Of a DNA stretch of 64,000 nt, positions 1-64,000 are shown in pieces; position 1 is the first letter of the stretch; each line of letters starts with the position of its first letter. The stretch comes from Ignavibacteriota bacterium. GTDB taxonomy: Bacteria; Bacteroidota; Ignavibacteria; SZUA-365. Below the pieces are notes generated by a model, which saw only the letters and a list, made by a program, of their open reading frames with translations, ran no database searches and had not been told where the DNA came from. A program made the translations under genes and the position numbers. The DNA lies in NCBI GenBank assembly GCA_016218045.1, contig JACRFB010000040.1:1-64000 (forward strand). Reading direction: 5' to 3'.

Positions 1-140
1 GCTTCTGCTACCACCAACGCGTCTCGATGCCGGAAACGACCACACCGAACCGATCACACGTGGAAAACCGATCACTGGAACATCCATAACGAAGCGATAC
101 ACGAACGATTTTTCTGTCAACTTTTTTTAGGACGAGACAG

Positions 141-266
141 GGAACTGGGGACTGGGAACTGGGGACTGGGAACTCGGAACTGGGGACTGGGAACTGGGGA
201 CTGGGAACTCGGAACTGGGGACTGGGAACTGGGGACTGGGAACTCGGAACTGGGGACTGGGAACTA
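141..266. repeat. Heptamer array (GGAACTG/GGGACTG/GGAACTC)
   Basis: Eighteen 7-bp units run in perfect phase. They use three words, A=GGAACTG, B=GGGACTG and C=GGAACTC, in the order ABABC, ABABC, ABABC, ABA', so a 35-bp higher-order repeat is laid over the 7-bp one. The array lies beyond the 3' end of the minus-strand hydrolase gene and contains no gene. Nothing else is seen in bases 1-140. Confidence 0.95.
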
Positions 267-292
267 TCGAATCAACGTCTCGCTCGCTAGGT

Positions 293-391
293 TCCCCTTT
301 CCCCTTTCACCTTTCGCCTTTACCCGTTCACCGTTCCCCTTTCCCCGTTCACCGTTCACCGTTCACCGTTCCCCTTTACCTCTTTACGCCT
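293..391. repeat. Degenerate 7/8-mer repeat tract (GTTCACC, CCTTTACC)
   Basis: A pyrimidine-rich tract made of GTTCACC and GTTCCCC heptamers that grades into CTTTACC/CTTTACG words just before the hydrolase stop codon. The same CTTTACG-type octamers appear, on the other strand, behind pyruvate phosphate dikinase at 4575-4606. Confidence 0.75.
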
Positions 392-1375
392 TTACCCCTT
401 CACGCCGTCGGCAAGAATGCCTTCCGCCGCCCAGGTGCCGCCGATGCCGGCAAGGGCGGGTTGTAGTCCGGCGGCGCGGGAGGCGGCGACAAAACGACGT
501 ATGGGTTCGCCGGTGGGCTCGTCGCTTTGGATAAAGGTGCCGCAATGGATGGGCATCACGGCGCGCGCGCCGAGATGTGCGGCCATCTCCACGGCCTGCT
601 CGGGATTACAATGCGCGCCGATCCAGGGATCATAGGCGCCGACGGGCATGATGGCGAGGTCGATGGACAGCCCGCGCGTGCCCACGGATTTGAAGTACTC
701 GTGCATCGCGGTGTCTCCGCCGAAAACGACGGAGCGGCCCTTGCGTGTCAGCAGGTAGGCATTGTAACTGCGTCCTTCGGGATTGCCGCGCGAGCGGTCC
801 TGTTCCCACGGGAAACGCCAGCCGAAATGCCGCACACGCAGGGCTTCGATTTCGAGATCGCCCACATGGGTGCGGCCCCACCAGTCGAGTTCACGCACGG
901 TGCGGAACTGCAGATCGTCGATCACATCGGCCGTGTTGCGCGCCATAATGACGGGGATGTCGGGGTCGAAACGCTCGAGCGTGGGAATATCGAGGTGATC
1001 CATGTGCGCGTGTGAAAGCAGGATAAGATCCGGTTTCGGGATCTTTTCAAATGGCAGCGCGGGATAGACAAGCCGTTTGGGTCCGATGGTCTGGCCCAGA
1101 ATACGCACGCCGATACGGTCGGAAAAGACCGGATCGGTGATGATCCACATGCCGAAAAAATTGAGCAGCACGGTCGAATGGCCGATCCACGCGGCGGTGA
1201 TGGTGTCGCTGCTCCATGTGGCCGGATCGGGCAGAAGCGGCGCGCGTCGTGTATCGGGCGAGGCGAAAATCATGTCCCACCGCGATCGTTTTACGGCGGG
1301 TTCGCCCGCAAATACGATGGACGGTACCAATGCGCCCGCGCCAAGTTGCGCGATGAATTTCCTACGTGAAGACAT
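392..1375 (-). CDS. Tat-exported metallo-beta-lactamase-fold hydrolase
   Basis: A 327-residue protein of the metallo-beta-lactamase fold, closest in pattern to the UlaG/NAPE-PLD-like lipid or lactone hydrolases. The metal site HAHMDH is at residues 122-127, followed by later GGDTAMHEY and MPIHCGTF segments that fit the remaining ligands. I start it at the ATG at 1375 because the protein then begins [10 protein letters not shown], a twin-arginine motif with a short hydrophobic stretch ending VFA. The frame is open 20 codons further to a GTG at 1435, but that would bury the signal. The Tat signal implies a periplasmic or envelope-bound enzyme that may fold with its metal in the cytoplasm. The substrate cannot be read from sequence. 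It is transcribed away from the dikinase gene. Confidence 0.85.
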
Positions 1376-1565
1376 CAAGCATTTCAGTTTGTGAGTGACT
1401 CTATTTGAAACCGTACGATGTTCGGAAAAGTTCACCTACTCTGAAATGGAAATCGCCGGTAGTATGCCCCGTGTAGCCCCTTCCCACAATACAGGTCCGA
1501 TCTCGTTTTCCGCCGAATCACGGCGGTCGCGGATTCGGATTCGGTATGTGAGAAATTCGTGAATT

Positions 1566-1597
1566 TTTGCTCACTTTTTGATTTCTCCGTATCTTTT
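1566..1597 (+). promoter_or_regulatory. Possible Bacteroidota-type promoter for the dikinase gene
   Basis: TTTG at 1566-1569 is followed after 20 bases by TATCTTTT at 1590-1597. This resembles the -33 TTTG / -7 TAnnTTTG pattern known for the Bacteroidota primary sigma factor. It lies about 85 bases before the dikinase ATG, in the 305-base divergent gap 1376-1680, where I see nothing else. The match is short and the gap is AT-rich, so chance is possible. Confidence 0.3.
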
Positions 1598-1680
1598 AAA
1601 GCTGGAAAGATTTTACACAGACATTGCGAATAAAACAGACTACTATTTCCCCAATTTTATACGAGAAAGCGGAGTCCACG

Positions 1681-4581
1681 ATGGCAAAAAGCAAAAAGGA
1701 CAGCAAGCCCGCAGCCAAAAAGGCGAAGGCGGGAAAACCGGACAAAGCCGCAAAGGCGGGCAAGGTCGCCAAGGCCGAGAAGGGCGTGAAGCCGGGCAAG
1801 GCGTCGAAGGCGGAGAAGGGTGCAAAGCCGGGCAAGTCCGTGCGGTACGTGTACTATTTCGGCGGCGGACGCGCCGAGGGCAAGGCCGATATGAAGGGTC
1901 TGCTCGGAGGCAAGGGCGCCAATCTCGCCGAGATGGTGAACATCGGCTTGCCTGTGCCAGCGGGCTTCACCATCACCACCGAGGTGTGCACCTACTTCTA
2001 CGCGCACGGGCGCAAGTACCCGGTGGAACTGAAGGCGCAGGTCGAGAAGTCGCTGCAGCGTGTCGAGAAGGAAATGGGCGCGAAGTTCGGCGATCCGAAG
2101 AATCCCCTGCTCGTCTCCGTCCGCTCCGGCGCGCGCGCGTCGATGCCGGGCATGATGGACACGATCCTCAATCTCGGACTCAACGACGTGACAGTGCAGG
2201 GCCTCATCGAGCGCTCGGGCAACGCGCGTTTTGCGTACGATTCATACCGCCGCTTCGTGCAGATGTACGGCGACGTGGTGCTGGATCTCAAGCCGAAGAC
2301 CAAGGACGACATCGATCCCTTCGAGGAAATCCTTGAAGCGAAAAAACACGCGCGCGGCGCAACCGTCGACACCGATCTCACCGCCGACGATCTGAAGGAA
2401 CTCGTGGCCGAGTTCAAGGAAGCGATCAAGCGCGAAACCGGACGCGACTTCCCCGACAATCCCTGGGAGCAGCTCTGGGGCGCCGTCGGCGCGGTGTTCA
2501 CGTCGTGGATGAACGAGCGCGCCATCGTGTACCGCAAGCTCAACGGCATCCCCGAGGAATGGGGCACGGCGGTGAACGTGCAGTCGATGGTGTTCGGCAA
2601 CATGGGCGAGGAATCGGGCACGGGCGTGGCCTTCACGCGCGACGCCGCCTCGGGCGAGAACTACTTCTACGGTGAATTCCTCATGAACGCGCAGGGCGAG
2701 GACGTGGTGGCGGGAACACGCACACCGCTTCCGATCGACCAGCTCGCCGACAAGGATCCGAAAGCGCTCAAGCAGCTCATGAACATCCGCAAAGTGCTCG
2801 AGAAGCACTACCGCGACATGATGGACATCGAGTTCACGATACAGAATCAGAATCTGTACATGCTGCAGTGCCGCGTCGGAAAACGCACCGCGTTTGCTGC
2901 CATCAAGATCGCCGTCGACATGGTGAAAGAGCGCCTGATCACGCCGGAAGAGGCGCTGCTGCGCATCGATCCCGACCAGCTCAACCAGCTCCTCCGCCCC
3001 ATCTTCGATCTCACCGAAAAGCAGAAGGCGATCGCCGAGAACCGCCTGCTCGCAAAGGGTCTGAACGCCGGACCGGGCGCCGCCTCGGGCCGCGTGGTGT
3101 TCAACGCCGAGGACGCGGTCGATTACGCGGCGCGCGGCGAGCGCGTACTGCTGGTGCGCATCGAGACCTCGCCCGAGGACATCAAGGGCATGGACGCCAG
3201 CGAAGGCATCCTCACGGCGCGCGGCGGCATGACGTCGCACGCGGCACTGGTGGCGCGCCAGATGGGCAAGGTGTGCGTGGCCGGCTGCGGCACGCTGAAG
3301 ATCGACTACAAGACGCGCGAAATGCGCATCGAAGGACGCGACGATGTGGTGCGTGAAGGCGACTTCCTCTCCATCGACGGATCGACCGGCGAAGTGCTGC
3401 TGGGCAACATCCCGACCCGTCCGAGCGAAGTGCTGCAGGTGCTCGTCGATCGCACACTCGATCCGAACGATGCGCCCGTGTACCAGATGTACGAGAAGAT
3501 CATGAGCTGGGCCGACGCGGCGCGGCAGATCAACATCCGCACCAATGCCGATCAGCCCGATCAGTCCGCCAACGCGGTGGCTTTCGGCGCCGAGGGTATC
3601 GGTCTCTGCCGCACCGAACACATGTTCTTCGGCGAGGGCAAGATCGGTCCGATGCGCGAGATGATTCTGGCCGACACGATCGACGACCGCAAGGCGGCGC
3701 TCGCGAAGCTGCTGCCTCTGCAGCGCGAGGACTTCGAAGGTATCTTCCTGGCGATGGACGGCCGTCCGGTGACGGTGCGCACCATCGATCCACCGCTGCA
3801 CGAATTCCTCCCGCACGACGAGGAAGGCCAGCGTCAGATCGCCGAGGTGATGGGTGTGTCGCCCGACAAGGTGCGCGAGCGTGTACACTCGCTGCACGAG
3901 TTCAATCCCATGCTCGGCTTCCGCGGCTGCCGTCTCGGCATCATCTACCCCGAGATCACCGAGATGCAGGCGCGCGCCATTTTCGAGGCGGCGGTGAACG
4001 TGATCAAGGCCGGGAAAAAGGCCTTCCCCGAGATCATGATTCCGCTGGTGGGCAATGTGAAGGAACTGGCCCTGCAGGAACAGATCGTGCGCCGCGTGGC
4101 GGGCGAGGTGATGCAGGAGTCCGGCGTGAAGTTCAAGTACCTCGTCGGCACCATGATCGAGATTCCGCGCGGCGCCGTCACGGCTGCGGAAATCGCGCAG
4201 GTGGCCGAGTTCTTCTCGTTCGGCACCAACGACCTGACACAGACCACACTCGGCATCAGCCGCGACGACGCGGGCCGCTTCCTCACGCCGTACGTCGCCA
4301 TGGATATTTACGCGAAGGATCCTTTCGAGGCGATCGACCGCGACGGCGTCGGCTTCCTGATGAAACATGCGGTGAAACACGGCCGCGAGACGCGCGAGAA
4401 CCTCAAGCTCGGCATCTGCGGCGAACACGGCGGCGAACCCTCGTCCGTCGAGTTCTGCCATCAGATCGGACTCGACTACGTGTCCTGCTCGCCCTTCCGT
4501 GTTCCGATCGCACGCCTCGCCGCCGCCCGCGCCGCGATTCAGTATCCGCGGAAGGAAAAGAAGACGAAGAAAAAGGCGTAA
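1681..4581 (+). CDS. ppdK: Pyruvate, phosphate dikinase with H1-like basic tail
   Basis: A 966-residue enzyme interconverting pyruvate + ATP + Pi and PEP + AMP + PPi. An ATP-grasp domain opens with [22 protein letters not shown]. The phosphohistidine domain has GGMTSHAA with His520. The C-terminal PEP/pyruvate TIM barrel ends with the catalytic-cysteine segment GICGEHGG. Length exceeds the usual 870-900 residues because of an N-terminal tail of about 55 residues rich in Lys, Ala, Gly and Pro (KAGK, KAEKG, KPGK repeats), and the C-terminus is also basic (KEKKTKKKA). I start at ATG 1681, with GCGGAG upstream, rather than the in-frame upstream ATG at 1624. The stop codon lies inside the first unit of an octamer repeat (GGCGTAAA). 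Cytoplasmic; central carbon metabolism (gluconeogenic or PPi-linked glycolytic). Confidence 0.97.
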
Positions 4582-4606
4582 AGGCGTAAAGAGGTAAAGA
4601 CGTAAA
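4575..4606. repeat. Octamer array GGCGTAAA, overlapping the ppdK stop codon
   Basis: Four 8-bp units: GGCGTAAA, GGCGTAAA, GAGGTAAA, GACGTAAA. The first unit supplies the dikinase stop codon. A second three-unit array (GACGTAAA, GGCGTAAA, GGCGTAAC) is at 4673-4696, and each array is followed at once by a copy of the 41-bp hairpin element. So array plus hairpin is duplicated as a roughly 90-bp direct repeat. Confidence 0.9.
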
Positions 4607-4647
4607 GCGCCGTGTCACCCTGAGCTTGTCGAAGGGCGACACGGCGC
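4607..4647. repeat. Interspersed CTGAGCTTGTCGAAGG hairpin element, copy 1
   Basis: A 41-bp element with arms GCGCCGTGTC and GACACGGCGC (10 bp, perfect) around a CCTGAGCTTGTCGAAGG core, followed by TTT. It lies 25 bases after the dikinase stop and could act as a terminator on the plus strand. The core is a well-known widespread intergenic bacterial repeat word. Two reverse-orientation copies lie near 13142-13228. Confidence 0.85.
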
Positions 4648-4696
4648 TTTCATTGTATCTCTCACCGTCCATGACGTAAAGGCGTAAAGGCGTAAC

Positions 4697-4737
4697 GCGC
4701 CGTGTCACCCTGAGCTTGTCGAAGGGCGACACGGCGC
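4697..4737. repeat. Interspersed CTGAGCTTGTCGAAGG hairpin element, copy 2
   Basis: Identical in arms and core to the copy at 4607-4647 and spaced 90 bases from it, again followed by TTT. It sits about 60 bases before the next gene on the same strand. Confidence 0.85.
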
Positions 4738-4797
4738 TTTCAGTTGTTTCGACGTTCGCTGATATGTATTCTTGCTGCGACAGACGCGGGAGCGCCA

Positions 4798-6324
4798 ATG
4801 AACATTGTGGGTGTGGTACGCTGTGTAGGTTTTATCCTTGTGATAGGCATCTCAACCGGGAGGTCGCAGCAGTGGGTGCCTGTCGCAATGCCGGATTCTC
4901 TTGACCAATTGCGCCTGACAGCGGATGAACTCAACCCATCACACATTGCACTGGGTCTGACCACGCCCAAGACAGTCTCAGGCGATGGATACTCCCACAG
5001 ACGCCTCTGTCATTACACGTCCGACGATGGCGGATACTCCTGGCGTTTCGTTGATTCTACTTCGGTGAAGTTCGGTAGCGAAGGAGATCAAGGATGGGTT
5101 CAATTACTCGTGCGGGATTCGGTGACAGCGCGAATAACCGCGTGGTTTGGGTGGGAGCATATTTCGTATTCCGTTGACGCACGCGCCGGATCAGGAAAGT
5201 TCTCCGAGGTCTTGTATCCCGAAGACACGTACCCGATATCGGATCCCTTTTATATGAACGGCACACCCTGGCTGACCTTGGGCCATGATTCTGGATTGAT
5301 AAACCTCATGGCCAGACAGCCCTGGACGTCGAGTTTCAGGGATACGACGTTGCGGACCGTGTACCTCAGTTTATTTGCGTCAGATAAAAAATTTCTGACG
5401 TGGAAACCTCTGGTAGAGGGATCCAATCCATCTTTGGCTTTGTGGACACGCAACGACCTGCGATGGACCCCCCGCTGGTTCTCAACCGATTTTGCCCTCG
5501 TTTCTTCGGCCACATCAGCCGGGATGTTCGCACTTCATACGTCGGAAGGGCTGTTCGTCACGCACGACTCATCGCGCACATGGACGTCTCCCGTGCGTGA
5601 CAGGGATATCGCGGATATCGATTTTAGCTCATTCAGGACGCGGTGCGGTACTGCGAACAAACTGATTCTTCTGCATCCGCAGGATCAATTGCGCGCATAC
5701 TGCATTTGGCCATGCAGTGATTCGAAGTCGTTCCTGCTCCGAAGTTTGGATGGTCTCCGGACCATGCAATCCGTCCTGACGTTGCGGCACCTGTATTCAA
5801 TCGCCTCGCATACGAAACACGCAGACATCATCGCCGCGCTCGGTGACACCTTGTTCGTGTCACGCGACGGGGGGAAGCATTGGGCGGACACGATTGCCAA
5901 CTTTCCCGACGGGTGGTTAACCGTTGGCACTTGGAATTACTGGATACACCTTGGCGGAGGCGTCGATTCGCCGATCGTGTATCTTTCGGACGGGCGGAAA
6001 CTCTGGACGCGTCAACTTCCTCTGAGATCCGCTCAGTCTCCCGTTATTTTGCCGGACCATGTGCTGTTGACAACGCTTCCGCATCCTGTCGGGAGGAACC
6101 AGAACACCATGATAAATATCCACGGGATTCCTGATGAACACGTGAGCATACACGTGTATGATGCACTCGGGCGAATCAAGGGAGGCATGCGAGCGAGAAC
6201 AGACGCCCACGGCGAGGCGAGAGTGACACTATCCCCGGCGGCACTCGGGCTGTCTCCGGGAGTGTATTGGATTTCCGCTGTTCAGAATTCGCTCAGGGGA
6301 AGAACGCGATTCCTCGTCGAATAG
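4798..6324 (+). CDS. Secreted Asp-box (BNR-like) protein with T9SS-type sorting domain
   Basis: A 508-residue exported protein. An ATG at 4798, preceded by GGGAGCG, gives a signal peptide (MNIVGVVRCVGFILVIGIST). The frame is open upstream to 4744, but that start would bury the signal. The body has loose Asp-box motifs (SDDGGYSW, HDSSRTW, SRDGGKHW) typical of beta-propellers of the sialidase/YCF48 type. The last 75 residues or so form a beta-sandwich with the pattern HVYDALGR, then LSPGVYWISA, then RTRFLVE, which is the shape of a type-A T9SS C-terminal sorting domain. Likely secreted across the outer membrane and cell-surface bound or released. Ligand unknown. Convergent with the next gene. 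Confidence 0.8.
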   Translation: MNIVGVVRCVGFILVIGISTGRSQQWVPVAMPDSLDQLRLTADELNPSHIALGLTTPKTVSGDGYSHRRLCHYTSDDGGYSWRFVDSTSVKFGSEGDQGWVQLLVRDSVTARITAWFGWEHISYSVDARAGSGKFSEVLYPEDTYPISDPFYMNGTPWLTLGHDSGLINLMARQPWTSSFRDTTLRTVYLSLFASDKKFLTWKPLVEGSNPSLALWTRNDLRWTPRWFSTDFALVSSATSAGMFALHTSEGLFVTHDSSRTWTSPVRDRDIADIDFSSFRTRCGTANKLILLHPQDQLRAYCIWPCSDSKSFLLRSLDGLRTMQSVLTLRHLYSIASHTKHADIIAALGDTLFVSRDGGKHWADTIANFPDGWLTVGTWNYWIHLGGGVDSPIVYLSDGRKLWTRQLPLRSAQSPVILPDHVLLTTLPHPVGRNQNTMINIHGIPDEHVSIHVYDALGRIKGGMRARTDAHGEARVTLSPAALGLSPGVYWISAVQNSLRGRTRFLVE

Positions 6325-6750
6325 ACCGGGCTCGTCACCACGCCTATAGACATGAAACAGTGTGAACCGTTTACGCGGACGGAAGAGATTCGACCGCAAG
6401 GCTTCGCGCGCTTTCACCAGCCGCGGCATCACGATCTCGGAGTGCTCTGATAAACGTACGGGGGAATCCGGGGAGCTATGTATATTTTCTCCGCGAAGCT
6501 CCCGCACCCTTCCTCGGGCGGTACTCCCTCGAGCGCGTGAACGAGGAGGATCGATTTATCCTTGCAAATCGGGAATGTGCTTCCCGCATTTGCATGGATA
6601 ATATCGCTGAATATATTCCCTTTGCTCCTGCAGGGCCTGGCTGAATCACCGGCGGTTTGTCCGTTGGGACCCGGGCAGGCGCTTCGTGATCGCGTGGGCG
6701 GCGGGACATAGGATCGCTGCATCCGAATTTCCTACACCCGTGGAATCGTG
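6325..6750. other. 426-base convergent gap with no recognised feature
   Basis: This lies between the stop codons of two convergent genes. Several frames are open for 60-97 codons, but they have no plausible start, domain or hydrophobic segment. No clear stem with a T-run and no tandem repeat was seen. Confidence 0.5.
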
Positions 6751-8703
6751 TCACGGGAGAATGGTGACGACGCGGCTCGTTGTTGTTTTGCCCGCGCGCA
6801 GCACGGCGATATATACTCCCGGCGTCAGATCCGCGACCGGAATTTGCAGGACTGCGGATCCGTCGACCGGCGCGAGTGCCTCCTCGAAACGCGGCACTCC
6901 GTCAGTGCCGACAAGTGAAACTATACAATGGGAAACATCGGCGTCGGTCCGCAGCGCAATAGTAAGCACGTCACGCGCGGGATTGGGATACGCGGTGATT
7001 CCCGGACCGCCGCGACGGGCGAGGAGGGATTCGCAGTAGCCGTCGATATATACAACAGCGGAATCCCCCGGCAGATGTGTACAACAAGAGCCGTACAGGA
7101 CGAGGTCCGATACACTGAGACGCGCGGCCCGCGACTGTGCCTGCGGGCGCGCGGTAAACAGCAGCGTGGGACGTTCGCCACGCCCGGGGTGAATCACAAG
7201 GGCAACGTCCTCCCCGTCGAGCTGTTCGAAGGCGCAGCCCTCCACCCCTGCGAAGCGCAGCAGCCCGTCGTCGAAGCGCGTTGTGAGGCGAAGCAGGGAG
7301 GGCGGTGTGTCGGGGAGCGCCGGCAGATCGAGCGGCAGCCGCGCCACATCGCCAGCCGACACCGACAGCATAGTATCCAAGCGGAAAACGAGCGTGTCCG
7401 CACACTGACAGACCTCGATCGTGTCGTATCCGACGGACACAACATTCGGGCAGCCCGCGGAGAGTTCCATACTGTCTAGAACAAGCGCAACGGGCCGGCT
7501 GCTGTCGGCCGCGAGCGCGCGGAACGCCACACCGACCAGATTTCCCGACGGCAGACCGGGTGTTATTACATCGGCATCGAAGCGAAGCACCCCTGGTCGC
7601 AACACACGCAGACCCACCGACGCGTTTTGCGACACCGTGCCCACGGTTATGGGAAGAACGGGATTGACCTGCAGCAGCCGAGGATCGTGACGAAGAAGGA
7701 CGCTGTAGCTGAGCCGCAGGCCCGTATGCAATGGCTGCGAGAGCGCGAGGTACACAATCGCCGTCTGCCCCGCAGCCACGCGGCGCGGTGCCACCACCCG
7801 CACGGCCAGCGAATCGCTCCGGAACGGCGAGGCGTACATCGTGTCGGCACGCGCCGTCTCGGCTCCCACGCCGGCCTCGAGCGTCAACAGGCGCAGACTG
7901 TCGGTGCACCCGTCGCTATCGTATTCGATATCGCAGAGCTGCGACACAAGGTCGCCGGCGATGTCGTGGAAGATCGGCGTCATTTCGGCCGGGGAGAAGA
8001 TGCGGTAGTACACTCCGCCTGTTCCGCGTGCGATATCCGAAAGGATGCGGTCGCTGAGTTTCGTATTGCCGTAGCCGATCGTGTACACACGTATGCCGGC
8101 GGACCGCGCAAGCGGAACGAGTTCGTCCGACGCCACACCCGATCCGTTGTCGAGGCCGTCGGTGAGGGCGATGCAGAACTTCCGTCCCGGCGGCAATGCG
8201 GCGAGATCCGTGATCGCGAGTTTCATCGTGCGGTAGAGCGGCGTACCTCCTGCGGTTCCAAGACCCCGCACGGCTGCATGCAACAGCGCGGTGTCGCTGG
8301 TGAAGGGCAGCACCTGTTCGCCGCCGTTCGTGAAACGGTAGAGTGATGCGAGGTGGCCAGGGCGCAGTGAATCGATAACCGCATGTGCACCGCGGCGCGC
8401 GCTGTCGAATGGTGATCCTCCCATGGATCCCGAATTGTCGAGTACCAACGCCACGGCCGTTATGCCCGCGCTATCGGGGCAGCTAGAGGCCGGCGTAATA
8501 CGCCGCCCGTTTTCCGTAAGAACAAACGACGCTCCCGCCGCGTTGCCGACCGGTGCGCCGCCACGGTGAAGTGCCACTTTCAGGCGTATGCGCGGGAGGT
8601 CGGACGCGTCGATGCTCCGAATGTCGAGCGCGAGCGGCTGCGCATGCACAACGGCGCAGGAAACGATCAGGAGCAGAAGGAAATGACGGGAGCCCGGTCG
8701 CAT
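6751..8703 (-). CDS. Secreted von Willebrand factor A protein with T9SS-type sorting domain
   Basis: A 650-residue exported protein. The signal peptide is MRPGSRHFLLLLIVSCAVVHAQ. A von Willebrand A domain (roughly residues 80-260) carries the MIDAS metal-binding DNSGSMGG and a later ALTDGLDNGSG. A middle region alternates beta-rich, cohesin/adhesin-like stretches with short Cys-containing linkers. The final 80 residues or so (YPNPARDVLTIAL, then LTPGVYIAVLRAG, then SRVVTILP) are a clear T9SS sorting domain. Expected to be surface-exposed and to bind protein or carbohydrate through the metal site. Its start is 6 bases after the stop of the upstream BNR protein, so the two are almost surely co-transcribed. 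Confidence 0.88.
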   Translation of the reverse strand: MRPGSRHFLLLLIVSCAVVHAQPLALDIRSIDASDLPRIRLKVALHRGGAPVGNAAGASFVLTENGRRITPASSCPDSAGITAVALVLDNSGSMGGSPFDSARRGAHAVIDSLRPGHLASLYRFTNGGEQVLPFTSDTALLHAAVRGLGTAGGTPLYRTMKLAITDLAALPPGRKFCIALTDGLDNGSGVASDELVPLARSAGIRVYTIGYGNTKLSDRILSDIARGTGGVYYRIFSPAEMTPIFHDIAGDLVSQLCDIEYDSDGCTDSLRLLTLEAGVGAETARADTMYASPFRSDSLAVRVVAPRRVAAGQTAIVYLALSQPLHTGLRLSYSVLLRHDPRLLQVNPVLPITVGTVSQNASVGLRVLRPGVLRFDADVITPGLPSGNLVGVAFRALAADSSRPVALVLDSMELSAGCPNVVSVGYDTIEVCQCADTLVFRLDTMLSVSAGDVARLPLDLPALPDTPPSLLRLTTRFDDGLLRFAGVEGCAFEQLDGEDVALVIHPGRGERPTLLFTARPQAQSRAARLSVSDLVLYGSCCTHLPGDSAVVYIDGYCESLLARRGGPGITAYPNPARDVLTIALRTDADVSHCIVSLVGTDGVPRFEEALAPVDGSAVLQIPVADLTPGVYIAVLRAGKTTTSRVVTILP

Positions 8704-8709
8704 ACAGTG

Positions 8710-11037
8710 TCACCGCACGATGATGGTTCTCGCCCGCGCACGCGACCGCGACGCGAGCGAAAGAATATACACCCCCGCCGGCACATCGACATTCCACCGC
8801 ACGGTGCCGCGGTCTGCACGTTCACCGTCGTGCAGCACAGACACAAGGCGCCCAAGCAGGTCACGCAACTCCAGGCGCAACGCGCCCGCGTCATTCCGCA
8901 GCCGCACGTGCAGCACGTCGTTCGGTGCAGCCGGTTGTGGATAGACTTCGGCGATATCCGCAGTGGATGGAACCGCGGGCGGAAGTTCTGTCCAGTTTAC
9001 ACCGCCGTTGGTGGTGCGGTAGACGGCCGCCGGAGTGAAGAGCCAGGTGTGATTCCGGTCCAGCGAATGAAAAAGTTTAATTGAATTGTCGACCTGCGTC
9101 CCCCTGGTGGATCTGATTTCCCATGCAGGTCTGTACCGCGTCTTCCAGCCATCAACAGTCATTGTCAACGAGTCAGCGCAGATTCCATTCACGGACGTGA
9201 AATTCATGGGTGTAAGCATACCTGTGCCATCGCCGTGCATTGTCATGCTCGGGACAACCGATCGGAAGGACGGGTCCATATCGTAGACTTGCCAGGTGGT
9301 ACCGCCATCGGGCGTCACATGCATGCGGCATGAGGTGGAGCAGGCCATGCGCGCGATGGAGTCTTCACCCAGGGGAAATAGGCGTCGAATCGTTCTCTGG
9401 GGATCCAGATTTTGTGTTGACTGCCGTATCGACCACGTAATCCCATCGTCGGTCGAGCGATATATCCGTCGTTGGGTGGCGATCCACATGTGCGTGTTCC
9501 CATTCGTGACGACTGCCCCGGGAGCGGAGTCTCCCCCGCTCGTATCGAACACTCCAGTTGTGTAGGACCATGTCAGGCCGCCGTCTCCCGTACGGAGAAG
9601 CCCGCCCTCGTAGGTCGGCAGTATGATGATATTCCGCCCTCGGTGAAACGTTCCGGTCGCCAGTATGGTGATATCCTTCCCGCCGATGATCGGCCAATTG
9701 AGCACCGGAATCCAGCTCACACCACCATCCGTGCTTCGGTACACCGTTCGCACCGTGTCGTCTCTTCCCCTCCGTTCGTCGACGATCCAACCGTGCGTCG
9801 CATCGGCAAAAAACATCATGGCAACCGTCACTGAATCCGGAAGCGCAAGAACCGACCATGAGGAGCCGCCATCAGTTGTTTTCAGGATCGAAGGCGTCCA
9901 AGCCGCATCCAGAGCAGCCCCCACCAAAAAACCATTCATTGCGTCGGGAAACCATGCTTTCTGGGGTTGGAGCACGGGCGCATCACGCTGCCACGTCCAC
10001 GTGAGTCCGGCGTCGGTGCTTCGGCGAAGCTGCCCGAAGTTCGTTCCGAACAGAAGTGAGTCACGGCCAGCGAGACACACTGTCGCGCGGATATCGAGCT
10101 GCGAACCTTCCAGAACACGCACCCAATGAATACCGTAGTCCTCACTCCGGTGGACCGCGCCACGTGCATCGACAGCGTACCCGCGCCCCCCATCATCGAA
10201 TGCGATTGCCCGCACGGTTCCCTGTATTCGCGCTCCCCGCCGCCACGTACGCCCGAGATCCGTGGTGGAAACGGCCACATTGCCCTGGTCGATAAAGACG
10301 AAGACAGAATCACCACACCAGGAGACAGGGGGACGGGGGACTCCCTCCAGTCCGTAGCGGATATCCGTGGCTTCGGCAACCGGCATCCACGTGGCACCTG
10401 CATCCGTGGTCTGATACATCCACCCTGTGTGACCGTCGTAGTGCATGACGATTCCCGTGGCGCTATCGCGGAACACGGCGGCAGGCCGCCACCAATTCGT
10501 CGCGCTGTGTGCCCATTGCCGTGGTAGCGGAATACGCATCCATGTCGCTGCAGCGTCCACGGATCGAAACAACACGAGGGAGTCGCAATTGAGGAGGAGA
10601 AACAGGGCTTTACCGTCCCCGGACATATCCGCGGACGTACAACCCTGCCAGTTGTGGTGGAACCGAATACTCCACCACTCATCGGACGATGGATCGTATC
10701 GAAGCAGGAGTTTCGAACCCGCGCTGTCCGCTTTCTCCCCTGTTGGGAACGATCCCGCAGGAAGGCCCCACATGCTTCCCGCATGCTCAACGAGACGGAT
10801 AAGGTCGTACATTTTTTCCGGTCCACGTTGTTCTTTCCAGGTGGTGCCGGCATCCGTGCTCGTGAGGTGCCCTGCATTTGACGTTGTGAGGTGCATTTGG
10901 CCGTCATGGGTGATCATGATGTCGAGGATGTCGTCCATACGCCACGATGGAGAGACACGCTCGAATGACTGCGCGGAGGCACAGCGGGCAAGGCAGTGCT
11001 GTAAAAGCACAAGAAAAACTATCAATCGGTATCGCAT
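8710..11037 (-). CDS. Secreted multi-Asp-box beta-propeller protein with T9SS-type sorting domain
   Basis: A 775-residue exported protein. I take the ATG at 11037 as the start: GAGGA lies 7 bases upstream and the protein then begins MRYRLIVFLVLLQHCLARCASAQ, a normal signal peptide. The frame itself runs to 11151. About twelve Asp-box motifs are spaced through the protein (for example TDAGTTW, TDAGATW, STDGGVSW, TPDGGTTW), as in YCF48/sialidase-like propellers, suggesting one or two complete propellers. The C-terminal 85 residues (VYPQPA, LELRDLLGRLVSVL, VPAGVYILSL) form a T9SS sorting domain. First gene of a two-gene unit with the von Willebrand A protein. The propeller's ligand is unknown. 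Confidence 0.88.
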   Translation of the reverse strand: MRYRLIVFLVLLQHCLARCASAQSFERVSPSWRMDDILDIMITHDGQMHLTTSNAGHLTSTDAGTTWKEQRGPEKMYDLIRLVEHAGSMWGLPAGSFPTGEKADSAGSKLLLRYDPSSDEWWSIRFHHNWQGCTSADMSGDGKALFLLLNCDSLVLFRSVDAAATWMRIPLPRQWAHSATNWWRPAAVFRDSATGIVMHYDGHTGWMYQTTDAGATWMPVAEATDIRYGLEGVPRPPVSWCGDSVFVFIDQGNVAVSTTDLGRTWRRGARIQGTVRAIAFDDGGRGYAVDARGAVHRSEDYGIHWVRVLEGSQLDIRATVCLAGRDSLLFGTNFGQLRRSTDAGLTWTWQRDAPVLQPQKAWFPDAMNGFLVGAALDAAWTPSILKTTDGGSSWSVLALPDSVTVAMMFFADATHGWIVDERRGRDDTVRTVYRSTDGGVSWIPVLNWPIIGGKDITILATGTFHRGRNIIILPTYEGGLLRTGDGGLTWSYTTGVFDTSGGDSAPGAVVTNGNTHMWIATQRRIYRSTDDGITWSIRQSTQNLDPQRTIRRLFPLGEDSIARMACSTSCRMHVTPDGGTTWQVYDMDPSFRSVVPSMTMHGDGTGMLTPMNFTSVNGICADSLTMTVDGWKTRYRPAWEIRSTRGTQVDNSIKLFHSLDRNHTWLFTPAAVYRTTNGGVNWTELPPAVPSTADIAEVYPQPAAPNDVLHVRLRNDAGALRLELRDLLGRLVSVLHDGERADRGTVRWNVDVPAGVYILSLASRSRARARTIIVR

Positions 11038-11327
11038 GAGCATTTCCTCGGAAAGGAGTGTTTCATTCCCGAAATCGACGGTTCTGTTTCCCAACCGCCG
11101 CCCGCTGCGGCATGAAAACCGGCCTGCAAGACGCAAGGAAAAATAAGACATTTTGTCACGAGAAAGGTGAAAATCGCGGAAAATAATCCTTCATACTGCG
11201 ATAGTGATTAATCGCCTCGCAAGGGCACCAGGCCGCCTACGAGGTTGCGGCAGATCCACGAGGGGTTGCTGGACAGCAATTGTCGTTTTCCATGCATATA
11301 TGCCACTTTCGCTGAAATAACGGCGAT

Positions 11328-11741
11328 TTGCACCGAAAAAATGTCGTTTTCACGCGTTGCAATGGCGTTTTCACGCGTTGCAATGGCGTTTTCACGCGGT
11401 GCAATGAGGTTTTCACGCGTTGCAATGGCGTTTTCACGCGGCGCAATGACGTTTTCACGCGGCGCAATGACGTTTTCACGTGTTGCAATGACGTTTTCAC
11501 GCGGCGCAATGACTTTTTCACGCGGCGCAATGACTTTTTCACGCGGCGCAATGACGTTTTCACGCGGTGCAATGACGTTTTCACGCGCCGCAATGACGTT
11601 TTCACGCGGTGCAATGACGTTTTCACGTGGTGCAATGTCGTTTTCACGTGGTGCAATGTCGTTTTCACGCGGCGCAATGGCCGTTTGCGCGTAAAAAAAA
11701 CGTTGTACCACGACGGTTTCCTTGCCATTTTTCACGGATGA
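11328..11741 (+). CDS. Possible 137-residue heptad-repeat protein read from the 21-bp array
   Basis: One plus-strand frame is open through the whole 21-bp array and encodes a 7-residue repeat FTRRNDV / FTRCNGV. It begins at a TTG (11328) with no good ribosome site and ends in a TGA that overlaps the ATG of the next gene as ATGA (11738-11741), the arrangement of translationally coupled genes. Against it: a second plus frame and two minus frames are also open through the array, as expected when a 21-bp unit lacks stops, so this may be only a by-product of the repeat. Confidence 0.2.
   Translation: MHRKNVVFTRCNGVFTRCNGVFTRCNEVFTRCNGVFTRRNDVFTRRNDVFTCCNDVFTRRNDFFTRRNDFFTRRNDVFTRCNDVFTRRNDVFTRCNDVFTWCNVVFTWCNVVFTRRNGRLRVKKTLYHDGFLAIFHG
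11341..11691. repeat. 21-bp tandem array, 16 full units plus a partial
   Basis: Sixteen head-to-tail 21-bp units start with ATG at 11341 and every 21 bases to 11656; a decayed partial unit starts at 11677. Each reads ATGnnGTTTTCACG followed by a variable trinucleotide and GCA. Variation is confined to the two bases after ATG, a G-to-T change in the TTTT tract, C/T in the CACG segment and the GTT/GGT/GGC/GCC trinucleotide. There are no unique spacers, so this is not CRISPR. Two helical turns per unit put every TTTT tract on the same DNA face. In one minus frame it reads IAPRENV heptads. Confidence 0.95.
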
Positions 11742-13000
11742 AAACAACACCAGCGATTCTGACCGAGCTGCGGCAACGTGCTATCGACACTGGAGCGATA
11801 ATGGACTCGTTCCTCGACCGCGTGTGTATTCCGCTCGCCGTCGAGCGGTATTCTCTCGAAGCAGAACTCGTGCGCCGGCTGAAACCCGCCGCGAACGCTC
11901 TTCGTGACATGCCGGAATCGTGGTTTAACTGGATCGCCCCGCAGTATTTCGCGCATACATTGTTCCGGAAAAACGGGCGTGCGAAAGATCACCTTGCGGC
12001 ACTGGTGAAGCGGGGCTGTAGTGACGACGAGAAGTCGTTCGTACACCAGCGCATCGAGCGACCCTGGCGATTTGTGTTCTGCACACTCGACAGATCCGTG
12101 GGGCACGACTGCCACGTCATGACCGACATGATCGAGGGCGAATCCTTCCTTCTGTACTCCCCCGCCCTCGGCCGCACCCTGAAGGATATCCCCGACATTC
12201 GCGCATTCCTGCTTCTCCTCGACGATTTGGACATCGGGTATCAGACCTACGGCCCGATTATGTACTTTGTCGGCCTGCAGACCTGGGATATACACTATCT
12301 CGCGCGCCTCATCGACCCGAAGGCCTCGACCCCGGCGTCAACCGCCGCTGTGATCGACGCGAATCCCGTTCCATTCATGGCTCTCGCGCGCGGCGCGATG
12401 TATCCCATTGTCGTGCACAAACAGGATCCTCTCGTCCATTGTATATGTTCAGTGGCGATGAGTGCCTTCGACCCGGAACCGTTCGCAGGCGTTTTCACCA
12501 TCGAGAAGAAGGGATCGGTCACACGCCTTGAGCTTACGCGTATGTCCGGGCATCCGCATTTTGCGCGGATCTACCATGATGCGGACAAACACCGGGTCGA
12601 GATTCACGCGGCAACAATGCGGGGATGGAATGCGCTGGTGAAACATCTGACGGCCGCGGGGTATAATATTCCACCCGATGCGGTACGTACTGTCTCGTTC
12701 GGCTTTCGTGAACTCATCCACGACCTGCTGGGGAAGAAAACACCGAAGGATTCGTACGAAGCCCTCTTCAGCCCGCCTCCGCCGACCGCCGCACAGAATC
12801 TCGAGATCGAAAAAATACATGATCTCTTTGACGAATTCCTCGTGGAATTGTCGCGCGGTGTGCGGCCGGACATCGACGCTCTCGCGGCGCGATACGGTGT
12901 CGATCCCGCGGTTGTCGCCGAGGTTGCGCGTACGCTCGATTCCTTGCACGCATCGAGAGAGTGGCCACCGAAGCGGCGGCCGTACAGCCGGAGACGGTAG
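11738..13000 (+). CDS. Uncharacterised 420-residue cytoplasmic protein
   Basis: I do not recognise this protein. The ATG at 11738 gives MKTTPAILTELRQRAID; an upstream in-frame ATG (11627) lies inside the 21-bp array and is unlikely. There is no signal peptide or membrane helix. It has an N-terminal helical part, a middle alpha/beta part with several Cys and His (for example HDCHVMTDMIEGESFLLYSP), a proline run SPPPP near residue 350, and a helical C-terminal 70 residues ending in a strongly basic tail (KRRPYSRRR). The region PDIDALAARYGVDPAVVAEV resembles a small helical DNA- or protein-binding module, but that is only a resemblance. It stands alone between the array and a repeat-rich gap. 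Confidence 0.7.
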   Translation: MKTTPAILTELRQRAIDTGAIMDSFLDRVCIPLAVERYSLEAELVRRLKPAANALRDMPESWFNWIAPQYFAHTLFRKNGRAKDHLAALVKRGCSDDEKSFVHQRIERPWRFVFCTLDRSVGHDCHVMTDMIEGESFLLYSPALGRTLKDIPDIRAFLLLLDDLDIGYQTYGPIMYFVGLQTWDIHYLARLIDPKASTPASTAAVIDANPVPFMALARGAMYPIVVHKQDPLVHCICSVAMSAFDPEPFAGVFTIEKKGSVTRLELTRMSGHPHFARIYHDADKHRVEIHAATMRGWNALVKHLTAAGYNIPPDAVRTVSFGFRELIHDLLGKKTPKDSYEALFSPPPPTAAQNLEIEKIHDLFDEFLVELSRGVRPDIDALAARYGVDPAVVAEVARTLDSLHASREWPPKRRPYSRRR

Positions 13001-13025
13001 CTGCGAGACGGGGCAGTGGTATTCG

Positions 13026-13074
13026 GTGAGTGCGTGACACGTATCCACGTGACACGTATCAACGTGACATGTAT
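13026..13074. repeat. 15-bp direct repeats (ACGTGAC + ACGTATCA)
   Basis: Three imperfect 15-bp units, each an ACGTGAC-type heptamer followed by an ACGTATCA-type octamer, lie just after the stop of the 420-residue gene. The related words ACGTGTA and ACGTAAA form an array at 18106-18150. Confidence 0.7.
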
Positions 13075-13141
13075 CAATGTGGAATGTAGCAAAGTGGGAA
13101 GGCGGTTGTGGCTTTTACTTTGCCACTTTTCACTTTCCACT

Positions 13142-13228
13142 TCGTCGCGCTTCGACAAGCTCAGCGTGACACTGTGTAGCTGTTCCGCAGTGTCGTCGCG
13201 CTTCGACAAGCTCAGCGTGACACTGTGT
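13142..13228. repeat. Two reverse copies of the CTTCGACAAGCTCAG repeat
   Basis: A 36-bp sequence (TCGTCGCGCTTCGACAAG followed by CTCAGCGTGACACTGTGT) occurs at 13142-13177 and, identically, at 13193-13228, a 51-bp period. The core is the reverse complement of the element at 4607 and 4697, but the 10-bp GC arms of those copies are replaced by GTGTCG-type ends. The remaining gap to 13273 holds CTATCTA/CTACCAT-like short repeats (13229-13263). Before the copies, 13110-13140 reads ACTTTTC, ACTTTCC heptamers. Confidence 0.85.
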
Positions 13229-13273
13229 CTACCTATCTACTATCTACCATCTACTTATCTACCTTCCACAACT

Positions 13274-14533
13274 CTACGCTGTGAGTGACCGCACCAACCG
13301 CAGCACCGTAATCTCCGAACGCGCGGCGATACGCACGGGGGGACCCCAGTAGCCGGTGCCGCGGGAGACGTAGACCCAGGTGTTGTCGTGTTTGTTAAGG
13401 CCGGTGAGATAGGGCTGGCCGATGGGCGCGAGGAGATTCCAGGGGAAGAACTGTCCGCCGTGCGTGTGACCGGAGAGCTGCAGATCAAAGCCGTGCGGCA
13501 GGGCGTTGTACAAACTGCGCGGCTGATGCGCGAGCAGTATCCGTGTATCGGCCGCAGGAGCGCCTGCCACGGCGCGCGCGGCGTCGGATTCATGCTCGGG
13601 TGAAAAGCGTCCGCCGCTGTAATCCGTGACACCCGCGACGAGCAGGCGTCCACTCCCCTTCTCGACGAGCTGATGGCCGTTGACGAGCACACTGTAGCCG
13701 ATGCGGTCGGCCTCCTCGATCCACTGTTCGTGGCCCGAGTAATACTCGTGATTCCCGGTGACGAAGAATCGTCCGTGCGGGGCGCGTATCCGCCCCAGCG
13801 GCGCGACGTCGTTGCGCAAGTGCCGCACGCTGCCATCGGCCAGATCGCCCGTGATCACAAGCATGTCGCCGCGCAATTCATCCGCCATGCCGGCGATCGT
13901 TTCCACAAAATCCTGTTTCACCGTGAGGCCGACATGGATATCACTCAGTTGCACGATGCGGAAACCCTCGAGATCCGGCGGCAGATGTGTGATCGGCACA
14001 TCCACCTCCACCACCGCCGGCCGGCGCCGCGCCTCATACACGCCGTAGGCGGTCATGGTCGAGGCCACACCCAGTATGCCCGCGTTCATCACATTCACGA
14101 GCAGCAGGCGGCGCTTTTCATCCACGGGCGGATCGACCGCGCGGGCGGACTCGCGGGACGGATCGGCGGACGCTTCCGCCGTCACCTGCTTGGCAGTTCC
14201 AAGACGCCGCAGCATCGACACGATGTTCTTCCCCAAACGGACGATCATCCAAACGATATCGCGCAGCAGCACAAACGTAAAGACCGACGAGAGCAGGCCG
14301 AGTCCGACATAGGCCACCCACACAAGCGGACCGAGCATCTGTTCCGCGCCCGACCGCTGAAGAATGCTCGTCGTCACGGGTATGACGAGCAGCGCGGCGA
14401 GAGCGACACGCGCCGTCCACTTCCATCTCTTCGAAAGCCGCGCTGGTTTGATAAGCCGCCACGACAGGTAGGAATATCCGCCGAAGAGCACGGCGGAAAC
14501 CATCACAAACCAAATCACCATCTGAATCTGCAT
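13274..14533 (-). CDS. Membrane-anchored metallophosphoesterase (YkuE/YaeI-like)
   Basis: A 419-residue protein. The N-terminal 130 residues contain about four hydrophobic helices. The rest is a calcineurin-like phosphoesterase domain with all metal motifs in order: QLSDIHVG, ITGDLADG, TGNHEYYSG, HQP, and SGHTHGGQFFP. This is the architecture of the YkuE/YaeI family, some of which cleave lipid-linked pyrophosphates (UDP-diacylglucosamine-type) at the membrane; the substrate here is unknown. The ATG at 14533 is preferred over a GTG at 14557, since the protein then starts at the first membrane helix. Convergent with the 420-residue gene across a repeat-filled gap. Confidence 0.9.
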   Translation of the reverse strand: MQIQMVIWFVMVSAVLFGGYSYLSWRLIKPARLSKRWKWTARVALAALLVIPVTTSILQRSGAEQMLGPLVWVAYVGLGLLSSVFTFVLLRDIVWMIVRLGKNIVSMLRRLGTAKQVTAEASADPSRESARAVDPPVDEKRRLLLVNVMNAGILGVASTMTAYGVYEARRRPAVVEVDVPITHLPPDLEGFRIVQLSDIHVGLTVKQDFVETIAGMADELRGDMLVITGDLADGSVRHLRNDVAPLGRIRAPHGRFFVTGNHEYYSGHEQWIEEADRIGYSVLVNGHQLVEKGSGRLLVAGVTDYSGGRFSPEHESDAARAVAGAPAADTRILLAHQPRSLYNALPHGFDLQLSGHTHGGQFFPWNLLAPIGQPYLTGLNKHDNTWVYVSRGTGYWGPPVRIAARSEITVLRLVRSLTA

Positions 14534-14617
14534 GCCACGTTTCTTTCTCGGTTCCACATGAACCCGCGCGTCAGTGCCGCGGGTGTCATACTCAAACGGC
14601 TGCGGGGCCGGATTGGT

Positions 14618-15949
14618 TCACCCCGCGATACGATCCGCCTCCTCGCGGGCGATGCGGCACCAGCGAGCGGCATTCGCGGGATTGCCGCCGAGCGTGTGAT
14701 TGTCCTTCATGATGATCTCGACCACACAGCCGCGCGTTTTTTCGAGCGAGGAGCGCAGGTCGCGGCGAATCGCCGCTTCGTCGATGTCGGGCAGCGCGAG
14801 CACGGCCGGATTCGGTTTCAGCGAGAAGATGTGGCGGTCGCCGAGCAGCGCCGCCATCCGTTCGACATCGATCCACGGCGAGCACGAAACACGCCGCAGG
14901 TTGTTATGCCGCGACACGGCCGTCCACCGCGAGTGCAGCGGCTCGCAGCAGCCGTAGCAGTTGAGGCCGAAGCGGTCGAGCACGGGTTTTTCGGCCGGGA
15001 ACACAAACTCCTCGTACATCTCCGGCGACACACCCACGGTCTCCTGGCTTTCCGCAAATCCCCACATGTCGGCACAGCGCACACGACCCGCGAAATCGGG
15101 CGCGGGGAGTTCCGTTGTGTAGCCGAAACCGCCCGAACCCACGTACGTGCCGTCGTTGTTGGACGCGAGCAGGCCGTGTTGTTCGAGCCAATCGAGTTTC
15201 TTCAGATGCGCATCGGAGATGAAGGTGAAGAGCGCCCGCAGGTTCTCGGGTTGATCGAGGAAGTCCATGAGCACGTTAGTAAGTCCGCGCAGCAGCACGG
15301 CAGGGAGCGTGATGCCGAGCGACCACCACCAGGTGCCGCGCTGTTCGACACGCAGAATGCCGTCGAACACGTGCTGCGCGACGTCGAGGCAGCCGCGCGA
15401 GGTGTCGTGATCGATGTCGGGCAGCGGAGCGACGAGGCGCGGGAGGTCGCGGTCGTAGTCCTGCACCGGACCGTCCCAGCTCTGCGCGCCGTCGCGCTGT
15501 TCCGGTTTATGGTAGCGCGTCGGGAGGCCCCAATCGTCCTCGCGCACCGTGTACGGCACAACGAACACATCGTCGACCGGCTTGTCGTCGCCCATCACCG
15601 TGCCCCAGAAAATCTCCTTGCGCAGATCCATCTCCCAGCGCCGCGCGAGCGCGCCCGTGCAGCGCATCTGCGTTTCGGTGATGATTTCGTTCCATCCGTT
15701 TTCAGGATCGCAGAACACCGGCGGGCGCACGTGTTCGAGGGCGTTCACGCCGCGCCACAGCCGCCGCCGCTCCTCCATCGCCTCACTCGCCGCGATTGTG
15801 GCCACCTGTTCCGCCAGCACGCGCAGCACATCCGCGTCGGCCGTACACATGGCGACATCATCGGCGGTAAACCCCGTGGTGATTTTCCCAAGCGCGGTCT
15901 GGTCGAGACCGGTTGTGGGTCCATGGCCGTAGTGGGCGATAGTTGACAT
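14618..15949 (-). CDS. URO-D-fold (uroporphyrinogen decarboxylase-like) protein
   Basis: A 443-residue soluble protein that looks like the broad URO-D superfamily, which includes HemE and the corrinoid methyltransferase MtaA/CmuA branches. Features include a C-terminal TIM-barrel segment with GLNCYGCCEPLHSRW, where Cys and Glu could bind a metal as in the methyltransferase branch. Other features are LPDIDHDTSRG in the N-terminal half and VSCSPWIDVERMAALLG near the end. True HemE is shorter (about 340 residues) and its usual N-terminal arginine signature is not seen, so heme synthesis is not proposed. No corrinoid partner protein is nearby. The start is the ATG at 15949; a repeat block lies immediately upstream. 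Confidence 0.7.
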   Translation of the reverse strand: MSTIAHYGHGPTTGLDQTALGKITTGFTADDVAMCTADADVLRVLAEQVATIAASEAMEERRRLWRGVNALEHVRPPVFCDPENGWNEIITETQMRCTGALARRWEMDLRKEIFWGTVMGDDKPVDDVFVVPYTVREDDWGLPTRYHKPEQRDGAQSWDGPVQDYDRDLPRLVAPLPDIDHDTSRGCLDVAQHVFDGILRVEQRGTWWWSLGITLPAVLLRGLTNVLMDFLDQPENLRALFTFISDAHLKKLDWLEQHGLLASNNDGTYVGSGGFGYTTELPAPDFAGRVRCADMWGFAESQETVGVSPEMYEEFVFPAEKPVLDRFGLNCYGCCEPLHSRWTAVSRHNNLRRVSCSPWIDVERMAALLGDRHIFSLKPNPAVLALPDIDEAAIRRDLRSSLEKTRGCVVEIIMKDNHTLGGNPANAARWCRIAREEADRIAG

Positions 15950-15973
15950 CGGACGGAGTTGGGATCTGGGAAA

Positions 15974-16117
15974 GGAGATAGGATTTAGGAGCTAGGAGCT
16001 AGTAGAGGAACTGGGAGTAGGGACGAGGGAGTAGGGACGGGGGACGAGGGACGGGGGACGAGGGACGGGGGACGAGGGACGAGGGACGGGGGACGAGGGA
16101 CGGGGGACGGGGGAATC
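15974..16117. repeat. Heptamer array (GGAGCTA then GGGACGA/GGGACGG)
   Basis: GGAGATA, GGATTTA, GGAGCTA, GGAGCTA, GTAGAGG are followed, after four bases, by fifteen in-phase heptamers from 16013: GGGAGTA, GGGACGA, GGGAGTA, then GGGACGG/GGGACGA alternation, ending GGGAATC, which merges with the first 105-bp module. It lies upstream of the URO-D-like gene. A near-copy is at 17054-17172. Confidence 0.95.
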
Positions 16118-16390
16118 AGCGGCCGAAGGCCGCAAAAAATAACCTCCGTTCCCTCCGTTCCTCCTGTGTTCGTTTTTCCGATACATTACACACAAAGACC
16201 CGCAACAAAGGACGGTGCCATCAGCGGCCGAAGGCCGCAAAAAAAAACCTCCGTTCCCTCCGTTCCTCCTGTGTTCTTTTTTTTCGTTACACCACGCACA
16301 AACACCGCATCGAAGGATAATCAATCAGCGGCCGAAGGCCGGAAAAAAAACCTCCGTTACCTCCGTTCCTCCTGTGTTCTTTTTTTCCGC
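16117..16390. repeat. Block 1: three copies of a ~105-bp repeat module
   Basis: Modules begin at 16119, 16224 and 16328 (105- and 104-bp spacing). Each has a palindrome GCGGCCGAAGGCCGC, then A6-A9, then ACCTCCGTTCCCTCCG, TTCCTCCTGTGTTC and a T-run. In the third copy the palindrome has decayed to GCGGCCGAAGGCCGG. On the minus strand the palindrome is a stem with a C-UUCG-G tetraloop, but the T-run lies before it, so it is not an ordinary terminator. The block occupies the gap downstream of the small membrane-protein gene. Confidence 0.92.
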
Positions 16391-16409
16391 AACAACTTTG
16401 TGATGTTGC

Positions 16410-16976
16410 CTATGCTCGACTGGTTTCAGGGACGAGTTTCGCGACGAGCAGGGCGCCGACGATGGCGCCGACGAATTGATCGATGCCGTCGGCGATGAAG
16501 TAGGCCGTCGGGAACGAGTACCAGTTCCACTGGCTGAGACTGATCGACACCCAGCCGAAGAGTCCGAGCAGCGAGAGCAGCAGCACGCGTTTCATGTACG
16601 CACCGGAGAGCCGCGCGGCGATGAGGGCCATGAACAGCGCGGCGAGGATGGTGCTGACGAACTCGGTCACGAGCATCATCGGCGGCATCGGTTCGCCGCC
16701 GACGGGTTTGTATATTAAAAGACCCGCGGGTCCGGTTTTATGTTTCTGCGTCCACGCCGCCTCCTGTTCCGGCGTCATTTTCTCGCCCAAATCGAAGCCG
16801 GGGAAATAATACATGCCGGGTTCGGGCACATTGTTTCTCAGTGCCTCTATCACGGGATCCTCGTTCGGCATCGACCGCACGCCCATTTCGGCAGTGGGCA
16901 GCAGCATATGGTTGACACTCGTCCAGACAAACATCACCAGGCCGCCGAGCAGCGCGGCAAGCAGAATGCGTTTCAT
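16410..16976 (-). CDS. Small four-helix membrane protein of unknown function
   Basis: A 188-residue protein starting at an ATG with a textbook ribosome site (AAGGAG, 5 bases upstream). It has an N-terminal hydrophobic helix (ILLAALLGGLVMFVWTSVNHMLL), a roughly 70-residue outward-facing loop with conserved-looking MPNEDPVIEAL and PGMYYFPGFD, and three further membrane helices. Similar proteins with the same loop occur as uncharacterised single-copy genes in several phyla, as far as I can recall; no function is known to me. It is flanked on both sides by the same heptamer-plus-module repeat block in the same orientation. Confidence 0.85.
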   Translation of the reverse strand: MKRILLAALLGGLVMFVWTSVNHMLLPTAEMGVRSMPNEDPVIEALRNNVPEPGMYYFPGFDLGEKMTPEQEAAWTQKHKTGPAGLLIYKPVGGEPMPPMMLVTEFVSTILAALFMALIAARLSGAYMKRVLLLSLLGLFGWVSISLSQWNWYSFPTAYFIADGIDQFVGAIVGALLVAKLVPETSRA

Positions 16977-17053
16977 AACGGCTCCTTGTTTCGATGGATA
17001 GTGAGTGGCAAATAATACGAAGAAAATCGAAACCGAGCGCGGAATATGGACGA

Positions 17054-17172
17054 GGGACGAGGGACGGGGGACGGGGGACGAGGGACGGGGGACGAGGGAC
17101 GAGGGACGAGGGACGGGGGACGAGGGACGAGGGACGGGGGACGGGGGACGGGGGAGTAGGGACGGGGGAATC
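17054..17172. repeat. Heptamer array (GGGACGA/GGGACGG), second copy
   Basis: Seventeen heptamers, again ending GGGAGTA, GGGACGG, GGGAATC and merging with the first module of block 2, exactly as the array at 16013-16117 merges with block 1. It lies about 75 bases upstream of the start of the small membrane-protein gene. Confidence 0.95.
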
Positions 17173-17438
17173 AGCGGCCGAAGGCCGCAAAAAAAACCTC
17201 CGCTACCTCCGTTCCTCCTGTGTTCTTTTTTCGTTACACCACACGCAAGCACCATAACGAAGGATAACACCATCTGCGGCCGAAGGCCGCAAAAAATAAC
17301 CTCCGTTCCCTCCGTTCCTCCTGTGTTCTTTTTTTCCTATACACCACACACAAGCACCGCAGCGCGACACGGGGGCGTCAGCGGCCGAAGGCCGCAAAAA
17401 ATAACCTCCGTTCCCTCCGTTCCTCCTGTGTTCTTTTT
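17172..17438. repeat. Block 2: three copies of the ~105-bp repeat module
   Basis: Palindromes GCGGCCGAAGGCCGC at 17174-17188, 17276-17290 and 17381-17395 (102- and 105-bp spacing) are followed by the same A-run and CCTCCGTTCCTCCTGTGTTC segments as block 1. The last copy ends at the stop codon of the L7/L12-like gene. Frames reading through the modules give Arg/Gly/Asn-rich peptides that I regard as non-coding. Confidence 0.92.
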
Positions 17439-17439
17439 T

Positions 17440-18003
17440 TTACAGCATAAACACCAGCACCGCGCCGAGAAGGATCAGCGCGAGCAGCACGCCGAAGAGC
17501 ATGAAGCGCGGACCGCCACTTCCCTCCTGGATCGGCGAGTCGGCTTCCATCTGCCGCGGAGACTGGCGCGTCGCGGGTTTGGAGGCGGTGCTGCGCGACA
17601 TGCCGGACCGTGCGGGCGCCGAGGTGTCGTTGAAGGATGCGGACTCGTGCTGTCGGCGGTAGTTATCCACGGCATCCTTTGCCGCCTTCAGGTCCACACC
17701 CGAAAACTTGCGCAGCAGTTTGATGGCCTCTATCAGTTCGCCGCGCTGCAGGGCCATGATGGCTTCACGCGGAAGCTCAGGGAATCCGGCGGGGAAATCC
17801 GGCCGTGCCGCCGATTGCGCGGGCATCACCTTCGCAGGATCGACAGGGGTGATGAGGCCGCGGCTCTCGTACATCTCCACCGCGTCCTTCGCCTCCTTCA
17901 GCCCGCAGCGATTCGCCTCGCGCACAATCTTTATCGCCTCGATTTTTTGTCCGTACCGCAATGCCTCGATGGCCGCGGGCGGCAACGTAAGCTGGACACT
18001 CAT
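17440..18003 (-). CDS. Membrane-anchored protein with two ribosomal L7/L12 C-domain-like repeats
   Basis: A 187-residue protein. Two copies of a helical motif like the C-terminal domain of ribosomal protein L7/L12 are visible: IEAIKIVREANRCGLKEAKD (about residues 20-40) and IEAIKLLRKFSGVDLKAAKD (about residues 85-105), each followed by AVE/AVD. A flexible Ser/Pro/Arg linker leads to one C-terminal membrane helix (FMLFGVLLALILLGAVLVFML minus the tip). It is not ribosomal L7/L12, lacking the dimerisation domain. I start it at ATG 18003; an upstream in-frame start at 18045 lies in repeat sequence. Tail-anchored in the inner membrane with the repeats in the cytoplasm is the likely topology; function unknown. 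Confidence 0.75.
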   Translation of the reverse strand: MSVQLTLPPAAIEALRYGQKIEAIKIVREANRCGLKEAKDAVEMYESRGLITPVDPAKVMPAQSAARPDFPAGFPELPREAIMALQRGELIEAIKLLRKFSGVDLKAAKDAVDNYRRQHESASFNDTSAPARSGMSRSTASKPATRQSPRQMEADSPIQEGSGGPRFMLFGVLLALILLGAVLVFML

Positions 18004-18017
18004 GGGGATCTCTGCTG

Positions 18018-18152
18018 GTAGATGGGTAGATCGGTAGTGTAGCAAAGTAGAAAGGTAGCAAAGTAAAAGACGCCGTGAACCACTTTGCTACATTGCTACT
18101 TTGCCACTTGTAACGTAAAACGTGTAACGTGGATACGTGTAACGTGTAACGT
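18018..18152. repeat. Mixed 7/8-mer arrays (ACTTTGCT, ACGTGTA, GTAGATG)
   Basis: Upstream of the L7/L12-like gene, short words run head to tail: GGTAGAT-type near 18018-18036, then octamers of ACTTTGCT on both strands (18040-18066 and 18091-18116), then ACTTGTA, ACGTAAA, ACGTGTA, ACGTGGAT, ACGTGTA, ACGTGTA up to the stop codon of the fibronectin-type gene at 18156. Confidence 0.85.
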
Positions 18153-18155
18153 TTT

Positions 18156-20189
18156 TTACCGCCGTCCGGCTTTTTCGAGGCAGCGCGCGCCTTCGCCGCC
18201 GGCGGCTATGGCTGCGACGGAGTAGAAGTACCGGCCGCCGCGGGCTGTGTAGGTGTCGAGGTACTCGGTGTCGGCCTTCGAGATGGATGCGATCCATTGC
18301 GGTTCGTCGTCGGACGGTCCGCGCCGGTATATCGCAAATCCCGTATGTGTCGGATGTTCGACGGGATTCCAGCGCAGGAGTACGCCTCGTTCGGTGGACC
18401 GTGTCGAAAGTCCCTCAGGCGCGGGCACGGGCGGCCACGGCATTTTAATCGAGGAGGGACGCGAGCGCCGACCCTCGATGCCCTCGGCGTTCACAGTGCT
18501 CACCGCATACTGATAGGCGCGTCCCGCCACCACGTTCGAGTCGTCGGTGGGCGGCACGTCGCTGATCTTGAGCAGCACAAAGGCGGTGTCGACCTCGACT
18601 GCGGGCGTCGCGGATTTCTGCTTCGGCACGGGGAGCGCGCGCTGCCGGCGGTACAGCCGGTAATGTTTGATCAATGGATCGACACATGTCATGTCGGTCC
18701 ACGTCAGCCGCACGCGGCTGCCCATGGGCATGGCGCTGATGCCGAGCGGAGCGGGCGGCGCCTTGGGCCGCGCGGGCCGCGCGAAGGTGTTCGCGCTGGG
18801 TTCGCTCTCGAGCTGCGACGTGTTCACCGCGCGCACACAATACGTGTAGGTGAAACGGCCGTCGAGACTGGCCGCCGTGTCGAGATAAGTCGCCTCCTTT
18901 AGTGCCGGTGAAACCTGCACGAGTGAATCGCCCGGACCGTTGGCGCGATACACGAAGTACGCGAAGAGATCACCCTCGGGCACTGCGTCCCAGCGCAAAC
19001 GGATGTGCCGGCCCTCGGTCGCGGCTGCGAGTCCGGTGGGTGCAAGCGGGGGCAGCACCGACATGTGCGAGGCCGAGGCCTGCGTACCACCGGCGTGTTT
19101 CACTCCACGTGTCGTGAGCACACCGAGCCGGTAGTAATACGTCGCGCCCGGCACGACGGCGCCGTCGACAAACACGACCGCGTCGCGGCCCAGCGTGTCG
19201 ATCACCTCAAACTCGATCGACGGTTTCAGCGAACGTTCGAGCACGATGCCCGTGATGTGTCCCCCAGCGGGCAGCGGCGTCCAGGTGAGCAGAATGCCCG
19301 CGCTGCTGTCGCGCGCCGAAAGTCCCTGCACGACGGGCAGACGCAGCCAGTCGACGGTGAAACCGAGCAGCGTGTCGGACGAGGGTCCGGCATTCCCCAC
19401 AAGGTCGAGCGGCTGCAGAAACGCGCGCACGCGGCTGCCGGGCGCGGCGGGTACCCGCATGCGGAAAAAGAGCGTGTCGTTCACACGGCTGCCGAGGAAT
19501 TCGAGAGGCCGCGGAAGAAAGTCGCCGCCGTCGATTTCGGTGTACATCACCGCGCGCTGCGTTTCGCCCGCAAGCGCAGCGGGCACGGCCCAGACAAAGG
19601 ACACTGCGCTGTCGCGCTCGACCGGAGCGGCCGCTGCGCGGAATACGGGGAGCGAGGCGGGCTTGCCCGTCTCGATTTTTCCCACCGGACCGTCACTCTC
19701 GACCGCGCCGTTGCGTATCGCGAGCAGTTTGTACCAGAAGCTGCGCCCGCGCGTTTTCGCCTCGGCACTCTCGTCGCGCCAGGCGGCGCCCATGGCGCGC
19801 AGGAAATTCACGTCGACGGCAAGGAGCCCGTACTCGTCGAGCGCGGGCCGCGCCTTCAACAGCGCGAGCAGATCGTCGTCGCTACGCTGCTGTTTCATCG
19901 CGCGAAGCGCGTCCACAACGGCGTCGCCCGCGATGGCGCGGAACTCCCGCGGCGTGGCGGCCAGCGCCGCGCGGCCGACTTCGGAGAAGGGCCCGTCTTT
20001 CGACGCGGCACGGTGGATGACAAAACCCTGCACGGGTCCCTCGATGCCCGGTCCGATGGCCCTGTCGCCGAGAAACACCACGACACCTTCGGGCGACCAG
20101 CGGAGATTCTCGAGTGACTGCGCGCGGCTCTGCGTAGTGATGCCGGCTGCGACGGCAAGCGTCAGGAGAAGTGCGAATTGTCGAATCAT
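18156..20189 (-). CDS. Exported fibronectin type III-rich protein
   Basis: A 677-residue exported protein. The ATG at 20189 yields the signal peptide MIRQFALLLTLAVAAGITTQSRAQ; the frame is open to 20270 but earlier starts bury it. After a 300-residue region of unknown fold come at least four fibronectin type III-like beta domains, recognisable by repeated VRLTWT / IRLRWDAVP / VLLRWNPVE strands and YYYRLGVLT / YTYCVRAVN / YQYAVSTVN / YFYSVAAIA strands. No sorting domain or membrane anchor is visible; the protein ends ARCLEKAGRR. It is the last gene of the five-gene exported cluster, 40 bases after the giant protein's stop, and may be its binding partner. Confidence 0.8.
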   Translation of the reverse strand: MIRQFALLLTLAVAAGITTQSRAQSLENLRWSPEGVVVFLGDRAIGPGIEGPVQGFVIHRAASKDGPFSEVGRAALAATPREFRAIAGDAVVDALRAMKQQRSDDDLLALLKARPALDEYGLLAVDVNFLRAMGAAWRDESAEAKTRGRSFWYKLLAIRNGAVESDGPVGKIETGKPASLPVFRAAAAPVERDSAVSFVWAVPAALAGETQRAVMYTEIDGGDFLPRPLEFLGSRVNDTLFFRMRVPAAPGSRVRAFLQPLDLVGNAGPSSDTLLGFTVDWLRLPVVQGLSARDSSAGILLTWTPLPAGGHITGIVLERSLKPSIEFEVIDTLGRDAVVFVDGAVVPGATYYYRLGVLTTRGVKHAGGTQASASHMSVLPPLAPTGLAAATEGRHIRLRWDAVPEGDLFAYFVYRANGPGDSLVQVSPALKEATYLDTAASLDGRFTYTYCVRAVNTSQLESEPSANTFARPARPKAPPAPLGISAMPMGSRVRLTWTDMTCVDPLIKHYRLYRRQRALPVPKQKSATPAVEVDTAFVLLKISDVPPTDDSNVVAGRAYQYAVSTVNAEGIEGRRSRPSSIKMPWPPVPAPEGLSTRSTERGVLLRWNPVEHPTHTGFAIYRRGPSDDEPQWIASISKADTEYLDTYTARGGRYFYSVAAIAAGGEGARCLEKAGRR

Positions 20190-20229
20190 GATGTGAGTGC
20201 TTCGAATGGGATGTGACATGGCGGCACCG

Positions 20230-23200
20230 TCAGGGACAGATCGAACAACCGTGGCCCGGCCAATCGACACAGAAATCGAGTCCGGTTTTGGAACTGTACT
20301 TGGCCATCACGGTGGCGCTGAGACATAACTTTCCACCGCAGGGAATGGGGCAGACCTTGCAACTGCTCCACGGCCAGCAGGGATTAAAACAGCCGCACCA
20401 GCAGATCTTGTTTGCACAGGCCGACGAGCAGTCCCCTATCCAGGCCACGATGGATCCGCCCGCCTTGCCGCAGAAGAACCAGCCGCTCGACGGCGAGTAT
20501 GCTCCCGCGATGCCGGCGCTTGCGGTGACGGAAAGACCGGCCACCGATTTGCCCGCTATCGACAGATCGCCGCCTCCGCCCCACGAATTGCCGATCGCCA
20601 GGCCGTACTTGTTGAGAGCGAAGTTCACATGGAACTGCGTCCATGCCTCGTTCTTGTACCATATCGATCCCGAAGCGATGTCGAGGAAATTCCCCGACGC
20701 GGATGCATCGATAACACTCACCACATTCAGATGCGCGCCGTTCACCGTATTGCCATTGCTCAGATATTCCACGGGAATAAACGACGTGTACACATCATAC
20801 TCGGGATGTTTCGCCCTGTTCAGATCGAATCCGACAAACACATTTGTCGTGCTGTTGACAATCTTGAGCATGCTGACCTGCGCCGCGAATCCCACGGCCA
20901 GATAGCTGTCGCCATCCTTGGCGCTGATCGCGATGATCGACTTTGCCTGCGCCTTCATGTTGAGATCGGGAATGATGCTGCCGCCCACGTTTCCTTCCAC
21001 CGAGAAAAACTTGTTCGGGAAATCCATGATCAGTTTTGCATCAGCCACCGGCTGCCCGACGAGTGTCACTATCGCGCCGCCCTCGATCACCGGACCCGAG
21101 CGCACGGTCACCTCGAGCGGATCGATGGCGAGCAGCGCGCCCGTGCCCGCGATGGACAGCGCGCCGCGTACGGTGATGCGGTACTTTTTCTTGTTGTCCT
21201 GCGGATCGGTCAAGTATCCGAAGCCGCCGCCGACTTTTGTCAGAGTCACATAGCCGATCTGTATCGGCGGGATATTCGCCATGAAGTCGGCGGAGAACGA
21301 CGTCTTCGAATACGTCAGCATGAAGTCGAGATTCATCGGCGTGCTGCTGATGCCGATTTTCCCCTTGCCGGTGAAGAAGTTGTTTCCCCAGCCGATATCG
21401 GTTTCAATGGTCGCGGCGGGAATCGAGAAGCCGATCTTCACCTTCTTCATATCGAAGCCGCCGCCCTTCGAGTAGCTGAACTGCCCACCGGCATTCACGG
21501 CCACCATCGGAATTTTCAGGCCGAGTTCGCCGCCCACTTCCACCTTCGGCGTGCCGATGGTCGAGAAGCCTAGCGAATTGAGTGTGAATGTTGCGAGTCC
21601 CGCGAAATCGGCCTTGCTGTTGATCGCCGCGAGCGCCGAGAACTTGCCGTCGGTGCGCACCTCGAAACTCTCGAGCGTGAGCGACTTGTCGAACTTCGGC
21701 AGCGAGAAAGTGCCGCCGCCCGAGATGGAGAGCGGACCGTCGGCGCCGACGGACCCAAGCGCAAACGGCGTGCCGTTGCCCTTGATCTTCATCACCGAGA
21801 ACACGTCGATGCCCGCGTCGGGCAGCGTGAGTGCGCCTCCGTAGATCTGATCGGGCGACACGGTGAGATCGCTCACGGCGATGGTGGTCTTGGACGAGGA
21901 CGGGATGGTGAATTCGAGCGAGCCGCCGAAGGAGAATCCATTGGGCGCAAGTGTGGCGGCATCGAGGGTGAGTTTCCACGTCCCGAGTGTGACGGCCGGT
22001 TTGGGCGAGAGCGAAACGAGCGCGTGTTTGAGGCCGCCCGAATATCCGACCCAGAGGTCCGTTATTGTGAGCGTGGTGGAAGCGAGCAGCGGCACACCCG
22101 TGAACCCGAGCTTGCCCGCGAGATGCAGGCCGTCGGGTTTGAGCGACGATTTTGCGAGGTCGGGCGTGACGGTGAAGCCGTACACCGAAAAACTGATGCT
22201 GCCCTTGCCGAAGACGAGTCCGTCGGACGGAAACGGAAGCGCGCCCGTGCTCACAAACACGGGGATGGCGGGCGGTGTGGCCTGATTGGCGAGCGCGGGT
22301 GTGACGAGGTACAGCGCCTTGGGCGTCATGGTCTCGACTCCGGGCGCTCCTTGCAACATCGTGTTGAGGTCCACATTCACACGCGCGAGGATCTGTCCGC
22401 CGCCCGGCGTCTTCACCACTTCGATGCCGGTGTTGTTGCGCAGGGTCACGGGCACGAGGTCGAAGGCGGCGGCCGCGAGTTCACTCGCATCGGTGACAAG
22501 TTTCCCGCCCTTGGGTTCCGCCTTGCCGCCGAGCACGGTGAGTTTCATATCGGCGAAGGGAATGGTGCTGCCTGGCGGCAGCGAGAAGACACCGTTCTTG
22601 GGAATGTCGACAAAGGCGCCCGAGGCCACGGTGTCCGCCCCCAGCGTCAGCGATTCGATCACCACGGGAAAACCGAGTATGGTGGAGATATCGAAACCCG
22701 CGCTGCCCAAGGAGAAATCGACGGTGGTGGATCCGACCGGGAGATCGACGTTTTTCACATCACCGATCATCCCCTGTTTTCCGGCCTTGAGGGTCTGCGC
22801 ACCCGTGGGCACACCCACGATGGTATACGTCCCGTTGTCCGCCGTCTTGTGATACAGGTCGTCGATACCATCCACTCGCACAAGGGCGTCTTTCACGGGC
22901 AGTGCGGATGCCGTCACCGTCCCGCTCACACGCGCGCCGCGCGCCAGCGCCACGTCGACGCGGGTCGTGTCGCCTTCGTCCGACACCGTTATTGCCGCGG
23001 AGTAGTAGGCGTAGTCGGGCGCTCCTGGAGGCGGCGATTGTGCGCCGAGGGCCTTGAGAATGACGGAGGCCTTGCTGCCGGGTGTGACATGCATGGTGCC
23101 CGTTGCGCCGAACACGCGCAGCGTGATTGCGCCGCCCGGCGCCTTCGGAAAATAGAAACTGCCGTCGGTGCCTGTGATGCCGAGGTCCGCAAAATCGGCG

Positions 23201-25827
23201 AGCACCACGCGCGCGCCGGAGACGGGCGTGTTGTCCAGCTTGTCGCGCACTGTCACCAGCAAACGGCCGATCCTGCGTTTGAGCACGAAGGGTCCGAAGT
23301 TGTTCTGCGGCCCCTGCAGATAATCCTTTGCGCCGCCGCCACCCTTTTGCGACTGCGTCTTGATCTGTTGCACCGATACGACGGTGTCGAGATCCATGTA
23401 CCCCGGCTTCCAGATCTTGATCCCGTGGCTGCCCGCAATATTGCTGCTCTTGAACACGCCCAGTTCGTTTGTCGAAAACGGATCGCCGCCGCTGGACCAA
23501 TGTACGAGCGCACCCGCGACGGGCTGTCCGTCCTCATCGACCACTTTCCCGGATACGGGATTTCCTGCCACATCTATTTCGAGAGGATCTCGTTCCACGA
23601 CCTTTCCCAGAACGTCGAGGAAGATTTTCTCCTTGTATACTTTCTTGATGCCGAAGGCCGTCACCGACAGCTCGTACGCGTCCGTTTCGGGTTCGATACC
23701 CGAGAGGACGAAACGCCCGTCGGCGTCACTCTCGGCGTAGTAGTCGTGTGTCTTGCCTGTGAGAGTAATACCCGCGTGCGACACTGCGGCCTTGGAGTCC
23801 TTCTCGACGATGCGTCCGCGCACGACGGGTTTTGCGCGCGAAAGCTTGAATGTTTTTTCGACCGTGGTGACGCTGCTCCAATAGCCTCCTCCGGTGATTG
23901 CAGAGACGTATGTGGTGAGCGTGTCGTACCCGGGAACACTCACCCGCAGATAGTATCTGTCGTAGGGCCCGCCTTCATTTTGGAAGAGCCGCGTCACGGG
24001 TTGTGGTGCCGTGGCTGCACCGATCAGGAACTGGCCGAAACCCGCAACGGTGCGTATCGGCCGATCGGTGGGCGGGATGAGTCCCTCGTTCACCGTGTTC
24101 GGATTAAACAGGTACCACATGAGCGGCCTGTACACTTCGACCGATGCGGGCTGAGGGACGGCCTTGTTGGTCTGTGCATCCACCGCTTTCGCCCTGAGTC
24201 GGTAGGTTTGTGCGAGCGCAACAACGGTCGGAAACATCCACTTCTGCGCCACGCCTTCAACCTGTTGCAGCGGGATGGGCTGCTCCTCGTAGAGGAAGTG
24301 CGGATCCGACACTTCGAACGACACGCCATTAAATTCGTATGTGACACCTTCTATTTCGATGGCGGGAATGGTGCCGTCGCCCTTGTCAAGGAACGTAAAC
24401 GTGAACTCGCCGTTTTTATCGGTGGTGACGCTGCCGATGGTTATCGTCTTTGTGTTTCCCGAAGGTGGGGGCACGCCTGGCGGAAGATCTAAGATTTTTT
24501 TGGTGATCGTGAGTTTGACGTTCACAAACATAAGCGGGTGGCGCTGATCGGCGGCGTACTCCTCGAGTACGGGATTCCATTCGCCGGGCAAGGTAAGCGG
24601 ACCCGGTTCGCCGGGGGTGCTGTAATTCTTCTTCCCTTTGATGGCGTCAGACATACCAACAGTTGTCGTGCTTCCTCCACCGAAAATGGCAACGTCGTTC
24701 GGTTTGAGCGACACCGCAGCTCCGGTGCCGCCTATGCCCGCATACGTTCCCGCATGCCCCGGCGGTGTGCCGTGGCTGTGTCCCTTCTGCGCTTGCACGA
24801 TGCCGATATACGATTCCTCCTTCGAGATATTCACCTCTGGAACAATGTCGATCTTCTCGCTGACGGACTGCATCATCTCGCTCTTGCGAAACGCCCACAC
24901 AAGCTTCCCCTTGATGCTGCTCAGGGCCTGTTTGAGTTTCCCCGGATCCTTCTGTCCGCCCGGTTTCACGCGCCGATCCGTGTCGACTTGTGCGCCCTTC
25001 TGCGCAATGTCTTCGGAGTAGGCAAAGGAAAACGGTTCCGCCCAGCCGTCCTGTTCACCCAGAGGCCTGCCGTTGTCGTCGATCACCTGCACGCTCCACG
25101 CGTAGTTTTTTGTCACACCCGAGGGTTGAAAATCGGTGGGCCACAGCATCTGCGTGAGCCCTGCGATTTCCTGTTCATACACGGGCATGCCGCTGCGCAG
25201 CAGCGTGCCCGCCGTCTGACCCTGCAGCACCTCGAAGATTTTTACACGATAGCGCGCACCACCCGGGGGCGCGGGCACAACCGGGGTCCACCGGAACGTC
25301 GGCCGCGCCGCTCTGTTCAGCGACGCGCGGTTCTCGGGCGCGAGCAGCGTGGGCAGTTGATACGACGTGACCTGGAAGTTGCGGCAGGCGGGCTGTGAGA
25401 GCGGCTGTGCGCCGCTCGCATCCACGAGATCGACGCAGAGTTCGTAGGTGCCCGCGGGAAGCATGCCTGTGCGCATCGCCGTGCGCTCCACGCCGCCCGA
25501 GAAGGAGACGGCCTCGGGCGGCAGAATCTGATCCGCGTAATACGTGCTCACTCCTGGCGGTACCGACACGACGGGCACGGCGGCGGTGCGTGTCTGCGCC
25601 TTGATGGTGCCGTCGAGCCGCACAATGGCGCGCAGCTTCGCGTCGACGGGAGCACTGCCCGGATTCATCACCGTCAACAGGACGGTCTCGCGGTGTGTTG
25701 CCCAATCCGAAATATACGGGCTCGGTTTTGCCGACATGGTCAGCGTGAGGCGGAGCTGCTGCGCATCCGACGATGCGGACAGGAAAAACACAAACGCGAG
25801 GAGCACGAGTCTCGATATGCGTTTCAT
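20230..25827 (-). CDS. Giant 1865-residue exported protein with cysteine-rich C-terminus
   Basis: A signal peptide (MKRISRLVLLAFVFFLSASSDAQ) is followed by a 270-residue N-terminal domain shared with the small paralogue at 26962-27816; both have PSPYISDW / PNPYLSEW, GMLPAGTYE, VTSYQLPTLL and FRWTPVVPAPPGGARYRV. Residues about 660-1020 hold carboxypeptidase-regulatory-like beta domains (GRIVEKDSKAAVSHAGITL, SGKVVDEDGQPVAGALVHW, TVRDKLDNTPVSGARVVL, SGTVTASALPVKDALVRV). About 1080-1770 is a long Gly/Ser/Thr-rich beta region with repeated strands, plausibly an elongated rod or barrel-like stack. The last 85 residues contain 14 cysteines and end CSICP. No T9SS sorting domain is seen. Probably a long surface fibre or adhesin. 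The N-terminus recalls the TANFOR-type domain of some Bacteroidota surface proteins, which I could not check. Confidence 0.85.
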   Translation of the reverse strand: MKRISRLVLLAFVFFLSASSDAQQLRLTLTMSAKPSPYISDWATHRETVLLTVMNPGSAPVDAKLRAIVRLDGTIKAQTRTAAVPVVSVPPGVSTYYADQILPPEAVSFSGGVERTAMRTGMLPAGTYELCVDLVDASGAQPLSQPACRNFQVTSYQLPTLLAPENRASLNRAARPTFRWTPVVPAPPGGARYRVKIFEVLQGQTAGTLLRSGMPVYEQEIAGLTQMLWPTDFQPSGVTKNYAWSVQVIDDNGRPLGEQDGWAEPFSFAYSEDIAQKGAQVDTDRRVKPGGQKDPGKLKQALSSIKGKLVWAFRKSEMMQSVSEKIDIVPEVNISKEESYIGIVQAQKGHSHGTPPGHAGTYAGIGGTGAAVSLKPNDVAIFGGGSTTTVGMSDAIKGKKNYSTPGEPGPLTLPGEWNPVLEEYAADQRHPLMFVNVKLTITKKILDLPPGVPPPSGNTKTITIGSVTTDKNGEFTFTFLDKGDGTIPAIEIEGVTYEFNGVSFEVSDPHFLYEEQPIPLQQVEGVAQKWMFPTVVALAQTYRLRAKAVDAQTNKAVPQPASVEVYRPLMWYLFNPNTVNEGLIPPTDRPIRTVAGFGQFLIGAATAPQPVTRLFQNEGGPYDRYYLRVSVPGYDTLTTYVSAITGGGYWSSVTTVEKTFKLSRAKPVVRGRIVEKDSKAAVSHAGITLTGKTHDYYAESDADGRFVLSGIEPETDAYELSVTAFGIKKVYKEKIFLDVLGKVVERDPLEIDVAGNPVSGKVVDEDGQPVAGALVHWSSGGDPFSTNELGVFKSSNIAGSHGIKIWKPGYMDLDTVVSVQQIKTQSQKGGGGAKDYLQGPQNNFGPFVLKRRIGRLLVTVRDKLDNTPVSGARVVLADFADLGITGTDGSFYFPKAPGGAITLRVFGATGTMHVTPGSKASVILKALGAQSPPPGAPDYAYYSAAITVSDEGDTTRVDVALARGARVSGTVTASALPVKDALVRVDGIDDLYHKTADNGTYTIVGVPTGAQTLKAGKQGMIGDVKNVDLPVGSTTVDFSLGSAGFDISTILGFPVVIESLTLGADTVASGAFVDIPKNGVFSLPPGSTIPFADMKLTVLGGKAEPKGGKLVTDASELAAAAFDLVPVTLRNNTGIEVVKTPGGGQILARVNVDLNTMLQGAPGVETMTPKALYLVTPALANQATPPAIPVFVSTGALPFPSDGLVFGKGSISFSVYGFTVTPDLAKSSLKPDGLHLAGKLGFTGVPLLASTTLTITDLWVGYSGGLKHALVSLSPKPAVTLGTWKLTLDAATLAPNGFSFGGSLEFTIPSSSKTTIAVSDLTVSPDQIYGGALTLPDAGIDVFSVMKIKGNGTPFALGSVGADGPLSISGGGTFSLPKFDKSLTLESFEVRTDGKFSALAAINSKADFAGLATFTLNSLGFSTIGTPKVEVGGELGLKIPMVAVNAGGQFSYSKGGGFDMKKVKIGFSIPAATIETDIGWGNNFFTGKGKIGISSTPMNLDFMLTYSKTSFSADFMANIPPIQIGYVTLTKVGGGFGYLTDPQDNKKKYRITVRGALSIAGTGALLAIDPLEVTVRSGPVIEGGAIVTLVGQPVADAKLIMDFPNKFFSVEGNVGGSIIPDLNMKAQAKSIIAISAKDGDSYLAVGFAAQVSMLKIVNSTTNVFVGFDLNRAKHPEYDVYTSFIPVEYLSNGNTVNGAHLNVVSVIDASASGNFLDIASGSIWYKNEAWTQFHVNFALNKYGLAIGNSWGGGGDLSIAGKSVAGLSVTASAGIAGAYSPSSGWFFCGKAGGSIVAWIGDCSSACANKICWCGCFNPCWPWSSCKVCPIPCGGKLCLSATVMAKYSSKTGLDFCVDWPGHGCSICP

Positions 25828-25956
25828 GACGGATCCGGTTCAGGCGGGCTTGGAGGAGTGGGTATTGTTCTTTCTCTCCGTTACGGAGGCAAGGAATGGG
25901 CGGGATGTATGCCCGAAAATAAAGTGTACAAAAAAACCGCGTGCGAAATTACAACG

Positions 25957-25992
25957 CGGCCTCGCGGCCGGTGGAAACACCGTGCGAGGCCG
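25957..25992. other. Stable nested hairpin in the giant gene's upstream gap
   Basis: Outer arms CGGCCTCGC (25957-25965) and GCGAGGCCG (25984-25992) enclose an inner stem CGGTG/CACCG (25969-25982) capped, on the plus strand, by a GAAA tetraloop. On the transcribed minus strand the loop is UUUC. It sits between the EF-hand-like gene and the giant gene. A T8 run on the minus strand follows about 20 bases later, too far for a standard terminator. It may limit read-through or stabilise an mRNA end. Confidence 0.45.
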
Positions 25993-26064
25993 TGTTGCAC
26001 TCGACTATGCGCCTCAGGCGTGCGGCGGCTGCTGCACTGCCCGGCGCTCGTATGGCTGATGCCG

Positions 26065-26811
26065 TCACCGGCGACGCCGCGTGGTGGTGGATTTCCTCAC
26101 CGTCACCTTTCCGCCCGGCGACTTCGTGACCGTCGTGCGCGAGCGCACCATGGTGGAACGGTGCGGCGTGTAGTGCACCTTGTGCACTGTGGTGACGCGA
26201 CTCGTGCGGCTCACGGTGAACGACGCGCGTGTGGTCAGATGCACGGTGCGTGTGCGGTACACGGTCACACCCACGGGACGCCAGGGCCGCCACCAGCGCG
26301 GGTACACACCCACGCGCCACACCGACACATAGGGCCGCCACAGGGGACGATACATCCATGTCACGACCGGGAAGAGATGCACGTGTACGGCGGGCACGAT
26401 GTAGTAATTCGGTCCGTATAGTTCCTCGTTTCCGCGTACCTGCATGTTGTACTGGTCGGTGTCGGTTTTCTCGACCTCGATCGTGGCAACATCCTGAAAT
26501 TCATTCTCGCCGAGTACGGCCTGCAAAATCACCAGGCGTGTGTCGTCGCTTCCCTGCTCCACAACGCGCAGGAAATCCACATCGCCGTTCCGGTCGAGAT
26601 CGAGGTTGTTGACGCCCGCATCCGGGTCGTTGAGCCGTTTCTCAAAATCCTCCAGATCCTTGGAATCACGGAAGACCTCGCTGACGGCCGTGAGGTCGAG
26701 TCCTGCGGCAACATCGTCGTCGACAGCGACGGCTTCGGGATCCTTCTGCGCTGAGAGTGTGGCGGTGCAGAGCAGCACCGCGCCGAGAACACAAACAAGC
26801 CGATGTATCAT
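26065..26811 (-). CDS. Exported EF-hand-like protein with Arg/Thr/Trp-rich C-terminus
   Basis: A 248-residue exported protein (signal MIHRLVCVLGAVLLCTATLSAQ). The middle has the pattern DLEDFEKRLNDPDAGVNNLD followed by LDRNGDVDFLRVVE, a DxDxNG loop resembling a single EF-hand; this head is common in uncharacterised Bacteroidota proteins. After a hydrophobic stretch with YYIVPAVHVHLFPVV comes a Trp/Arg-rich part (WRPYVSVWRVGVYPRWWRPW), and the last 70 residues are almost all Arg, Thr, Val, Ser and Lys, ending in TTRRRR. The tail should be strongly basic outside the cytoplasm. It lies within the exported cluster between the small paralogue and the giant gene. Role unknown. Confidence 0.75.
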   Translation of the reverse strand: MIHRLVCVLGAVLLCTATLSAQKDPEAVAVDDDVAAGLDLTAVSEVFRDSKDLEDFEKRLNDPDAGVNNLDLDRNGDVDFLRVVEQGSDDTRLVILQAVLGENEFQDVATIEVEKTDTDQYNMQVRGNEELYGPNYYIVPAVHVHLFPVVTWMYRPLWRPYVSVWRVGVYPRWWRPWRPVGVTVYRTRTVHLTTRASFTVSRTSRVTTVHKVHYTPHRSTMVRSRTTVTKSPGGKVTVRKSTTTRRRR

Positions 26812-26961
26812 GACAATACTCCTGTGACGTTGGGTTGGAAGTCCGGCACACGCGGACGTGGAAGCTCGTCCCGCCCTGCCGTCTGTGTCTAGGACTCTGA
26901 CGCCGGGCGGAGGTTTAACGTGCGACGTGTTCCAGCCGGAATACGGTCACGTTGAACCACA

Positions 26962-27816
26962 TCATTTTGTCGACGACGAAGCGCGGAACGTAACAAGAAA
27001 CGGCTCCGAAAATCCGTGACCATCGCCGAGGGGCCTCCCGGCGAGATCGAGTGTCTGCACGGACCATAGAAGTTCTCCCGGCTGATCCGGCAGCGGGACA
27101 TCGGCGGGCCACACGAGCTGTGTCATCGAGCGCACCTCCACATCCATGATCGGCTGATTGGCGCGGAAGGCCTGCATCGGTTTTTGTCCGGGCAGAATTT
27201 CGAAGAGCAGCACGCGATACACCGCGCCTCCCGGCGGCGTCGGGATGATGGGCGTCCAGCGGAACACCGGCCGCTGTCCGGGGAGGAGGGGGATCGGAGC
27301 GGCGCCTGCGTCGGCCGCGGCCACGCCGGGCTGCAGCAGTGTCGGAAGCTGGTAACTGGTCACGGTAAAGAGGCGGCAGACGGGTCCGCTGATCTGTTCA
27401 TCCTGCGCATTGAGCAATGTGACACAGAACTCATAGGCACCCGCGGGCAGCATGCCCGTGCGCTGCGCCACCTCGTCGACATTGCCGTAGAATTTCACGG
27501 CCCCGCCCGGCACAATTTCATCGGCGAGGAAAAGACTGACACCCGTGCCAATGGAGAGCAGCGGCATTTTGCCCGTTTCGGTCTCGGCCTTGAGCACACC
27601 GTCGACAAAAACACGCGCCGAGATGCGGGCCTGGACGGGTGCGCCCGTGAGATTGGTCACAGTGAGCATGGCCGTTTCGCGGCGCGCCTCCCATTCCGAG
27701 AGATACGGATTGGGGCGCGCGGAGACGTTGAGCGACAGGGTGATCCCCTGCGCCGCGGCGCACAGCGGCGCGGCAAGCAGGAACACGAGGGCGAGGAAGG
27801 GTTTTATACGGATCAT
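26962..27816 (-). CDS. Small exported paralogue of the giant protein's N-terminal domain
   Basis: A 284-residue protein starting at ATG 27816 with AGGAG 8 bases upstream and a signal peptide (IKPFLALVFLLAAPLCAAAQ). It consists only of the domain that opens the 1865-residue protein, with the same order of landmarks: RPNPYLSEWEARRETAMLTV, GMLPAGAYEFCVTL, VTSYQLPTLL, FRWTPIIPTPPGGAVYRVLL, LLWSVQTLD and GFSEPFLV. The domain looks like two beta-sandwiches. It probably arose by duplication and may assemble with, or compete with, the giant's N-terminus. No anchor is seen. Confidence 0.8.
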   Translation of the reverse strand: MIRIKPFLALVFLLAAPLCAAAQGITLSLNVSARPNPYLSEWEARRETAMLTVTNLTGAPVQARISARVFVDGVLKAETETGKMPLLSIGTGVSLFLADEIVPGGAVKFYGNVDEVAQRTGMLPAGAYEFCVTLLNAQDEQISGPVCRLFTVTSYQLPTLLQPGVAAADAGAAPIPLLPGQRPVFRWTPIIPTPPGGAVYRVLLFEILPGQKPMQAFRANQPIMDVEVRSMTQLVWPADVPLPDQPGELLWSVQTLDLAGRPLGDGHGFSEPFLVTFRASSSTK

Positions 27817-27862
27817 GCGCGGACTCCTGAAAACACACGCGGCAGTGTCGCGGGCGCGACAC

Positions 27863-27947
27863 ACGCGCCGCGGCGCGTGGCGTAATGGGACATGGGTGTC
27901 GGATTATCGGACATGGTTGTCGGAGTATGTCCGCGCGCCGCGGCGCG
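27863..27947. promoter_or_regulatory. Two 14-bp palindromes flanking two 21-bp-spaced direct repeats
   Basis: ACGCGCCGCGGCGCGT (27863-27878) and CGCGCCGCGGCGCG (27934-27947) share a perfect 14-bp palindrome and lie 70 bases apart. Between them GGACATGGGTGTCGGA (27888-27903) and GGACATGGTTGTCGGA (27909-27924) repeat with a 21-base period. The unit fills the gap directly upstream of the small paralogue gene, after the barrel gene's stop, so it could be an operator or a processing/termination element. Inference from structure only. Confidence 0.4.
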
Positions 27948-27955
27948 GCGGACGG

Positions 27956-29779
27956 TCAGAATGTTGTGGCGAGCGACGTCTGGACAAAGAGTTCGTTGAA
28001 GGTGCTTCCAGGACGCGTGCGAGATGGTGCGTATTCGTAGGCATTGTTTGACACTGCCACGTTCCAGGTCAGCGCCTTGGCCACCTGCCAGCGCAGGGAG
28101 AGGCGCACATAGATCTGCGCGTCATTGCCGCGTTCGTCGCCGGGCACGTCGACGCGGCTTTGTGACCACGTGAGGGCGAACGACGGCGCGAGACGTCCGG
28201 CGAGGAAACGGTACGAAGCGCCGAGAGTGGCGCTGAGCAGCGTGAGCGGTCCCGACGGCAGGTCGTTGGTGAGCCGGTTCACCGAGGCGTTGAGCGCGAG
28301 AGGAAGCCGGATGAAAGAGGCGCTGTAGAGGGCCATGAGCGATTGTGTCACGTTGCTGTTCGCCGCGCCCGACACCACGTTGTAGTCGTCGAAGATGTCG
28401 CGCGCGTACGAAGCCGACACTGTATGTATCACCGCGTCGGTCGGAATCGTGTAGGTGGGCGTGAGGTTGAGCGACTGCGCCACGCTTTCGATGCGGAGCG
28501 TGTCGCTCGACGTGTTGTTGCGCACGCCGAAGTTCGAGTAGCTCAGAGACACCGAGACGTCGTCGTTGACGATGCCGAGAGCGTTGAATGACCCGATGAA
28601 CTGATTCGAGGTTTCTGATTTTGTGTCCGCAAGATTGTTTGTGCGGTTGCCCACGGTCGCGTTCACGTTGAGGCGGTTCTCGAAAAGCTGTACACGCGGC
28701 GAGAGTGCGAACTCGAGGCGGTCGGGCTGGAGAAACGGATATCCCAGCGCCACATACCCCGCGCCGATATAGCGCGCGAGTGCGCGGACACCCCAATCGG
28801 GCTTGGTGATGGTAAAGGCGAGCATTCCGGCGTAGTCCTGCCTGCTCGATATCCGCTGCCGGATGATACCGTTCAGCGCCTTGTCGGCATTTGCAAGATC
28901 GGTCGCGTTCATGTCGTGCGTAAAAATCGACGTGCCGGCCTCGCCGGTCAGATACATGATCTCGCTGAGCTTCACGCGTGTATTCGCGGTGATGAGCGCG
29001 CCCTCCTGAGGATCGACGCCGGCAACGGGTCGCGCCACCGAACGCGCGTCGTCCTTCGCGCGCACGAAGTTCAGATCGACGTGGCTCCCGTCCTCGCTCC
29101 CGTATCCGAGCTTCGCGAGATAGATCCAGCGCGCATACGCTCCGCGGATATTCGCGGCCGAATCGGGCTCGATCGAGCGCTGAATGGTGCCTGCCGAGGC
29201 AGAGAAGCGCACCTTGCCCGGACGAAGGTCGAATCCGGCGCCGAACACCTGGCCGTCACCCGACGACAGTTCGGAATACATCGGCACATGAGTCCCGATG
29301 TGAAACGACGCCCACGACAGGCGCGGGGATATGCGGAGCATGCCTATGGTGTTGCCCGGATTCTGCAGGAACGACGCAAAGGACGACGACGACGAGGCGG
29401 GTGTCGTCACCCCTGTTTCACGGCTCGAAAGCATGATGTTGAAGGGCAGCGTGAGCCAGTCGCCCACGGTGACAGTTGGTGTCAGAATGAGCCGCCAGAG
29501 ATTGGCCGGGCGTCTCGGACGATTCGCGCCATCCGGATCGGACTCGAACATGTACACATCGCCGGTGAGTGTGGCGCCCCCGCTCACGCGCACCGATCCG
29601 GCCCCTTCCTCCGAGGTGCCGCTCGAGTCGGGCGGCTGTCGCTCCTGTGCCATCGCACCGCCAGCACATAGAAGCGTCAGTAAGGCGACGCCGGCGGTGA
29701 AATACATAACACGGCGCAGCAGGCCGGTTGCCCGCGCACGTGTATACAAGAAGGTTTTGACTGCGATCACATGTGCCAT
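27956..29779 (-). CDS. Outer-membrane beta-barrel-like protein
   Basis: A 607-residue exported protein. After a long signal region ending GGAMAQE comes an acidic linker, then about 540 residues of alternating short strands (for example LWRLILTPTVTVGDWLTLPFN, NLTPTYTIPTDAVIHTV, ASYRFLAGRLAPSFALTW). The protein terminates in an aromatic, SLATTF, as expected for an outer-membrane barrel. Start 29779 is kept; an ATG at 29707 would give a more compact signal peptide. It is the first gene of the exported cluster. Together with the giant and its paralogue it could be the membrane channel or anchor for the fibre. No family name is claimed. Confidence 0.75.
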   Translation of the reverse strand: MAHVIAVKTFLYTRARATGLLRRVMYFTAGVALLTLLCAGGAMAQERQPPDSSGTSEEGAGSVRVSGGATLTGDVYMFESDPDGANRPRRPANLWRLILTPTVTVGDWLTLPFNIMLSSRETGVTTPASSSSSFASFLQNPGNTIGMLRISPRLSWASFHIGTHVPMYSELSSGDGQVFGAGFDLRPGKVRFSASAGTIQRSIEPDSAANIRGAYARWIYLAKLGYGSEDGSHVDLNFVRAKDDARSVARPVAGVDPQEGALITANTRVKLSEIMYLTGEAGTSIFTHDMNATDLANADKALNGIIRQRISSRQDYAGMLAFTITKPDWGVRALARYIGAGYVALGYPFLQPDRLEFALSPRVQLFENRLNVNATVGNRTNNLADTKSETSNQFIGSFNALGIVNDDVSVSLSYSNFGVRNNTSSDTLRIESVAQSLNLTPTYTIPTDAVIHTVSASYARDIFDDYNVVSGAANSNVTQSLMALYSASFIRLPLALNASVNRLTNDLPSGPLTLLSATLGASYRFLAGRLAPSFALTWSQSRVDVPGDERGNDAQIYVRLSLRWQVAKALTWNVAVSNNAYEYAPSRTRPGSTFNELFVQTSLATTF

Positions 29780-29917
29780 TTGTTTTCAGCCGGTCCCGTC
29801 ATACACCCGGCGTATGAAACTGCGGCGCATCGTCTGGACGCGTCACATGCTGATAAAAACCGAAAATCGATGTCCGAAAATCTATCGGGAACGCCGCTCA
29901 ATTCCAAGGGTGATAAA

Positions 29918-29946
29918 AAAAAGGATTCCTCTATCGGAATCCTTTT
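29918..29946 (-). terminator. Intrinsic terminator after the YceI-like gene
   Basis: Arms AAAAAGGATTCC-type (29918-29929) and GGAATCCTTTTT (29936-29947) enclose a 6-base loop. On the minus strand the stem is followed by T8. It lies about 45 bases beyond the YceI stop codon and before the barrel gene's start, so it separates the two units; the plus strand also has a short T-run. Confidence 0.85.
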
Positions 29947-29991
29947 TCACACGCCGGCAGGCGGCAAATTTGGACGATTCGATGGTGCGGA

Positions 29992-30633
29992 TTATTTGAC
30001 GCCGCTGTTTGCCACTGCGTTGAACTGGAAGCTGATATTCTCGGCCACCTTCTGTCCGACAAGCTGATTCTTCACGCCGAAGTCGCTGAGCGAGACGGTG
30101 CCCTTAGCACGCACAACAAGCAGGTCGCCCGCGGCGCGCGCCTTCGTTTTCTCCGACTCCTTCATGTAGATGAGGGTCACGGGCATTTCCATGTTTTTCG
30201 TGACGCCGTGCATCGTGAAGGTGCCGACGGCGGTGCCGTTGATCTCGGTGCCGTTCTTCACCTTGGCGCCCTTGAGTTTCAGAAGCTTGAATTCGATGGT
30301 CGGGAACTGCTTCGCGTTCAGCCAGCCCTCGCTGCGGAGATGCTCGTCGCGCATGTCGATGCCGGTCTTCATCGAGGCTACGTCGACGGTGACGGTGGCG
30401 CTGATCGTCTTGGCGACATCCGACGGATCGAAACTCACCGTGCCGCCGAGGCCCGCCGCGGTGCCCGCGATGTCTTCCACCAGCGACTCCGAAAGGAAGC
30501 TGGCCTGGTTGCGGCCGCGGTCGTCCTTGATGTTGAATGTGAGCGTGCCCGTGCGGTCGGTGCTGAGGCGCTGCGCTGCGGCGGGCGCCACAAGGGCGGT
30601 GACGAGCAGAAGAGCGGCGAGGATCTGTTTCAT
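29992..30633 (-). CDS. YceI-family periplasmic lipid-binding-like protein
   Basis: A 213-residue exported protein. The ATG at 30633 has GGAG 8 bases upstream; a TTG four codons earlier is less likely. After the signal peptide (MKQILAALLLVTALVAPAAAQ) comes the YceI lipocalin-like barrel, recognisable by GTLTFNIKDDRG, TVTVDVASMKTGIDMRDEHLRSEGWLNAKQFPTIEFK and GTFTMHGVTKNMEMPV. Family members bind polyisoprenoid or amphiphilic chains in the periplasm, and some respond to stress; the ligand here is unknown. Confidence 0.95.
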   Translation of the reverse strand: MKQILAALLLVTALVAPAAAQRLSTDRTGTLTFNIKDDRGRNQASFLSESLVEDIAGTAAGLGGTVSFDPSDVAKTISATVTVDVASMKTGIDMRDEHLRSEGWLNAKQFPTIEFKLLKLKGAKVKNGTEINGTAVGTFTMHGVTKNMEMPVTLIYMKESEKTKARAAGDLLVVRAKGTVSLSDFGVKNQLVGQKVAENISFQFNAVANSGVK

Positions 30634-30667
30634 GGTGTTCTCCAAATCGTGTTGATGATTGATGGTA

Positions 30668-30937
30668 TTAGTGAGAAAGTTTTATGCGAAAGAAGCGGAT
30701 CAACAGCAGGCCTGCCGTAACAGCCGCGAGCGCGACCGGGCCGACGATGTCGAGACCCACGATCATGGCGTCCTTCCACTCGGTGTACGAGGTGCCGAGC
30801 AGTTCATCGTACACCTGCACAGGCACCTGCTGCCGCGTGAAAAGACTGAATCCTCCGGCGGCCCACACTGCCACGGCCGCAGTGAGGACGAGGAGCGTCG
30901 CGATGAGGGTCGTTTTCTGCTTTTTATTGAATGTCAT
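30668..30937 (-). CDS. Small two-helix membrane protein
   Basis: An 89-residue protein with a basic N-terminus (MTFNKKQK), a first membrane helix (TLIATLLVLTAAVAVWAAGG), a roughly 30-residue polar loop (TRQQVPVQVYDELLGTSYTEWKD) and a second helix (VGPVALAAVTAGLLLIRFF). It starts 34 bases before the YceI gene on the same strand and is probably co-transcribed with it. Function not recognised. Confidence 0.65.
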   Translation of the reverse strand: MTFNKKQKTTLIATLLVLTAAVAVWAAGGFSLFTRQQVPVQVYDELLGTSYTEWKDAMIVGLDIVGPVALAAVTAGLLLIRFFRIKLSH

Positions 30938-31052
30938 GTCCGTTCCTTGAAATATGCTTCAAACTTAAAACATATCGGGCATGCCGGGAGGTTCCCGGGA
31001 CGGACGAAATTTTTCGACATCGCCGTTTCGGATGTAAAAACGCCGATATACG

Positions 31053-33092
31053 CTACATCGAGTAGGGAGTGGTCTTGTACTGCCGCGCGAGGTCGTGTGA
31101 GCCGGCATGTTCCGGCCACGCGAGCACGCGGTTGTACTCGCGCTGCGCGTCGGCGCGGCGGCGCAGCAGATCGAGCGTCATGCCTGCGCGCAGCGCGGCG
31201 AGGATGCGGAATCCCGAGGGTTCGTCCTTTTCCAAGGCGCGGGCCACCTCGTCACAGCGCGCGAAAAATTTCAGCGCCGCCGCGTATTCGCGACGCAGCA
31301 TGGCGTCGTACCCGAGATAGTAGACCGCTTCCCTTTCGGCGGCCTGGCCGTAACCGGCCTGATGTTTCATACAGCGGTCGAGCACTTTTCCGAAGACTGC
31401 GGACGCGCGCTGCCAGTCGCCGAGTTTTACGTGTATGCGGCCGAGCGTCCGCTGAAAGATCGGATTCGCGGGGAACTCGTCGGCAAGCAGCCGCGCGAAG
31501 GGCAACGCCGACGAGGGTTTGTTTTCGTAGGACGAATAGACCTGCGCAAGAAAATACACGGCCTCCCACTGCGCGTAGCGCGCCTTCTGCGCCGCGTAGC
31601 GCAATTGCCGGATTCCTTTGTCGCGGTCACCCGAAGGCAGGAACAGCATCACGGGCTTGAGCAGTGGATACTTGTCGGGGAGGACGTCGGCGTAGTAGTT
31701 GTAGATGCCCACGCCGAGATTGATGTCGGCGTTTTTCGGCGCGATGCGCGCCGCGTCCTGCACGATCGGCAGCGCCTCGCGCCCGTCGGCCGCCGCCTTG
31801 ATCCAGCTCTTGCGCATGGCGAGCAGCCGCCCGCGGAAACCGATGGAACCGCCCTTGAAGAAGAGTCCGGCGAGATCGTTCTCGTTTGCGTCGAGGCGTT
31901 TGTCACACATGTCGATGACACGTTCGAGCTTACGGTAAAAGCCCTCGTCGCGCGATTCGTCGTCGAAGTCGATCAGAATGCGCCACCACTCCACCATCGC
32001 CTTGAAAAACGGTCCCGCGGGATGATCCGGTCGCGCGCGCTCCACCGCGGCAAATGCGCGGTCGGCCGCCTCGAATTCGATGTTGTAGGTCGCGCGTATA
32101 CCTTCCTGTATCGACGCGTCGATCGCGGGATCCTCGATCCATTGCGCCTGCGCGGAAGGTGCCGCCGCCGCAAGGCCCAGCGCCAGCAGCGCGGGCGCGA
32201 TCCAGCGGCGTACACGCGGTAGCGAGAAGACGCCGGTCCCGACCACAAGAATGACCGTCGCCAGCAGACCTCCCTCGGGACCGAACGCGCCGCCGGTGAA
32301 CCATGCCGGACCCGATGTCGTTCCGCGCAGAACGCCCGGCCCAAGTATCCCGCTGACAGGCAGCCCCAGAACGGTGCCCATCGTAAAATTCCAGCCGGTG
32401 TGTAATCCGATCGGCAGCCAGAGCGAACCGCTCACAAGCAGCGCGCGCCCGAGCCAGATTCCCGCGAGAAAGATGTTCCCCAGCGCCTGCACGTCCAGGC
32501 CGGGATTGTCCCAGTGAATGGCGGCAAAAAAGACCGACGTGACGAACAACGCGGTCGTCGGATTCGAGGCGTGTACCATCGTGCGGAATGGATAGCCCCG
32601 CATCAGCAGCTCCTCGCTGAAACCGACGTACACAAACAGCAGCGCTCCTTCCGCGAGTATCGAGGCCGCGTGATCGAACGTGACCGCGGCGAGCCGCAGC
32701 TCGGCCCATCCGGCGGCCAGCATGACCGTGATGTACAGGCCGATCATCGCCGCCGACAGCGCGAGGCCGATGCCGAACTGTCGAAGCGGGAATGGCCTGG
32801 GATGCAGACCGATATCGAGCACGGGGACGCGGTCGATGGCCCGCATGCAGAATATCGTGGCGACGATCGTGGCGAGTGTCATCGCAACGGAGCCCGTCCA
32901 GAACGGGGTCAATAGCGAGAGTCCGGGAAATTCGTACTCGATCAGCATCAGCGCGACGCCGATGACCACAACGGCCGCGATGGCAGTGGACGTAAACGCG
33001 CCGAGTTTCCAGACGGCGCGCAACTCGCCGCTGGACGCATACCACAGGCGCGATCGGCCCGAGGGATCTATGTCTGTTTCCTGTCCTTCCAC
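31053..33092 (-). CDS. CPBP (CAAX/ABI-type) membrane protease fused to a TPR-like domain
   Basis: A 679-residue protein. The frame is open far upstream, but the first 170 codons are Arg-rich shadow of the glycosyltransferase gene. I take the GTG at 33092, with CGGAG 7 bases upstream, giving a 25-base overlap with the glycosyltransferase stop. Residues about 30-340 carry eight or so membrane helices and the three CPBP glutamic-protease motifs: EELLMRG, FFAAIHWDN and GLHTGWNF. A last hydrophobic segment (LLALGLAAAAPSAQAQ) looks like a signal peptide. It is followed by about 330 residues of helical repeats (FEAADRAFAAVERARPDHPAG, NADINLGVGIYNYY, NPIFQRTLGRIHVKLGDWQRA) like tetratricopeptide repeats, predicted to be outside the membrane. 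Last gene of the tilS-hpt-ftsH operon. Confidence 0.85.
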   Translation of the reverse strand: MEGQETDIDPSGRSRLWYASSGELRAVWKLGAFTSTAIAAVVVIGVALMLIEYEFPGLSLLTPFWTGSVAMTLATIVATIFCMRAIDRVPVLDIGLHPRPFPLRQFGIGLALSAAMIGLYITVMLAAGWAELRLAAVTFDHAASILAEGALLFVYVGFSEELLMRGYPFRTMVHASNPTTALFVTSVFFAAIHWDNPGLDVQALGNIFLAGIWLGRALLVSGSLWLPIGLHTGWNFTMGTVLGLPVSGILGPGVLRGTTSGPAWFTGGAFGPEGGLLATVILVVGTGVFSLPRVRRWIAPALLALGLAAAAPSAQAQWIEDPAIDASIQEGIRATYNIEFEAADRAFAAVERARPDHPAGPFFKAMVEWWRILIDFDDESRDEGFYRKLERVIDMCDKRLDANENDLAGLFFKGGSIGFRGRLLAMRKSWIKAAADGREALPIVQDAARIAPKNADINLGVGIYNYYADVLPDKYPLLKPVMLFLPSGDRDKGIRQLRYAAQKARYAQWEAVYFLAQVYSSYENKPSSALPFARLLADEFPANPIFQRTLGRIHVKLGDWQRASAVFGKVLDRCMKHQAGYGQAAEREAVYYLGYDAMLRREYAAALKFFARCDEVARALEKDEPSGFRILAALRAGMTLDLLRRRADAQREYNRVLAWPEHAGSHDLARQYKTTPYSM

Positions 33093-34207
33093 GTGAAGAC
33101 TCCGGCTGCTCCTGCAATCGATACGCCGACAAGATAGAACGGGTGGAGAAGCTCCGCAATGATGAGATCGATGCCCCGCACCGGCTGCCGGAACAACCGC
33201 GCGGCCGCGAACAGCACGGACGCGTCGAGTCCGGCCTTGATCATGTAGATCACGCCTGCGAGGACGGCGGCCCAGGGCGAGAGGAACAGCAGCAACGGCG
33301 AGGCGGCTGCGCACAGGAAGAAACAGAAAAGGATCACGAGAAAGGCGACAAAACGTCCGTCGTTGTAATGCGGTCCCTTCGAGGCCCAGCGCACACGCTG
33401 CGAGATGAAGGCGCCGACAGTCGCGGCGGGGCAACACGACACGACGGCGTCCGGCGCGGCTGCAAAGCCCGCCTCGCCGCCGCGCCGGTACACGATGCTG
33501 TGCATAAGAAATTCGTCGTCGCCGCTGGCGATGTGTTCGTTGCCGGTGAATCCGCCCGCGTCGTAAAAGGCGGTGCGGCGGTACGCAAGATTCGCGCCGT
33601 TGCACAGGCGCGGGTATCCGACACCGAACAGCCCCGCGCCGACACCGACGAGTCCAAGAAATTCGAGCGCCTGCAGGCGGGCAAAGAGTCCGCCCGCGCG
33701 TTCATACACGACGGGTCCGGCCACGATATCGCGGCCGCGCGCAAGTTCGCGCGCCATACACGCCGCCCAGCGCGGCCCGTGTGTGCAATCGGCGTCCGTC
33801 GTGAGAATCGTCTCGCTTGCGCAGCAATCGATGGCGGCGGCGATGGCGGACTTCTTGCCTCCCGGCGCCTCCGCTCCGATACGCAGAAGCGTAAATCGCG
33901 CGTCTCCGCGTATTTCATGCTCGACGGCCGCGGCGGTGCCGTCGGTCGATTGGTCGTCAACAATGATAAAGCGGAGTGTATTATCCGGATATTCCTGACC
34001 GCGCAGCGACCTGATGCACGCGGCGACGTGGCCTTCCTCGTTGCGCATGGGAACGACCACCGTGAGTGTCGGCAGCGGAGCGATCTCCGGTCCGGGCGCG
34101 GATTCCTCCGACGACAGCGCCTCGAGGCCCTGCCCGACGCGATGCAGGAACAGCGCGTACGCGCTGAGCAGCGCGAGATAGACAACGAGGAGGGCGAAGG
34201 GAATCAC
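33068..34207 (-). CDS. Family 2 glycosyltransferase, membrane-bound
   Basis: A 379-residue processive-type GT2 enzyme: one N-terminal membrane helix (MIPFALLVVYLALLSAYALFL), the GT-A domain with VVVPMRNEEG, IIVDDQSTDGT, a DAD metal site (TTDADCTHG), SGDDEF and QRVRW (the Q-x-x-R-W acceptor motif), and three C-terminal helices. It probably adds a sugar to a lipid carrier on the cytoplasmic face. Its ATG overlaps the stop of the upstream flippase-like gene by 4 bases (ATGA), so the two are translationally coupled. Confidence 0.9.
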   Translation of the reverse strand: MIPFALLVVYLALLSAYALFLHRVGQGLEALSSEESAPGPEIAPLPTLTVVVPMRNEEGHVAACIRSLRGQEYPDNTLRFIIVDDQSTDGTAAAVEHEIRGDARFTLLRIGAEAPGGKKSAIAAAIDCCASETILTTDADCTHGPRWAACMARELARGRDIVAGPVVYERAGGLFARLQALEFLGLVGVGAGLFGVGYPRLCNGANLAYRRTAFYDAGGFTGNEHIASGDDEFLMHSIVYRRGGEAGFAAAPDAVVSCCPAATVGAFISQRVRWASKGPHYNDGRFVAFLVILFCFFLCAAASPLLLFLSPWAAVLAGVIYMIKAGLDASVLFAAARLFRQPVRGIDLIIAELLHPFYLVGVSIAGAAGVFTWKDRKQT

Positions 34208-35205
34208 GCGGCGGAGGCGCGGCGCAGCGAGGCCAGCGCAAGCACGATGCCGCCCGCGGCGGCGGGCAGCAGCACATTGAGCACAAAGAGCAGCATGGAG
34301 GCGGGCACGGCAAGCTGCGCGGGCACACCGATGCCGGCGTAGACGAGCGCTGTGGCGCCTTCGCGGATGCCGAGTTCGCCGAAGGAGACGGGCGGCACGA
34401 CGCTTTTCAGCAGCATGACCACGGCGGCGGCGGCGAGCAGGTCGGGTGCGCCCGCCGGCGCGCCGAAGGCGCCCACGAGCAGCGCGAACTGCGCGACAAA
34501 CACGCCGTAAAAAGCCGCGCTGAGCGCGAGCAGGCGCAGCAGCACGCCGCGGTCGAGTCCCGCGAGCGCGGCGCGCGCCGCGAGCACTCTGCGGCGGATC
34601 CCGGGCAGCCGCGTCAACAAACGGGCCGCGGTGTCGAACGCGGCGGCGCGTCGCCGCGCGAGAAACACGGCGGGCGCAAGAGCTGCAAGCGCGGCCGCGG
34701 CGAGCAGCGCGGCGGCCGCGGGCTCGCTGCGCGCGAGCAGCAGGCAGCAGGCCAGCACACCGCCCGTAACGGTCACCAGGAGCGAGGCCAGTTTGTCGAC
34801 CGCCGTCAGCGCCACCAGCGTGCCGGCATCCGCATGCGCGACGGCATACGCGCGGCCGCCGAATTCACCCACACGCGCGGGTGTGACGAGACCGAGGGCA
34901 AAGCCCGAAAACAGCGACGCGGCGGCGTCGCTGCGCGTCGACGCGGGCATGACGCGGCGCAGCAGCAGCCGCCATTTGGCGTATTGCAGCACGAGGTTCG
35001 GCGCAAGCAGCAGACCCGCCGCCAACAGCGGCATGCCCGCGGCGCGCGACACCGCGGCCGCAACACCACCGGCGTCGACATACAGCGAGACGATCCACAA
35101 AAACACGGCCGCGAGCAGGAGCTTGCCCGCGAGCGGAAGCATGCCGCCGAACGCGGGAGCCGGCGCAGCCACGGCCGTATCGATGCCGGGCTTCATGTCA
35201 CTCAC
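34204..35205 (-). CDS. LPG-synthase-type (YbhN/AglD-like) integral membrane protein
   Basis: A 333-residue, very Ala/Leu-rich protein with about eight membrane helices. It is the flippase-like transmembrane domain of the lysylphosphatidylglycerol synthase family, recognised by QYAKWRLLLRRVMP, FSGFALGLVTPARVGEFGGRAYA, TAVDKLASLLVTVTGG and PVSFGELGIREGATALVYA. It lacks the soluble aminoacyl-transferase domain of MprF, so lipid translocation or a membrane scaffold role is more likely. Coupled to the downstream GT2 gene, which suggests a shared glycolipid product. Confidence 0.88.
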   Translation of the reverse strand: MSDMKPGIDTAVAAPAPAFGGMLPLAGKLLLAAVFLWIVSLYVDAGGVAAAVSRAAGMPLLAAGLLLAPNLVLQYAKWRLLLRRVMPASTRSDAAASLFSGFALGLVTPARVGEFGGRAYAVAHADAGTLVALTAVDKLASLLVTVTGGVLACCLLLARSEPAAAALLAAAALAALAPAVFLARRRAAAFDTAARLLTRLPGIRRRVLAARAALAGLDRGVLLRLLALSAAFYGVFVAQFALLVGAFGAPAGAPDLLAAAAVVMLLKSVVPPVSFGELGIREGATALVYAGIGVPAQLAVPASMLLFVLNVLLPAAAGGIVLALASLRRASAA

Positions 35206-35229
35206 GTCGCGGACACATGACGCGCCGAC

Positions 35230-35916
35230 CTACATGTCGAGAATGTGCACGTTGAGCTCGGGCAGAAACACGATGTACATCAGCCAGAGCGAAAATCCGA
35301 TAGCCGCTGGAATGGCAAAATTGTCGTCGATCACATCGAACGAAAAAACCTCAGCCGCGGCGCCTATCACCGCCGACACAATCCCGATGATGTATTCGGC
35401 GGGAAGCTGCGCGACTTTCGGCGTGAAGAGAATCACCAGCGTCGCCGAGGCGACGAAGGCCGTGCTGCCCTCGAGGGTCTTGCCGCGGTACGAACGTGTG
35501 CCGTAGCGTCTCCCGATGAGAGCGGCCATCGTGTCGGAGATGATGAGTATCGCAAAGGCCGTGATCACGATCAGTTTGGGAAAGACCAGGACGCAGAACA
35601 GGGCCGAAATCAGCACCCATGTCGCGCCGTTGAAGGTCTTCTTCGCCTCGGTCTTTTCATGCGTGCGCAGCATGCGTCCGAAAATACGCGTGTACAGTGC
35701 GAAGGACGGCTTGTGGAACAGACGGAGCAAATCGCCGAGCAGAAACGCCGCGCCGAGCGGGATCAGCAGCGTGATCATCAGGTCGCGCGACACGTAGTAG
35801 TACAGCACGGGTATCGAGAGCGAACACAGGTGTATGCCCTTGCGGAGCAGTTCCCACTTGAAGCTCACGCTCTCGGCGCGGGTCGGGGCCGGTGTGTATG
35901 CCGTGTTGTCGTTCAT
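35230..35916 (-). CDS. Dolichol/phytol/diacylglycerol kinase-like membrane enzyme
   Basis: A 228-residue protein with six or seven membrane helices. Motifs [46 protein letters not shown] and [14 protein letters not shown] match the SEC59/DGK1/VTE5 group of CTP-dependent lipid kinases, which resemble CdsA. It would phosphorylate a polyprenol or diacylglycerol. The ATG at 35916 overlaps the ftsH stop (ATGA); a much longer open frame upstream is an ftsH shadow. The flippase-like gene starts 25 bases downstream. Confidence 0.85.
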
Positions 35917-38084
35917 GTCCTTTCGTCCGCGTCGGCCTGCGCTTCGCTTTCGGGATTCTCCTGCCGCTTCAGCTCCTCGACCGCGCGCCGTATCCTGTCG
36001 GAACGCTCCTGATCCATGCGCAACGCGTCGATTTCGGAGACCTTCTGCTGCAGGCCGCCGCCGTTGCGCTGCGCGGGAGGCAGTTCCTCGCCGCGCATCA
36101 GCTTGTCGATCTCCTCGCTGTCGAGAATCTCGCGTTCGAGCAGCGCAAGCGCGATGCGGTCGAGCACCGCGCGGTTCTCGGAGAGCACGTCCTCGGCGCG
36201 TTTCATGCACTGAAGGACAATCGCGCGCACGGCCGAATCGATGGCCACGGCGGTCTCCTCGCTGTAGTCGCGGTGCTGCACGATTTCGCGGCCGAGGAAT
36301 ATCTCCTCCTCCTTCGCCCCGAAGGTCAGCGGTCCGAGTTCACTCATGCCCCACTCGCACACCATCTTGCGCGCGAGCGACGACGCGCGCTCGATGTCGT
36401 TGCCGGCGCCGGTCGTCAATTGGCCGAACACGAGCATCTCGGCGGCGCGCCCGCCCATGGCGTACGTGATCATCGCCTCGAGGTACTCCTTCGAGTAGGT
36501 GTGTTTCTCGTCGATCGGAAGGTAGGTCGTGACACCGAGCGCGCGGCCGCGCGGGATGATCGTGACCTTGTGCACCGGATCGGCTTCGGGGAGCATTTTT
36601 GCGACTAGCACATGGCCCGCCTCGTGATAGGCCGTGAGCCGTTTTTCCTGTTCGGAAATGATCAGGCTCTTGCGTTCCATGCCCATCATCACCTTGTCCT
36701 TCGCCTCCTCGAAATCCATCATCGCGACGGTCTTCTTGTTGCGTCGCGCGGCGAGCAGCGCCGCTTCGTTCACAAGATTCGCGAGTTCGGCGCCGGCAAG
36801 TCCGGGCGTGCCTTTTGCGAGAGTCTCGAGCGACACGTCGGGATCGAGCGGTATGCTGCGGGTGTGAACCTTGAGTATGCCCTCGCGGCCCTTGACGTCG
36901 GGACGGTCCACCACAACCTGCCTGTCGAAACGACCGGGACGCAGCAGCGCGGGATCGAGCACGTCGGGACGGTTGGTGGCGGCGATGATGATCACGGTGC
37001 TGCCCTGCTCGAATCCGTCCATCTCGACGAGGAGCTGGTTCAACGTCTGCTCGCGTTCGTCGTGTCCGCCTCCGAGACCCGCGCCGCGCTGGCGTCCGAC
37101 GGCGTCGATCTCGTCGATGAAGACGATGCAGGGTGAATTCTTTTTTGCGGTTTCAAAGAGGTCGCGCACGCGGCTGGCGCCGACACCCACAAACATCTCC
37201 ACGAACTCCGCGCCGGAGATCGAGAAGAAGGGCACGCCCGCCTCGCCCGCAACGGCGCGCGCAAGCAGCGTCTTGCCCGTTCCCGGAGGCCCGAGCAGCA
37301 GCACGCCGCGCGGTATTTTGCCGCCGAGCCGCTGGAAGCGCGCGGGCTCACGGAGAAATTCGATGATCTCCTGCAGTTCGACTTTCGCCTCGTCGGCGCC
37401 GGCCACGTCGGAGAAGGTGACGCGTATGGTCGAATCGGTGGCCATGCGCGCGCGGCTCTTGCCGAACGAGAACAGGCCCTTGGTCCCGCCCGCGGCGCCC
37501 CCGCCCTGCATGCGCCGCATCAGGAATATCCACGCGCCGATAAACAGCAGCCAGGGCAACAGCGTGAAGAAGGTGTTGGTCCAGATCGAATCCTTCTCGT
37601 CGAAGGTCACCTCGATGCCGCGCTCGAGCCACGACTTCCGCATCTCGGCGTCGAGCGTCCCGAGCTTCACGACAAATCCGGTGCTCTCGACGGTCTTGCC
37701 GTTCACACCCACAAGGCGTGCGCGTGTGTTCAGACTGGCGGTCAGGGTGAAGTCGTTCAGATTCGCCTTTTCCACCTTCGCGCGGATGATGCGCAGTTCC
37801 TGCCCGTCGGGAGTCTTGCGTTCGCCGGTCAATATTTTCTGAAAATCGGAATAGGATATCTCCGGATTTTCGTTCGCGGTGTTGAAGAGCTGCGAGAAGA
37901 TGATGAAGGCCAGCAGCAGCATGCCGCCCGCGATGAGCACGGCGCGCGCCGAGCGCAGCCATGTATTGTCGTCGCCCGGCTTGCGGTTCTGCGGCGCCTT
38001 GCGCGGCGGCGTGGGAGCGGGCGGCCTGTTGTCGTCGCCGCCAGCGTTCCAGGAGCGTGGGAGTCTGTGTGTCGGCGTGATCAT
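35913..38084 (-). CDS. ftsH: ATP-dependent zinc metalloprotease FtsH
   Basis: A 723-residue membrane AAA+ protease that degrades misfolded and regulatory membrane and soluble proteins. Start ATG 38084 has GGAG 5 bases upstream and overlaps hpt by ATGA. Two membrane helices ([18 protein letters not shown] and [18 protein letters not shown]) flank a periplasmic domain. The AAA domain has Walker A GPPGTGKT, Walker [12 protein letters not shown] and the second region of homology [19 protein letters not shown]. The zinc site is HEAGH, with a downstream acidic ligand region. A Pro-rich cytoplasmic N-terminus of about 45 residues is longer than in E. coli FtsH. The tilS-hpt-ftsH order is widely conserved. 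Confidence 0.98.
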
Positions 38085-38680
38085 TCTGTCTCCTTCTCTT
38101 CGGCGGATCCGGTGCCGGACGCGTCGTCGAGTATGTACACTTCGGGAAGATTGCGTGCGCGCTGCGCGTAGTCGAGTCCGTAGCCGATGACAAAACGCGG
38201 CGGCACGACAAAACCGACGTAGTCGAGCGTGTGGGGAATGCTGGTGCTCTCGGGTTTGTGCAGAAGCGTGACAATGCTGAGCGATGCGGGCTGTTTGGCG
38301 CCGATCAGGGTCTTCATGAAATCGAGCGAGACGCCCGTGTCGACGATGTCTTCCACAAGCACGATGTGCCGCCCGTCGGCCTCGCAGGACAGATCCTTGA
38401 GCAGCCGCACGTCGCCCGAGCTGATCTTCCTGTCGCCGTAACTCGACAGCCGCAGGAAATCGACCTCGCAGTCGATCGTGATACGGCGGACGAGGTCCGC
38501 AAAAAACATAAACGCGCCGTTGAGCACACAGATGAAGATCGGACGTTTGCCGTCGAAGTCGCGGTTCAGCGCCTCGGCCAGCTCGTCGATCCGCGCGGCG
38601 ATGCTGTCGCGCGTGATGTAGGGAATAAACCTGTCGCCGTTGATGGCGACCGAGGGGATGGTGTCGTGTGGTGAATTCAT
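38081..38680 (-). CDS. hpt: Hypoxanthine phosphoribosyltransferase
   Basis: A 199-residue purine salvage enzyme making IMP/GMP from hypoxanthine/guanine and PRPP. The PRPP-binding motif is [15 protein letters not shown], and the family landmarks [27 protein letters not shown] and [11 protein letters not shown] are present. The Asp/Glu-rich tail (AEEKETE) is unremarkable. Overlaps tilS upstream and ftsH downstream by 4 bases each. Confidence 0.97.
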
Positions 38681-40038
38681 TCGTGCTGTGCCTGTGTCTC
38701 GAATCGGAGCGCGGCGATGCTCCGTGTTGTGCCGCTGATTTTGAATCTGTCGTCGAGCCGGATTCCGCAGAGCCAGATGATCTCGCCCGCATGGTCCAAC
38801 ACCATCACCGCTCCGCGCATGCGTCGCGGGACGGCGTGATCGGTGAGGAAGTCGCCGACCTTCTTGCGGCCGGGACTCCCGAGCGGTCGGAACACGTCCC
38901 CCGCCCTCCAGGGGCGAAGGACCCAGTTGGTGCCGCTTCGCTCCGCATCAATATACTCGACAGAAGGGTCATCCGTAAAACGCACCGCATCGCGCTCGAC
39001 GAGCCGCGAGGAGAACCGGGCCCGGCCCAGATCGATTTCCTCGCCCAGAAGTGCCTCTACCGTGTCCGGTTCCGCCGTCTGAAATCCGCGCAGAATCGTG
39101 ACACCATCGTGTTCGCGGTAGGCGATACAACCGCCCCGCAACGGCGCCTGTGCGCCTGCAGGACCCGACACAAGCTCCTCGAGGCGGCGCACGTCGGCAA
39201 AGGCGCCCGCATTTCCGCGTACACGCGCCACCGCCGCGCGCAGCACACCCGCGCGCAAGAAGGCGGCTTCGTCACCGAGCTGCCCGGTGTCGACATGTAC
39301 ACCGTCGTCGAGCGGTCGCAGACAGCGCCCGGCCGCCTCGTCGATGAGGGGCGCGAGATACTGTTCGAGCGAGGCAAAGACCGAGGCGGTGCGTGTCAGC
39401 ACCGAAACGATGTCGGACTGCACGTGCGCGGCAATGGCGGGCAGCACGTGATGGCGGAGCGCATTGCGGCGGTACGCATCGCTGTCGTTGCTTGTATCGT
39501 GCCGCCACTGCAGGCCTTCGCGGACGGCGAACGCCTGCAGGTCCGACTTCCGCACGCTGAGCATGGGCCTTATGATGTGTCCCGCACGCGCGCGCACGCC
39601 GCGCAGTCCCTCCACGCCGGCGCCGGAAAAAAAGTGCAGCAGCAGAGTCTCGGCCTGATCGTCGGCGTGATGCGCGGTCAGTATCCAATCGAAGCCGCCG
39701 CGGACGCGCGCCTCTTCAAGCGCGGCATAGCGGTGTTCGCGCGCGAGGTCCTGCAGCGATCTCCCGTGCCGCGGAACGGAGAGGTCGACGGCGAGCAGTT
39801 CAATGCCCGCGCCGAGACGCGCTGCAAGCGCGCGCACATGCGCAATGTCGTCGGCCGTGTCGGGACGCAGGCCGTGATCCACGTATGCCAGAGCAACGCG
39901 GGCTCCGAGTCGGCGCGCGGCAATGCAGGCAAGGACGGTGGAATCGAGTCCGCCGCTGCACGCCACAAGGAAAGAACCGCCCGTGCGTGATCCGCACAGG
40001 GACGCCAGTTCTTCTTCCACGCGCTGTTCGAGCTGCAT
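38677..40038 (-). CDS. tilS: tRNA(Ile)-lysidine synthase
   Basis: A 453-residue N-type ATP pyrophosphatase that modifies C34 of the CAU-anticodon tRNA(Ile) to lysidine. P-loop motif [10 protein letters not shown], then [29 protein letters not shown] and the TilS C-terminal domain ([20 protein letters not shown], with [14 protein letters not shown]). I choose ATG 40038 because it overlaps the upstream gene's stop as TGATG; in-frame ATGs up to 40095 would lie deep inside that gene. Essential in most bacteria. Confidence 0.95.
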
Positions 40039-40472
40039 CAGGCGGCCGTCTCTTCCCCGTCCGTCGCCATAGTGACTTCCCATTCCTTCAGCCATGCGAA
40101 ATCGTAGGCGAGCGCGAGCAAATGTTGTAACGCCGCTTCACTGACGGCGAAATAATGCTGCTCGCAGAACTGAAAAAAGCCGTCCGAACAGCCGGCTGCA
40201 AATACGCGGATCAATTCCTGGTAATGGTTCACAGCCCGCGTGAATTCGGCCTCGAGTCCGGGAAAATGTTCACTTTGGGCCGTCTGTTTTTTCATCGTGT
40301 CGAGGAGCCGCGTCAGATATCTGCCGTGAAAGGCCAATTCACCGATCTCCGCCGCCTTCTCCGAGGGTTCCGCCTCTTCAAGAAAACGACCCAAAGCCGC
40401 GGCATCGCGGAGCCGGCCGCCGGAAAAATGCGAGAGAAGATCAAGAATATCGGGAATAGTCGAAGCGCTCAT
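40038..40472 (-). CDS. Small helical protein of unknown function leading the tilS operon
   Basis: A 144-residue acidic protein with no signal peptide or membrane helix, predicted largely helical (IPDILDLLSHFSGG, AAALGRFLEEAEPSEKAAEIGEL, HLLALAYDFAWLKEWEV), with two Cys in GCSDGFFQFCEQ. I do not recognise it. It is the first gene of the operon and its stop overlaps the tilS start (TGATG). Confidence 0.7.
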   Translation of the reverse strand: MSASTIPDILDLLSHFSGGRLRDAAALGRFLEEAEPSEKAAEIGELAFHGRYLTRLLDTMKKQTAQSEHFPGLEAEFTRAVNHYQELIRVFAAGCSDGFFQFCEQHYFAVSEAALQHLLALAYDFAWLKEWEVTMATDGEETAA

Positions 40473-40771
40473 GGTATCGTGTCCTTGTCGGCCGTCTTCC
40501 GGGGTGCGCAGAAGCCGCTCCCGGAATGCCGCGGGGTGCGTGTCGGGGAAACGGGAATATCCGATTTTTCCAGTTTCGAGAAAATTCAGTTCCGTGTCAC
40601 ACAGACTGAAAGGGAATTTTCACCCGAAGGGTGCGAAATCACAGCCATTCCGACGCGTGAAAGGGCTTCAGGTTGCATTTGAGGCGTTCGTGGGTTAGTT
40701 TCCTTTGTTGTGGGCAACCCGCCCCTTACCGAGTCGCTGTCTCCCTCCCTCACAGTCTCAGCATTGCCGTC
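40473..40771. other. Divergent intergenic region between the tilS operon and the GH57 gene
   Basis: A 299-base gap that must hold both divergent promoters. The only structure I see is a small inverted repeat CACCC-GAA-GGGTG near 40621-40633. No convincing -33/-7 pair was found. Short open frames here have no support. Confidence 0.5.
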
Positions 40772-43354
40772 ATGAAGAAAAACCTGCCGTTCCTGCTCGT
40801 TTCCTTTCTTCTTTTAACCGCCATTGTGCGGGCCCAGCCGTCGATCGTCCCGGAAGGCATACGTTTCGTGTACGAGGACGCCGCGGCGAACTCGGTTGCC
40901 CTGGTCGGAGATTTTAACGGATGGTCTGCCATCGCGCACCCGATGAAGAAGGCGGGCGGAGCCACATGGAATGTCACAGTTCCCCTGTTGCCGGGTTCCT
41001 ACCAGTACGCCTTTCTTGTCGACGGCGTGCGGATACAGCGGGATCCCGCGAATCCGCTGACCTTCGAGGCGGTGGACGGCTCGCGCATCAATTCGTTGGT
41101 GACGCTGAACACGGCGAACAAGGTGGTGACGGAGGGTTACCCGGTGCGCCGCGCGATCGACGACGTGTACGCGAAAAAGGGCGGCACGGTGTACTTGAAC
41201 CTCGTGTTCAAACACCATGTTCCCCTGTATTACAACGCGGCGAAGGACCAGATCGAAGCGCCGTTTGTGCGCATGCACGCGACGCGCGACTACTTTGAAA
41301 TGGGCGACGTGATACAGCGCTATCAGCACGTGCACGCAACCGTGGCGCTCTCCCCGACACTGCTCTGGCAGGTGCAGGAGATCTATGTCAAACGCATGGA
41401 ACCGTTCATCAAGGACAAGAAGACCGGGTCGCCGCGCAAGAAGCCGGCCGACATGGACGCGAACGGCTTCCTCGCACGCATGCGCGGAAAGACTGATCCG
41501 TGGATCGACGTATGCCTCACGCCCGCCGAGAAACTGAGCGAGGCCGACAAGGGCTACCTCTACAAAAATCCGTGGAACGCCTTCACGATCAGCGCCGTGC
41601 GCATGAACCGTTTCCCCGAAATGATTCGACTCTACGAGAAGTATATCGACGGGAAGGGCAATCCCGACTACACGGTCCAGGATCTCCGCACGCTGAAATT
41701 CTTCTCGATCTTCGCGCATTTCGACACCGAATTTTTCGAGCGCCGCGTCCCGCTTATTCAGACCGGCACGCGTATTCTGCGCTCGCTCGATCTGCGTGAC
41801 CTCGTGTCGTACCGCAGCGACGGCAAGTACTACCTGAAGCGCGAAGTGACGGAAGACGATTGCCGCCGCATCGTCGCCTCGGCGTGGTACATCATGGCCA
41901 GCATCCTGCCGAACTTCGAGAAAGTGAAATACAGCCCGGCCAGCAAGATCGGTCAGATGGAAATCGCGGCGACCTCGTTCAGCGACGCCATCCTTCCGCT
42001 GCTTGCGAACAGCGACGTCGCGCGCGCGGCGAATCCCTCGGCCACGCTGCCCGCGGCGTACGCGCATCCCGAGGATGTGGACGCACAGTTGCAGATGGCT
42101 CTCGCGGCGTATCAGAAATATTTCAACGTCACACCGACCGGCTACATTCCGCCCTACGGCGCCATGTCGGCCGACGTGATTCCGCATCTGAAGAAGAACG
42201 GGCTCACATGGTTCACGAGCGACGAGGCCGTGCTGAAAAAGAGCGAACCGGCAAACCTCTCGTCGGCCGCGGTGTACAACGTGAAGTCGGGCGACGCATC
42301 CGCCTTCGGCGCGTTCTCGAATTCGCTGCTCACCACGCGTGTCAACTGGGTGTACCGCAACTACTACGCCGAGAACTCCGCGAACGACTTCGTCGAGAAT
42401 CTGCTCTCGTTCTCCCCCTCCGACAACGCGCAGAGCGCGCTCGTCACCGTGGTGATCGACAACGACGACGCATGGATGCACTACGATCGCGACACCGACG
42501 GCAAGGGCCTCATCAACGGCATCTACCGGAAGCTCAACAAGCTGTTCGAAACACGCGCCGTGATTTCGGTGACGATGTCGGAATACATCTCCGGCAACCG
42601 CGAGCGCGGCATCCCCGCGCACAAGACCGACGACTTCGCGTCGATTTCGCAACTCGGCGCGGGTTCGCGTCTCGAGGGCACCTTCGATGCGTGGATCGGC
42701 AACGAGGCCAGCAACGCCGCGTGGACGCAGCTCAACGGCGCCCGCGCCACTGTCGCGCAGAAGGGCCCTGCTCCCGCGACGCCCGAGTATCTCGACACCT
42801 TCGCAGCACAGCCCTACGCGTTTTTCTACGGCGCGACGAGCGAGCATTGGTACCAGAACTTCAGCTCCGGTTCCGTCCTCCGCACGGATCCGAAGCCGTA
42901 CGAGGCGTGTTTCCAGAATCTGCTTCGTAACGCCACACGTCTGTCGGGTTCCGCCGAAGGCAGCTTCGCCTCCTTCATCCCCGAAAACACGGTGACGCCG
43001 ATCTGGGAGAAGCCGAAGAAGAAGGTGCGCGTGACCTTCCTCTGCAAACTCGCCGACCGCGAGGCCATCACCGCGGTGTTCATCGCGGGCAATCGCAAGG
43101 AACTCGGCAATCTCGAACCCAACACGATACGCATGTGGGACAACGGCGAGAACGGCGACGAGGTGTTCGGCAACAACGTATGGACGATCGTCACCGAAAT
43201 AGAACCGGGAGATCTGCTGTACAAATTCAGCAACAGCGGCGGCCAGGGCACGTGGGAAGGATCCGAGGCGTTCCCGGATGTGTGGCGCCGTGTCACCGTC
43301 ACGTCGGACAAGGTCATCTTCAACGACGTGTTCACGAAGCTGAAACAGAACTGA
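40772..43354 (+). CDS. Secreted GH57-type protein with CBM48/CBM20-like domains, nucleophile apparently lost
   Basis: An 860-residue exported protein (signal MKKNLPFLLVSFLLLTAIVRAQ). Residues about 25-115 resemble a glycogen-binding CBM48 domain (VALVGDFNGWS, GSYQYAFLVDG). About 135-640 match the GH57 alpha-glucan hydrolase subfamily: LVFKHHVPLY in place of the HxHQPxY motif, PFVRMHATRDY, GLTWFTSDEAVL, and DNDDAWMHY with DGKGLINGIYRKL. Where family members have GxWPSEGSVS with the catalytic Glu, this protein reads GYIPPYGAMS, with Tyr in the Glu position. About the last 120 residues look like a starch-binding CBM20 domain (VFIAGNRKELGNL, MWDNGENGDEVFGNNVW). The ATG at 40772 is chosen over the open frame to 40673. 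Role: alpha-glucan binding or altered catalysis. Confidence 0.8.
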   Translation: MKKNLPFLLVSFLLLTAIVRAQPSIVPEGIRFVYEDAAANSVALVGDFNGWSAIAHPMKKAGGATWNVTVPLLPGSYQYAFLVDGVRIQRDPANPLTFEAVDGSRINSLVTLNTANKVVTEGYPVRRAIDDVYAKKGGTVYLNLVFKHHVPLYYNAAKDQIEAPFVRMHATRDYFEMGDVIQRYQHVHATVALSPTLLWQVQEIYVKRMEPFIKDKKTGSPRKKPADMDANGFLARMRGKTDPWIDVCLTPAEKLSEADKGYLYKNPWNAFTISAVRMNRFPEMIRLYEKYIDGKGNPDYTVQDLRTLKFFSIFAHFDTEFFERRVPLIQTGTRILRSLDLRDLVSYRSDGKYYLKREVTEDDCRRIVASAWYIMASILPNFEKVKYSPASKIGQMEIAATSFSDAILPLLANSDVARAANPSATLPAAYAHPEDVDAQLQMALAAYQKYFNVTPTGYIPPYGAMSADVIPHLKKNGLTWFTSDEAVLKKSEPANLSSAAVYNVKSGDASAFGAFSNSLLTTRVNWVYRNYYAENSANDFVENLLSFSPSDNAQSALVTVVIDNDDAWMHYDRDTDGKGLINGIYRKLNKLFETRAVISVTMSEYISGNRERGIPAHKTDDFASISQLGAGSRLEGTFDAWIGNEASNAAWTQLNGARATVAQKGPAPATPEYLDTFAAQPYAFFYGATSEHWYQNFSSGSVLRTDPKPYEACFQNLLRNATRLSGSAEGSFASFIPENTVTPIWEKPKKKVRVTFLCKLADREAITAVFIAGNRKELGNLEPNTIRMWDNGENGDEVFGNNVWTIVTEIEPGDLLYKFSNSGGQGTWEGSEAFPDVWRRVTVTSDKVIFNDVFTKLKQN

Positions 43355-43370
43355 TTTTTTCCGCCGACCG

Positions 43371-43404
43371 AGAGAGGATGCCCGCTCCCACGGGCATCCT
43401 CTCT
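43371..43404 (+). terminator. Intrinsic terminator after the GH57-type gene
   Basis: A 14-bp perfect stem (arms AGAGAGGATGCCCG and CGGGCATCCTCTCT) with a 6-base loop, followed by TTGTCT, begins 17 bases after the stop codon. It separates the GH57 gene from the HD gene. Confidence 0.9.
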
Positions 43405-43424
43405 TTGTCTCCGGACGGCCCGAC

Positions 43425-44042
43425 ATGAGCGCACCGCTGCCGCTGTACAACCAGGTTCTCTACTCCCGTGAGGAGTTGATCGCGGACGTGTCGCACGACA
43501 TCGATCCGGCGGGCCTGACCACGGTGCTCGGCGCCTACGACATGGCCGCGAGTGTGCACGAGTTCCAGACGCGCAGCGACTCGACACCCTATTTCTGGCA
43601 CATCTCGCGCGTCGCCCGTATCCTCATCCGCGAGCTGCGCTACATCAACGCCGATGTACTCGCGGCCGCGCTGCTGCACGATGTGCTCGAGGATTCGCGC
43701 ATCATCACCGCCGAGGTCATCAAATACAACTTCGGCTCCTACGTGGGCTACATCGTCGAAGTGCTGACAAAAAACATACGGCTATCCGGACCCGAGCGCG
43801 AGGCGGAGGACGCCGAATACATCGAACGCCTGAACTTCAGCAGCATCGACTGCCAGATCGTCAAGTTCTCCGAGCGCCTCGACAACTTCCGCTGCATGGA
43901 ATTCGGCGTCAAACGAAATCCCTTCCGCTATATCGACGAGACCGAGAAACACTACTTTCCGATGGCCGCGCGCGAGAACAACAAGATGCTGGCCTACCTC
44001 GTCGCGGAGATGAAGAAGGTGAAAGGCAAGCTGCTCGCGTGA
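43425..44042 (+). CDS. HD-domain (p)ppGpp hydrolase-like protein
   Basis: A 205-residue single-domain HD protein. [24 protein letters not shown] and [25 protein letters not shown] follow the hydrolase half of RelA/SpoT (HD motif HDVLED and the later Asp/Asn ligand). It lacks the synthetase, TGS and ACT domains, so it fits a small alarmone hydrolase of the MESH1/SAH type. It probably removes the 3' pyrophosphate of (p)ppGpp or a related nucleotide. First gene after a terminator, 34 bases before dtd. Confidence 0.8.
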
Positions 44043-44076
44043 AGGTTCGCGTGAAGCACGGAGGCGCCGCAGCGCT

Positions 44077-44535
44077 ATGCGCGCGCTGATACAGAGGGTC
44101 TCCCGCGCGCGGGTCACCGTGGCGGGCGCCGAGACGGGCGCGATCGGACCGGGCCTGCTCGTGTTCCTTGGCGTCAGGCAGGGCGACAACGACGACGAGG
44201 CGCGCTATCTCGCCGCGCGTGTCGCCGCGGCGCGTCTCTTCAACGATGACGACGGCAAGATGAATCTGTCGCTCGCCGACACAGGCGGGTCGGTGCTGGT
44301 GGTGTCGCAGTTTACGCTGCACGCGGATACGCGCAAGGGAAACCGCCCCAGCTACGTGCTCGCGGCCGAACCGGTTCTGGCCGAACGGCTCTACGAGCTT
44401 TTTGTGGAGGAACTCCGCGCGCTGCTTTCGCCGGAGCGTGTTGCGACGGGCCAGTTCCGCGCTATGATGGAGGTGGAACTCGTCAACGACGGTCCCGTCA
44501 CGATCACCATAAAGAGCAAAAACGAATACATCTGA
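44077..44535 (+). CDS. dtd: D-aminoacyl-tRNA deacylase
   Basis: A 152-residue cytoplasmic enzyme that hydrolyses D-aminoacyl-tRNAs (and Gly-tRNA(Ala)). The family landmarks are present: [15 protein letters not shown] at the N-terminus, [16 protein letters not shown] (SQFTL motif), and [11 protein letters not shown] with the cis Gly-Pro motif that excludes L-amino acids. Confidence 0.97.
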
Positions 44536-44552
44536 CGGCCCCTCCTCCAAAG

Positions 44553-44579
44553 ACTCCCTACTCCCGACTCCCCACTCCG
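44553..44579. repeat. Heptamer array (ACTCCCT/ACTCCCG/ACTCCCC) abutting a start codon
   Basis: ACTCCCT, ACTCCCG, ACTCCCC, ACTCCG in phase; the next base is the A of the start codon of the following gene, so the array occupies the place of the ribosome site. Same word as the 13-unit array at 57472-57562. Confidence 0.85.
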
Positions 44580-45518
44580 ATGCCTCACCACGTCCTTCTG
44601 ATTTTCCTCGACGGTGTAGGCATCGGTGCCGCGGACGCGCTGCGCAATCCCTTCGCCGCAGGCCGCCTCCCCTTTGTCGAGAGCCTGCTCGGGGCGCGCT
44701 TCCCGACACTGCGCCGCCGGCACATCGAGGCGCCCGATGTGTCGCTGGTGCCCGCAAACGCGACGCTGCGCGTGGCCGGTCTGCCGCAGAGCGGCACGGG
44801 GCAGACATCGCTGTACACGGGCACAAACGCCGCGCGGCTCATAGGCCAGCATTTTGGTCCCTACGTCTATTCCACGCTCAAACCCGTCCTGGCAGAGCGG
44901 AATATTTTTGCGCAGGCCCTGGCGGCCGGATTGACACGCGACGACATCGCCCTCGCCAACGCGTTCCCGCAGCGTTTCTTCGACTATCTGGCGGGTCCGT
45001 CGCGGCGCATGGCGGCCGGCATGTACGCGGCGCGTGCGAGCGGCATTCCATTCCGCGACATACGGCATCTCAAGGCGGGAACCGCGGTATCGGCCGACAT
45101 CACCGCGGCGCGCTGGCCGTTTATCGGTCATCCCGACGCGCCCGTGATTTCCGCACGCGAGGCGGGGCGGCAACTTGCGGGCATCGCCGGCGCGCACCGC
45201 CTCACGCTGTTCGAGTATTTCCTCACCGACAAGGCGGGGCACGAGCGGTCGATGGACTATGCCTCGCAGATACTGCACGATGTCGACGAGCTGCTCCGTG
45301 GTCTGTATGAACGCATACACCTTTCGTCGACGCTGGTTATTGTGACGAGCGACCACGGCAACCTTGAGGATCTCTCCACAAAATCGCACACGCGCAATCC
45401 CGTGCCCGTACTGCTATTCGGACGCGGCCACGCCCGCGCGGCGGCGCGCATCCGCGCGCTCACCGATGTGGCGGGCGTAATACTCGATGGACTGACACGG
45501 CCGCGTTCTACCGTTTGA
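44580..45518 (+). CDS. Alkaline phosphatase-superfamily metalloenzyme (phosphoglycerate mutase-like)
   Basis: A 312-residue cytoplasmic protein of the metalloenzyme domain shared by cofactor-independent phosphoglycerate mutase and phosphopentomutase. FLDGVGIGAAD binds metal at the N-terminus, LPQSGTGQTSLYTG carries the nucleophilic Ser/Thr region, and SDHGNLEDLSTKSHTRNPVPVLLFG supplies the second metal site. It is shorter than iPGM (about 510), lacking the inserted transferase domain. Proteins of this size are often annotated simply as metalloenzyme superfamily; the substrate is unknown. Confidence 0.85.
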   Translation: MPHHVLLIFLDGVGIGAADALRNPFAAGRLPFVESLLGARFPTLRRRHIEAPDVSLVPANATLRVAGLPQSGTGQTSLYTGTNAARLIGQHFGPYVYSTLKPVLAERNIFAQALAAGLTRDDIALANAFPQRFFDYLAGPSRRMAAGMYAARASGIPFRDIRHLKAGTAVSADITAARWPFIGHPDAPVISAREAGRQLAGIAGAHRLTLFEYFLTDKAGHERSMDYASQILHDVDELLRGLYERIHLSSTLVIVTSDHGNLEDLSTKSHTRNPVPVLLFGRGHARAAARIRALTDVAGVILDGLTRPRSTV

Positions 45519-45666
45519 TGACGAGCACGGTGACACGGCGTGCGGGTGCGGGAACAAAATGTGCCGTTGCCGCGTGTAAGGTATGCGGATGCAAAACTCC
45601 GCTGGGATCGGGGAAGCAACTTCACATGTGACGGAATGCGGCGCAATTCCGTCGGAGGAATCGTGC

Positions 45667-48093
45667 ATGTCGGCACCACTCGCTCGTCTTGTGCAGCAGC
45701 CCGCGGTGCGGGCGTTTGTGTTTTTCGCCGCCGGAGTTGTGGCGGGCGACCGCACCGACGCGCAGGCCATGCCCGCCCTTGTGTGCGGCGCCTGCGCCGC
45801 GGCACTGGCACTGCTTGTGCTGCTGGCGCGGCCCTGGAGGCCGGTCTGGTATGTCCTGCGTGATGTGCTGTTGTATGCCGCACTATTTGCTGCGGGGTAT
45901 GCGCGGATGGCCGGCACGGTGCAGGGCATGGATACCACGCTGCTGCAGTACGCCGACAGCCGCGAAAAGATTACCGTGCGCGGCGTCGTCCGTTCATATC
46001 CGATGGACAAACCGGGGCGCGTGTCGTTTCTGGTCGATGTGTCCGATGTGCGGCGCGACACCGGAGGTGTCGCGCACGGCGCTGCGCGGATGCAGGCGAC
46101 GGTGTACGCCGCGCGCGCGAGTGGTGTCGTGCCCGGCATCCGTCGCGGCGACACGCTGCTGCTGCGTGGAAAGATGCTCTCGGCGCGCCCGGCCCGCAAT
46201 CCGCGCGGCTTCGACGCGCGTGTGTACGCGCGACGGCTGGGCTGCGCCGTGACGATGTCCTGTACCGCTGAGGATGTGCGTCTTGCGGGCCGGGCCGACG
46301 CCCCGGGGCCGATGGCCGCCATCGACGCGGTGCACGAATCCCTGGCGCGCGGCATCGACGCGCTGTTCCCCGCACGGCATGCCTCGGTGATCGCGGGCCT
46401 TCTGCTGGGCGACCGCGGCATGATCGACGACGACGTGACGGCCTCGATGCGCGACGCGGGTGTCATTCACGTCATGGCGGTGTCGGGCCTGCACGTCGGC
46501 ATTATCCTGAGTCTCGTCTGGTATCCGCTGGGCCGCCTGCGCCTCGCCGCGCGCGCCCCGCTTGCGCTGGCGCTGCTCTGGATCTACACGGTGCTGACCG
46601 GACTCGCACCCCCGGTGCTGCGCGCATCCATCGCATCCACTGCCGTGGTGTGCGGAGCCGCCCTGCAGCGCAGCACCACCACACTCAACGCCATGGCCGC
46701 GGCGGGTCTGATGATTCTGCTTGCGGATCCCAACGACCTGTTCCTGCCCGGCTTCCAGCTCTCCTTCGGCGCGGCCGTGTCGCTGATCCTCTTCGAGCCG
46801 CGTGTGCGCGGCCTGCTGCAGCGGCTCCTGCCTTTCGTGCACCGCATCCCCGCGGGGGAATCGCTTCTTTCGCTGCTTTCGATGACCGGCGCCGCGCAAG
46901 CCGGCACACTGCCGCTGCTGGTCGTATATTTCGGACAATTCAGTCTTGTTTCCTTCCTCGCGAACCTCGCCGTCGTGCCGCTCATCTTTGTTGTGACCGC
47001 CTGCGCCTCGGTGGCCCTGTTCCTCCTGCCGCTCTGGCCCGCGGCCGCGCTGCTCTACGCCGCCGCCGCGGATGCCGCGCTCGGCCTGGTGCTGTGGACG
47101 TCCGCCACACTCGCCTCGCTTCCCTATGCCGTGATCGATCTCCCCGCCGTGCCGCTCCCTCTCCTGCTCTGCTATCTGCTCTGCACCATACTCGTGCTGT
47201 CATGGCGCAGGCGGCTGCGCGTGCGGCTCGCCGTGACGACGACGCTGTGTGCGGCCGCGCTCGCCGTGTTCGGGTGGCGCGCGGAAACGGACGCGCCACC
47301 GGGTGTGCTGCGCGTCACTTTTCTCGACGCGGGCCAGGGTGACGCGGTGCTTGTCGAAACTCCTGGAGGGAGAAAACTGCTCATCGATACCGGACCCTCC
47401 TCCGGCGGCTTCGATACCGGCGAGCGCGTGCTTCTTCCCTACTTTCGCGCCCGCGGCATACGCAATCTCGACGCGCTTCTGCTCACTCATCCCGACGACG
47501 ACCATATCGGCGGCGCGTGCACGCTGTTGCGATCTTTGCGCATCGCGTCCTGCTGCGTCTCCCGCCCCTGGCCCGCAGCGCCGCTTCCGGCCGCAGTCGA
47601 CAGCGCCATACGCGCCGCGCGTGTTCCTCTCACGGTGTTGCGCGCGGGTCAGATGCTGCGGCTCGATGCGGAGACGCGGCTGTATGTGCTCTCACCGCCG
47701 CGCGACGGACCTCCGCTCGAAGGCACGAACAACGTGTCTATCATGCTGTTGCTGCGGCATGGCGCGGTGTCCTTCCTCCTCCCGGGGGATGCCGAGAAGG
47801 AGGCCGAGGAGCGTGCCGCGCGGCGCTATGGCGATCTCCTGCGCTGCGACGTGCTCAAATGCGGTCATCACGGGAGCGCCACCAGCAGCTCGCCCGCCTT
47901 CCTCGACGCGGCACGGCCGCGCCATGCCGTCGTCTCGTGCGGACGTCTCAACAAATTCAAACACCCCGCGCCCGTCACACTTCTGCAACTCGCGGCTCGC
48001 GGCACCGCTGTGTATAGGACCGATGTCGGCGGAGCGGTTATATTTGAAAGTGATGGCACGCGTTTGCGCACATATGATTGGACAAAGGAGTAG
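45667..48093 (+). CDS. comEC: ComEC/Rec2 DNA-uptake channel
   Basis: An 808-residue polytopic inner-membrane protein that passes single-stranded DNA into the cytoplasm in natural transformation. The ATG at 45667 is preceded by GGAGGA 8 bases upstream; an open frame to 45583 is not needed. An N-terminal OB-like domain (VRGVVRSYP) is followed by the competence membrane domain (AVSGLHVGIILSLVWYPLGRL, FLPGFQLSFGAAVSLI) and a C-terminal metallo-beta-lactamase domain with LDAGQGDAVLVET, LLTHPDDDHIGG and LKCGHHGSATSSS. All three domains of full-length ComEC are present. Confidence 0.96.
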   Translation: MSAPLARLVQQPAVRAFVFFAAGVVAGDRTDAQAMPALVCGACAAALALLVLLARPWRPVWYVLRDVLLYAALFAAGYARMAGTVQGMDTTLLQYADSREKITVRGVVRSYPMDKPGRVSFLVDVSDVRRDTGGVAHGAARMQATVYAARASGVVPGIRRGDTLLLRGKMLSARPARNPRGFDARVYARRLGCAVTMSCTAEDVRLAGRADAPGPMAAIDAVHESLARGIDALFPARHASVIAGLLLGDRGMIDDDVTASMRDAGVIHVMAVSGLHVGIILSLVWYPLGRLRLAARAPLALALLWIYTVLTGLAPPVLRASIASTAVVCGAALQRSTTTLNAMAAAGLMILLADPNDLFLPGFQLSFGAAVSLILFEPRVRGLLQRLLPFVHRIPAGESLLSLLSMTGAAQAGTLPLLVVYFGQFSLVSFLANLAVVPLIFVVTACASVALFLLPLWPAAALLYAAAADAALGLVLWTSATLASLPYAVIDLPAVPLPLLLCYLLCTILVLSWRRRLRVRLAVTTTLCAAALAVFGWRAETDAPPGVLRVTFLDAGQGDAVLVETPGGRKLLIDTGPSSGGFDTGERVLLPYFRARGIRNLDALLLTHPDDDHIGGACTLLRSLRIASCCVSRPWPAAPLPAAVDSAIRAARVPLTVLRAGQMLRLDAETRLYVLSPPRDGPPLEGTNNVSIMLLLRHGAVSFLLPGDAEKEAEERAARRYGDLLRCDVLKCGHHGSATSSSPAFLDAARPRHAVVSCGRLNKFKHPAPVTLLQLAARGTAVYRTDVGGAVIFESDGTRLRTYDWTKE

Positions 48094-48096
48094 CGG

Positions 48097-48798
48097 ATGA
48101 CCCGCGCCGATTCCGGCGCTCTCGCCCCGCGTACGCAGCTTCTTGCGGTGGCAGCGCTGACCCTGTTGTCGCTCGTCTTCTGGGATTCGGTGGTGCTGGC
48201 ACCGGTAAAACTCTTTGTGGTGCTGCTCCATGAATTATGCCACGGCGCGGCGGCCGTCCTCACCGGCGGCGAGATAGTCCGCATCGAAATCGATCCCCGC
48301 ATCGGCGGCGCCTGCCTCACCCGCGGCGGCTGGGAGTTTCTCGTCGTCTCGAGCGGATACCTCGGCAGTCTGCTGCTCGGCGGTGTCATTCTTCTACTCG
48401 CCGGAAAACGCGCCGCGGCGCCCGCGCTTGCGTGGGGAATCGGACTCGGCGTGCTCGCCGTCACTCTGGCCTTTGTACGAAACGGTTTCGGCCTCTTTTT
48501 CGGCATCGCGTTCGGCGCGGGCATGATCGCCCTCGCCCGTTTCCTGCCACGCCGTTTTCTCGATACCGCCCTTCTCTATCTCGGCACCATCTCCGCGCTC
48601 TATGCGGTGGTCGACATCAAGGAAGATCTGCTCACACTCGAGCCGCGTCTTACCGATGCGGCCATACTCGCATCCATGACGGGCGTCCCCGCCATCATCT
48701 GGGGCCTGCTCTGGAGCGCGCTCTCGCTGCTGATGCTTTTCCTGCTCTTCCGTGTGGTCCTGCGCTCAAAGGCCGCGCGCAACACACCCGCGCCGTAA
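48097..48798 (+). CDS. M50-like (site-2-protease family) membrane metalloprotease
   Basis: A 233-residue protein with six or so membrane helices. The zinc motif HELCH lies in the second helix region (FVVLLHELCHGAAAVLTGG) and SSGYLGSLLLGG follows. This is the short M50B-like form without PDZ domains. It starts 4 bases after comEC and is surely co-transcribed. Substrate unknown. Confidence 0.88.
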   Translation: MTRADSGALAPRTQLLAVAALTLLSLVFWDSVVLAPVKLFVVLLHELCHGAAAVLTGGEIVRIEIDPRIGGACLTRGGWEFLVVSSGYLGSLLLGGVILLLAGKRAAAPALAWGIGLGVLAVTLAFVRNGFGLFFGIAFGAGMIALARFLPRRFLDTALLYLGTISALYAVVDIKEDLLTLEPRLTDAAILASMTGVPAIIWGLLWSALSLLMLFLLFRVVLRSKAARNTPAP

Positions 48799-48870
48799 TC
48801 TCGCCGACGGGTATACGGCAGCGGCCGCCGCGGAATCCACTCACTCGTCCAGCTCACCAACATACGTATC

Positions 48871-50295
48871 ATGCCCCAAGACCTCGTCCTTCGTTTTGCT
48901 CCCAGCCCCACCGGCTACCTCCACGTCGGCGGCGCACGCACGGCCATATTTAACTGGCTGTACGCGCGATCGAGCGGCGGCCGTTTCCTCCTCCGCATCG
49001 AGGATACCGACCGCGCCCGCTCCACCGACGAGATGACCCGCGAAATCCTCAACGGTCTGCGCTGGCTGGGAGTGGACTGGGACAACGAGCCGTGGATACA
49101 GTCCGAACACATCGCGCGGCACCGCGCGGAATGTCTGCGGCTCTTTGCCGAAGGAAAGGCCTATCCCTGCTTCTGCACGCAGAAGGAACTCGAAGCCAAA
49201 CGCGATGTCGTCGGCGAGGGCGATCGCGACACAAAATACGACCGCACGTGCCTGCACCTCAGCGCGCAGGAGCGCGAGGCGCGGCTCGCCGCCGCCATGC
49301 CGTACGTGCTTCGCTTCCGCGTGCCGGAAGGCGAAACGAATTTTTTCGACATCGTGCACGACGAGACGGTGTTCCGGAACGAGGAGATCGAGGACTTTGT
49401 CATCCTCCGCTCCGACGGCACGCCGATGTACATGATGGCCGTGGTCGTCGATGATCACGACATGGGTGTCACACACGTGATCCGCGGCGACGATCACCTC
49501 TCGAACACTCCCAAGCAGATCCTGCTCTACGAGGCGCTCGGCTACGAGGTGCCGATGTTCGGACACGTGCCTCTTATTCTCGGGGCGGACAAGAAACGCC
49601 TTTCGAAACGTCACGGCGCGACGTCGGTGGGCGAATACCAGTCGCGCGGCCTGCTCCCCGAGGCGCTCTTCAATTTCCTCGCCCTGATGGGCTGGTCGCC
49701 CGGCGACGACCGCGAGGTGATGACACGGGAGGAACTGGTCGAGGCCTTCGATCCCCGCCGCATCCTGAAAAAGAGTTCCGTCTTCGACGAGGAGAAACTC
49801 GCCTGGATGAACGGGCGCCACCTCCGTCTGCTTTCAGACGAGGAGCTGTTGTCGCGCCTCCGTCCCTACCGTCCCGAGTCGCTCGACGATGTCGCGGACG
49901 GGTATCTGCTGCAGGTGCTGCCGCTGATGCGCGAGCGGATGGAACTGCTCACCGACATTTTCGACAAGGGCATGTACTTTTTCACCGATCCCGCGGACTA
50001 TGACGAAACCGCCGCGCGCAAACACTGGACCGCCCCCGCAGTGTCCGTGCTCGAAAGGTTGCAGTCTTCCTTCGCCGCGTCGGACTTCACGCCGCAGGGC
50101 TTGGAGGACTTGGTGCGCAGACACGCGGCCGACGCGGAACTCGCAGCGGGAAAAGTGATTCATCCGCTCCGGCTCGCGCTCACGGGTGGCTCGCAGTCGC
50201 CCAGTCTTTTCGACATGATGGTGGTGCTGGGACGCGACACCTGCCTGCGCAGAATCGCCGCGGCACTCGAACGCCTTACTCCGTCGTCTCCGTAA
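48871..50295 (+). CDS. gltX: Glutamyl-tRNA synthetase
   Basis: A 474-residue class I aminoacyl-tRNA synthetase. HIGH-type motif RFAPSPTGYLHVGGART, the RIEDTDRARS segment, and KMSKS-type motif KKRLSKRHGA are present, followed by the helical anticodon-binding domain. Since glnS is also present nearby, this enzyme need not charge tRNA(Gln). Its last 20 bases overlap, tail to tail, the antitoxin gene on the other strand. Confidence 0.98.
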   Translation: MPQDLVLRFAPSPTGYLHVGGARTAIFNWLYARSSGGRFLLRIEDTDRARSTDEMTREILNGLRWLGVDWDNEPWIQSEHIARHRAECLRLFAEGKAYPCFCTQKELEAKRDVVGEGDRDTKYDRTCLHLSAQEREARLAAAMPYVLRFRVPEGETNFFDIVHDETVFRNEEIEDFVILRSDGTPMYMMAVVVDDHDMGVTHVIRGDDHLSNTPKQILLYEALGYEVPMFGHVPLILGADKKRLSKRHGATSVGEYQSRGLLPEALFNFLALMGWSPGDDREVMTREELVEAFDPRRILKKSSVFDEEKLAWMNGRHLRLLSDEELLSRLRPYRPESLDDVADGYLLQVLPLMRERMELLTDIFDKGMYFFTDPADYDETAARKHWTAPAVSVLERLQSSFAASDFTPQGLEDLVRRHAADAELAAGKVIHPLRLALTGGSQSPSLFDMMVVLGRDTCLRRIAAALERLTPSSP

Positions 50296-50575
50296 GACGG
50301 CCGCTCACGTACTTGTGCAGTATCGACGCGATGAGCGTCTGGTACGGCATGCCCTCTTCGGCGGCGCGCATCTGAATCGAGAGCACGTCGCGCTCGGCGA
50401 GGCGTATGCTCACGCGGCGATCCTTGCGCAGTGTCGCCGCGGCGGTGCCCTGCAGCCGGGCCAGCAGGGCGTCATGCCCCTTTGCGCGGCGCCATTCGCC
50501 TTTCTCGTATGAGACGAGCAGTTCCAATTCGTCCTGCTCGAGCTGCACTTCCGGTGTCTTTTTTTTAGGCATCAC
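50276..50575 (-). CDS. BrnA-like ribbon-helix-helix antitoxin
   Basis: A 99-residue protein. The C-terminal half (RVSIRLAERDVLSIQMRAAE followed by EGMPYQTLIASILHKYVSGRL) is a ribbon-helix-helix DNA-binding domain of the BrnA/CopG kind. The N-terminal half is charged and helical and should embrace the toxin. The start overlaps the end of the toxin gene by 11 bases, the toxin-first order typical of brnTA. Expected to neutralise the toxin and repress the operon. Confidence 0.78.
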   Translation of the reverse strand: MMPKKKTPEVQLEQDELELLVSYEKGEWRRAKGHDALLARLQGTAAATLRKDRRVSIRLAERDVLSIQMRAAEEGMPYQTLIASILHKYVSGRLTETTE

Positions 50576-50846
50576 GGTTCCCCAGATACTTCTTTGTGGC
50601 CTTCCTGCTCGGGATCAGCGTCTTGAGGACGAATGTGTCACCCGACTGGATGAAGGGAAGCAGCCAGGCGTACCCGTCGATTTCGAGAATCGCGATTTTC
50701 TGGGCTGGATACTGTTCGGAGTTCGGATGTTCCACAATGTCGAGCACATTGCCCCGCTCAAGAAGGACGACGGCTTGTTCGAAGGACACACCGCGGCCGA
50801 CTTTCAGCCGCGCGTTTTTCTTTTCATCCCACAGAAAGGGACTCAT
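50565..50846 (-). CDS. BrnT-like RelE-superfamily toxin
   Basis: A 93-residue protein. LWDEKKNARLKVGRGVSFEQAVVLLERG matches the BrnT-type opening (a W-D-x-x-K-N ... R-G-V-S-F-E-x-A pattern, DUF4258/DUF497-like), and FVLKTLIPSRKATKKYLGN is its usual end. BrnT proteins are ribonucleases that inhibit translation. I start at the ATG at 50846; a TTG two codons earlier is possible. Toxin and antitoxin sit between gltX and glnS. Confidence 0.75.
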   Translation of the reverse strand: MSPFLWDEKKNARLKVGRGVSFEQAVVLLERGNVLDIVEHPNSEQYPAQKIAILEIDGYAWLLPFIQSGDTFVLKTLIPSRKATKKYLGNRDA

Positions 50847-50873
50847 GAACAAACGTACGGATGTTCTTGAAAA

Positions 50874-50896
50874 TTGTCAACACGTTGTACGCACAA
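50874..50896 (-). promoter_or_regulatory. Possible operator/promoter of the toxin-antitoxin pair
   Basis: About 30 bases before the toxin ATG lies CAAC-AC-GTTG (50878-50887) inside a wider near-palindrome TTGT...ACAA (50874-50896). The minus strand also contains TTGACA at 50875-50880. Autorepression by the antitoxin would need such a site, but no experiment supports this one. Confidence 0.3.
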
Positions 50897-50911
50897 TGTC
50901 ATCATTTTTTC

Positions 50912-52594
50912 TCAGCCGGGAATCCTCGCCCATGTTTCCTTGAGCGCCACGGTCTTGTTGAAAACCAACGCGCCGGGGGCCGAGTCAGGATCCACGCAGA
51001 AGTACCCGAGCCGTTCGAACTGATACCGTTCGCCGGCCGCGGCTGTGGCGAGAGACGGCTCGAGTTTGCAGTCGCGCAGAATTTCGAGCGATTCTTCGTT
51101 GAGGTGAACGGTGTAATCGGCGCCCTCGGGCACATCGTCGGGATTTTCGACCTTGAAGAGGCGGTCGTAGAGCCGCACTTCCGCGTCCACCGCATGCGCG
51201 GCGCTCACCCAATGTATCGTGCCTTTTACGCGCCTGTCGGCGTTCGCGCCTCCCGGCCCTGTCTCGGGGTCGTAGCTGCAGCGTAGTTCGACGATCGCGC
51301 CTGTGCCATCCTTGATCACGCGTTCACACTTGACGATGTAGGCATTGCGGAAGCGCACTTCGGATCCGGGCGAAAGCCGGTGGAATTTTTTCGGGGGTGC
51401 CTCCATGAAGTCGTCGCGCTCGATGTATAACAGCCGCGAGAACTCGATGCTGCGCGTGCCCATGGCGAGATCTTCGGGATTGTTCACGGCCTGCACCTGT
51501 TCGATGCGGTCCTCGGGGAAGTTCTCGATCACGACACGCAGCGGCCGCAGCACGGCCATGCGGCGTTCCGCGCGGCGGTTGAGATCCTCGCGCACGCTGT
51601 GTTCGAGCAGGGCCACATCTATCACGTTGTCGCGTTTGGCCACGCCGATGCGGTCGGCGAAGTTGCGTATCGATTCCGGCGTGTAGCCGCGCCGGCGGAG
51701 GCCGCAGATGGTGGGCATGCGCGGATCGTCCCAGCCGCGCACGCGTCCGGTCTTGACCAGTTCGAGCAGCTTGCGCTTGCTCATCACCGTGTAGCTGAGA
51801 TTGAGTCGCGCGAACTCGATCTGCTGCGGGTGGTAGATGCCCAGCTCGTCGATGAACCAGTCGTACAGCGGCCGGTGTACCTCGAACTCGAGCGTGCAGA
51901 TCGAATGGGTGATGCCCTCGATCGAGTCCGACAGGCCGTGCGCGAAGTCGTACATCGGGTAGATGTTCCACGCGTCGCCGGTGCGGTGATGGTGCGCGTG
52001 CATGATGCGGTACATCACGGGATCGCGCATGTGCATGTTGGGCGAACTCATGTCGATCTTCGCGCGCAGCGTGCGCGTGCCGTCGGGGAATTCGCCCGCG
52101 CGCATGCGCGCAAAAAGATCGAGGTTCTCCTCGACGCCGCGGTTGCGGTGCGGACTCTCCTGCCCCGGCTGCGTCGGTGTTCCGCGCCGCGCCGAAATCT
52201 CCTCGGCGCTCAGGTCGCACACGTACGCGCTCCCCTTCTGAATGAGCTGCACGGCGTACTGGTAGAGCTGCTCGAAATAATCGGACGCGAAAAACAAACG
52301 ATCATCCCACGAGAATCCGAGCCAGCGCACGTCCTCCTGAATCGAGTCGACGTATTCCACGTCCTCCTTCGTCGGATTTGTGTCGTCGAAACGCAGATTG
52401 CACTTGCCACCATACTTAAACGCGGTGCCGAAATTCAGGCAGATGGATTTCGCATGCCCGATGTGCAAATATCCGTTGGGCTCGGGAGGGAAACGTGTGT
52501 GTACACGACCGTCGAATTTGCCCGTGCGCAAATCGTCGTTGATGATTTCATGAATGAAGTTGTCGGGCGCGGGAGGAGTTGTCGGGTCGGTCAT
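50912..52594 (-). CDS. glnS: Glutaminyl-tRNA synthetase
   Basis: A 560-residue class I synthetase charging tRNA(Gln). Motifs: [16 protein letters not shown] (HIGH), [20 protein letters not shown], and VMSKRKL (KMSKS), then the C-terminal beta-barrel anticodon domains ([24 protein letters not shown]). I start at ATG 52594 ([22 protein letters not shown]); the frame is open to 52885 through heptamer repeats. GlnRS in bacteria is largely of eukaryotic ancestry; no GatCAB gene is seen here. Confidence 0.98.
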
Positions 52595-52675
52595 TGGTGG
52601 ATTTGATGATGCGCTGTGGTTGGAATAATCGAGTAATGTACGGAGAGAAGATGGGAGATGGTAGGGAGGGTGGTG

Positions 52676-52721
52676 GTAGACGGTAGACGGTAGATGGTAA
52701 ATGGTAGACGGTAAATGGTAG
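52676..52721. repeat. Heptamer array (GTAGACG/GTAGATG/GTAAATG) upstream of glnS
   Basis: GTAGACG, GTAGACG, GTAGATG, GTAAATG, GTAGACG, GTAAATG, then GTAG, in phase. On the other strand these are ACC-(A/G)-T-(C/T)-T words, matching the array at 63289-63316. The array lies 80-130 bases before the glnS start. Confidence 0.92.
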
Positions 52722-52759
52722 TGGGATCTGCTGCGGGTGGTGGAAGGAGACAGGAGATT

Positions 52760-52858
52760 GGCGGACTTCAGCCGGGTGTCTATTTCCTGCGCCTCTCCGC
52801 GCGCCTCAACGACGGACGCGTTGTGCAGACGACACGCAAAATGACGGTGCTGCGGTAA
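52760..52858 (+). pseudogene. Remnant of a T9SS C-terminal sorting domain
   Basis: Codons from 52766 to the TAA at 52856-52858 read [17 protein letters not shown], then [13 protein letters not shown] and stop. This is the end of a T9SS sorting domain as in the three cargo proteins at 4798-11037. Upstream in the same frame only about 17 codons are open before a stop inside the heptamer array. So the rest of the gene is gone. It is the orphan tail of a deleted cargo gene. Confidence 0.65.
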
Positions 52859-52863
52859 CGTCC

Positions 52864-54525
52864 TCACAGACCCGGGATGTCCCACCCCACCGAGAATCCA
52901 ACGATGAAGAAGGAGCGGGCAGTGCGTGCGCGGGTATCCGAAACGGCCGGGCCTGTATCAGGAACATGTTGCGAGGTTGTCACCACGGGCCTGCCGGCCG
53001 CTGACGAGATACGCAGGACAAATCGGGCAGCACCCAGATCCGCTTCCACTGCACCGCTGTAGAAGAGATTATTTCGGAACGGCGATGTATCGAGGTACTC
53101 GTACGATTCACGATCGAAGCGTCCGAAGGGTTCATGAAACCATTGCCAGGTAAGTCCGGCCGTCACGGTGACTCGCCGCTTCAACAGCAGACCGATGTCA
53201 CAGCCGGCCAGAGCGTATTCGAATCCGGCGCCGATACGCGGAGTGCACAACACGGTTATCGTCTCATCCTTCGTCCCAAAAAGTGACAGCGCCGAAGCCA
53301 AATAGGCGCCGGTCCAGGAGCCCGTGCCGCGTGTGTACCCAAGATAGAGATTGACGCCGAGATCCCAGAATACTGTTGCATGATCCAGGAAGCCGCGTGC
53401 AGACCGATCACGCGGCAGCGGTGCGGGCTCCTCGCCCACTGCATCCGTTGTCTCGGCAGGCGGAGCGGCAGCCTCGGCAGTATCCTGGATCTGTGCGAGC
53501 ACGCGATCACGTTCCGCGCGAGAGAGAAGTGGGAGATATTCCGGAGGAGGGATGGAAGGGAACATGCTCCGTGCGCGCAGCACAGGCATGGCGTCGCTGA
53601 TTCCGAGCCCCTCTTCCGGGCAGGGGTACACTGCGTGTTCCCCACCGGCCAACATCGTCACAATACCCGTGAGCGATCCTGCAAACAGTCCGGCAAACCC
53701 ACCCCCAATTACTGCACTGGCCCCGTATCCGTCGGTCACTGAGCCGTGAGCGCTCGACGCATCGTCAACAAGGATCACGAATACCGAGATGCTGCCGAGC
53801 AGACCCCACACAAACCCCCTGCCGAATGATCCGTACCCGGTCGATTCTATCGAGGAAAGTTCCGAGAGCCGCAGCACCTTCGCGGCGCTCATCCACGGAC
53901 GACTATCATCCTCCTCCCGGATGATGATAGTTGAGTCACCCGCGTACAGGATGTCACACGACAGTGGTGCTGATCCGCGCGGACTGATGGAGACAGGCCT
54001 GCGCGTCCAGTGATCTGTGTGGCGCGGTCTGACGAGTCCCTCCTGCAGCAACGGAGTGAAGTCGTACACGACTTTGTCGATGACGATCGGATGCCACCCG
54101 ATGCGTCGCTCGTTTCGTACGAGCGACGGCTGTATCGCCTCGAAGTGTTCGATCCACACCCTCATCAGCGCCGTACCGCCTGCATCGAGCGTGTACACCG
54201 TGTCGCCCGTGGGTCGGGACACATGGAGTGCGGTTCCCGCGCCGCGCCGTTCCCCAACGATACGCCGCACATCGCCGCATGCCGGCAGCATCCCGAAGTA
54301 GCGGCACGCGTACGCATCGATCGTGTCACGCATACGCGGGAACACCCACGTCCGACTGTCCTGCGTAGTAGTGTCGCCCTGCTCCTGCGCATCGGCAACA
54401 CAGGGCAAGACCCCTCCTGCGATGCCGAGGACCAGGATCACCATCGCGCAGTGCGGCACGATTCGACGGCGTAACAATCGCCGATGCCTGTTCCTGAATT
54501 GAGGACTGCTGGTCACAGTTTCCAT
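52864..54525 (-). CDS. Envelope protein of a three-paralogue cassette (third gene)
   Basis: A 553-residue exported protein. The ATG at 54525 overlaps the preceding gene by 13 bases; the signal is [17 protein letters not shown] after a basic stretch. Layout: an N-terminal domain with [19 protein letters not shown] and [12 protein letters not shown], a beta-rich middle, a glycine-rich hydrophobic pair ([22 protein letters not shown] and [19 protein letters not shown]), an acidic Pro/Ala linker, and a C-terminal barrel-like half ending [12 protein letters not shown]. The first gene of the cassette has the same order (DTIDAQERDYFRLFPGFGSY in the N-domain). Outer-membrane location inferred; function unknown. 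Confidence 0.65.
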
Positions 54526-55778
54526 CCCAGAGACACACTCAGCACGCCATAGGGCGGGATCGAGGTCCCATACATATCGAGCCGCGGACTCCCGAGGCAA
54601 TGCCTGTACGCGATCCTCGTGAACGGAGTGCCTGCGAAGAAGGTCATACCAAGCTCGGCGAACAGGCTTGCCGCGAGTGGCGAGGTGTCGATGCCATCCC
54701 AGATATTATGTCCGTACGCGAATTTTTCAAAGACGCGTCTGTACACGATGGCAGCGTGCAGAGACGATGTGCGCGCCGCGGGCTGCGCGGTGAGACCCAG
54801 CGAACCGCCGACGAACGCGAAGCCGGCGTTGAGTTCCATCTTCACACCCCAGCGTAAGCCCTGCCCGTCGCTCGGCGTCAGCAGCGGGAAATCGGTCGCG
54901 AGACCCGCGCCGAGATGCGTCCCGATCAAGCGACCCTCCGTTGCGTACACATGAAGAGCGTATTCGGCCAATACAGACCATCGCAGCCGGTGATCGGACT
55001 CCGACGCCAGGATGGCGATTCCCTGATCATGGACCATCGCTGCGGAATCAATCATCGTGGAGAGGAAGACGCGTTCCGAGGGTGACAACAGGCGAAGGAT
55101 CTCGGCGGATGGAGCCGCTGCATTCACGGCACCTCTGAGCGCGGCGCGATTGTCCATGATGCCATTGCTGTCGGTAACCGCATCGAAAGTTGTGGTGGAC
55201 GGGAGCGTCGCGGCAACAATTCCACCGATTACCGCGGAGGGCAGAGGAATGATGAGCGCCAGTCTCGGAAACATGTATCCGTAGGGCTCAGTGATCCTCC
55301 CGTGCGAATCCGTTATGTTCGATGCGATAAAGCCCGCAACTATAAAGCCAGTCACGAGACCTGGATAAAAGCCGTCGTGGAACGAATTGCTCCTGTTGAC
55401 GGACACCTGCCAGAGATCCGCGAAACGGATCACTCTGCACGAATCCCACAGGACGGGCTGCTTGATGCCCTCTCGTGGCGGGCAGAGCACACACACAGAA
55501 TCGCCCACCCATACCGGCTCGCCCGTGATCGTTTCGCGGGCTCGGCTGAACACCGACATTTCCGACAGGTGCTCCTCCGTAGACTGGAAGCGGCGCTCAC
55601 GTCGATCTCCCTTCTGCGCGAAGCAGGGCATGATGGCGAGACACACCAGACTTGCGACAATGGTACTTCGAAGATGTGCTGACGCACCCACTCTGCTGTG
55701 CACAGAAGTAAACCTCGTCCTTCGCCATCCGCGCAGTTTATCGTGTCCGATGTGAGGTGGTCGCGTCACAGGTACCAT
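54513..55778 (-). CDS. Envelope protein of a three-paralogue cassette (second gene)
   Basis: A 421-residue exported protein if the ATG at 55778 is used, which again gives a 13-base overlap with the preceding gene. A GTG at 55703 with GAGG upstream would give a tighter signal peptide (STIVASLVCLAIMPCFAQ) and is a serious alternative. It lacks most of the N-domain, then has the hydrophobic Gly-rich pair (GFYPGLVTGFIVAGFIASNIT and ALIIPLPSAVIGGIVAATLP) and a C-terminal barrel-like part ending LSVSLGWKL. Same architecture as its neighbours but shorter. Function unknown. Confidence 0.6.
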   Translation of the reverse strand: MVPVTRPPHIGHDKLRGWRRTRFTSVHSRVGASAHLRSTIVASLVCLAIMPCFAQKGDRRERRFQSTEEHLSEMSVFSRARETITGEPVWVGDSVCVLCPPREGIKQPVLWDSCRVIRFADLWQVSVNRSNSFHDGFYPGLVTGFIVAGFIASNITDSHGRITEPYGYMFPRLALIIPLPSAVIGGIVAATLPSTTTFDAVTDSNGIMDNRAALRGAVNAAAPSAEILRLLSPSERVFLSTMIDSAAMVHDQGIAILASESDHRLRWSVLAEYALHVYATEGRLIGTHLGAGLATDFPLLTPSDGQGLRWGVKMELNAGFAFVGGSLGLTAQPAARTSSLHAAIVYRRVFEKFAYGHNIWDGIDTSPLAASLFAELGMTFFAGTPFTRIAYRHCLGSPRLDMYGTSIPPYGVLSVSLGWKL

Positions 55779-57325
55779 CCGACGCGCAGTTCGAGGGCGG
55801 TGATGAACTGCAGGGGGAATAAGACGCGTGATTCCAATTCTCTGTTCCAATACTTGTTCCATTCGCGCGCCGTGATCGACGGACGCAGCATGCGCCGGTA
55901 GCGGCATTCAATGAAGAACGTCTGGGTCGTGATTTCGACCGAATAGAGGAGCGATAGCTGCTGCCCGATGCCCCTTCGTTCGCGGATAAAATCCGTTCCC
56001 CACGAGTTATCGAGTTCCGTGTGACTTCTTCCGGTGAAGGAGTCGCCGTCGTAGAAGAGGCTCACACCCACACCGGCGGAGAGGATCCCGAAAAGCTGCA
56101 GACGTGCGCACGCCTCGGCCTGCACATACAAGACGCCTGCTCCGAGCGTCGGGCGCACGGCGACGGCGACGGGAGCACTCCGGAATAACGTCACATCCAT
56201 GTTCGCACAGAGCCCGAGGTAGGGCGACGATGGACGCTCCACGGCCGAGTAATTCTGTATGCCGGTGACGAGCGACCAGGAAAATTGCAGCGGCCCGTCG
56301 TGACGGACGGTCGGCTGTCTCTGTGGTTCCTCCGCGGTGGTCCGTTCTAGCTGACACGGATCCGCGGTGTCGCCGATCGCGCCGCGCATGCGTGTCCATT
56401 CGGGCGGCACGCGTCGCGCGAAGGCGGCACGAGTGCGCAACGCACAGGCGGCCCGTGCGAGAACGCCGGAGTCCTGCGTTTGATCGTACACCGCAGTGTG
56501 ATGCGAACCCGCCGATACGAGACCACCGATAAGTCCGCCTCCGAGAATGCCCGCGGTGCTGAAGAGGGGACCAAACCCCGTCAGATCGCCGCCGCCGCCG
56601 CGTGTTGTATGCGCCGTCGCGTCATGTTCCGCCATCGCGCGCTGCACGAGCACGAAGGTCCCCGCAGCTCCAACGAGGGCACCCGTCCAGAAGGAGTTCC
56701 GGACGCGGAACGCAAGACTGCGAATGGAATCGTACGGCAGCACGCGGGCACTGTCGGACAGGCGTCTTCCATCGACCGGTGTCTGGCTGGGCCACACGGC
56801 GATGTGACGAGACGTTGCGTCCATCAGCATGCCGCTGACCGGCTCACCGTTCATCAAAACGAGGGACACCTTTTCGCCCACCGGCAGACGTTCGGGAACG
56901 ACCACCTCCCGAACCACATTCTTCCACTGTTCCGGCGAGATTGTGCGCCCGGGATTTGCACGCAGGTACTCATTAAGACGAGGTTCCCTCCGCACCCACG
57001 ATTCATATGTGTCGATCAGCCAGCCCGCGGCCAGCACTTCGTCGCGCGACAGGCGTGTCTCCACATGTGTGCTGTCGGGCGTCAGATACGTGAACCGCAC
57101 GCGCACGCCGTATGGGATGGACTCGAGATCGGCCTGCGTGTAGGACCCGAACCCAGGAAACAGCCGGAAGTAATCCCGCTCCTGCGCGTCAATGGTGTTC
57201 CCAATCCGGCTGCTGAGCAGCGCGGTATCTCCGCCCTGTGCCAGGCCTGTGCTTGATCCAGTACAGAGACAAACAAGACATGCCATCCCGCGAAGAGACC
57301 ACAGCACCCATCCGCGCATCCGCAC
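55766..57325 (-). CDS. Envelope protein of a three-paralogue cassette (first gene)
   Basis: A 519-residue exported protein (signal LRGMACLVCLCTGSSTGLAQ). The N-domain has NTIDAQERDYFRLFPGFGSY and DSTHVETRLSRDEVLAAGWLI. A middle with VGEKVSLVLMNGEPVSGMLM, as if binding a small ligand or peptide, precedes the Gly-rich hydrophobic pair (SFWTGALVGAAGTFVLVQ, GGGLIGGLVSAG). The C-terminal 200 residues are barrel-like and end LELRVGWYL. It leads the three overlapping genes. Confidence 0.65.
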   Translation of the reverse strand: MRMRGWVLWSLRGMACLVCLCTGSSTGLAQGGDTALLSSRIGNTIDAQERDYFRLFPGFGSYTQADLESIPYGVRVRFTYLTPDSTHVETRLSRDEVLAAGWLIDTYESWVRREPRLNEYLRANPGRTISPEQWKNVVREVVVPERLPVGEKVSLVLMNGEPVSGMLMDATSRHIAVWPSQTPVDGRRLSDSARVLPYDSIRSLAFRVRNSFWTGALVGAAGTFVLVQRAMAEHDATAHTTRGGGGDLTGFGPLFSTAGILGGGLIGGLVSAGSHHTAVYDQTQDSGVLARAACALRTRAAFARRVPPEWTRMRGAIGDTADPCQLERTTAEEPQRQPTVRHDGPLQFSWSLVTGIQNYSAVERPSSPYLGLCANMDVTLFRSAPVAVAVRPTLGAGVLYVQAEACARLQLFGILSAGVGVSLFYDGDSFTGRSHTELDNSWGTDFIRERRGIGQQLSLLYSVEITTQTFFIECRYRRMLRPSITAREWNKYWNRELESRVLFPLQFITALELRVGWYL

Positions 57326-57471
57326 CTCACCGATCGTGTGTTTCTAAATGTACCATTCATGCCTCCTGCAGTCAATCCACGCCGTCTTCGCGTCGCGCGC
57401 AGAAATGTTGTGACGAAGGACGGGAAACGGGAAAAGGGAAAGGGGGAACGGGGAAAGGCTACCCGCCCCCA

Positions 57472-57562
57472 ACTCCCTACTCCCTACTCCCTACTCCCCA
57501 CTCCCTACTCCCTACTCCCTACTCCCAACTCCTAAATCCTAGCTCCTAACTCCTCACTCCTC
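57472..57562. repeat. Heptamer array of 13 units (ACTCCCT to ACTCCTC)
   Basis: Thirteen heptamers in perfect phase, changing gradually along the array: ACTCCCT x3, ACTCCCC, ACTCCCT x3, ACTCCCA, ACTCCTA, AATCCTA, GCTCCTA, ACTCCTC x2. It ends about 37 bases before the folB start. The rest of the gap, 57326-57471, includes a G/A-rich GGGAAAGGGGGAACGGGG tract. Confidence 0.95.
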
Positions 57563-57599
57563 CACTTGTATCCCCCCGGCCGAACCGCTACGTTGCGTT

Positions 57600-57968
57600 A
57601 TGGAAAAACGCCACGTCATACGTTTGCAGAACGCCGTCTTTTACGCCTATCACGGCAATCACCACGAGGAACGCCGCTTGGGCGGGAAATTCTACGTGGA
57701 TGTGGAGATGGAAACCGACTTCACCGAGGCCGCCGCGTCGGACGCACTCGCGAAGACCGTCAATTATGCGGACGTCTACGATCTGATACAGGACATCGTG
57801 ACCAGCGACAAGTTCAACCTGATCGAAACCATCGCAAAAAAAATCGCCGACACGATACTTGCCTCATTCCCTTTCGTGACGGGTGTGAGCGTGCGCATGC
57901 GCAAGCCCGGAGCGCCAATCAAGGGTGTGGTGGATTTTGTGGAAGTGCAGGTGGATGAGCATCGCTGA
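57600..57968 (+). CDS. folB: Dihydroneopterin aldolase
   Basis: A 122-residue folate-pathway enzyme that splits 7,8-dihydroneopterin to 6-hydroxymethyl-dihydropterin and glycolaldehyde. Family marks: VFYAYHGNHHEERRLGGKFYVDVEM, TVNYADVYDLIQDIV, FNLIETIAKKIADTIL (the pterin-binding Glu) and VRMRKPGAPIKG with the catalytic Lys. Overlaps folK by 14 bases. Confidence 0.96.
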   Translation: MEKRHVIRLQNAVFYAYHGNHHEERRLGGKFYVDVEMETDFTEAAASDALAKTVNYADVYDLIQDIVTSDKFNLIETIAKKIADTILASFPFVTGVSVRMRKPGAPIKGVVDFVEVQVDEHR

Positions 57969-58479
57969 AACACGTCTCACCTACATAGCGCTGGGCGGAA
58001 ACGTCGGTGACCGCCGCGCTGCTCTCGACTCCGCACTCCGTCATATCAATACACTCGGCGGGACGCGTGTCTTCCGTTGTTCCCCGTTCTACGAAACCGC
58101 GCCCTGGGGTCTTACCGCACAACCCGACTTCCTGAATGCCGTGGCCGAGGTCGAGACGACTCTGGATGCGGAGGCACTGTTCCACGTGTTAAAGGACATC
58201 GAGCGTGTAATGGGACGCGTCGAGGGTCCGCGCTACGGCCCGCGTCTCATCGACCTCGACCTGCTGCTGCACGGCGACACTGTCATCAGCACCCCCGAGC
58301 TCACGGTGCCGCATCCCGGCATGCCCGCGCGCCGCTTCGTGCTCGTGCCACTGAACGACCTCGCACCCGCTCTGCGCCATCCCGTCACCGGCCACACCGT
58401 TGCCGCTCTGCTCGCCTCCTGCCCCGACACCGGCCTCGTGCGGCTCCACGAAGAACATATCGAAAGACGAACGACGTAA
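57955..58479 (+). CDS. folK: 6-hydroxymethyl-dihydropterin pyrophosphokinase
   Basis: A 174-residue enzyme transferring pyrophosphate from ATP to 6-hydroxymethyl-dihydropterin, the step after FolB. Signature YIALGGNVGDRRAALDSAL, YETAPWGLTAQPDFLNAV and GPRLIDLDLLLHGD (metal-binding Asp pair), then VPHPGMPARRFVLVPLNDL. Start ATG 57955, overlapping folB; an earlier in-frame ATG at 57925 is inside it. Confidence 0.97.
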   Translation: MSIAETRLTYIALGGNVGDRRAALDSALRHINTLGGTRVFRCSPFYETAPWGLTAQPDFLNAVAEVETTLDAEALFHVLKDIERVMGRVEGPRYGPRLIDLDLLLHGDTVISTPELTVPHPGMPARRFVLVPLNDLAPALRHPVTGHTVAALLASCPDTGLVRLHEEHIERRTT

Positions 58480-58553
58480 GGCGACCTGCATCATCCGGGC
58501 CCTATTCCCGCGCTACGGCCTTCCTCCATTCCGCTCCAAATTCCAGCTTCCCT

Positions 58554-58588
58554 CTTCTAGATTCCAGCTCCTAGCTCCTAGATTCTGG
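58554..58588. repeat. Heptamer array (CTTCTAG/ATTCCAG/CTCCTAG)
   Basis: CTTCTAG, ATTCCAG, CTCCTAG, CTCCTAG, ATTCTGG in phase, 40 bases before the kinase start. The same words, on the other strand, open the array at 15974. Confidence 0.85.
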
Positions 58589-58627
58589 ATCCGCTATTTC
58601 CGCACCACCGACTTTTCCCGTATAATA

Positions 58628-59293
58628 ATGGGAATGAAACGCGAGATACGATATATCGCGATCGAGGGTGTGATCGGAGCGGGGAAGACCAGTCTGACGC
58701 GGCTCCTTCATTCCCGCCTGGGCGGCCGCCTCGTGCTCGAGAAGTTCGAGGAGAATCCCTTCCTGTCGCGCTTTTATCAGGATCCGGAGCGGTACGCATT
58801 TCAGACGCAGATCTTCTTCCTGCTCGCGCGGTACAAACAACTGCAGCATCTGAGCCAACAGGAACTGTTCGAAGAGTACATCATCGCCGATTACATCTTC
58901 GAGAAGGACAAAATCTTCGCACACCTCAATCTGCAGGACGACGAGCTGCAGCTCTACGACACGCTTGTCGCCAGCATCGAGAGGAATCTGTCCAAACCCG
59001 ATCTCGTCGTCTATCTCCAGTCAAGTGTCGACCGGCTGATGTTGAACATCAAACATCGCGGACGCGACTTCGAACGCGGCATGTCGAAGAAGTACATCGC
59101 CGATCTCAACGACGCGTACAACTACTTTTTCTTCCGCTTCAAGGCCACGCCCCTGCTTATCGTCAACACCACCGAAATCGATTTTGTGAAGGACGAGGAG
59201 ACGCTCGAAGATCTTGTCACCCAGATCCTGAAGCCCGACCACGTCGCGGTCGAGTACTACACGCCCCTGTCACGCACGCGCAAGGATCACTGA
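58628..59293 (+). CDS. Deoxynucleoside kinase
   Basis: A 221-residue dNK/dGK-dCK-family kinase that salvages deoxynucleosides to monophosphates. P-loop AIEGVIGAGKTSL, then EKFEENPFLSRFYQDPERYAFQTQIFFLLARYKQL (nucleoside-binding helix), IIADYIFEKDKIFA (the catalytic Asp-Tyr region; often DRS in other members) and VVYLQSSVDRLMLNIKHRGRDFE (lid Arg). Start ATG 58628; its stop overlaps the next gene as TGATG. Confidence 0.92.
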   Translation: MGMKREIRYIAIEGVIGAGKTSLTRLLHSRLGGRLVLEKFEENPFLSRFYQDPERYAFQTQIFFLLARYKQLQHLSQQELFEEYIIADYIFEKDKIFAHLNLQDDELQLYDTLVASIERNLSKPDLVVYLQSSVDRLMLNIKHRGRDFERGMSKKYIADLNDAYNYFFFRFKATPLLIVNTTEIDFVKDEETLEDLVTQILKPDHVAVEYYTPLSRTRKDH

Positions 59294-59487
59294 TGTCGCT
59301 GTTCCGAATAATCCTGATTTCAGTGATCTCGTTTTTTGTGATCCGCTTCCTCCAACGGCTCATGACCCCGTCCGCGATGCGCGGCGACGGCGTCTTCTCG
59401 CGCGGTGCCCGCGGACGCGAGCGCGGACGTCGCGCGGCCGACGGCGCCATCGACGCGGAATTCGAGGACCTGGACGAAAAGAAGTAA
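59293..59487 (+). CDS. Small single-helix membrane protein
   Basis: A 64-residue protein: one N-terminal membrane helix (IILISVISFFVIRFL), a basic Arg-rich stretch (GARGRERGRRAADG) and an acidic tail (DAEFEDLDEKK). Translationally coupled to the kinase gene by a TGATG overlap. DUF4834-like proteins of Bacteroidota look similar, but I claim no function. Confidence 0.65.
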   Translation: MSLFRIILISVISFFVIRFLQRLMTPSAMRGDGVFSRGARGRERGRRAADGAIDAEFEDLDEKK

Positions 59488-59514
59488 TCCCGCGGACGCA
59501 GGAGACCGCCGCTG

Positions 59515-60621
59515 ATGCGCCGCATCGAAAAAGCGTTCACGCGCCTGATCTTCGCGCTGTTGCGCCTGCTCGTTCATGTGCGGCGCGTGCGCGCCATTCC
59601 GCGCGATTCCGTCCGGAACATTCTGGTCATCCGCCAGCACAATCAGCTTGGCGACATGCTGTGCGCGGTGCCGCTGTTCCGCGCGTTGCGCGCAACCTAT
59701 CCCGATGCGCGCATCGACCTGCTGGCACGTCCGCTCAACAGCGAGATACTGCGCGGCGCCGCCTACCTCGACGAGGTGATCGAGTACGACAAGTCGCGTT
59801 TCATGCGCTCGCCCTTTGCGGTGTGGCGCTTCGCGCGGCTGCTCAAGAAACGGCGCTACGACCTCGCGCTTGTGCCCTCCACCGTGTCGATGTCGGTGAC
59901 GAGCGACATGATCGCGTTCCTGTCGGGTGCGCGCCGACGCATCGGTCCCGGCTCTCTCGACGGTAAAAAAAATCTTTCGGGCTTCCTCTACAATGTGCAG
60001 GTGCCGCTGGACTGGCGTCGCGAATCCACCACACACCAGACGCAGCGCAATCTCGACATCGCCTCCATACTCGTCCTTGAACCCGTCCCGCCTGATCTGG
60101 AAATAGGACTCAGCGACGATGAAATCCGCGCCGGCAGGGAGCATCTCGACAAAAAGCGCAACGGCCGCGAGCTGGTGATCGGTTTCCATCCCGGCGCGGC
60201 CAAAATACCGAACCGCTGGGACGCGCTACGTTTCGCCGAGATCGCCAACCGCTGCGCGGAAATCTACGGGGCGTACATCGTGATCACCGCCGGACCCAAC
60301 GACGACGATCCCCTGCGCGAGATGACGCTCAACATGCCGAACGAGTGCCTGACACTGCACAACGAACCGATCCGTTTTGTCGCGGGCATCATCCGCCACT
60401 GCGACGTGTTTGTCACAAACGACACGGGCATGATGCACGTCTCGGCAGGAGTCGGCACACCCACACTCTCGCTGTTCGGCCCCACGGATCCGCTGCAGTG
60501 GGCGCCTCCCGGACAGGCGCACCGCTTCATTCTCGGCAGTGGCGCAAACGTCAACGCCATCACCGTCGACAAAGTGTGGGCCGTCCTCACCGACATGCTC
60601 CGCACGCGTCATACACACTGA
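59515..60621 (+). CDS. Family 9 glycosyltransferase (heptosyltransferase-like)
   Basis: A 368-residue GT-B-fold GT9 enzyme, probably adding a heptose or related sugar to the lipopolysaccharide core. N-terminal NILVIRQHNQLGDMLCAVPLF, then IGFHPGAAKIPNRWDALRFAEIA and CDVFVTNDTGMMHVSAGVGTPTLSLFGPTDPLQWAP are the GT9 donor-site signatures. Peripheral inner-membrane enzyme; a Gram-negative-type envelope is implied. Confidence 0.93.
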   Translation: MRRIEKAFTRLIFALLRLLVHVRRVRAIPRDSVRNILVIRQHNQLGDMLCAVPLFRALRATYPDARIDLLARPLNSEILRGAAYLDEVIEYDKSRFMRSPFAVWRFARLLKKRRYDLALVPSTVSMSVTSDMIAFLSGARRRIGPGSLDGKKNLSGFLYNVQVPLDWRRESTTHQTQRNLDIASILVLEPVPPDLEIGLSDDEIRAGREHLDKKRNGRELVIGFHPGAAKIPNRWDALRFAEIANRCAEIYGAYIVITAGPNDDDPLREMTLNMPNECLTLHNEPIRFVAGIIRHCDVFVTNDTGMMHVSAGVGTPTLSLFGPTDPLQWAPPGQAHRFILGSGANVNAITVDKVWAVLTDMLRTRHTH

Positions 60622-60638
60622 TCACAACGTATCCACTG

Positions 60639-60708
60639 ACTTTCCACTTTCCACCTTCCACCTTCAACCTTCCACCTTCCACTTCCAACCTTCCACCTTC
60701 CACCTACC
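60639..60708. repeat. Heptamer array of ten units (ACTTTCC/ACCTTCC) before a start codon
   Basis: Ten in-phase heptamers: ACTTTCC x2, ACCTTCC, ACCTTCA, ACCTTCC x2, ACTTCCA, ACCTTCC x2, ACCTACC. They run up to five bases before the ATG of the Ppx/GppA gene and leave no room for a normal ribosome site. Confidence 0.95.
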
Positions 60709-60712
60709 CCCC

Positions 60713-62278
60713 ATGCCCTCCCCCGCCCGTCTCGCCGCCATCGACATCGGCACCAACTCCTTCCACCTGATCGTGGCCGAGGCGCGTCCGAACGGGAAGT
60801 TCACCGTGCTGGGCCGTGAAAAGGAAGTTATCCGTCTCGGCGAAGGCAGCAGCGACATGAAGCGTCTTGGCGCTGCGGCGATGGACCGCGGCATGGAGGC
60901 GCTGCGCCGTTTTTCCCTCATCGCCGAGCAGCACGACGCGCGCGTGCGCGCCGTTGCCACCAGCGCCGTGCGCGAGGCCTCGAATCGCGACGTGTTTGTC
61001 GAGCGTGTGCGGGCGGAATTGGGACTCGAGATCGAGGTGATCAGCGGTTTCGAGGAGGCGCGGCTCATCTATATCGGCGTGCTGCAGGCGCTGCCCGTGT
61101 ACAACAAGACCGCGCTGCTCGTGGATATCGGAGGAGGAAGTACGGAATTTCTGGTCGGGAAGGCGGGCGAGGTGCAGTACGTCAACAGTCTGAAACTCGG
61201 CGCGGTGCGACTGAGCAACCGCTTTTTTCAGGAGAAGACCGTGCGCGCGCGCGACGTGGACGCGTGCCGGGCTTTTCTTGCGGGTGAACTGAATCCCATC
61301 GAACGCACGATCCGTTCGGCGGCCATCGACGTGGCGGTCGGTTCGTCGGGTACCATCATCAACACGGCCGCCATGATCCTCGCGGCGCAGGGGCGCGAGG
61401 ACACCGCCGAGGAGGGCAACGCCGTCATCACGCGCCGCGAACTCGCGCGTGTGGTCGAGACCGTTCTCGCCGCGGGAACAATCACGAAGCGCCGTCAGAT
61501 CGACGGACTCGATCCGGCGCGCGCCGATATCATCGTGGCCGGTGTGCTGCTGCTGGAACAGATTTTCGAGCGCCTGCATCTGAAGGAAATGGTCACCTCG
61601 AAGTACGCCCTGCGCGAGGGTGTGATACTCGACACCATCACCAAGACGCCCGGTCACGAGGACGCAGGGGCGCATCTGCGCAACATCCGTCGCACGAGCG
61701 TGCTGCATCTCGGGGAATCGTGCCGCTACGAGGCCCGTCACGGCGCGGCCGTCGCGCGGTACGCGCTGTCGATCTTCGACCAGACGCGCCGCCTGCACAA
61801 ACTCGGCAGCGCCGAGCGGGAATTGCTCGAGGCCGCGGCGCTGCTGCACGATATCGGCTATCACATCTCGCACTCGCTGCATCACAGGCATTCGTGGTAC
61901 ATCATCCGCTACGCAGAGCTGCTCGGTTTCACCGAGCGCGAAAAGGACGTGATCGCAAACGTCGCGCGCTACCATCGGAAAAGTCATCCGAAACCCAAAC
62001 ACGAAAACTTCGCGGCTCTCGCCGAGCAGGACCGCACCGTCGTCCTGCATCTCTCCGCCATCCTGCGCATCGCCGACGGCCTCGACCGCCGGCATCGCGC
62101 CGTCTTCTCGTCGGTCGTCTGTGAACAGACGCGCGACAGCATGACGTTCCGGCTCCACAGGCATCGCGCGGTCGACTGCTCGCTCGAGGTCTGGGGCGCC
62201 GAACGCCGCAAGGACCTCTTCGAACAACTGTACGGACTCCGGACGGTATTCACTCCCGAGCAATCGGAGAAGCCGTGA
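60713..62278 (+). CDS. Ppx/GppA-family phosphatase
   Basis: A 521-residue exopolyphosphatase / pppGpp phosphohydrolase. Actin-fold ATPase motifs AAIDIGTNSFHLIVAE, TSAVREASNRDVFV, GFEEARLIYIGVLQAL and LLVDIGGGSTEFLVG are followed by a C-terminal HD domain (ALLHDIGYHISHSLHHRHSWYII, NVARYHRKSHPK). It trims inorganic polyphosphate or pppGpp. ATG 60713; open frame further upstream runs through the heptamer array. Confidence 0.95.
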   Translation: MPSPARLAAIDIGTNSFHLIVAEARPNGKFTVLGREKEVIRLGEGSSDMKRLGAAAMDRGMEALRRFSLIAEQHDARVRAVATSAVREASNRDVFVERVRAELGLEIEVISGFEEARLIYIGVLQALPVYNKTALLVDIGGGSTEFLVGKAGEVQYVNSLKLGAVRLSNRFFQEKTVRARDVDACRAFLAGELNPIERTIRSAAIDVAVGSSGTIINTAAMILAAQGREDTAEEGNAVITRRELARVVETVLAAGTITKRRQIDGLDPARADIIVAGVLLLEQIFERLHLKEMVTSKYALREGVILDTITKTPGHEDAGAHLRNIRRTSVLHLGESCRYEARHGAAVARYALSIFDQTRRLHKLGSAERELLEAAALLHDIGYHISHSLHHRHSWYIIRYAELLGFTEREKDVIANVARYHRKSHPKPKHENFAALAEQDRTVVLHLSAILRIADGLDRRHRAVFSSVVCEQTRDSMTFRLHRHRAVDCSLEVWGAERRKDLFEQLYGLRTVFTPEQSEKP

Positions 62279-62377
62279 AACAACCGTCATCCTGTTTCGT
62301 TCAATCTCCATGAGCTTATTCACCGGGTACAATTCCCCTCACGAACTCTCACGAGACACCACAACACAGGGTAGACC

Positions 62378-63142
62378 ATGACACACACACGTACTTCCTC
62401 CGGCATACTTCTGGCGCTCGCGCTCGCGGCGATCGTTGCGCTTGCGCAGCCCGCACATCTCCTTGCGCAGGAAGAAGAACGCCCGACGGGCGTGACCGCC
62501 GGACTGCACCTGCAGCTCGTTTTCCCGCGCGGCGACTTCGAAAAGAAAGTCGACAACCTCGGCTTCGGCGCCAACATCGATCTGGGGTATTCCTTCCCCG
62601 GCCTGCCCGTCACTGTGGGCCTCGAAGGCGGCTACGTCGTGTACGGCAGCAAGACGTACAAGACGCAGTTCAGCGAATTTGTTCCCGTCAGCGTCGAGGT
62701 GACTGCCACAAACAGCATCGTGCCTCTGCACCTCTTTTGCCGCCTGCAACCACACTACGGCGACTTCCGGCCCTACGCCGAAGGCCTGCTGGGCATGAAT
62801 GTGCTCACCACCTCGTCGAGCGTGCGCAACTTGAATACCGACGAGGAAATCGCGGGCGACACCAAACACTCCGACGTGGCCTTTTCGTACGGTGCGGGCG
62901 GCGGCGTGATGGTGCGCGTGTGGAGCGGCACTGCGCCTGATCAGAGCAGCGGCCGCAACCATCCGATGGAGGTGTTTGTCGATGCGCGCGTGCGCTACCT
63001 CTACGGCGGCACCGCCAAGTACTACACCGACAACGCGGTGTACCAGCTCCCCAACGGCGCCGTAAAATTCGACGACTCGAAACTCACCTCGTCAAAGACC
63101 GATTACATCACCGCCATGCTCGGCGTTGTCGTGCGCCTCTAA
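62378..63142 (+). CDS. Outer-membrane beta-barrel protein (OmpA/OmpW-type size)
   Basis: A 254-residue exported protein with signal peptide SSGILLALALAAIVALAQPAHLLAQ. The rest alternates amphipathic strands and polar turns: GLHLQLVFPRGDF, GANIDLGYSFPG, GLEGGYVVYGS, VPLHLFCRLQ, EGLLGMNVL. It ends YITAMLGVVVRL. About eight strands are expected. Function unknown; many Bacteroidota have such porin-like proteins. Confidence 0.78.
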   Translation: MTHTRTSSGILLALALAAIVALAQPAHLLAQEEERPTGVTAGLHLQLVFPRGDFEKKVDNLGFGANIDLGYSFPGLPVTVGLEGGYVVYGSKTYKTQFSEFVPVSVEVTATNSIVPLHLFCRLQPHYGDFRPYAEGLLGMNVLTTSSSVRNLNTDEEIAGDTKHSDVAFSYGAGGGVMVRVWSGTAPDQSSGRNHPMEVFVDARVRYLYGGTAKYYTDNAVYQLPNGAVKFDDSKLTSSKTDYITAMLGVVVRL

Positions 63143-63196
63143 CAGCGGGAGAGACACACGCAGCGTTCCGACCACGCTGCTCCCCTCGATACAATT

Positions 63197-63237
63197 CGCC
63201 CCCCTTGCTGCATACAGAGCAAGGGGGGCGTTGTATT
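63197..63237 (+). terminator. Intrinsic terminator, bidirectional form
   Basis: Arms CGCCCCCCTTGCT and AGCAAGGGGGGCG (63197-63230) with an 8-base loop, extended by ACAA...TTGT, then TTGTATT. Lies 55 bases after the barrel gene's stop. Confidence 0.88.
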
Positions 63238-63288
63238 AACGACGTACAATCACCTCAATTCCGCGAGAAGTATTCCTTCTACCCACCT

Positions 63289-63319
63289 ACCATCTACTCT
63301 CTACCAACTACCATCTACC
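63289..63319. repeat. Heptamer array (ACCATCT/ACTCTCT/ACCAACT)
   Basis: ACCATCT, ACTCTCT, ACCAACT, ACCATCT, ACC in phase, overlapping the stop codon of the minus-strand lipoprotein gene by about 5 bases. Confidence 0.85.
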
Positions 63320-64000
63320 GCTTCCTCGACCCCGCGTAATCCTCGCGCAACCGTCGGCCGATCACTTCGCCCACGTCGGTCGCAGCCGCAAGCACGGCGT
63401 CCTGAATTTCCTTTTCCGACATGGCAAAGAAGCGCACGGCGTTCAGGACGCTGGCGGCTGTGGCCACACCCGACACCGGAACGGCGCCCGACGGTGTGAA
63501 GGTGATGGTTGAGGTCACGGCCTCGGCCTCATCCCATATCTCCTCGCCCGTGCGGCGGTCGATGAGCATACACAGCGCCTCGACACGCAGGAACACACCC
63601 GTCGCGCGCGACACGACGTCGCATTGGCGCAGCACCGTCTCGACAACAAAGTCGGTGCGCTCGCCGGCCGCATCGACGCCGGTGCCGGAGAGGTAGGTCT
63701 CGACGGTGCGTTGTACACCGCTGTTGATGGCGCTTGCAACACCGATGGGTCGGACGGCATTGTGCAGCTTGCTCTCCGCGCCGCCCGACAGCAGGTCCGA
63801 TCCGATACCCGAGACCAGCGCGCCGACGGTACCGCCGGGTGTCGGATTTTCGATGTCGATACGTACCCGCGAGGCGTCGGACGCGACGACGGGCCGGAAC
63901 ATGAATTCCTTCCCTGCAAAATCGTAGCGCGCGAGTTGGTGTGATGGACCACACGCGGAAAGCAGGGCGAGAGCGGCCAGGGCTGCCAGAGAGAGAAGAC
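63315..64000 (-). CDS. Putative lipoprotein, 5' end outside the window
   Basis: The first ATG in the window is at 63902, but the frame continues upstream past it and reads ALALLSACGPSHQLARYDF. That is a lipobox (LSAC) with its Cys at 63951-63953 and a hydrophobic signal before it running off the right edge. So the true start lies beyond base 64000. The mature part is rich in Val/Ala/Thr (VVASDASRVRIDIENPTPG, DEAEAVTSTITFTPSGAV) and ends in a helical, basic tail (EDYAGSRKR). Family not recognised. Confidence 0.75.
   Translation of the reverse strand, partial: LLSLAALAALALLSACGPSHQLARYDFAGKEFMFRPVVASDASRVRIDIENPTPGGTVGALVSGIGSDLLSGGAESKLHNAVRPIGVASAINSGVQRTVETYLSGTGVDAAGERTDFVVETVLRQCDVVSRATGVFLRVEALCMLIDRRTGEEIWDEAEAVTSTITFTPSGAVPVSGVATAASVLNAVRFFAMSEKEIQDAVLAAATDVGEVIGRRLREDYAGSRKR

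What the first reader, a model, noticed from the sequence alone, without database searches (positions are those of the whole stretch)
18156..29779. Candidate undescribed cell-surface system of five exported proteins
A minus-strand run encodes an outer-membrane barrel, a small protein identical in architecture to the start of a giant 1865-residue protein, an EF-hand-like basic protein, the giant itself with a 14-Cys end, and a fibronectin III-rich protein. All have export signals. Barrel plus short paralogue plus giant rod suggests a fibre with its own outer-membrane exit or anchor. The shared N-domain recalls the TANFOR-type domain from memory only.
Basis: partly seen in the sequence, partly recalled or inferred. 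Interest (0 to 1): 0.68.

Follow-up and report, generated by a model that had tools for sequence, protein, structure and literature searches.

The report
TANFOR surface giants with barrel partner
This gene cluster encodes a large pore-like outer-membrane protein together with giant exported proteins that share one docking domain, and the same partnership recurs across the Bacteroidota, which gives a first testable candidate for how a known class of giant surface and toxin proteins leaves or sits on the cell.

Summary
The five ORFs are real and co-directional. Three kinds of gene form a conserved operon in Bacteroidota: an undescribed barrel (AlphaFold2: 26 strands, pLDDT 81), a giant with an N-terminal TANFOR-type domain, and a ~700-aa FnIII protein. 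In 296 genomes, strong barrel hits occur in 70 and the TANFOR domain in 69, with 68 holding both; 60 of 101 barrel genes have a TANFOR gene 0-2 kb downstream, and 4 are one fused ORF (TANFOR first, barrel second). The host genome has three such modules. The EF-hand-like protein is a local insertion, not part of the core. TANFOR proteins are a published class of polymorphic toxins whose exit route was only guessed to be the type IX secretion system (PMC7073777); that paper mentions no barrel. Here the barrel also sits next to TANFOR loci of that kind. The window's giant has no toxin domain, immunity gene or type IX signal, and its Cys-rich C-terminal 750 aa is conserved in a distant relative. 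It therefore looks like a surface/adhesin member. Best reading: the barrel is the dedicated outer-membrane partner that TANFOR domains dock to, for export and/or anchoring. Docking, direction and location are inferred.

The parts
27956..29779 (-). Outer-membrane beta-barrel, 607 aa, first gene of the module; no Pfam, NCBIfam or PDB sequence relative
   Evidence: AlphaFold2 pLDDT 81, 26 strands; alternating short turns and long loops, lumen face more conserved than lipid face; no accepted family match
26962..27864 (-). Short TANFOR-domain protein, about 284 aa (likely ATG at 27816): the docking domain on its own
   Evidence: 48% identical to the giant's N-domain; two beta-sandwich domains, pLDDT 88; TANFOR homology
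26065..26811 (-). EF-hand-like basic exported protein, 248 aa; local insertion, not part of the conserved core
   Evidence: found in only 4 other relatives, at places without a barrel hit; no homologue in the first 52 module loci
20230..25827 (-). Giant TANFOR protein, 1865 aa: signal peptide, TANFOR domain, CarboxypepD_reg repeats, conserved beta-rich C-terminal 750 aa with Cys-rich end
25018..25827 (-). Giant residues 1-270: signal peptide and TANFOR domain
23098..23853 (-). Giant residues about 659-910: CarboxypepD_reg-type beta-sandwich repeats
   Evidence: (Pfam PF13620, E 4e-30)
20263..22524 (-). Giant residues about 1102-1855: C-terminal region conserved end to end with a giant from a more distant family of the phylum, including the Cys-rich end
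   Evidence: (L150), alignment; the Runella plasmid giant has a Cys-containing end of similar look
18156..20189 (-). FnIII-rich exported protein, about 677 aa, last gene of the module, 40 bp after the giant's stop
   Evidence: Pfam fn3; family present after the giant in most module loci

Best explanation
A conserved cell-envelope module in which a dedicated 26-stranded outer-membrane barrel is the partner of proteins bearing an N-terminal TANFOR domain. SHOWN: the operon barrel - TANFOR protein(s) - FnIII protein, its wide conservation in Bacteroidota, the near-obligate co-occurrence, and the natural TANFOR+barrel fusions. INFERRED: all products cross the inner membrane by Sec. The TANFOR domain (two beta-sandwiches) docks at the periplasmic mouth or in the lumen of the barrel; the predicted topology puts the barrel's N-terminus in the periplasm, and fusions place TANFOR exactly there. 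The barrel then passes the giant out and/or holds it at the cell surface, and the FnIII protein assists assembly or forms part of the external structure. The short TANFOR protein is a stand-alone plug or adaptor that occupies the same site. In this window the cargo is a non-toxin, mostly beta giant, so the likely end product is a surface-displayed adhesin-like rod. In some Flavobacteriaceae the cargo at such loci is a polymorphic toxin. Rough split within this reading: dedicated export pore 40%, anchor or shuttle that works with the type IX translocon 45%, other envelope role for the barrel 15%.
For: Co-occurrence in an even phylum sample: 68 of 70 barrel-positive genomes also have TANFOR, 69 TANFOR-positive, Fisher p 1.6e-63, phylogeny not corrected. 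Linkage: 60 of 101 barrel genes have TANFOR 0-2 kb downstream on the same strand, 24 more within 20 kb, 4 are fused; the set of closer relatives gives 38 immediately adjacent and 9 fused. Gaps in many loci are about -40 to +30 bp, as in operons. Barrel and TANFOR distances correlate with r=0.96 over 50 pairs. Barrel model with 26 strands; odd loops are mostly long and even turns short, which fits a periplasmic N-terminus; the lumen face is more conserved, p 8e-5. TANFOR model pLDDT 88. TANFOR identity. FnIII family in the same operons. OmpA/PorE-like gene after the short TANFOR gene in Flavobacteriia and Sphingobacteriia, as PorE-like genes stand beside PorP-like genes in type IX systems (PMC9143113). 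The same three genes lie on a plasmid of the cultured Runella sp. SP2, all annotated hypothetical.
Against: No physical interaction, surface location or secretion has been shown. A gene cluster can reflect shared regulation only. A few genomes hold barrel without TANFOR or the reverse, and 11 of 101 barrel genes have no TANFOR on the same contig and strand, in part because contigs are short. The barrel-TANFOR distance correlation is confounded by species phylogeny. The barrel lacks any known translocation accessory domain. A recurrent cousin operon pairs a similar barrel with FecR and CHASE2-cyclase genes, which would fit sensing as well as display.
Confidence: 0.6

Rival explanations
1. The giant is a polymorphic toxin of the TANFOR class and the cluster is an interbacterial weapon with its delivery parts.
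For: The N-domain is homologous to TANFOR. TANFOR loci in Flavobacteriaceae carry toxin ends such as a colicin/pyocin DNase domain (L139), and at several such loci the barrel lies next to the TANFOR gene. Published class (PMC7073777).
Against: The window's giant and 17 other barrel-linked giants show no toxin domain in Pfam. The window giant's C-terminus is conserved end to end in a distant relative, not swapped. The gene after it is the conserved FnIII protein, not an immunity gene.
Confidence: 0.12
2. The barrel is a shuttle/anchor that takes TANFOR proteins from the type IX translocon, a functional counterpart of PorP/SprF with type B substrates.
For: SprA is present in 118 of 119 genomes searched, including this one. 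The gene layout (substrate gene beside a barrel gene, often with an OmpA/PorE-like gene) resembles type B pairs. An SprB-repeat/CTD protein stands next to the barrel in Flavobacteriaceae.
Against: No type A or type B C-terminal signal in 18 giants or 17 FnIII proteins. The barrel is predicted with 26 strands, whereas PorP-like barrels have 14, and it matches no PorP model. SprA is universal in the class, so its presence is not informative.
Confidence: 0.3
3. The barrel is itself the export pore, working like two-partner secretion in the split form and like an autotransporter in the fused form.
For: Dedicated adjacent barrel; a ~270-residue N-terminal domain shared by all cargo; fusions with N-terminal TANFOR and C-terminal barrel; a 26-strand barrel is wide enough in principle; conserved lumen face.
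Against: No POTRA, ShlB/TpsB or TPS-domain match. Fused proteins carry only the TANFOR domain, not a long passenger.
Confidence: 0.28
4. The barrel and TANFOR protein form a sensor or uptake complex rather than a display system.
For: A recurrent cousin operon joins a TANFOR-like protein, a FecR-domain protein, a larger barrel and a CHASE2 adenylate/guanylate cyclase.
Against: In the window no FecR or cyclase gene was recognised beside the module; neighbours of other modules were not all scanned. Giants of 1600-4000 aa of mostly beta domains fit surface structures better than ligand uptake. No TonB plug domain was matched.
Confidence: 0.12

Closest known systems
TANFOR-class polymorphic toxins (TIGR02542; Jana, Salomon and Bosis 2020, PMC7073777)
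   Same: N-terminal TANFOR domain on a large Sec-exported protein; FnIII domains in the neighbourhood; T9SS present in the genome
   Different: The window giant has no toxin tip or immunity gene and a conserved C-terminus; the published main text mentions no barrel partner; the match to TIGR02542 stays far below its curated cut-off
Type IX secretion type B substrates with PorP/SprF shuttles and PorE (PMC9143113, PMC12618676)
   Same: Surface giant paired with an adjacent outer-membrane barrel; OmpA/PorE-like neighbour in Flavobacteriia
   Different: Recognition part would be an N-terminal domain, no type B CTD; barrel predicted with 26 strands instead of 14; no PorP family match
Two-partner secretion (type Vb) and autotransporters (type Va)
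   Same: Dedicated barrel beside a giant with a shared N-terminal domain; fused and split forms both exist
   Different: No POTRA, no TPS domain, no known TpsB or autotransporter family match
LptD-LptE plug-and-barrel pair (from general knowledge)
   Same: 26 strands and a small partner protein
   Different: No LptD match in Pfam or PDB sequence search; comparison of folds could not be run

Membership tests
TANFOR polymorphic toxins | TIGR02542 over its curated cut-off (67 bits) | tested here: not met
   Window domain 16.5 bits, E 0.0058; best family member E 5.4e-5
TANFOR polymorphic toxins | Homology of the N-domain to TIGR02542-positive proteins | tested here: met
   hhalign probability 99.5, E 2.7e-23 over 257 columns; intermediate sequence G033:C1 matches both. 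The reference proteins are themselves below the cut-off (27-38 bits)
TANFOR polymorphic toxins | N-terminal Sec signal | tested here: met
   By inspection of the sequence only
TANFOR polymorphic toxins | Variable C-terminal toxin domain | tested here: not met
   No toxin family; C-terminus conserved in a distant relative
TANFOR polymorphic toxins | Immunity gene downstream | tested here: not met
   Downstream gene is the conserved FnIII protein
Type IX secretion substrates | Type A or type B C-terminal sorting domain | tested here: not met
   No Por_Secre_tail or CHU_C match in 18 giants and 17 FnIII proteins nor in the window proteins
Type IX secretion substrates | Type IX machinery in the genome | tested here: met
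   SprA in the own genome and 118 of 119 genomes searched
PorP/SprF shuttles | PorP/SprF family match and 14-stranded FadL-type barrel | tested here: not met
   No family match; model has 26 strands
Two-partner secretion (TpsB) | POTRA domains and TpsB barrel; TPS domain in the partner | tested here: not met
   No such Pfam match for barrel or giant; the model shows no soluble domain before strand 1
Two-partner secretion (TpsB) | Barrel translocates its adjacent partner | not testable with these tools
   needs a secretion assay
Outer-membrane beta-barrels | Transmembrane barrel with alternating lipid and lumen residues | tested here: met
   (prediction; closure of the barrel not inspected)
EF-hand proteins | EF-hand model match | tested here: not met
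   No Pfam EF-hand match for the 248-aa protein; loop present by eye only

The most novel reading that the evidence does not exclude
The barrel is the pore of a separate outer-membrane secretion pathway of Bacteroidota: a two-partner-like system with an N-terminal TANFOR export domain that is neither type V nor type IX, used for adhesin-like giants in one branch and for antibacterial toxins in another, with an autotransporter-like fused form.
Probability: 0.28. Interest if true: 0.88.

Novelty: new variant of a known kind. Interest (0 to 1): 0.7.

Why it matters
How TANFOR proteins leave the cell has been open since 2020, with type IX secretion offered only as a hypothesis. A barrel family with no accepted Pfam or NCBIfam match, which almost always co-occurs with TANFOR and is sometimes fused to it, turns that question into simple gene-removal experiments. 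It would also add a second kind of barrel-plus-giant surface system beside SprF/SprB in this phylum, and it gives names and boundaries to large genes now annotated as hypothetical in environmental and cultured species.

Tried and rejected
(1) Toxin reading of the window's giant: no toxin family; the only PDB sequence hits were exotoxin A entries at E 0.2 or worse, treated as chance. (2) Five-part system: dropped, since the EF-hand-like protein is not associated with the module in relatives. (3) Promoter scan: one site against 3.1 expected, uninformative. (4) Type IX co-occurrence as evidence: SprA is in nearly all genomes of the class, so it cannot discriminate. (5) TIGR02542 family scan of 247 genomes: only 3 genomes, none over the cut-off; replaced by the session's own alignment, which finds 87 of 296. 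(6) A 31-row TANFOR alignment was too diverse for the contig scan; an 8-row version worked. (9) Fused proteins were not folded because they came from genomes outside the list allowed for that tool. (11) A plasmid search with the barrel gave only two weak hits, one of which proved to be a complete module; phages gave none for TANFOR.
Full report
WHAT IS THERE. The five minus-strand ORFs exist as described: barrel 27956-29779, short protein 26962-27864, EF-hand-like protein 26065-26811, giant 20230-25827, FnIII protein 18156-20270. From the signal-peptide positions the likely starts of the short and FnIII proteins are 27816 and 20189, so the FnIII gene starts 40 bp after the giant's stop. Pfam sees CarboxypepD_reg repeats in the giant and fn3 in the FnIII protein, and no accepted family in the barrel or short protein. 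The last 120 residues of the giant hold 14 cysteines. The short protein matches the giant's N-terminal 264 residues at 48% identity, E 2e-72.

ORGANISM. The window lies in a 4.77-Mb assembly of 72 contigs. Contigs that the named scan shares with the same-class genomes are mostly labelled Ignavibacteria, Candidatus Kapaibacterium or Chlorobiota.

CO-OCCURRENCE. In 119 relatives the barrel is found in 66 genomes and the giant in 67. Of 104 barrel places, 38 have a TANFOR-type gene within 400 bp downstream on the same strand, 25 more lie within 20 kb, and 9 share one open frame. The giant search scored only three candidates per genome, so these are lower bounds. With profiles over the same 296 Bacteroidota genomes, strong barrel hits fall in 70 genomes and TANFOR hits in 69, with 68 in common; Fisher p is 1.6e-63, uncorrected for phylogeny. 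Weak barrel hits (a larger relative, see below) were left out after seeing them. Sixty of 101 barrel genes have TANFOR 0-2 kb downstream.

OPERON. Maps of 68 barrel loci (selected because they hold these genes, a few duplicated) show three layouts. (a) Barrel, giant, FnIII, often with overlapping or 5-30 bp gaps, in Kapaibacteria/Ignavibacteria and several other families, with giants of 1600 to 4100 aa. (b) In Flavobacteriia and Sphingobacteriia: giant, companion (704-aa FnIII or another exported protein), barrel, short TANFOR, and in 13 loci an OmpA/PorE-like protein of about 510 aa. (c) In one Flavobacteriaceae group: an upstream gene that in the one case scanned is an SprB-repeat protein with a type IX tail, a barrel of about 817 aa with an extra C-terminal helical-looking region, a TANFOR giant, and a small gene in the immunity position. 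The window has barrel, short TANFOR, EF-hand-like, giant, FnIII. The FnIII proteins form one family by iterated profile search. The EF-hand-like protein occurs in only four other relatives and has no homologue in the first 52 module loci examined, so it is not core. The own genome holds two more modules, on contigs 18 and 60.

FUSIONS. In seven mapped loci one ORF of 850-895 aa carries a TANFOR domain (residues about 8-260) followed by the barrel. This is the strongest single hint of a physical partnership, and it fixes the order: TANFOR lies before the first strand.

STRUCTURE. The barrel model (31 sequences) has mean pLDDT 81 and 26 strands from residue 63 to 606. Odd loops are mostly long and even turns short, and the protein ends in phenylalanine, so both ends are expected in the periplasm. 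The putative lumen face is more conserved than the lipid face, p 8e-5. The TANFOR model has pLDDT 88 and is read here as two beta-sandwich domains. Neither family has a PDB sequence relative.

IDENTITY OF THE SHARED DOMAIN. TIGR02542 gives only weak scores to the window proteins (domain alone E 0.0058), but 20 of 31 relatives match it, best 5e-5. A profile comparison with TIGR02542-matching proteins gives probability 99.5 over 257 columns. TANFOR proteins are published as polymorphic toxins with a hypothesised type IX exit; that paper's main text has no mention of a barrel and lists SprB, FnIII and type IX tails as enriched neighbours (PMC7073777). The barrel, lacking any domain model, would have been invisible to a domain-based analysis. 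One TANFOR protein here ends in a colicin/pyocin DNase domain, with a short 336-aa barrel ORF just downstream.

IS THE WINDOW'S GIANT A TOXIN? Probably not. No toxin family is found in it or in 17 other barrel-linked giants. Its residues 1102-1855, cysteine-rich end included, align end to end with a giant from a more distant family of the phylum (L150), and the cultured Runella plasmid giant ends in a Cys-containing stretch of similar look. A toxin tip would be expected to differ. The next gene is the conserved FnIII protein. None of the giants or FnIII proteins scanned has a type IX sorting tail.

MECHANISM. The commitment is a docking model: TANFOR binds its barrel from the periplasmic side, and the barrel exports and/or anchors the giant. 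Whether the route is the barrel itself or the type IX translocon SprA (present in 118 of 119 genomes, hence uninformative) is left nearly even. The PorP/SprF pairs are the closest working analogy (PMC9143113, PMC12618676): one barrel per giant, gene neighbours, sometimes a PorE-like peptidoglycan-binding protein. Membership fails on the tail, on strand number and on family match. Two-partner secretion is the other analogy and fails on POTRA and TPS domains.

RELATED OBSERVATION. A larger barrel (about 745-930 aa) that scores weakly with the profile sits in a recurrent operon: TANFOR-like protein of 340-400 aa, FecR-domain protein, barrel, and in the two downstream genes scanned a CHASE2-cyclase. 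FecR was recognised beside the barrel in 9 of the 11 loci examined, across Flavobacteriaceae and the window's class. It suggests that the TANFOR-barrel pairing is old and leaves a sensing role open.

LIMITS. Co-occurrence is not corrected for phylogeny; the barrel-TANFOR distance correlation (r 0.96) is confounded by species history; signal peptides were judged by eye; no experiment was run. The paper search covered open-licence papers only.

Noticed in passing
L152, L154, L156, L157, L159-L163: A recurrent operon of a TANFOR-like protein, a FecR-domain protein, an 800-930 aa barrel and (where scanned) a CHASE2 adenylate/guanylate cyclase: possibly a cell-surface signalling system related to the finding.
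   Followed up: partly
L164 (Runella sp. SP2 plasmid pSP2_2), 8785-18870: Barrel, giant (2151 aa) and FnIII genes of the module on a plasmid of a cultured species, all annotated as hypothetical proteins.
   Followed up: yes
L087:2061-8189: A 2043-aa protein with PKD repeats and a C-terminal class-C beta-lactamase-fold domain sits inside a Flavobacterium TANFOR module between the TANFOR protein and the barrel.
   Followed up: no
window 16019-16389 and 17048-17440: Two copies of a composite repeat: a 7-bp minisatellite (AGGGACG / GGACGAG) followed by about 2.6 units of a 105-bp repeat.
   Followed up: no
L121:2770-14850 (G023:C46): A giant TANFOR frame of about 4050 aa is interrupted by one TAG codon after the first part of the TANFOR domain.
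   Followed up: no
L134, L135, L136, L137, L138, L140, L141: The barrels of a Flavobacteriaceae group carry an extra, helical-looking region of about 270 aa after the last strand.
   Followed up: partly
L072 (JADZEY010000042.1): A contig labelled Armatimonadetes bacterium has the same length as a contig of a genome in the window's class; the public label looks wrong.
   Followed up: no
window 17440-18045: Protein with two segments resembling the ribosomal L7/L12 C-terminal domain, by eye, downstream of the module.
   Followed up: no
window 29992-30645: YceI-family protein directly upstream of the barrel on the same strand; not seen as part of the conserved module.
   Followed up: no
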